Virus record (IMG/VR): IMGVR_UViG_3300025879_000113
Span: 1 to 23,393 of that record
Strand: one strand, 5' to 3'
Length of the DNA stretch: 23,393 nt
Origin: a virus
In this document: one piece after another, positions 1-23,393 of the stretch
Numbering within the stretch: position 1 is the first letter of the stretch
Layout of the letters: the number at the start of each line of letters is the position of its first letter
Program-made: the position numbers and the translations under genes
Notes under the pieces: model-generated
Told to the model about the DNA's origin: nothing
Seen by the model: the letters and a program-made list of their open reading frames with translations, nothing else
The model's database searches: none

Positions 1-1
1 T

Positions 2-2308
2 GCTGCGTATGCATCAATTGCTGGCATTACCCTCGATGACGTAACTAACGATGGCAACACCACAACTAATGCAATAACCGTTGGCGGGATGACATCTACT
101 GGGCCAGTAATACTTAACGCTGACCCAGCATCAAACCTTGGTGCAGCCACAAAGCAGTACGTAGATACCATTGCTGCGGCTGGAGTTCACTACCACGACC
201 CAGTACGTGTTGAGCAAGAGGGCAACCTTAATGCGACCTATGACAATGGATCATCCGGCGTAGGTGCGACACTAACTAACTCAGGCACTCAGGAAGCCCT
301 CGTAATCGACGGTGTGACGCTTTTATCTGGGGATAGGGTTCTTATATACGAGCAGACAAACCAGGCTCAAAACGGCATATACACGGTCACAGACGTAGGC
401 TCTGGATCGACTAACTGGGTATTGACTAGGGCCGTTGATGCAGACTCTTACGCACCATCTGACCCAGATAGCTTTGGCCAGGGCGATGCCTTCTACGTTC
501 AAGAAGGATTGATGGGCGCTGGCGAGACGTATGTAATGACAACCGAGGGGCCAATAACCTTCGGCACAACAACCATACACTTCTCGCAAATATCATCCGC
601 GCAGGTGTACAGCGGCAGCACTGGCATTGATATTACCGGCACTACAATATCAAGCACGGCAACGCTGGCAAACGTAACCACGGCAGGTAACTCGACAACT
701 AACTCGATTACTGTTGGTGGTGTTACTTCTACCGGACTTGTTACGGCTAGTAACTTAAACACTAGCGACTGGGATACGGCTTACGGCTGGGGCAATCACG
801 CTAGTGCAGGTTATATTAATTCTACCCCTAGTTCGCTGACAGTTGACACAAATACTTTGCACGTAGATGCTACAAATAATAGAGTTGCGATTGGCTCTAC
901 TAGTCCTTCATATAAACTACAAGTAGAAGGAACTATTGCTGCCTGGGATTCCGTTGGGAGTACGTGGGGAACGCTAATCACTGCCGATAATAAAATTTAT
1001 GGTTATGGCGGCGGCAGTGGATTTGATCTTAGCGACAGTCAGGGCATAACGCCGATTAGTTCATACGGAAGCTTCAGCCAATTTGTTAGTCTTGGTTCGA
1101 CAAGTAAGCGTTTTGAGTCTGTGTATTGCCAATATGTTAATACTGCAAATGACGGTAATAGCGGACTATGGAATCAAGCGTATAGCTGGGGCAACCATGC
1201 GGGTCTTTACCCGACGTATACAGGCTCAGGCGCGTCTGGCACTTGGGGTATTAACATTACGGGTAGCTCGGCATCCTGTACCGGCAACGCTGCCACCGCT
1301 ACGACAGCCTCTAAGGCATCCGTAACCACCGCAGGTAGTGCTTGGTATGACATATTAGGGCATTCGGGTGGGACGTTCTACGCAGATACCGCTTGTCATA
1401 TTCACGGCAGCGGTTACCTACAAGCGTCTTACTTTAACAACACTCACGGCGTTACTACTCGTAACAATGATACTCAGTTCTACACGGGAACCTCAGACGG
1501 TTATATTAGAGCTAACGATGCTGCTGGAACTAGAGAATCTTTAAATGTCCCGACGCGCGCAGGCGGAAACGCATCAGGCACTTGGGCAATAAGCATAACT
1601 GGCAACGCTGCAACGGCTTCAGACGCAGGTTTACTGGACGGAATAAACAGTACTTCTTTCTTGAGGTCTGATACTACCGACTACCTTACTGGCGTTATGT
1701 ATGTAAGGGCGGACATTCGTAACGAAACCGGTTATAGAGATCACGGGGTTTATGGTGACTACGATTCTTATAAGACAAACCACATTTGGTCTATGGGTAG
1801 TTCTTACCGCAACGCCGCGAATGGATCAAACTTTGGCACCCTATACGGCCTAGCATACAAGCACACCAACAACCCTACCGGCGGAACTATGGCCGGTGGT
1901 CATCAGATGGTTTGGTGTCAAAATGGCACAGGCATCGCCGCGATGGGGTCTAACATTTGGACATCTGGCAACGTCACTGCCTACTCTGACATCCGAGTTA
2001 AGACCAACATTGAGCACATCCCTGACGCATTGGATAAAGTTTGCCAGCTAAATGGCTATACTTTTGATCGAACTGACGTTAAATATGACGAGCTAACAGG
2101 CGAGGCAGATAAGCCCGTCCGACAAACTGGCGTTATTGCTCAAGAGGTTCTTGAGGTACTGCCAGAGGCCGTTACAGGAACAGAGGAAAGTCATTATTCG
2201 GTAGCCTACGGCAACATGGTTGGCTTGCTAATTGAAGCGATTAAAGAGCAGCAAGTGCAAATCGAAGAGCTCAAGGCTGAGATAGATGAGTTGAAGGGGG
2301 CTAAGTAA
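2..2308 (+). CDS. Long tail fibre with C-terminal S74 self-cleaving chaperone (5' end outside window)
   Basis: The first ATG is at 89, but the frame is open back to base 2. Those 29 codons read AAYASIAGITLDDVTNDGNT, which matches fibre sequence found later in the same protein, so the gene starts left of the window. Numbering from the ATG, the protein has a conserved fibre domain (about 25-170), repeated fibre modules (a W..AY.WGNHA motif at about 228 and 361, and a GTW.I.ITG.A motif at about 387 and 495), and a C-terminal peptidase S74 domain from about 632. The YSDIRVK motif places S633 and K638 where the family has its autocleavage Ser and Lys. A coiled coil closes the protein (IEAIKEQQVQIEELKAEI). 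In this family the chaperone trimerises the fibre and then cuts itself off. The likely role is the receptor-binding tail fibre. TAATG coupling joins it to the next gene. Confidence 0.88.
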   Translation, partial: AAYASIAGITLDDVTNDGNTTTNAITVGGMTSTGPVILNADPASNLGAATKQYVDTIAAAGVHYHDPVRVEQEGNLNATYDNGSSGVGATLTNSGTQEALVIDGVTLLSGDRVLIYEQTNQAQNGIYTVTDVGSGSTNWVLTRAVDADSYAPSDPDSFGQGDAFYVQEGLMGAGETYVMTTEGPITFGTTTIHFSQISSAQVYSGSTGIDITGTTISSTATLANVTTAGNSTTNSITVGGVTSTGLVTASNLNTSDWDTAYGWGNHASAGYINSTPSSLTVDTNTLHVDATNNRVAIGSTSPSYKLQVEGTIAAWDSVGSTWGTLITADNKIYGYGGGSGFDLSDSQGITPISSYGSFSQFVSLGSTSKRFESVYCQYVNTANDGNSGLWNQAYSWGNHAGLYPTYTGSGASGTWGINITGSSASCTGNAATATTASKASVTTAGSAWYDILGHSGGTFYADTACHIHGSGYLQASYFNNTHGVTTRNNDTQFYTGTSDGYIRANDAAGTRESLNVPTRAGGNASGTWAISITGNAATASDAGLLDGINSTSFLRSDTTDYLTGVMYVRADIRNETGYRDHGVYGDYDSYKTNHIWSMGSSYRNAANGSNFGTLYGLAYKHTNNPTGGTMAGGHQMVWCQNGTGIAAMGSNIWTSGNVTAYSDIRVKTNIEHIPDALDKVCQLNGYTFDRTDVKYDELTGEADKPVRQTGVIAQEVLEVLPEAVTGTEESHYSVAYGNMVGLLIEAIKEQQVQIEELKAEIDELKGAK

Positions 2309-3330
2309 TGGCGCTTCCTACATCAGGAACTCTAAGCATAGAAGATATAGCCATTGAGTTTGCGTCTATGGTTTCTCACACACATCCAGACTCTCTTTCG
2401 GAGTATTACGGGGTAGTGCCGGGAATACCTACGGTCGGAAATCCCATAAGTATTAACGATTTTTATGGTGCGTCTGCTGAAACCTATAATTACATCACAT
2501 CAAGGAATGCAACAATACAAACCTATGGAGGCTATAGATACCATACTTGGCAGTACTCTCCTTATGGATGGGACTTTAATGTTATTGCTTTGGGTTCGGC
2601 AAGTACTTGCGAATACCTAATAATAGCGGGAGGCGGAGGAAATGGAACCAATGGAGGTGGCGGAGGTGGTGCTGGGGGTCTCCGCACGGGCTCATTTGTG
2701 CCAGGTCTAGGGAGATTTTCCGTTGTAGTTGGCGCAGGAACCACTGGGACTGGCGGGGCTTCGTATTTTTACGGCCCGGGTATTAGTACAACGTCTTGCA
2801 ATGGAGGCGGAAAAGGTGCCGTTAGGCAGTATAACCTCCCCGGAGGAAACGGCGGCTCTGGCGGGGGAGGAGGCAGTGCTGGCTACTCTAACAATGTGGC
2901 TGGCAGTGGAACATCGGGGCAGGGATATAATGGAGGTGCAGGTGCGGCTAATGACTATGGCTTATATGGCACAGCAGGCGGTGGTGGGGGCAGAGGAGGT
3001 GCTGGGTACTACCCAACTCACGCTTATGCCCCAAACCAAACCGGCGGCCGTGGCGGCAATGGATTTGCAAGCAGCATAACCGGCTCATCTGTATTGTACG
3101 CTGGAGGCGGCTCTGGGAGCGGACTTGATTATTCTGGCGGTGGCGGTGGCTCTGGTTATGTTCAGCCCGGTGCTGGCGGTGGAGGTTTAAATAACGGAAA
3201 CGGCAACGGGGCTGACGGAAAAGGCGGGGGCGGTGGAAATATGTCTGTTACAGGAGTCAACGCAGGAACGGTTGGAACTCAATACAGAGGCGGCAATGGC
3301 ATAATGATTTTGCGCTACCGCTACCAATAG
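2308..3330 (+). CDS. Glycine-rich tail adhesin
   Basis: This 340-residue protein starts inside the stop codon of the long fibre gene (TAATG), so the two are probably translationally coupled. The N-terminal module (about 1-55) contains MALPTSGTLS, a SLSEYYG motif and an ISINDFYG motif. It resembles the N-terminus of the protein at 4649. A short aromatic segment (about 60-100) leads to EYLIIAGGGG and then about 220 residues of Gly-rich repeats, ending in GIMILRYRYQ. Phage Gly-rich adhesins commonly show this layout of an 'EYLIIAGGGG' entry and a 'GI.ILRY' exit, with the Gly-rich part forming polyglycine-II-like layers that display variable loops. The inferred role is a fibre-tip or accessory receptor-binding protein. 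Assignment rests on composition and motifs, so the exact location in the virion is uncertain. Confidence 0.75.
   Translation: MALPTSGTLSIEDIAIEFASMVSHTHPDSLSEYYGVVPGIPTVGNPISINDFYGASAETYNYITSRNATIQTYGGYRYHTWQYSPYGWDFNVIALGSASTCEYLIIAGGGGNGTNGGGGGGAGGLRTGSFVPGLGRFSVVVGAGTTGTGGASYFYGPGISTTSCNGGGKGAVRQYNLPGGNGGSGGGGGSAGYSNNVAGSGTSGQGYNGGAGAANDYGLYGTAGGGGGRGGAGYYPTHAYAPNQTGGRGGNGFASSITGSSVLYAGGGSGSGLDYSGGGGGSGYVQPGAGGGGLNNGNGNGADGKGGGGGNMSVTGVNAGTVGTQYRGGNGIMILRYRYQ
2628..3240 (+). repeat. GGN-rich low-complexity coding repeat
   Basis: Dense GGA/GGC/GGT triplets encode the Gly-rich part of the adhesin. Runs of Gly are broken by short variable loops containing Tyr, Asn and Ser. Triplet repeats of this kind can expand, contract or recombine, which would change the exposed loops. 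Confidence 0.7.
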
Positions 3331-3339
3331 GAGATGAAA

Positions 3340-4068
3340 ATGTTTGATTACGAATATATTAAAACAATACCAAGCCAAGGCTTTGCTCAAATTAAATATA
3401 CCAAAGAAGGCGAAGAAGATTTTTATACCAACATATTAGGTATTAATGAGTTTTCAGAGCAGCGTCTTGCTCAAGTAGCCCAGCTAAACGCAGAAAGAGC
3501 GCAAAAATTTTGGGAGCAATCAAAAAATACCGAGACTCCTATTGACGCCAGCCCGGTTATTGGAAAGGTAAAGGAAGTAATTTATTTGCCAGAGCCAAAA
3601 ATAGATCATGACACTCAAGTAATTGCGCCTACAATTACAGAAACCGATGATCAGATTATTTATGGGTTTAAAGTTCGATCTTTAGTTATTAAAGAAGTGC
3701 AAAAATATGACCCATTTAATGAAAAAATTGAGTTTCAAGAAATAGAAACAGACGAAGAATCAATTAGAGGATACGTCACTGTTGAGCTAACTGAAGAAGA
3801 GAAGCTGGAATTTTTAACTGGCTGGCGCTTGTTTTCCTCCATTACTCCACGCCAAGCACGACTAGAACTAGCGAAGCGCGGTCAGCTATCTAACATCGAT
3901 CAGATCATCGCGTCACTGCCAGCGGATCAGCAAGAGGTTGTTCAAATCGAGTGGGAATACGCGGTATCCATTGAGCGCAGTTCACCTTGGGTAATACAGC
4001 TAGGCTCTGCGCTAGGACTTGACGAGGAAGGATTAGATGAACTATTTAAAGCAGCAGCGGGACTATAA
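3340..4068 (+). CDS. Tail-fibre-region protein with conserved phage C-terminal domain
   Basis: Two in-frame ATGs exist, at 3334 and 3340. The Shine-Dalgarno AGGAG (3329-3333) touches the first one, while the second has a 6-base spacer, so I choose 3340 (MFDYEYIKTIPSQG; 242 residues). The N-terminal two thirds are acidic, charged and not recognised. The C-terminal part, from about ITPRQARLELAKRGQL through IEWEYA to LGLDEEGLDELF, matches a short domain I know from the ends of many phage tail-region proteins of unknown function, often next to fibre genes. A fibre-assembly or structural role is inferred from position only. The first about 480 bases are visibly AT-richer than the conserved 3' part, which suggests a swapped module. 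Not an enzyme that I can recognise. Confidence 0.65.
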   Translation: MFDYEYIKTIPSQGFAQIKYTKEGEEDFYTNILGINEFSEQRLAQVAQLNAERAQKFWEQSKNTETPIDASPVIGKVKEVIYLPEPKIDHDTQVIAPTITETDDQIIYGFKVRSLVIKEVQKYDPFNEKIEFQEIETDEESIRGYVTVELTEEEKLEFLTGWRLFSSITPRQARLELAKRGQLSNIDQIIASLPADQQEVVQIEWEYAVSIERSSPWVIQLGSALGLDEEGLDELFKAAAGL

Positions 4069-4070
4069 AG

Positions 4071-4649
4071 ATGCCGACTAGAATCTTAACAAAGAAAAAT
4101 TCAGTAAGTGGTGACGTGCCTGCAGCAAGTGATTTGTTTGTTGGCGAGCTTGCAGTAAATGTTGTTGATAAGCGACTTTACACGAAGAACTCTACCGAGG
4201 TAGTGGAGATTGGGACTAACCCAACTTCCGTTACTACCGCCAGTGTAGATGCAGGCCATGTTTCTGTAGAAACGCTAAGTGCTGCCACAGGAATTACCTC
4301 TAACGGACTTACTGTTTCCGGGCTTGGATACCCAACAGTAGACGGAGAAGATGGGCAAGTTCTTACGACAAATGGTAGCGGAGCACTAGCCTGGCAGTCA
4401 GTAGTACAGCAAGACACTACATACACAGCAGGCACTAACCTTACGTTATCAGGTACAACATTTAACCTTAACGCTAGTCTTACTGGGCTTACAGACGTAA
4501 CAACTAGCGCGGTATCTATTGGTGACTGGGAAATAAAATTAGACGGCAGCGATCTTCGATTTGTACATAACGGGACTGATGCCTTTAAGATAACCACAAC
4601 GGGTGCGGTTATTGCGAAAGATGAAATAACAGCGTTTGGTGCACCTTAA
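4071..4649 (+). CDS. Short tail fibre protein without chaperone domain
   Basis: 192 residues. The N-terminus (TRILTKKNSVSGDVPAASDL, then FVGELAVNVVDKRLYTKN) is a module typical of phage fibre proteins, often of marine origin. The middle is Thr/Ser/Gly-rich beta-type sequence (DTTYTAGTNLTLSGTTFNLN). The C-terminus runs through WEIKLDGSDLRFVHNGTDAF to KDEITAFGAP and stops. In the long fibre upstream, a similar element (GNVTAYSD) leads straight into the S74 chaperone, so this protein ends where a chaperone would begin. It follows the previous gene by two bases and its stop overlaps the next start as TAATG. The likely role is a second, short fibre or a fibre-linker. Function beyond 'fibre-like' is inferred. 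Confidence 0.7.
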   Translation: MPTRILTKKNSVSGDVPAASDLFVGELAVNVVDKRLYTKNSTEVVEIGTNPTSVTTASVDAGHVSVETLSAATGITSNGLTVSGLGYPTVDGEDGQVLTTNGSGALAWQSVVQQDTTYTAGTNLTLSGTTFNLNASLTGLTDVTTSAVSIGDWEIKLDGSDLRFVHNGTDAFKITTTGAVIAKDEITAFGAP

Positions 4650-5152
4650 TGGCTTTGGCGTCTAGCGGGCCATTAACATTCTCTTCAATTCAGGGTGAGT
4701 ATGGCGGGGCAAACCCAATCAATATTTCTGAGTATTACAGGAATGGCGATTACGTGCCTAACAGTATTACTACAGGGACAGATAGTTGGGCTTATCCTGG
4801 ATATGTAAATCTTGTTGAGGTGCCTGACACTAGTCAAAATTATTGGACAAGAGAGGGAAATTTCAGTCAATTGTTTTTAAATGGCTCTCTCGTTTACTCA
4901 GCGTCACCTATGTTTTTTCCTTTTGAAGTTGCGCTTGGCGGACAGCCTCCTGCTGGCCCGGGAGCTTCTTATGTTCAGACGGGTTTTGGAGGCACTTTTC
5001 AAACGATTGGAGATGTTACCTATCACCGAGTAGCCCAGGCAACTTACAATGCGTACCAAACTTCATCACAAACTACTACGCTTGTAAATCAAGTCGTACC
5101 TATTGATGGGGTTATATCGGTTAGTAACTTTTATAACGGAAGAAAAACATGA
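4649..5152 (+). CDS. Small MAL-type tail adhesin/structural protein
   Basis: 167 residues, starting within the stop of the short fibre gene (TAATG). The N-terminus MALASSGPLTFSSIQGEYGG followed by INISEYYRNG is clearly related in pattern to that of the adhesin at 2308 (MALPTSGTLS, SLSEYYG). The C-terminus VISVSNFYNGRKT echoes the same Y/F-rich motif, so the protein begins and ends with similar elements. The middle is aromatic and beta-rich with no Gly-rich block. By position it partners the short fibre just as the Gly-rich adhesin partners the long one. The role at the tail tip is inferred. No catalytic motif is visible. Confidence 0.6.
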   Translation: MALASSGPLTFSSIQGEYGGANPINISEYYRNGDYVPNSITTGTDSWAYPGYVNLVEVPDTSQNYWTREGNFSQLFLNGSLVYSASPMFFPFEVALGGQPPAGPGASYVQTGFGGTFQTIGDVTYHRVAQATYNAYQTSSQTTTLVNQVVPIDGVISVSNFYNGRKT

Positions 5153-5397
5153 TTAACTATCTTGTAAGAATTGGCGATGCACTAAGCCAGTTATTTAACG
5201 TAGTGTTTTTGATTGGGCAGAACCCTAATGAGTCGGTATCTGGTCGCTGCTATCGTATGCGATACAAAAAGCAGTGGCATGTTGCAATGACCGTTATTGA
5301 TTTTTTGTTCTCTTACATAGAGCCAAATCACTGCCAAAAAGCCTATGATAATGATGTACTAAGGGCAGCTAATTTGTTAAAAGATAACAACTTTTAA
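5149..5397 (+). CDS. Small conserved phage protein, function unknown
   Basis: 82 residues beginning in an ATGA overlap with the preceding gene. It reads MINYLVRIGDALSQLFNVVF, then NPNESVSGRCYRMR, W(H)VAMTVIDFLF and HCQKAYDND. The pattern 'D..S.R.YR...W....ID.LF...HC..AY' belongs to a short protein family common in phages and prophages and usually left as hypothetical. The Cys/His residues could bind metal, but no standard motif is complete. Its place between the fibre and lysis genes fits a late-expressed accessory protein. Function is not known to me. Confidence 0.6.
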   Translation: MINYLVRIGDALSQLFNVVFLIGQNPNESVSGRCYRMRYKKQWHVAMTVIDFLFSYIEPNHCQKAYDNDVLRAANLLKDNNF

Positions 5398-5417
5398 TAA
5401 CAAAGCGATCTTATTTT

Positions 5418-6593
5418 ATGAGCAAATACGCCTACTTGCGACCATATGCCACAGAACGTCAGCTTGAGTTCTTAGACATACTTGCGGATACCAATGACAA
5501 CATTAGGGCCTCCTCAAAAAAGATAGGCATAACCGAGCGAAATGCCCGCAACCTAATGAGTAGGCTCAGGCAGACAGCGGCCATTCAAGGCGTGTCGCCT
5601 GACCACGATATGAGAAGGCCAGTACCAAATGGCTTTGTCGTTTCTGGTGTATCTACTTATTACAATGAAGATGGACAGCCCACAGCCCAGTGGGTGAAGT
5701 CAAAGCTTGCAGAAAACCAGAAGCTTCAGATGCTACAAGACGCTATTGCTGACGCAGTAGAAGAGCACAGAGGCAAAGCCAAGCCCGTTAAGCAATTGAA
5801 ATCAAAGGAAAAAGAGGAAGACGTTGCTCTTATTATTCCCATGGGCGATCCTCATATTGGCATGTACGCATGGGCGGAGGAGAGCGGGGAAGACTTTGAT
5901 ATTAATATAGCCCATGACGATCTTCTAAAAGCCGCAGAAAAGCTGGTAAACATGGCTCCAACGGCTAGTCGATGCGTCATTATTAACCTTGGGGACTTCT
6001 TTCACTCCGACAACAAAGGGAATACAACCACTCGTGGAACGTCTGTTGATGTTGATACCAGATGGTCTAAGGTTTTAAAGCTTGGCTGCATGATAATGGT
6101 AGACATTATTGGGCTTGCCCTAAAGAAACATCCCCACGTTGAAGTAATTAACGCCATTGGAAACCATGATGACCACTCAAGCATTATGCTTGCCGCCTTC
6201 CTAGATGCGTATTTTAGTAACGAAGATCGTGTTACTATTCAACCCACTACGTCAAAGTTTCATTACTTTAAGTTTGGTAAGTGCTTACTGGGTGTTACCC
6301 ACGGTGACACTATAAAGCACAGTGACTTGGGTGAGGTTATGGCAACCGACAAACCAGAGGATTGGGGAGCTTCAGAGCACCGTTACTGGTACGTCGGTCA
6401 CATCCATCATTCTCGAAAGACAGAGCTGAGGGGGTGCACCGTGGAGTCGTTTAGGACCCTCGCCGCCAAGGATGCATGGCATGCAGCAAAAGGCTATCGC
6501 TCTGGTCGGGACATGAACGCTATTGTATTTCATAAGGAATTTGGTGAAATTGCCCGATACCGATGCGATATAAGGATGGCCAGATATGGGTGA
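5418..6593 (+). CDS. Calcineurin-like metallophosphoesterase with N-terminal helix-turn-helix
   Basis: 391 residues. The N-terminus (about 12-52, RQLEFLDILADTNDNIRASS to RNARNLMSRLRQ) looks like a helix-turn-helix that senses or binds DNA. Residues 134-391 form a metallophosphoesterase with the full motif set: GDPH (143-146), GDFFH (192-196), GNHD (248-251), THGD (294-297) and GHIHH (327-331). These residues normally hold two metal ions and cut phosphoester bonds in DNA, nucleotides or proteins. A linker rich in Lys/Glu (110-133) joins the halves. No clear Shine-Dalgarno precedes the ATG at 5418, so the start rests on frame and length. The 3' end overlaps the zinc-ribbon gene by 8 bases. A DNA-acting phosphoesterase is my best inference. 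The substrate cannot be told from sequence. Confidence 0.85.
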   Translation: MSKYAYLRPYATERQLEFLDILADTNDNIRASSKKIGITERNARNLMSRLRQTAAIQGVSPDHDMRRPVPNGFVVSGVSTYYNEDGQPTAQWVKSKLAENQKLQMLQDAIADAVEEHRGKAKPVKQLKSKEKEEDVALIIPMGDPHIGMYAWAEESGEDFDINIAHDDLLKAAEKLVNMAPTASRCVIINLGDFFHSDNKGNTTTRGTSVDVDTRWSKVLKLGCMIMVDIIGLALKKHPHVEVINAIGNHDDHSSIMLAAFLDAYFSNEDRVTIQPTTSKFHYFKFGKCLLGVTHGDTIKHSDLGEVMATDKPEDWGASEHRYWYVGHIHHSRKTELRGCTVESFRTLAAKDAWHAAKGYRSGRDMNAIVFHKEFGEIARYRCDIRMARYG

Positions 6594-6759
6594 TGTAATT
6601 GATTTTGGCAAGAAGTCTGAGATTTATGACAGGTCTTGTGGTGAGTGTGGGTGTTCTATATTTACCTGGCATACAAGCCAAGAGGAAGAAGACTCTCACG
6701 TTTTAATGTGTGTTGATTGCGACACGGCGTATTCAGTATTTGGAGAAGAGGTAGAGTAA
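6586..6759 (+). CDS. Small zinc-ribbon protein (57 residues)
   Basis: This short frame fills the gap between the phosphoesterase and the membrane protein. It starts MGDVIDFGKKSEIYDRSCGE and ends VFGEEVE, with TAA at 6757-6759. Cysteines occur as C18-x2-C21 (CGEC) and C42-x2-C45 (CVDC), a four-Cys zinc-ribbon arrangement, with an extra C23. It overlaps the previous gene by 8 bases and its stop forms TAATG with the next start, as expected for a real operon member. The overall charge is acidic. It may be a small DNA-, RNA- or protein-binding regulator. The specific role is unknown. Its overlap geometry on both sides and the paired CxxC motifs are the main support. Confidence 0.75.
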   Translation: MGDVIDFGKKSEIYDRSCGECGCSIFTWHTSQEEEDSHVLMCVDCDTAYSVFGEEVE

Positions 6760-6974
6760 TGGAAATCCTTGAGGTAATAGTAAGATGGATTGTGGCTCCA
6801 TTAGCCGCTGTAGTTTGGATGATGTATCAACGTCAACAGACTCAGCACGTTCAACTCGCTGTACTCCAGAAGCAGGCAGACATAGTGCAGACTGCTCACG
6901 ACCGAGAGATTCGTGACATCAAGGATATGCTTAATAAGATTCTTGAAAAGCTTGATGACAAGGCAGATAAATGA
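6759..6974 (+). CDS. Small membrane protein with coiled coil, probable lysis accessory
   Basis: 71 residues from the ATG at 6759 (MEILEVIVRW). An upstream TTG at 6717 would extend it into the zinc-ribbon frame and is less likely, since ATG 6759 overlaps that gene's stop. One hydrophobic segment (about 6-23, VIVRWIVAPLAAVVWMM) is followed by a charged heptad-like helix (about 27-68, with ADIVQTAHDREIRDIKDMLN). An N-terminal anchor plus coiled coil is the shape of small holin-associated or spanin-like proteins and of XhlA-type proteins. Its ATGA overlap with the holin gene supports a lysis role. No lipobox is present. Family membership is uncertain. Confidence 0.6.
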   Translation: MEILEVIVRWIVAPLAAVVWMMYQRQQTQHVQLAVLQKQADIVQTAHDREIRDIKDMLNKILEKLDDKADK

Positions 6975-7366
6975 TCGGGGTTACCGACCTTATAGCAGGA
7001 ATCTTTAAGCCAGCAGCACAGCTTATTGATGAGCTACATACGTCTGAAGACGAACGATTACAAGCTAAGGGTCACTTGCTTGACGTACAAGCTGCGGCCA
7101 TGCAAAAGGTATTTGACTACGAGACTAGCCTTATTGAGTCTCAAGCTAAGATAGTCCACGCAGAGGCATCCTCGGCTCACTGGCTGACCGCTAACTGGCG
7201 ACCAATAACAATGCTTACATTCCTTACGTTGGCCGTTGGGGACTCAATGGGATGGCTTCACGCGCCTCTTAGAGATGAAGCCTGGCTATTATTAGAGATA
7301 GGCTTAGGCGGGTACATTGTTGGGCGCTCTGGCGAGAAGATTGCCAGAACTATTAAAGGGCAATAA
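6971..7366 (+). CDS. Holin of the GTA-type three-TM family
   Basis: 131 residues, ATGA-coupled to the preceding small membrane protein. The N-terminal half is helical and charged. The C-terminal half has the family signature WLTANWRPITMLTFLTLAVG (71-90), then a hydrophobic segment WLLLEIGLGGYIVGRSGEK (105-123). 'WRP' followed by 'GLGGYIVGRS.EK' is characteristic of holins first described in gene transfer agents and common in marine phages. Such holins open the inner membrane at the end of infection so that an endolysin can reach the cell wall. No endolysin is recognisable next to it or elsewhere in the window. The C-terminus is basic (KIARTIKGQ), as usual for holins. Confidence 0.8.
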   Translation: MIGVTDLIAGIFKPAAQLIDELHTSEDERLQAKGHLLDVQAAAMQKVFDYETSLIESQAKIVHAEASSAHWLTANWRPITMLTFLTLAVGDSMGWLHAPLRDEAWLLLEIGLGGYIVGRSGEKIARTIKGQ

Positions 7367-7369
7367 GCA

Positions 7370-10051
7370 ATGGCTGAAGAAAGGACGTACTACTACACTC
7401 CGGGGAGTTATGAAGGTGATGCTGAGAACATCATTAACAACGTGGAGAACACCAACCCCAATGCAACAGTAGAAGAGATCCGTACGGACTGGGACAACAA
7501 CCCTAATCTGCAAGACGCTTTTGGTGACTTCGATAACTACATTGCGTACCTCGATGAACGCCAAGACCTTATCGATTCTGGTGACCTTGATCCCGAATGG
7601 TGGACGCTATCCAGAGAAGAGAACATCGTTGGCGAGAGGGGTGACACCTTCGAGGGTATGGCGGCTGAAGACGGCGGTACGTATACGCCTAATCTTGACT
7701 TCAGTGGTGTTGCCAGTGAAGCTTTAGGCGATGGTACTATATCAGACATCCAAGGTGGCTTTGAAAACGCCGCTTTCGGCGGTCAGAACTTTGACGATTA
7801 CATGAGTGACACTGGTCAGGGTAACTACCAGGCCATGGGCGATAGAGAGTCCGAGCTGTTCAACAAGTACTCGACTAAGCCCATGGAGTTTACTGACGAA
7901 AAAGGCAACGAGTTTACATGGAACGGCTCTTCGTACGTAAAGACGTATTACTCTGACACGTCTGCTGGCTTGGGTGACTACTTTAAGGTTGCTGTTGGCA
8001 TTGGCCTTGGCATTGTTGTTGGCCCCGCAATTGGCCCTGCACTAGGACTTTCGGGAAGTGCTGCGGCTGCTGCTGGCGCTGCCATAACAAACATTGCTAC
8101 TCAAGCCATAATGACTGGATCAGTAGACCCTAAGCAGGCGTTAGTTTCTGCTGCCTTAGCTTATGGTGGAGCAGAGCTTGGAAAAGCTATGGAGGCTGCT
8201 ACCAAGTCTGGCGGTGTTTTAGCTGACGTTAATAATAGTGTTAATACTTTTGTAGAAACAGTGTCAGGCGGCAGCACCATTGCTGAAGCGGCTATAAAAG
8301 CTGGAGGCATTAGCGCATTAACTCAAATAGTAGTTAATGGCGAGGTTGATTTAAAGCAAGCTGCACTTGCAGCCGCTTTAGCTGGTGGAGCACAGGCACT
8401 TACAGAGTTTAGAGCAAGCCTTGAAGAGTTTGATTTTGCCTCTGACGAGCAGTGGGATACTACCTTTGAAGAGATTGATGCCGAGCTAGAGGCTGAAGGT
8501 CTTGTTGAGATAACGCCTACTGGTGAATACAAAGACGTACCGGATAGCGTGCAGGATACGCTAGACAAATCAGATAAAGATTATGGTGGCTTTGAAGAGC
8601 CCCCTGAAAGCTTAGAAGCTGATTCAGAATTATTTAATGGCGACCCAGAACTAATGGGTCCGCCAGAAGGCGATGATCTTGTTTACCGAGACTCTGGCGC
8701 TTTTATTGATTCCGAAGGAAACTCAGTTGATAACGTAACTTACAGTCTTGAAAAAGATTCCTATGTTGATGCAATAACAGGCGAAACAGTTACTCTTCAA
8801 ACAGACGATGGCGTTTATGATTTAGACGGCAATTTATATGCGTATCAAGAAGACGGCCAATGGTTTAGAGGAGACGGCACTCTTATAGATGACCCAAGAG
8901 TTGTTGATGAGTTAGTTAATATATCTCAAGAAAGTGGGGTTGCTGGTGAAATAGAAAATCTTAAAGCGCCAGAAGGATTAATGGACGGCTCGACAGAGTT
9001 TATTGATACAGAATCCGGGGCTGTATATGAAGCAGAAGGCAATCAAATATTTGATGACATAAATAACACGCCAAAAGACCTTGGGCCAGCGCAGTACAGC
9101 GGAACAATAAAAAGCCTTGATGGTGACTACGACGTTTATTACAACCCTGAAACTAATAAAACTTATTTAGTTAGCAAAAGCGATCCAACGCAAGTTCAGC
9201 AAATTACTCAAGAACAACTTGAGCAAATGACTCAATCACAAACAGAAAGTGTAGTAGAAGGCGCTATGCCTGACGTTGAAACTACCGATCCTGGCGGTGG
9301 TGGCGTTACGGAGTCTACCGGCGGGACTCCAGGCGGCGGTCCAGCAGGAGGCGCAGATCAAACATCTGGCGTTCCCGGAGATGATTTAGGAATCAACTTG
9401 GGAGGAACAGCAACAGGCGGAGCCGCAACGGAGCAAGAGAGTACAGAGTCAACAACACAACAAGAAGATCAACAGCAAAGCGTTGCAGAGGATAAAGAAG
9501 ACCCTGATCAAGTTTTAGATGCGGATGGAGATGTTGAAACAGACACAACAGAAGATCCAGGAAATACTTCGGGTGGCCTTCTTACCTTTGGTGGCGGATC
9601 AACTTCTGGTGGATCGGAGTCTGGCGAGTCAGGCGGACCAGCAGGAGGCGGCGGTACAGGCGAGGGAGATCAAACAGGCGGTGGCGGAGAAGGCGGTGAT
9701 AGCGGTCAAAACGAGGGTGCTGGCGGTGGTGGTGATGGTGCTGGTACTGGCGCTGGTGCTGGCGATGATGGCGGTACGGGCGGCGGTGAAGGCGGTGGAG
9801 AAGGCGAGGGAACTGGTGGTGGAGAGGGCGATGGCTCTGGCGGTGAAGGCGGTGCAGGTGGTGGATCTACTCCTGGCTCAGGCGGAATGCTTGGCGGTGA
9901 AGGTAAGTTTAGTCCTTTTTACTCTGGTATTTCTTACGGCCCACTTGATATACCTGCTTTAATTCAACAGCAACAAGTTGATACTCTGCCTGCTCAAAAG
10001 GTTTATGAAAGCATGAGCATAACTAAAGGTTTATTTGGTGATCTTATATGA
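7370..10051 (+). CDS. Large modular virion-associated protein of unknown function
   Basis: 893 residues in visible blocks. 1-200 is acidic and aromatic. 203-240 is hydrophobic (VAVGIGLGIVVGPAIGPALG and an Ala run) and could insert in a membrane. 240-350 contains two similar segments (GSVDPKQALVSAALAYGGAE and GEVDLKQAALAAALAGGAQA), an internal duplication. 360-640 is acidic and beta-like, with DG.Y.L.G.LYAYQEDGQW-type repeats. 641-843 is an extreme Gly/Glu/Ser/Asp linker. The last 50 residues (FSPFYSGISYGPLDIPALIQ to KGLFGDLI) look folded again. It lies between holin and adaptor in the late operon and ends in an ATGA overlap with the adaptor gene, so a structural or ejected role is likely. I do not recognise a family, and there is no catalytic motif. 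Confidence 0.65.
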   Translation: MAEERTYYYTPGSYEGDAENIINNVENTNPNATVEEIRTDWDNNPNLQDAFGDFDNYIAYLDERQDLIDSGDLDPEWWTLSREENIVGERGDTFEGMAAEDGGTYTPNLDFSGVASEALGDGTISDIQGGFENAAFGGQNFDDYMSDTGQGNYQAMGDRESELFNKYSTKPMEFTDEKGNEFTWNGSSYVKTYYSDTSAGLGDYFKVAVGIGLGIVVGPAIGPALGLSGSAAAAAGAAITNIATQAIMTGSVDPKQALVSAALAYGGAELGKAMEAATKSGGVLADVNNSVNTFVETVSGGSTIAEAAIKAGGISALTQIVVNGEVDLKQAALAAALAGGAQALTEFRASLEEFDFASDEQWDTTFEEIDAELEAEGLVEITPTGEYKDVPDSVQDTLDKSDKDYGGFEEPPESLEADSELFNGDPELMGPPEGDDLVYRDSGAFIDSEGNSVDNVTYSLEKDSYVDAITGETVTLQTDDGVYDLDGNLYAYQEDGQWFRGDGTLIDDPRVVDELVNISQESGVAGEIENLKAPEGLMDGSTEFIDTESGAVYEAEGNQIFDDINNTPKDLGPAQYSGTIKSLDGDYDVYYNPETNKTYLVSKSDPTQVQQITQEQLEQMTQSQTESVVEGAMPDVETTDPGGGGVTESTGGTPGGGPAGGADQTSGVPGDDLGINLGGTATGGAATEQESTESTTQQEDQQQSVAEDKEDPDQVLDADGDVETDTTEDPGNTSGGLLTFGGGSTSGGSESGESGGPAGGGGTGEGDQTGGGGEGGDSGQNEGAGGGGDGAGTGAGAGDDGGTGGGEGGGEGEGTGGGEGDGSGGEGGAGGGSTPGSGGMLGGEGKFSPFYSGISYGPLDIPALIQQQQVDTLPAQKVYESMSITKGLFGDLI
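9293..9897 (+). repeat. GGN-rich low-complexity linker coding repeat
   Basis: About 600 bases dominated by GGC/GGT/GGA with GAG/GAA encode the Gly/Glu-rich linker of the 893-residue protein. The density rises towards the 3' end (9650-9890). Such a tract is prone to slippage, and its length probably varies between relatives. Confidence 0.7.
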
Positions 10052-10731
10052 CATATTTAGATTTGGTAAATAACGTCTTACGTAGAATGCGTGAGGACGA
10101 GGTTGCTAGTGTGTCTGAGTCTTCCTACAGCAAGTTAGTCGGTGACTTTGTTAATGACGCAAAACAATTTGTAGAGTCTGCGTGGGACTGGTCTGCTTTA
10201 CGTACCACAATAACAATTACCACTACGCCAGGAGTTTTTAACTACTCACTTCTTGGCAGTCAAAACAAAATAAATGTATTAGATGTGATAAACGATACCT
10301 CTAATAACTTTATGGATTACAAATCATCATCTTGGTTTAACAACACATTCCTTAATCAAACGCCTGGGTCTGGCTCGCCACAAAGCTATACCTTTAACGG
10401 CGTTAACGATGACGGGGATACTCAGATAGACATTTACCCAATACCAGACGCAGCTTATGACATAAGAGTTAACGTCATTCATCGTGGAACTATCTATGGC
10501 GAGAATCAACAGGTTATACGGCCAGAGATTTTATCTGCTGACTCAGATAAAGTAGTTATTCCGCACATGCCCGTTCTTCATATGGCTATTGCTTTGTTAG
10601 CCAGAGAGCGTGGTGAGACTGGCGGAACCAGTGCGGCAGAGTACTTTGGTATTGCTGATAAGTATATGTCTGATGCGATTGCTTTTGATGCACAGAAGCA
10701 CCCAGACGAAATTACTTGGTATGTTTCATAA
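10048..10731 (+). CDS. Head-to-tail adaptor (tail tubular protein A-like)
   Basis: 227 residues starting in an ATGA overlap. The N-terminus MTYLDLVNNVLRRMREDEVA, then YSKLVGDFVNDAKQFVESAW and DWSALRTTITI, is typical of the adaptor proteins that sit beneath the portal in short-tailed phages (T7 gp11-like role). The middle is beta-rich with DGDTQIDIYPIPDAAYDIRV, and the C-terminus is helical (MPVLHMAIALLARERGETGG, AEYFGIADKYM). It is directly followed by the nozzle gene, the conserved order in podoviruses. The role is to connect the portal ring to the tail nozzle and help retain DNA. Confidence is good because motif and gene order agree. Confidence 0.8.
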   Translation: MTYLDLVNNVLRRMREDEVASVSESSYSKLVGDFVNDAKQFVESAWDWSALRTTITITTTPGVFNYSLLGSQNKINVLDVINDTSNNFMDYKSSSWFNNTFLNQTPGSGSPQSYTFNGVNDDGDTQIDIYPIPDAAYDIRVNVIHRGTIYGENQQVIRPEILSADSDKVVIPHMPVLHMAIALLARERGETGGTSAAEYFGIADKYMSDAIAFDAQKHPDEITWYVS

Positions 10732-10740
10732 GAGGCGACT

Positions 10741-12363
10741 ATGGCTCAACCTTTACAGAGTATTAACTTAGTTGCTCCAGCGTTTAAGGGAGTTAACACA
10801 GAAGACTCTCCTTTAGCACAGGATCCCTCGTTTGCTGATATTGCGGACAACGCAGTTATTGACAAGCGTGGACGTATTGCTGCGCGTAAGGGATATAAAA
10901 CAATAACAACAAACAAGACCGAGCTTGGCAACGACCGCATTCATAAGATGAATTATTTTTATGACAACACGGGCGCTTCTGAGTTATTTAGCGTAGGAAA
11001 CAACAAGATACTTTCTGGCACAGATGTGCTGGTAGATGAGTCGCAGGATATTGTTAATAATGGATATTCAATATCTGCAAATAACTGGAAGATGGTTAAC
11101 TTCAACGAGAAAGCTTACTTCTTTCAGAGAGGTCACGAGCCATTAGTTTATGACAGCACCAATGGCTTGCGTACATTTGAAGATGCAACCGGATCACCAA
11201 CAAACTCTAACCTTTATTGTCACGAGGCAATAGGAGCTTATGGGCGTTTATGGGTAACGGACTCTGGCAGCAATAGGCAAACTATTTACTGGTCTGACTT
11301 ACTAATAGGTACTGACTTCTTTAATGGATCGTCTGGGTCTATTGATGTATCTAAGGTTTGGCCTGATGGTCACGATGAGATACGCGCCCTGGCAGCGCAC
11401 AACAACCTACTAATTGTATTTGGTAAGCACAGCATTATTGTTTACCAAGGCGCTAACTCGCCAGCCAATATGTCTCTAGCAGATACTATTGGTGGGCTTG
11501 GATGTATCTGCCGTAACTCAATCCAACACATAGGCAGCGATGTACTGTTCGTATCTAACTCTGGCTTACGTAGCTTTGGCAGGGTTGTGCAAGAAAAATC
11601 AATGCCTATATCAGACCTTAGCATTAGCATAAAGACTGAGTTTATCGAAGCTATTGAGAATAGGATTCAGCCTACGTCATCTATCTATAGCCCAGAGAAT
11701 TCTTTTTACTTAATTACGTTCCAAGAACAAAACATTACCTACTGTTTTGATTTAAAGACTCGACTAGAGAGTGGTGGGTATCGAGTAACGCGCTGGCCCT
11801 CTAGCATCTTTGCTGCATTTGAGAGAACGCCTGATGGAACTCTTTACGTTGGCAGTGCTAATGGTGTTGGGGAGTATGACGGGTATCAAGACAATGGTCA
11901 GCCTTATCGTTTTAGATACTACAGTCCAGGCTTAACATTTGGCGATCCTTCTAGCTTGAAGATACTAAAGAAGCTAAGACCAACTGTTGTTGGGGCTAAC
12001 AACTCTACCGTTGTTCTTTACTGGTCGTATGACTTAAGCGAAAACTACAAGAGTCAGGCGTATGTTACTGGCAACCAAGTCGCCTATTACTTTTCAGATC
12101 CAAGAGACTTAGATGTTATTGACCCAGCTACAAATGAAAACCTAAAGATATTTCAGAATGGTCTTGCACAGTTTCCAGATCCAGACGACACTCCTAACCC
12201 TAAGTTTTCTGAGTTTACAAGTGGTGTGCTAACGTCTAGAAGGGTAGTAAACGCCACAGGAAATGGCTCTATATTAACAATAGGAATGGAAGCAGACATT
12301 GATGGCTTCCCTTTATCACTACAAGAAATTAATGTACTAGTACTAATAGGTAAAACGATATGA
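10741..12363 (+). CDS. Tail nozzle (tail tubular protein B-like)
   Basis: 540 residues with AGAGG (10731-10735) 5 bases before the ATG. The start LQSINLVAPAFKGVNTEDSP, then ADIADNAVIDKRGRIAARKG, is the hallmark of nozzle/stabilisation proteins of short-tailed phages. The rest is beta-rich with repeated blade-like segments (NEKAYFFQRGHEPLVYDSTN, GRLWVTDSG, NNLLIVFGKHSIIVYQGANS, DGTLYVGSANGVGEYDGYQD), fitting the propeller fold of this group. It forms the tube through which DNA leaves and to which fibres attach. It ends in an ATGA overlap with the small fibre-anchor-like gene. Confidence 0.8.
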   Translation: MAQPLQSINLVAPAFKGVNTEDSPLAQDPSFADIADNAVIDKRGRIAARKGYKTITTNKTELGNDRIHKMNYFYDNTGASELFSVGNNKILSGTDVLVDESQDIVNNGYSISANNWKMVNFNEKAYFFQRGHEPLVYDSTNGLRTFEDATGSPTNSNLYCHEAIGAYGRLWVTDSGSNRQTIYWSDLLIGTDFFNGSSGSIDVSKVWPDGHDEIRALAAHNNLLIVFGKHSIIVYQGANSPANMSLADTIGGLGCICRNSIQHIGSDVLFVSNSGLRSFGRVVQEKSMPISDLSISIKTEFIEAIENRIQPTSSIYSPENSFYLITFQEQNITYCFDLKTRLESGGYRVTRWPSSIFAAFERTPDGTLYVGSANGVGEYDGYQDNGQPYRFRYYSPGLTFGDPSSLKILKKLRPTVVGANNSTVVLYWSYDLSENYKSQAYVTGNQVAYYFSDPRDLDVIDPATNENLKIFQNGLAQFPDPDDTPNPKFSEFTSGVLTSRRVVNATGNGSILTIGMEADIDGFPLSLQEINVLVLIGKTI

Positions 12364-12593
12364 GCAACTACACAGTATCAACGGACTTTGGAAACAAGGA
12401 CGAGCTTCCACCGGGAGATGCCGGTAAGATCATCCGTGGATCTGAGTTCAGTGAAGAATTTAATAACATTGCTACGGCCATTGCTACCAAGGCAGACCTA
12501 TCTGGTAATGTTAGTTTCTTAAATCAGGTTACAATCCCTACGTTAGTGCTGGGGACGTTATCTACAGGTACTATTGACGGAGGGTCATACTAA
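12360..12593 (+). CDS. Small fibre-anchor-like structural protein
   Basis: 77 residues, ATGA-coupled to the nozzle gene and TAATG-coupled to the next. The sequence SNYTVSTDFGNKDELPPGDA, then KIIRGSEFSEEFNNIATAIA, is a module I know from the N-termini of phage fibre and spike proteins. There it is followed by a long shaft, while here the protein stops after SLSTGTIDGGSY-like beta sequence. It may be a stand-alone connector between nozzle and fibres. The role is inferred from the module and the neighbouring nozzle gene. Confidence 0.6.
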   Translation: MSNYTVSTDFGNKDELPPGDAGKIIRGSEFSEEFNNIATAIATKADLSGNVSFLNQVTIPTLVLGTLSTGTIDGGSY

Positions 12594-14017
12594 TGTCCCA
12601 GCTTCCTATGAATTACAATCCGAATCAAGCGCCTCAACCGATGAGCAATTTTTCTCAAGAGGCTTCTCGTCAATCAGCAGGGGGCAGAGTTCCTTTTAAC
12701 TTAAACTCTTTGCCTGGAAATATTCCCCCACCAAACTTTGGTCAAATGAGTGGAGGTCAATTTCCTCAAATGGGTAGCGGCCAAACCTTTCAAATGGGTC
12801 TCGGCCAATCCCCCCAAATGAGTGGAGGTCAATTCCCTCAAATGGGTGGCAACCAGTTTGGTATATTACAGTCCATGCTTGGAGGTGGGCAAACTGGCGG
12901 ACAAATGAGTAGCGCCCCGTCTCCAAGGTTGCAAGCTTCTATGCAGACAGGCGGCCAAACTCCTACAATGGCCCCCGCCCAGCAACAGGCTCTTATGCAG
13001 TCACGAGGAGGAAGCTCAAACGCTGCTGCAAACGCTGCTTCTGCTGCTGCCGGAGGTGGAATTGTAGGCGCTATTACTGGGCTATTTGGTGACATCACTG
13101 GATCAGATATAGGAAAAGCCGCTATAGGAACGGCAGGATTAGCCGCTGTTAATAAGGCTTATGACGATCTTGGTGACATTGGTGATCGTGCATATTCAGG
13201 CGCTCAGGATGCAGCAGGAAAAGCTTTAGAGCAAACTCAATTTAAACCATTTAGTGTTACATCCAGTACTGGCGGAATGTTTAATGTTGGTGCCGATGGA
13301 AGCACAACTATGCAGCTTGGTCAGCAAGAGAAAGCCATCCAAGATGCGCTTATGGGTGACGCCGCTCAGCGAGCCTCTCAAGGATTTTCTGGTGATGCAG
13401 CTCAACAAGCAGCGAGCGGCCAGGCTTATGGTGTTGGCCAGCAGTTTATGGGTCAAGTTGGGCAGGATCAAACCCAAAGGCGCAATGATATTTATGGTGA
13501 CATACGTGCTATGCAAAGCCCTGAAGAAGAGCGTCAACGCATGGCTCTTGAAGAGCGGTTGTTTAGTCAAGGCCGTGGTGGTGTTGCAACAAATATGTAC
13601 GGTGGAACACCAGAGCAATTAGCAATGGCTAAGGCTCAGGCAGAATCCCAGAATCAAGCTTCACTAATGGCATCCCAGCAGGCGCAAGCAGAGCAGCTAC
13701 AGCAGGCAGAGATTGGTAATATGTATACCAACTTAGGATCGCAGCTTGGTGCTCGTGACATGGCTACACAGGCCGCACAGCAGCAGTTAGCAATGGGATC
13801 TTTGGCTGGTGCATATACGCCGCAATCTCAAATGAATGCACTACAGCAAGGCTCACAGCTATACTCTCAGCTTCAGCAGCGTGGTCAGTTGTCTGGTGCA
13901 GATTTGTACAACCAGTCATCTATGGGTGGTCTTGCTGCATTGCTGGGCGCTGGTCAGGGCCAAGCAAACCTTATGGGCGCTGTTGGAAGTGGCTTACTTT
14001 CTGGCCTGTTCAAGTAA
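12593..14017 (+). CDS. Internal virion/ejection-type protein, Gln/Gly-rich
   Basis: 474 residues beginning in a TAATG overlap. 1-50 is Pro/Asn-rich. 51-90 holds five copies of an eight-residue QM..GQ.P repeat. 142-190 has an Ala run and a hydrophobic stretch (GGGIVGAITGLFGDITG) that may meet a membrane. 215-260 includes QFKPFSVTSSTGG, and 300-365 has QSPEEERQRMALEERLFSQ followed by TNMYGGTPEQLAMAKAQAES, a pattern I know from structural proteins of marine phages. The rest is a Gln/Ala-rich helix ending in LMGAVGSGLLSGLFK. It is the first of three consecutive large internal-type genes after the nozzle, the usual place for proteins ejected with the DNA. The exact role is inferred. Confidence 0.7.
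   Translation: MSQLPMNYNPNQAPQPMSNFSQEASRQSAGGRVPFNLNSLPGNIPPPNFGQMSGGQFPQMGSGQTFQMGLGQSPQMSGGQFPQMGGNQFGILQSMLGGGQTGGQMSSAPSPRLQASMQTGGQTPTMAPAQQQALMQSRGGSSNAAANAASAAAGGGIVGAITGLFGDITGSDIGKAAIGTAGLAAVNKAYDDLGDIGDRAYSGAQDAAGKALEQTQFKPFSVTSSTGGMFNVGADGSTTMQLGQQEKAIQDALMGDAAQRASQGFSGDAAQQAASGQAYGVGQQFMGQVGQDQTQRRNDIYGDIRAMQSPEEERQRMALEERLFSQGRGGVATNMYGGTPEQLAMAKAQAESQNQASLMASQQAQAEQLQQAEIGNMYTNLGSQLGARDMATQAAQQQLAMGSLAGAYTPQSQMNALQQGSQLYSQLQQRGQLSGADLYNQSSMGGLAALLGAGQGQANLMGAVGSGLLSGLFK
12743..12862 (+). repeat. Five-copy 24-bp tandem repeat inside the ejection-protein gene
   Basis: Five consecutive 24-base units encode QMSGGQFP, QMGSGQTF, QMGLGQSP, QMSGGQFP and QMGGNQFG. Units 1 (12743-12766) and 4 (12815-12838) differ at a single, silent base, while the units between them are more diverged. 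That suggests a recent copying of a three-unit block. Confidence 0.9.
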
Positions 14018-14030
14018 TTAGGAGAATCAA

Positions 14031-15218
14031 ATGTCATTTGCATCAGGTTTAATAAATTCTCTAGCCAACCCTTCATACACCCAGGGTTTATTTAATCTCG
14101 GTCAGCAGGTAGGAGGTATGCCTGCTCGAAGAGAGGCCGCACAGTTTGATACAGAAGCAACCAAGACTCAGTATCAAGGCGAAGCCGCTGCCGAACAGGG
14201 TGACATTGCAGCCTTGTCTCAACGTAAGCAACAGTTGATTGGGATGCTTGATAGTGCGCCCAATGAAGAGGCAAGAACTAACTTAAAAAAAGCTATTGAA
14301 GAACTAAATGGCATGACAGCAAGCACGCAACAGCTTGCACAACAAAATAAAATCGACTCTGTTATAGAGATGGAAAGAGCTATCGAGGACGAGAATATAC
14401 CGATGGCCGCAAGGCAAGCTTTTGTTGACCGCATGGAAGTTCTTAACGGCGATCCAGATGTACGTGCGGGAGTTGCAAAAAAGAAGCGTGATACAAAATA
14501 TGCCGCCATTCAGTCTCGATTTGAAATGAATAAGGCAAAATTAAATGAAGAGGTAAGTCAGCTTGATTTGGCTGGTTATGGAACTGAGCAATTTGAACAA
14601 GTTTCAGCTAACGTTTCTCCTGGCGCTGTTCGATTAGCAGAAGAAAAGGCTTTAAAAAGAGAAGCTCTTGTAGCCGATTACGTAGAGCAAATTAATGATA
14701 GAACATGGAATGATGACAAGGCTCAAAAATTAAGAGATGCCGGTTACACGGTAAGTGGAGACAAAGTTAATGATAATAATATCTGGAGGGCGTTAGTTAA
14801 GGCGGACTTCAACAATGCATTATCAGAGATGGAAAACGAAGCAGGTCCTATAGATGAAGAAAAAGCAGAGTCTCTTGTTAAATTTACTTTAGAGGCTATA
14901 GCGGAAGCGGGGGATGTTCCATTTGAGGCTCCTTGGGCTGATGATATTGAAGAGTCTATTATGGAGGTAATGACACCAGAAGATAAAAGTGCTCTTGCCG
15001 CATTAGTAAAGGGGCAGAGTGCGGGCGTTGCCGTTCAGACTATATATGAATTCCTTAAAGAAAAGTTCCCTGATGCATGGAAAAAATCGGAAAGATTGTT
15101 AATGAAAAACAATGCTGAAATGAGGATTCTAGAAACTTTGCGTAAAAATAAATTAATAGATAACGATGAAAATAGAAGGCAGGTCAATCAAGCATTTAAA
15201 GACAAAGGATTAATATAA
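14031..15218 (+). CDS. Helical internal virion protein candidate
   Basis: 395 residues with a strong Shine-Dalgarno (TTAGGAG, 14018-14024) 6 bases before ATG. The N-terminus (SFASGLINSLANPSYTQGLF) is hydrophobic. About 40-200 is a long charged helix, probably coiled coil (ALSQRKQQLIGMLDSAPNEE, RFEMNKAKLNEEVSQLDLAG). The remainder is acidic and helical with no motif I recognise. Lying between two other internal-type proteins, it is likely part of the ejected core, like the helical middle protein of other podovirus internal sets. The second half of the gene is visibly AT-richer than the flanking genes. The function assignment is positional. Confidence 0.6.
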   Translation: MSFASGLINSLANPSYTQGLFNLGQQVGGMPARREAAQFDTEATKTQYQGEAAAEQGDIAALSQRKQQLIGMLDSAPNEEARTNLKKAIEELNGMTASTQQLAQQNKIDSVIEMERAIEDENIPMAARQAFVDRMEVLNGDPDVRAGVAKKKRDTKYAAIQSRFEMNKAKLNEEVSQLDLAGYGTEQFEQVSANVSPGAVRLAEEKALKREALVADYVEQINDRTWNDDKAQKLRDAGYTVSGDKVNDNNIWRALVKADFNNALSEMENEAGPIDEEKAESLVKFTLEAIAEAGDVPFEAPWADDIEESIMEVMTPEDKSALAALVKGQSAGVAVQTIYEFLKEKFPDAWKKSERLLMKNNAEMRILETLRKNKLIDNDENRRQVNQAFKDKGLI

Positions 15219-15231
15219 GGCTGCCAATAAA

Positions 15232-18096
15232 ATGGATTTAATTATTCCTGAAAGTGTTAGAGGCGCGTTAGCTGAAGCTGATAAAGACAACACTCCGACA
15301 GCAGAAGTTAAGGGATTGATAATACCTGAGTCGGTGATGGCAAGTGTCAGTCAAAGCCCGGGCGAGATTGTCATACCTGAAAGCGTATATGCGGCCAGTG
15401 ATTCGGAAGACTCAGACTTCTTTGATGGCTTAAAGGGCTTGGCTATAGAGGCAGGCGAGGGTCTTACGTTCGGTGCTCTTGGTGAGCTAGTAGCAATAGC
15501 CCAGGCTGCAACAAGTGATGATACTTACGAAGAAGCGAAGGCGGAATACGAGGAAGCTCGCCGCCGATTCAAGGAAGAGAATCCAAACCTTGCTGAGTAT
15601 GCCCTGCCTCTTGAGCTTATAGCTTCTATACCTACAGGGTATGGCTTCTTTAAAACTTTAGGCAAGATTGGTATTAAGTCTGTTGCAAAACAGGCAGGCA
15701 TAGAAGGTGCTACCTATGGCGCTCTTTCTGGTGAAGGCGCAGAGGATCGTGCAATTAAGGCTATTACTGGTGGCGCTCTTGGCTTGTCTGGCGGCAAGAT
15801 AATTGACGTAGCAACCGGAGCTGTCAAGACTGCCGGGCGAAAGCTAAAGGATAAGTCAGACGCTAAGAAGGCAGAGAGAGAAAAGGACATCGAGCTAGAA
15901 GAAGATCTTGGTTTCGATCCTGATGCTGATAACGTCACATTAATTGAGCGCGTACCAGAGGGCGAGGAAGCTCCATATAGCCTTCTTACTGGCAATCGAG
16001 ACCCGCAGTACCAGCCAATAACAATCGTTCCAGAGGACGCTCCAGTGTCTACTGGTGGCAGTAGGGTTATACCTGAAGGTCCGGTTCGTGGTGGCGCGTC
16101 AGAGGTTGTGACTCCAGCATATAGAGAGGCTGCTCGACCACAGTTTAAACAGACAGTGGCAGGGCCAGAGATGGGGCCAAGCTGGAAAGATGCAACTAAT
16201 GCCGGCGAGTTATTCCAAGGCGTTAAGTCTGGCTTAGTAAGAACCTACCTAAGATTAAAGCCTATGACTGATCTGCTACAGAGCAGGGTTAGTCGTGGCG
16301 TTGGTGCTTTGGCTCAACGCGCAGATGAATCAGCAACCAGAACATCGCAGCTTGAGTTTGAAAATTTTGTCCAGCCTATACAAAACATAGCTGAAGAGTG
16401 GGATAACAATAAAGCTCTTAGGGAAAATACCCTTCTGCTTTCAGAGGGAAGCAGCCGAATGTCAGTAGAAAATTATCTATCTTACATTGGAAAAACTTTC
16501 GGTGAAGAATCTAAAGATAATATGGCTAGGTATCTAGCTTGGTCTAGGAAAAAGAACGTAGAGTTTAATGAAAGATTTTCTTCCCCTAAAAACGAAGTCT
16601 ATCTTCATAGGCAGAGAAGGTATAACAACAACAAAGAATACAACAAGGCTATTGAAGAAGAGTTTAGTCTTCCATTAGATCCAGCCCTCAAGAAAAGATA
16701 CCTAAGTGTTCATGACAAGATGGGAAAGGGTGGCAGGGCAAGGCTGATAGATGGCACTGACGTAGCTGACTACTATCAAAACGTATTCCTTACTAACTCT
16801 CGAAGAATAATGAACAACGAAAAGCTTCTTGAATATGGAAAGAAGTTTGGCGTTAGAGGCAAGGGCGAGACGTTAACTGCCGAGCAGATCATGCAAAGGA
16901 TTGGCCGAGAGTTAAAGAAGCGTGGCATAGAAGGTGACCGCGCTGACTTTGCTATTCAAGAAATTAGGCGTAATCTTCTTGGTGAAAGAAAGTCAATGAA
17001 CCAGATATTACAGGCACTACAAACGCTTGGATATGGCGGGTCACTTGCTGGCTTTAAGTCTGCTCTTCTTAACCTTCACGATGTTCCTCAGACCGCTGTT
17101 ACTCAGGGTCCGATGGCATTGCGATCTTGGTTCAAGAATATAGTCAAAGACAAAAACGGTAAGATGCTATCCGATAGCTTTGGCTTTAGTCAGCAGGCTA
17201 AGTACGGTGAATTTGCTAACGCATTACAGCAGACATTATCTACTCCCGGCGGGACAGCTAAGTCACTTAACAACACAGCAAACAAAACAACCAATACTCT
17301 GATGAAGCTTAGCTTGTTTCAGGTGTCAGACAAGGTTGGCAAGGGTGGAGTGTTACGTGCCGTTCAACAACGTGCTGTTGATGACGTTGAAAGGAACGGA
17401 GCTAAAGCTCTCAAGGCTAAGTGGGGCGATTACTTCTCTGATTATGAGCTACGAAAGATGGCTGATGATTTGAAGAAGCATGGAATGGATGACTCTAAGT
17501 ACAGCCAGGAGGGCCTGGAACTCATCGAGGAAATGATGATGGCTGGCCTTGGTCAGCAGCAGTTAATCTCCGCTGGTGGTAGACCTGCAATCTGGGCGGA
17601 TCACCCCAACGCTAGAGTCTTCCTTGCACTACGTGGTTTCGCCATGAAGCAGCAAGCAGTAGCACTTAGAAATACTCTCCAGAATATACAAGAGGGTAAT
17701 ATAGAAGAGGCTAAGGACTACGCTATTCGCTATGCCATATTCTCAATGGGTGCATTCGCAGCAATCAATGAGGGTAGACAAGTGCTGTTTGGTGATGGCG
17801 AGCCTAGTGCTCAACGTGTACAGAGAAGCTTCTTCGATCAACTGGTTGGTGTCATATCACTGAATAGTGCGAGTGTTAACGACTATTCGTGGGGCAAGAT
17901 ACAGAGAGGGGAGTTCCTCAGTTATGTTGTTGATAACAATACACCTATCGCTATTGGAGTTCCTGTTGAAGCTGTGCAAGATGTTCTTGATACTCTTATT
18001 GGAGAGAAAGAGATTGGCGAACTTCCCAATACTCTTCCCTTAATCAAGCAAGGACGCAACGCTATAACAAACTTCCAAGAAGCTAGTTCCAACTAA
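15232..18096 (+). CDS. Large internal virion/ejection protein with N-terminal IPESV repeats
   Basis: 954 residues. Three copies of a short motif open the protein: LIIPESV at 3-9 and 29-35, and IVIPESV at 46-52. Then comes LAIEAGEGLTFGALGELVAI and a charged helix (AKAEYEEARRRFKEENPN), followed by a Gly/Ala-rich hydrophobic block (150-200), a sequence style frequent in large phage internal proteins. A Lys/Glu-rich linker (200-330) leads to a long helical region. About 598-625 reads GYGGSLAGFKSALLNLHDVP, which resembles domains of large polyvalent phage proteins. No lytic transglycosylase Glu motif is evident. Only a weak AAGG precedes the ATG. It is the last late gene and its 3' end overlaps the opposing HNH gene by 14 bases. 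The likely role is DNA ejection. Confidence 0.65.
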   Translation: MDLIIPESVRGALAEADKDNTPTAEVKGLIIPESVMASVSQSPGEIVIPESVYAASDSEDSDFFDGLKGLAIEAGEGLTFGALGELVAIAQAATSDDTYEEAKAEYEEARRRFKEENPNLAEYALPLELIASIPTGYGFFKTLGKIGIKSVAKQAGIEGATYGALSGEGAEDRAIKAITGGALGLSGGKIIDVATGAVKTAGRKLKDKSDAKKAEREKDIELEEDLGFDPDADNVTLIERVPEGEEAPYSLLTGNRDPQYQPITIVPEDAPVSTGGSRVIPEGPVRGGASEVVTPAYREAARPQFKQTVAGPEMGPSWKDATNAGELFQGVKSGLVRTYLRLKPMTDLLQSRVSRGVGALAQRADESATRTSQLEFENFVQPIQNIAEEWDNNKALRENTLLLSEGSSRMSVENYLSYIGKTFGEESKDNMARYLAWSRKKNVEFNERFSSPKNEVYLHRQRRYNNNKEYNKAIEEEFSLPLDPALKKRYLSVHDKMGKGGRARLIDGTDVADYYQNVFLTNSRRIMNNEKLLEYGKKFGVRGKGETLTAEQIMQRIGRELKKRGIEGDRADFAIQEIRRNLLGERKSMNQILQALQTLGYGGSLAGFKSALLNLHDVPQTAVTQGPMALRSWFKNIVKDKNGKMLSDSFGFSQQAKYGEFANALQQTLSTPGGTAKSLNNTANKTTNTLMKLSLFQVSDKVGKGGVLRAVQQRAVDDVERNGAKALKAKWGDYFSDYELRKMADDLKKHGMDDSKYSQEGLELIEEMMMAGLGQQQLISAGGRPAIWADHPNARVFLALRGFAMKQQAVALRNTLQNIQEGNIEEAKDYAIRYAIFSMGAFAAINEGRQVLFGDGEPSAQRVQRSFFDQLVGVISLNSASVNDYSWGKIQRGEFLSYVVDNNTPIAIGVPVEAVQDVLDTLIGEKEIGELPNTLPLIKQGRNAITNFQEASSN

Positions 18097-18475
18097 CTAT
18101 CTCATGCGCGGGGTCGGCCTCGGCCCTGCGTATCTCTCCTCGATAGTGGTCGCTGATCTCCTTACGTAGGATCTTGTTGGTCTTTAGTATTGCGCTCGCC
18201 TTCTCCCTCAGAAGGTTCATATGGCCCTCTCCCCACAGCCTGACAAGCCAGTCATGGAACGCTATAGGGTGTTCGGTATGTCGCATATGGCATCCTCTGC
18301 ATAACGTCACAGCGTTATCCATGCTCCACCTGGTGCTCTTCTTAGCTCTGCCATATATGTGGGCGCAGTCAAGCTGACCTTCAGTCTTGCCGCAGTCAAG
18401 GCAGGTATGACCATCCCTATGACGAACGCAATCACTGAACCATTTGTCACAAGCCTCACGTTTAATCCCGCTCAT
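18083..18475 (-). CDS. HNH endonuclease (NinG/Rap-like type)
   Basis: 130 residues. A zinc-binding HNH core is visible: C25-x2-C28 (CLDC), DCAHIYGR with H39, TRWSMDNA with N54, and C59-x2-C62-H63 (CRGCH). The 'AHI..R...TRW..DN...LC..CH' pattern belongs to phage HNH nucleases, and the pairing with a NinB-like gene upstream resembles the lambda nin region, where NinG (Rap) acts on recombination junctions. A general homing or packaging-type HNH is the alternative. The start ATG lies within the last 14 bases of the upstream gene. As the last gene of the early operon it overlaps the last late gene tail to tail by 14 bases. Confidence 0.75.
   Translation of the reverse strand: MSGIKREACDKWFSDCVRHRDGHTCLDCGKTEGQLDCAHIYGRAKKSTRWSMDNAVTLCRGCHMRHTEHPIAFHDWLVRLWGEGHMNLLREKASAILKTNKILRKEISDHYRGEIRRAEADPAHEIVSWN
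18104..18133 (+). terminator. Candidate 3'-end hairpin of the late operon
   Basis: A hairpin with 10-bp arms (18104-18113 with 18124-18133) and a 10-base loop starts 8 bases after the stop of the last late gene. In plus-strand RNA two pairs are G-U. In minus-strand RNA these become A-C mismatches, so the fold favours the late transcript. It is followed by pyrimidine-rich sequence (TATCTCTCCTC) but not a true U run, so it may be a weak terminator or just an RNA-end structure. It lies inside the HNH coding sequence. Confidence 0.35.
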
Positions 18476-18659
18476 CTGAACCCTCTACTAATTCTAAGAA
18501 TCGCACCTTCTCAAGGTACTCTCCCTCATGTTGATTGGAAAGCTTAATGCTTAGGTCAAACAATATAACTACGTCACACCTGAAGCGTCGAGACATAGAC
18601 TCGGCAGCCTGGACAGCTATCATGCACTCTTCACTATCGAACGGGAAATGAATGTACAT
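18462..18659 (-). CDS. Hypothetical early protein (65 residues)
   Basis: I choose the ATG at 18659 (MYIHFPFDSEECMIAVQAAE), which overlaps the stop of the upstream gene as TGATG. An in-frame GTG at 18671 would add four residues but would sit deeper in the upstream gene. The sequence is alpha/beta-like with a basic middle (SMSRRFRCDVVILFDLSIKL) and an acidic tail (LELVEGSDERD). No family is recognised. Tight overlaps on both sides make it a credible operon member. Confidence 0.55.
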   Translation of the reverse strand: MYIHFPFDSEECMIAVQAAESMSRRFRCDVVILFDLSIKLSNQHEGEYLEKVRFLELVEGSDERD

Positions 18660-18871
18660 CAATCCATCCACCCTTCTAGTTCCTTGTTGCGTCTTCTAAG
18701 CTTATAGATAGCACGCTGGTATAAGGACTTGGCTGCGTTATGTGTTATGCCAAGCTCGTCAGCTATCTCCTGCATTGTCATCTCATACAGGGGCGCTCCC
18801 GCCTTGCTATCACTGTAGCTTTCAGGCTCAGGCTTTTCTTTTTCCTTGCTCCACTCGTCAATAAAGCTCAT
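18659..18871 (-). CDS. Sigma-70 region 4-like helix-turn-helix protein
   Basis: 70 residues. The N-terminal 30 are charged and probably unfolded. 31-60 (MTMQEIADELGITHNAAKSL, then YQRAIYKLRRR) matches the region 4 type HTH of sigma factors: 'T..EIA..LGIT...A..L..RA..KLR'. This is the part that reads the -35 element. Region 2 is absent, so it is not a complete sigma factor. It could act as a transcriptional regulator, an appropriator of host RNA polymerase or a small DNA-binding factor. It starts in an ATGA overlap with the NinB-like gene. Its place at the end of the early operon would suit a switch to late transcription, which is inference. Confidence 0.65.
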   Translation of the reverse strand: MSFIDEWSKEKEKPEPESYSDSKAGAPLYEMTMQEIADELGITHNAAKSLYQRAIYKLRRRNKELEGWMD

Positions 18872-19284
18872 AGCTTCTTAATATCCTCTGATGAGAACGG
18901 TACATATACACCGGTCCTTGATCCTATCTCACTCAGAAGAGCCTCTACCGAATGTGATAGCTCTTCCTTTGTTAGTCTTGAGCTTCTATCTGTGTCAAAC
19001 ATATGTTTTATCATCGGCCTATACAACACATCTTTGATCGAATGCTCTGACCAGGGAATACCTCTCTTGGTTATTGCATCGCTCTTCATGTCATAGCCTG
19101 CATCATTCAGTGAATTCGCTAGCCTTCTGAACATTGCATGGAGTGCATGATTCTGAAGATCACTCCTAGTCATCTCCTTGATAGAGTAAGTAAACTCTTT
19201 ACCTGCATCTTGCTCTGCCATTATGAATTCACAGAAGGCTTTTGCTTGATCCTTGTTCTTAACGCTCCATGAATGTCCGCTCAT
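18868..19284 (-). CDS. NinB/Orf-like recombination protein
   Basis: 138 residues. Features shared with the lambda NinB (Orf) family are the DLQNHALHAMFRRLANSLND region (42-61) and the late segment RLTKEELSHSVEALLSEIGS followed by GVYVPF (103-130). These match the family's 'S...LT..E.S..IE.....G...GV..P' ending. Orf proteins bind SSB and single-stranded DNA and help load recombinases in RecFOR-type pathways. The start overlaps the helicase stop (TAATG) and the end overlaps the HTH gene (ATGA). The length is close to the family norm of about 140-150. Assignment is by remembered pattern, not by alignment. Confidence 0.6.
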   Translation of the reverse strand: MSGHSWSVKNKDQAKAFCEFIMAEQDAGKEFTYSIKEMTRSDLQNHALHAMFRRLANSLNDAGYDMKSDAITKRGIPWSEHSIKDVLYRPMIKHMFDTDRSSRLTKEELSHSVEALLSEIGSRTGVYVPFSSEDIKKL

Positions 19285-20192
19285 TAGTATGTCCTTGGCT
19301 TTGTAATTCTATGATATGTCTCACAGAATGTACGTGATCTGTCGCTCTGCCACAGCCCAAGCTTGCCCTCGAACTTGTGGTTTCTCTGCTTGCATATAAA
19401 TAACACAAGGTCAGGTCGGCTGTCATCAAAGCTATCGTCATCCGTCTGGCCTGTATTCTTTTTATACGCCTTCTCTTTGTCGTGCCACACAGTAATTATG
19501 GTTGAGCTAATGTTAGCTAGGTGTGAGCTACCAATGAAGTCATACTTGCCTGGTATCTTTGACTCTCCGTTCTGACCATCTGGCTTTCTTACGTGGTGTA
19601 TCAATAAGATGCAGGTTTCATACCTCTTGGCTATTGCGGCTAGTCGCTGGCTAAACTTCTGCTCTTGATTGTAGTCGTCACTTGCACCCATCATCATCAG
19701 CGCATCGAGGATAATTAGCTTGCACTCTTTATCCCTAGCCAATGCTATCGTCATTTGTAGTGCTATCTCAGGATTGATAACGTCAACAACATCATATACG
19801 TGGAGGTGTGGATCAACTGCCTTCCTTACCTTGTCCATGTACGGCATCGGTGGCGATGATCTGTCCGCTGCGAACTCACCGAACTGCTCTATGATCTCTT
19901 CCGCTGGCAGCTCAAGGCTTGCTATACCTACATTGCATCCCTGCTCTATGGCGCTGAACGCCATCTGTGCGGCTATCGTACTCTTGAAGTGGCCGCTGTA
20001 CCCTCCCATCAACACTAGCTCCTTCGGCCTTAGCAGTATCCTTCCCTCTGCTTTGTTCCACGGCAGCTTGACTCCGCTATCCTTCACTGACCTGTGCTCT
20101 TCCAGTCTGTTATACAGGGTGGTGGCGCTTACTATCTTGTGGTGCTGCAAGTCCGCCGTCTCTTCGGCTACCCTTATCTCTTTGTCTGTCAC
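19284..20192 (-). CDS. DnaB-like replicative helicase (RecA-type ATPase domain only)
   Basis: 302 residues from a GTG in a GTGA overlap. The core is a DnaB-type hexameric helicase motor: Walker A region LMGGYSGHFKST (61-72), ASLELP with E94, Walker B KLIILDA (158-164), LLIHHVRKP (197-204), and KQRNHKFEGKLGLW (268-281). The usual Gly before the Walker A Lys is Phe69, an unusual change. No DnaB N-terminal domain and no primase domain is fused. It would unwind the phage fork, loaded by the neighbouring DnaT-like protein. It could instead be a RepA-like or Sak4-like ATPase, but the KQRN motif and the neighbours favour the helicase. Confidence 0.8.
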   Translation of the reverse strand: MTDKEIRVAEETADLQHHKIVSATTLYNRLEEHRSVKDSGVKLPWNKAEGRILLRPKELVLMGGYSGHFKSTIAAQMAFSAIEQGCNVGIASLELPAEEIIEQFGEFAADRSSPPMPYMDKVRKAVDPHLHVYDVVDVINPEIALQMTIALARDKECKLIILDALMMMGASDDYNQEQKFSQRLAAIAKRYETCILLIHHVRKPDGQNGESKIPGKYDFIGSSHLANISSTIITVWHDKEKAYKKNTGQTDDDSFDDSRPDLVLFICKQRNHKFEGKLGLWQSDRSRTFCETYHRITKPRTY

Positions 20193-20548
20193 AGTACTGC
20201 TCCTGTCTTATCGTTATCCTGCTTGGGCGCATTGCTAAATCCATTCCTTGACCAGGTTCTTACGCACGCCTCCCAACTCTTGACTGTCTCTCCGTTGTTG
20301 AGCTTCCATCCCCTTGCCTCGTAATAATCAACGAACGCATTAGCATCAATGCCTGCGTTATTCTTCTTGATGTAATCACTAACATCGGCAACTGTTGGCG
20401 GGGTAAACCTTGCCCTTGGCTGAGAGGCTCTTTTCTTTTTGCTCTCGCCCATCTCCACTAACCTCTCCAGCGCAATTGTCTGTCGCTCTGCGTATACGCA
20501 TAGGGTTGTTAGTCTTGCCTCGATACAATCAAGTATCTCGTCGGTCAT
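20189..20548 (-). CDS. DnaT-like replication accessory protein
   Basis: 119 residues with AAGGAG 6 bases before ATG. The C-terminal domain (47-103), RFTPPTVADVSDYIKKNNAG then DANAFVDYYEARGWKLNNGE and WEACVRTWSRN, is the module common to phage replication initiators and DnaT-like proteins that touch DNA and recruit helicase. The N-terminus (1-45) is a charged helix with KKKR. It lies immediately before the helicase gene and overlaps it (GTGA), which fits a helicase-loading or primosome role. No ATPase motif is present, so it is not a DnaC-type loader. Confidence 0.7.
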   Translation of the reverse strand: MTDEILDCIEARLTTLCVYAERQTIALERLVEMGESKKKRASQPRARFTPPTVADVSDYIKKNNAGIDANAFVDYYEARGWKLNNGETVKSWEACVRTWSRNGFSNAPKQDNDKTGAVL

Positions 20549-20892
20549 ATCTTTCTCCTTACAGCTTGAACATATGATTGTTGATCTTCTTGGCTTAGGT
20601 TTTTGCCTGAAGCAATGTCTGCCTTGGCAATAGCAATGATGTAATCATCTAGGTCTGAGCTAGAGTCAGGCATCTTTGCTAGGTATTCATAAAACAAATC
20701 TCTAGGCTGCATACCTATAGCTGAACAAACTTCACTGATGGTACAGCCTGCATGACAGTGCATTAGTACGCCTTTGTTTCCTTCCGCTATTGATAGTGAT
20801 GGTCCTTTGTCATCGTGAGCCGGGCATCTTGATTGCCATCCTCTCCCTGACTTTCTTACGTTAGGTAATCTATTGAGCACTTGATCTATCAC
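20545..20892 (-). CDS. Primase-type zinc-finger protein (no catalytic domain)
   Basis: 115 residues from a GTG in a GTGA overlap. The zinc-binding motif of phage primases is clear: CPAHDDKGPSLSI with C23 and H26, then MHCHAGC with C46 and C50, followed by a helical stretch (ISEVCSAIGMQPRDLFYEYL). In primases this finger reads the priming site on single-stranded DNA. The TOPRIM or other catalytic core that normally follows is missing, since the remaining 40 residues are a polar helix. It may be half of a split primase, a partner for host DnaG or a DNA-binding factor. Confidence 0.7.
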   Translation of the reverse strand: MIDQVLNRLPNVRKSGRGWQSRCPAHDDKGPSLSIAEGNKGVLMHCHAGCTISEVCSAIGMQPRDLFYEYLAKMPDSSSDLDDYIIAIAKADIASGKNLSQEDQQSYVQAVRRKI

Positions 20893-21230
20893 AGGTAATC
20901 CTTTGGCTGTAGCTCTGGTAGGTTAGTAGCTGGCGCTTCCTCGCTTGTCTGCTTTCTTGTCCTGAAGAATCCATCATGATCTGGATACATCTTCATAAAC
21001 CTTCTTGCATACAGTGGCCTGAAGTTATTATTAATCTTGAACTCAGAGTCTCCGTTGCCGCCAACATCCATCTCCCATCTGATGCGCTCGAAGATTGCAT
21101 TGACAGAATAGTTTGCGTAGCCCTTGGATATGATCTCCTTGCTGAACCTTACGAACAGATCCCAAACTTCTGGGTGGTTCTTATGGTATGCCTGGCACTG
21201 AGCCTTCATCTCATCAAGACGAGTTTCCAT
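20889..21230 (-). CDS. Conserved replication-linked phage protein, function unknown
   Basis: 113 residues. An upstream in-frame ATG at 21254 would start inside the terminator's T run. The ATG at 21230 has a perfect Shine-Dalgarno (AGGAGG) four bases ahead, so I choose it. The sequence NHPEVWDLFVRFSKEIISKG, AIFERIRWEMDV, FKINNNFRPLYARRFMKMYP and GFFRTRKQ matches a short phage family often found beside replication or recombination genes and usually called hypothetical. Basic patches in RRFMK and FRTRK hint at nucleic-acid binding. It is the first gene after the mid-operon terminator. Confidence 0.7.
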   Translation of the reverse strand: METRLDEMKAQCQAYHKNHPEVWDLFVRFSKEIISKGYANYSVNAIFERIRWEMDVGGNGDSEFKINNNFRPLYARRFMKMYPDHDGFFRTRKQTSEEAPATNLPELQPKDYL

Positions 21231-21234
21231 TTGA

Positions 21235-21240
21235 CCTCCT
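21235..21240 (-). promoter_or_regulatory. Shine-Dalgarno AGGAGG deciding the start at 21230
   Basis: A full-consensus AGGAGG on the minus strand lies four bases before ATG 21230. It is the strongest ribosome site seen in the early operon and sits 12 bases after the terminator T run. Translation of the second half of the operon may therefore begin afresh here. Confidence 0.8.
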
Positions 21241-21252
21241 AAAATGAGGGAC

Positions 21253-21280
21253 AAAAAAGCCCCGACCCGAAGGCCGAGGC
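21253..21280 (-). terminator. Intrinsic terminator with UUCG tetraloop inside the early operon
   Basis: On the minus strand a nine-pair GC-rich stem (21280-21272 with 21267-21259) closes a TTCG loop and is followed at once by six T (21258-21253). Two pairs are G-U in this strand and would be A-C mismatches in the other, so it works on the early transcript only. It separates the SSB-like gene from the replication genes, leaving 22 bases before the next start codon. Confidence 0.88.
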
Positions 21281-21302
21281 AATGACTGCTTAGGAGTTTG
21301 CC

Positions 21303-21341
21303 ATGAAAGGCACTATTAAATTTACTCCGTTCGCAGAATAA
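21303..21341 (+). other. Possible 12-codon mini-ORF in the intergenic gap, opposite strand
   Basis: The 120-base gap 21231-21350 is the longest gap between genes in the window. Besides the terminator it holds, on the plus strand, AGGAG (21292-21296), a 6-base spacer and ATG followed by MKGTIKFTPFAE and a stop. It runs against the early operon. No good promoter is visible ahead of it. It may be chance or an antisense leader. Confidence 0.2.
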
Positions 21342-21350
21342 TGCAACCCC

Positions 21351-21632
21351 TTACCAAGGCATATCCTCGTCTGCAACTGCTGGTATGTTTGATGGGGCCA
21401 TACCCTTCTCACCCTTAGGCTTCCAAGTATTTACGGCGGCATACCATTTACCACTACGCCCTTCCTTAACATCGAGCGATACCCATTGCTCTCCGCTATC
21501 CTGCTTTGACTTGAGCCAGCTAATAGCTTCATCAAGTTTGATTTGGATCTTACCCTTAACAAAGTCTGGGGCTTGATCTGCTGGTGCTTTTGCAAAGATC
21601 CCTTCTGGGAATTCCATATTGTTATCCATCAT
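21351..21632 (-). CDS. Small SSB-like protein with acidic C-terminal tip
   Basis: 93 residues. Two adjacent ATGs (21632 and 21629) follow AAGGAG. The first gives ATGA overlap, the second the better 7-base spacing. The sequence FPEGIFAKAPADQAPDFVKG, IQIKLDEAISWL, WVSLDVKEGRSGKWYAAVNT reads like a small beta-barrel, and it ends ADEDMPW. An acidic tip with a bulky last residue is the feature by which SSB proteins recruit partners (DDDIPF in E. coli SSB). With an annealing-protein candidate just upstream, I infer single-stranded DNA binding. It is shorter than classical SSB (about 170). Confidence 0.55.
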   Translation of the reverse strand: MMDNNMEFPEGIFAKAPADQAPDFVKGKIQIKLDEAISWLKSKQDSGEQWVSLDVKEGRSGKWYAAVNTWKPKGEKGMAPSNIPAVADEDMPW

Positions 21633-22261
21633 TGCTCTCCTTGAGCCTGGTTTTTGCGTGCTGAGTTCATCTCATCACTCTTTAGTTTGGTGCGCTCTTC
21701 AGTTGTGAAGATACCACCCTTGCTTGGGGCAACCCACAGCGCGACAATATCATCACGCTCTAGCTCTGCCTCAACCTGTGCTGCGTAGCTGTAGTCATCA
21801 GCAAGTAACGCATTTTTAATTTCAGCTATCGCCATCAATACTAAGTTATCTTGCAAGATAAAATTGTGCTTTAGTAAATAGTCAGATGCTTGATCCTCTT
21901 TCTGCTGGCCTATTGCTCCAGCAACCTCATCGGCTGACGCTATCTCCGTACCACCCATACCGAAGAAGGCCAGTGCTCGCCCGACAGCACTGGTCTCTGC
22001 GTTCTCTAACGCACTAGTCTTGTTGATGTTACTTGCCTTACGTACCTCTTCTGCTAAACCACTGGCAATTACACGACCACATGTGTCCGTAATCTCTGCT
22101 CGCACCTGAACGTAATCGTGGTCTGCGTGTAAGACAGTTGACGTTATAGAGTAGTCGGGGTATTGCTTTCTGAAGTCATCAATACGACGGGCTACTGTTA
22201 AGTATACCTTGCCATGTATGCTGACTTCTCCCTTTGATGAATCTGCTTTTCCTTTGCTCAT
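21629..22261 (-). CDS. Putative single-strand annealing protein (Rad52-like type)
   Basis: 210 residues with AAGGAG 8 bases before ATG. The N-terminal 115 residues carry GKVYLTVARRIDDFRKQYPD, VQVRAEITDTCGRVIASGLA and NINKTSALENAETSAVGRAL then AFFGMGG. This 'GK.Y..V..RI..FR...P' start and 'K.ETSAVGRALA..G' end define a phage family that I place with Rad52-like annealing or ssDNA-binding proteins. The C-terminal 90 residues are helical and charged and probably variable. The neighbouring SSB-like gene (ATGA overlap) and the NinB-like and HNH genes downstream support a recombination role. An ssDNA-binding protein without annealing activity is the alternative. Confidence 0.55.
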   Translation of the reverse strand: MSKGKADSSKGEVSIHGKVYLTVARRIDDFRKQYPDYSITSTVLHADHDYVQVRAEITDTCGRVIASGLAEEVRKASNINKTSALENAETSAVGRALAFFGMGGTEIASADEVAGAIGQQKEDQASDYLLKHNFILQDNLVLMAIAEIKNALLADDYSYAAQVEAELERDDIVALWVAPSKGGIFTTEERTKLKSDEMNSARKNQAQGEQ

Positions 22262-22273
22262 AGCTTTAACTCC

Positions 22274-22465
22274 TTAGTGAATGTTACTTCCTTCTTTTTC
22301 TACTGCGTAATAACACTTGTAGTCATACATATCTGATAGACCAGGCAATAGTTTTATTACAACGTCCTCGACTGTCATACCTGATGGAATCCAGTGAGGC
22401 TCAATGCTTAGAAGAAGATCGCCATCCTCATCAACAATATCAATCACTCTTATTTTTTTGGTCAT
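22274..22465 (-). CDS. Hypothetical early protein (63 residues)
   Basis: I choose ATG 22465 (MTKKIRVIDIVDEDGDLLLS) with GAGG 9 bases upstream. A GTG at 22492 would add nine residues that lie inside the preceding gene. The protein is alpha/beta-like, acidic, with a short IPSGMTVEDVVIKLLPGL stretch. No family recognised. It is 12 bases from the annealing-protein gene and overlaps the preceding gene. Confidence 0.55.
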   Translation of the reverse strand: MTKKIRVIDIVDEDGDLLLSIEPHWIPSGMTVEDVVIKLLPGLSDMYDYKCYYAVEKEGSNIH

Positions 22466-22700
22466 GCTCAAAGTCCTCAAATGCCTGATCACAAGTTACG
22501 TAATCAGATGTGTAACTATAGTTGATAACCTCTGGTGTGTAATCTGTATACATACTGTACGTGTCGTCTTCGACTACACTTGACACATTCTTATCGAGAT
22601 GGCCTTTGGTTATTGCATCCATGAATATTACATACCGCTTGGTGACATCAAGCGTCACCTTGTAAAGTACATTGTTATGTAGCTGTTTAACATTCGACAA
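22440..22700 (-). CDS. Hypothetical early protein (86 residues)
   Basis: The frame opens at a TTG (22700), 10 bases after GAGGAG. No in-frame ATG lies nearby, so the TTG start is tentative. The sequence is Tyr/Asp-rich (SSVVEDDTYSMYTDYTPEVI, NYSYTSDYVTCDQAFEDFEH) and acidic. It overlaps the 55-residue gene upstream by 14 bases and the next gene downstream by 26. No family recognised. Confidence 0.5.
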   Translation of the reverse strand: MSNVKQLHNNVLYKVTLDVTKRYVIFMDAITKGHLDKNVSSVVEDDTYSMYTDYTPEVINYSYTSDYVTCDQAFEDFEHDQKNKSD

Positions 22701-22854
22701 AGCTTGGGATCTCCTCTGGTGTTATGGGTGAGGGAAGACAGTCCTCCATCTCTCTTACAAAATCTTGGAAGTCTTCCATCGTTGCCTTCCTATCCGTCTG
22801 GCTACACCAGAACAGATAGGCTTGCACCTGCGTCTCTGAGTAAACAGTCGGCAT
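22687..22854 (-). CDS. Hypothetical small early protein (55 residues)
   Basis: This short frame fills the gap between two early genes. It starts in a TAATG overlap with the upstream stop and reads MPTVYSETQVQAYLFWCSQT, then MEDFQDFVREMEDCLPSPIT and ends EEIPSFVEC. AAAGGAG lies about 10 bases before the ATG. Three Cys residues are spread out and make no metal motif. Acidic, helical in the middle. No family recognised, but the coupling at both ends is typical of this operon. Confidence 0.6.
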   Translation of the reverse strand: MPTVYSETQVQAYLFWCSQTDRKATMEDFQDFVREMEDCLPSPITPEEIPSFVEC

Positions 22855-23057
22855 TAAGAAAGCTCTCCTTTAGCTTCATTGATTGCGATGGCTATACTCT
22901 TATAGTCAACGCAGTTATTTGGATCTTCTTCAAGATCACGTAACACATTAGCCGCAGCCAATACTTGAACCGACGATAAGCTACTGTCAGCATTCTTAAT
23001 AGCTTTGTAGTACGGAGTCATAACCTCTAAGCTATCAAAAGAAAAACGAATAGACAT
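22854..23057 (-). CDS. Hypothetical early protein (67 residues)
   Basis: Two ATGs are in frame. AAAGGAG (23070-23064) touches the first (23063) and lies 6 bases from the second (23057), so the protein starts MSIRFSFDSLEVMTPYYKAI. The body is helical (ADSSLSSVQVLAAANVLRDL, YKSIAIAINEAKGELS). No family recognised. Its stop overlaps the next start (TAATG). Confidence 0.6.
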   Translation of the reverse strand: MSIRFSFDSLEVMTPYYKAIKNADSSLSSVQVLAAANVLRDLEEDPNNCVDYKSIAIAINEAKGELS

Positions 23058-23068
23058 ACACATCTCCT

Positions 23069-23278
23069 TTATACGTCACCATCTCTGGTTGCCCAGTACT
23101 CATCCATTGATTTGTCAACGAGCATCTCAAGTTCTATTGAACTCATTGACATTGGATCAATGGACTTCCCGTCAGAATAAAGCTTGTCTATATACAAGCC
23201 CTCATCTTCTACGTAAGTCCAGTAAACCTGATAAGGTTTATCCAAAACTTCTGTATCAAACACGCCGTAATTACCCAC
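23069..23278 (-). CDS. Hypothetical early protein (69 residues)
   Basis: GTG start at 23278 with AGGAG 9 bases upstream, inside the end of the preceding gene. The protein is acidic with several aromatic residues (YGVFDTEVLDKPYQVYWTYV, EDEGLYIDKLYSDGKSIDPM) and a helical C-terminus (SSIELEMLVDKSMDEYWATR). No family recognised. It is separated by 5 bases from the next gene's strong ribosome site. Confidence 0.55.
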   Translation of the reverse strand: MGNYGVFDTEVLDKPYQVYWTYVEDEGLYIDKLYSDGKSIDPMSMSSIELEMLVDKSMDEYWATRDGDV

Positions 23279-23393
23279 TGATTAGCTCTCCTAGTTCTGA
23301 GATTTGCTGTCTCTCTTCACGAAACGACTCGACACTATCTGAGATGTGGTCCGCCGCCCGCTGAGCTGCGGCGGCCACAGTGAAGATAGCCTT
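23271..23393 (-). CDS. C-terminal end of an early gene cut by the right edge
   Basis: The frame is open from the window edge to TAA at 23271-23273, giving 40 residues: KAIFTVAAAAQRAADHISDS, then VESFREERQQISELGELISG. Ala-rich helix followed by a charged helix. It overlaps the GTG of the next gene by 8 bases, as usual for this operon. Function cannot be told from the fragment. Confidence 0.6.
   Translation of the reverse strand, partial: KAIFTVAAAAQRAADHISDSVESFREERQQISELGELISG
23346..23378. repeat. GC-rich inverted repeat at the right edge
   Basis: Arms GTGG-T-CCGCCGC (23346-23357) and GCGGCGG-CCAC (23368-23378) pair over 11 bp with one bulged T and a 10-base loop. There is no T run after it on either strand, and it lies within coding sequence of the cut gene (Ala-rich part). 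It may be a by-product of GCC/GCG codons. Confidence 0.5.

Follow-up and report, generated by a model that had tools for sequence, protein, structure and literature searches.

A predicted intrinsic terminator lies inside the early operon of this phage, after the gene for a 93-aa protein, and a terminator occupies the same position after homologues of that gene in other viruses, where its sequence has changed and the gene behind it has been exchanged. Thus, a position-conserved internal terminator tracks one phage gene family (37 non-redundant viral sequences) and survives replacement of the next gene. We consider it probable, at roughly 0.6, that the terminator is leaky, such that the upstream module would be expressed abundantly while the downstream genes would be fed by read-through. 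Throughout, 'the window' denotes the whole stretch of DNA analyzed, which is 23,393 bases long.

A single strong terminator in the window

The hairpin that we call P2 has a 9-bp stem of seven G-C and two G-U pairs, a cUUCGg loop and a folding free energy of about -15.4 kcal/mol. Intrinsic (Rho-independent) terminators consist of a GC-rich hairpin with an immediate U-tract, and the sequence of P2 provides both. We scanned both strands of the window for stems of at least 6 bp, with at least 4 GC, followed by at least 6 T; P2 with its TTTTTT is the sole match on either strand, and none of 40 dinucleotide shuffles of the window reaches its score. The plus strand has no T-run after the stem, and so the terminator is one-way. 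A first-pass annotation of this DNA had placed a nearly ideal minus-strand terminator within 21231-21350, and that description stands: P2 together with its U-tract is predicted to be a genuine intrinsic terminator.

The interval 21231-21350 is exactly the gap, on the minus strand, from the stop of the 93-aa gene (21351) to the ATG at 21230; the early operon has no other sizeable gap. The coordinates agree with the annotated distance of 22 bases from the end of the U-tract to that ATG. On the other side of the terminator, 70 nt separate the stop of the 93-aa gene from P2, unlike the arrangement in most relatives. This longer gap holds a second, smaller hairpin, P1, which is not striking in the window itself, where 7% of shuffles of the gap fold as well. 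A pairing of AACTCCTAA with TTAGGAG was considered as an anti-Shine-Dalgarno switch, and it was rejected because it is absent in most relatives. A search of the window against Rfam returned 0 matches. The positions of these features, and of the genes around them, are collected in Table 1.

Table 1. Features of the early operon around the predicted terminator, listed in the direction of minus-strand transcription.
Feature	Position	Strand	Basis
Probable single-strand annealing protein, 210 aa, ENAETSAVGRAL motif, weak structural match to Sak	21629..22261	-	
Gene to which the terminator is tied; its 93-aa product has the SSB-like acidic tail DEDMPW	21351..21632	-	
Small hairpin P1, TGCC-TTTCAT-GGCA, upstream of P2	21299..21312	-	
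AACTCCTAA, common to the window and locus L003; complementary over 7 nt to the Shine-Dalgarno region downstream	21290..21298	-	
Predicted terminator hairpin P2, GCCTCGGCC-TTCG-GGTCGGGGC	21259..21280	-	fold; stem pairing in relatives
U-tract TTTTTT, directly after the P2 stem	21253..21258	-	sequence
Spacer from U-tract to ATG, 22 nt, containing the Shine-Dalgarno sequence; 11 nt in most relatives	21231..21252	-	
Shine-Dalgarno sequence AGGAGG of the next gene; adjoins the U-tract in most relatives	21235..21240	-	
phrog_13625, first gene after the terminator, function not assigned	20889..21230	-	
Primase zinc-ribbon protein	20545..20892	-	
DnaB-like helicase	19284..20192	-	
NinB-like protein	18868..19284	-	
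70-aa protein with sigma-70 region 4-like HTH, between NinB and NinG	18659..18871	-	

Genes on either side of the terminator

The 210-aa protein encoded upstream is probably a single-strand annealing protein, given its ENAETSAVGRAL motif, which we take as pointing to that function, and its weak structural match to Sak. The 93-aa protein belongs to a family that carries the acidic C-terminal tip of phage SSBs (DEDMPW or DDDIPW). Neither protein has a Pfam match. An SSB fold was considered for the 93-aa protein and is unsupported: its AlphaFold model (mean pLDDT 79) has no match in the PDB at E≤0.001, and matches no OB-fold there. We therefore use 'SSB' for the modeled protein only as a working label. 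The five small ORFs upstream are all acidic, and the frames in 21629-23278 are so closely packed that every gap between them is shorter than 20 nt; the contig ends at 23393.

Downstream, the gene order is phrog_13625, the primase zinc-ribbon protein, a 119-aa protein, the DnaB-like helicase, NinB, the HTH protein, a 69-aa ORF and NinG. Neighboring frames overlap by 1-4 nt from phrog_13625 through the HTH gene, which suggests a single transcript over that span. The HTH protein is a possible regulator of late genes. The first-pass annotation placed the terminator between recombination genes and replication genes. The terminator does split the operon at this point, but the term 'recombination' depends on a weak annealing-protein match and an SSB-like tail, with no Pfam match behind either.

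Several observations concern the window more broadly. The late (plus-strand) and early (minus-strand) operons converge at 18083-18096, where the gene ends overlap and no recognizable terminator is present. A DNA repair exonuclease (phrog_704, E 3e-107) is encoded at 5418-6593 on the plus strand, that is, on the strand of the structural genes and apart from the other genes of DNA metabolism. A DNA similarity search of the window against cultured phages found none.

The terminator goes with the upstream gene

In order to ask which neighbor the terminator accompanies, we consider homologues of the genes on both sides. Homologues of phrog_13625 were collected at 75 loci, and most have no terminator before the gene. 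The two nearest of them, L002 and L003, carry a terminator at the equivalent place, each of a different sequence, and the U-tract of L002 is broken; a terminator was also seen by eye at the distant locus L062, whose upstream protein ends in EEAPF. When genome contigs were scanned for phrog_13625, a single marginal match resulted. Where a phrog_13625 homologue follows some other upstream gene, a terminator is mostly missing, and so the terminator goes with the upstream gene.

The queries for a second set were the 93-aa protein and proteins related to it; near-copies were removed, and a terminator was counted when it fell within 120 nt of the stop codon. Homologues collected with a different query protein show the same feature. 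A terminator follows 36 of the 37 non-redundant homologues that end in W, the window included, as opposed to 1 of the 25 that end in F (the exception being L002). Of the 249 remaining gene ends at the positive loci, 4 are followed by one. The split between W and F tails tracks relatedness, and it is a label rather than a cause; the contrast is drawn from loci L105-L179 for W and from L081-L094 and L132-L151 for F. The usual pattern consists of the stop codon, a GC hairpin, the U-tract and, 11 nt further on in most members, a start codon.

Individual loci vary around this pattern. In L191, the lone W-tail member without a match, some 50 nt separate an AGCCC arm from a GGGCTTTTTT arm, and the two may belong to a terminator whose loop is larger. 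The distant L189 (28% identity to the query) has a strong terminator, but the start codon expected at the usual distance is missing. The cultured Pelagibacter phage HTVC028P encodes a homologue of the annealing protein; the small gene behind it is a different one and lacks a terminator at its end.

What lies behind the terminator differs as well. The terminator is followed by phrog_13625 and then the replication block in the window, L002 and L003, whereas in most relatives examined it is followed by a small DUF4224-like gene that closes a short operon, the helicase and NinB genes being on the other strand. Because the downstream gene varies in this way, the terminator has stayed with the upstream gene during the exchange. 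The same comparison bears on the proposal, made in the initial reading, of a control point specific to replication. This proposal is not supported, as most relatives examined have only the lone DUF4224-like gene behind the same terminator. The family tree does not discriminate between a single origin of the terminator with losses and multiple origins.

The sequence of the stem varies across relatives while its pairing is, as predicted from the aligned sequences, kept. In an alignment of 18 sequences, the outer six pairs of the P2 stem are paired in 17-18 of them, and pairs 1, 2, 5 and 6 show changes on both sides; because the alignment was positioned manually from the stem ends, register shifts may explain some of these changes. 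In a second alignment (n=20), three predicted pairs change on both sides, two of them among the four pairs called in the terminator stem. A hairpin at the P1 position, differing in sequence, occurs in every member whose gap is at least 20 nt (14 in one set, more in another), and its folding often surpasses that of shuffled copies of the gap. Members with a gap of 6-9 nt lack P1 and keep the terminator, and P1 is missing in L002 too. Covariation in P1 is limited, and no competing pairing between P1 and P2 was seen. A conserved (G/A)ACTCC lies in the P1 loop of the L157-L179 subclade, and AACTCC is found next to P1 in the window and in L003.

Promoters and antitermination signals

A consensus promoter scan of the minus strand from 21230 to 18600 found no match, although phage-specific promoters may escape a consensus. 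Consensus promoters number 8, fewer than in shuffles (mean 15.4). The annotated lack of room for a promoter between the terminator and the next start is borne out, both here (22 nt) and in most relatives (11 nt). Given this lack of space and the overlaps of 1-4 nt between genes, read-through is the simplest route to downstream expression. The initial reading went further, in holding that all downstream genes require read-through or antitermination. 'All' is an extrapolation in this case, as internal promoters beyond the reach of consensus scans are possible in 20889-18083; promoters further downstream, if present, would remove the need for read-through.

We also searched the window for a dedicated antiterminator and found no evidence of one. 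In the visible upstream part (to 23393), a lambda-type N/nut system is not apparent, as none of the five small ORFs encodes a basic, N-like protein. Matches to a boxA-like motif were tried and rejected, as they occur at the level of chance. The visible upstream operon, again to 23393, offers no intergenic room for a put-like element except in the terminator gap.

Discussion

We suggest the following account of the leaky terminator. The hairpin and U-tract would mark the 3' end of a module comprising the annealing protein and the SSB-tail protein. A host-type RNA polymerase arriving from an upstream early promoter would mostly stop at the U-tract, and would thereby yield an abundant short mRNA for proteins that are needed in quantity. 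A minority of polymerases would read through, and the resulting longer mRNA would carry the next gene, which has its ribosome site just past the U-tract; in this phage, such read-through would supply the primase, the helicase and the NinB/NinG block at a low level. Termination in vivo, the leak, and an expression ratio as its selected purpose are what we infer from the sequence. The 22-nt spacer and the 70-nt gap before the hairpin count against the leak, in that both differ from most relatives.

This phage may instead make RNA polymerase resistant to the terminator, by means of an upstream factor or RNA element, so that the hairpin acts as a timing gate (a delayed-early switch) in the manner of lambda N or HK022 put. 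The layout resembles that of lambdoid phages, in which, according to the part of PMC9378689 available, terminators precede most early genes; NinB/NinG homologues lie downstream, and the tandem hairpins P1 and P2 occur in many relatives. But the acidic upstream ORFs, the chance level of boxA-like matches, the packed frames that leave no gap for a put- or nut-like element in the visible part, and the absence of P1 from L002 all argue against such processive antitermination, and we think it unlikely. We give a still lower probability to a regulated attenuator, in which P1, the terminator and the Shine-Dalgarno sequence would together act as a switch, responding to a protein (such as the annealing or SSB-tail protein bound to its own mRNA) or to a ribosome occupying the stop codon. 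The presence of P1 in every member with a gap of at least 20 nt, the ACTCC motifs in or beside it, and the nearly constant 11-nt spacing from U-tract to ATG would all fit; members with 6-9 nt gaps, however, keep the terminator without P1, and neither competing P1/P2 pairing nor more than limited covariation in P1 is seen. A related idea, which we regard as about equally doubtful and perhaps marginally less so, is that the stop codon, P1, the terminator and the Shine-Dalgarno sequence form a heritable cassette kept through downstream swaps, with a phage protein or a ribosome at P1 toggling termination. If true, the cassette would be a feedback attenuator for the annealing/SSB-tail module.

The element might also not be a terminator in the main, but rather a stabilizer of mRNA and enhancer of translation (a hairpin and U-rich tract by the Shine-Dalgarno sequence) within a continuous transcript. 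The U-tract does adjoin the ribosome site in most relatives, and the broken U-tract of L002 is better accommodated in this way. Nonetheless, a GC hairpin followed by 6-8 U is the canonical form of an intrinsic terminator, and in the window and L003 a spacer parts the U-tract from the ribosome site, making this explanation very improbable. We assign the smallest probability of all to a full terminator combined with a separate promoter for the replication genes, located inside phrog_13625 or overlapping the hairpin. Consensus scans may miss a phage-specific promoter; even so, the space before the ribosome site is too small here and in most relatives, the minus strand has no promoter-like match over the span scanned, and the downstream genes overlap.

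The terminator marks a module boundary in early operons, and the relatives constitute a natural variant series for testing whether terminator leak tunes the dosage of recombination genes versus downstream genes.

Comparison with known systems

We found no report, in the open-access literature, of a conserved terminator arrangement after the 93-aa gene family. Internal terminators as such are nevertheless familiar devices, and this one occupies a well-conserved position. In lambda, tR1 depends on Rho. The region around it resembles ours in that a terminator precedes the replication genes of the early operon and NinB/NinG homologues lie downstream. Unlike tR1 with its nut/N system, the terminator in the window comes with no N-like protein or nut site that we could find, and it is of the plain intrinsic type; Rho-dependent termination is the concern of the available portion of PMC3526286.

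Two consecutive hairpins in early phage RNA are also found in the putRNA of HK022. As described in the accessible text of PMC9378689, put is a two-hairpin element of about 70 nt, downstream of an early promoter and upstream of a terminator, which suppresses termination; here, by contrast, the second hairpin is itself the predicted terminator. Of 6 T4-like phages, 5 have a predicted terminator after gene 32, which encodes an SSB (PMC1524935, seen in part). As in our family, a predicted intrinsic terminator follows an SSB-type gene at a position conserved across diverged phages, although the phages and the protein are unrelated to ours, and the portion of that paper available describes no coupling to the next Shine-Dalgarno sequence.

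The closest parallel for a leak comes from ABC-transporter operons of Clostridia, in which, according to the available part of PMC9045158, internal terminators with 5-8 U after SBP genes terminate more than 90% of transcription in vivo, and the downstream transcript amounts to about 9-21% of the upstream one. There, as we propose here, a terminator lies between the gene for an abundant product and genes in lower demand, and the leak sets their ratio. The Clostridia operons are bacterial, with termination and ratio both measured, while the phage terminator is predicted from its sequence. The fixed distance to the next ribosome site, which is absent from that portion of the Clostridia description, is a property of the phage family.
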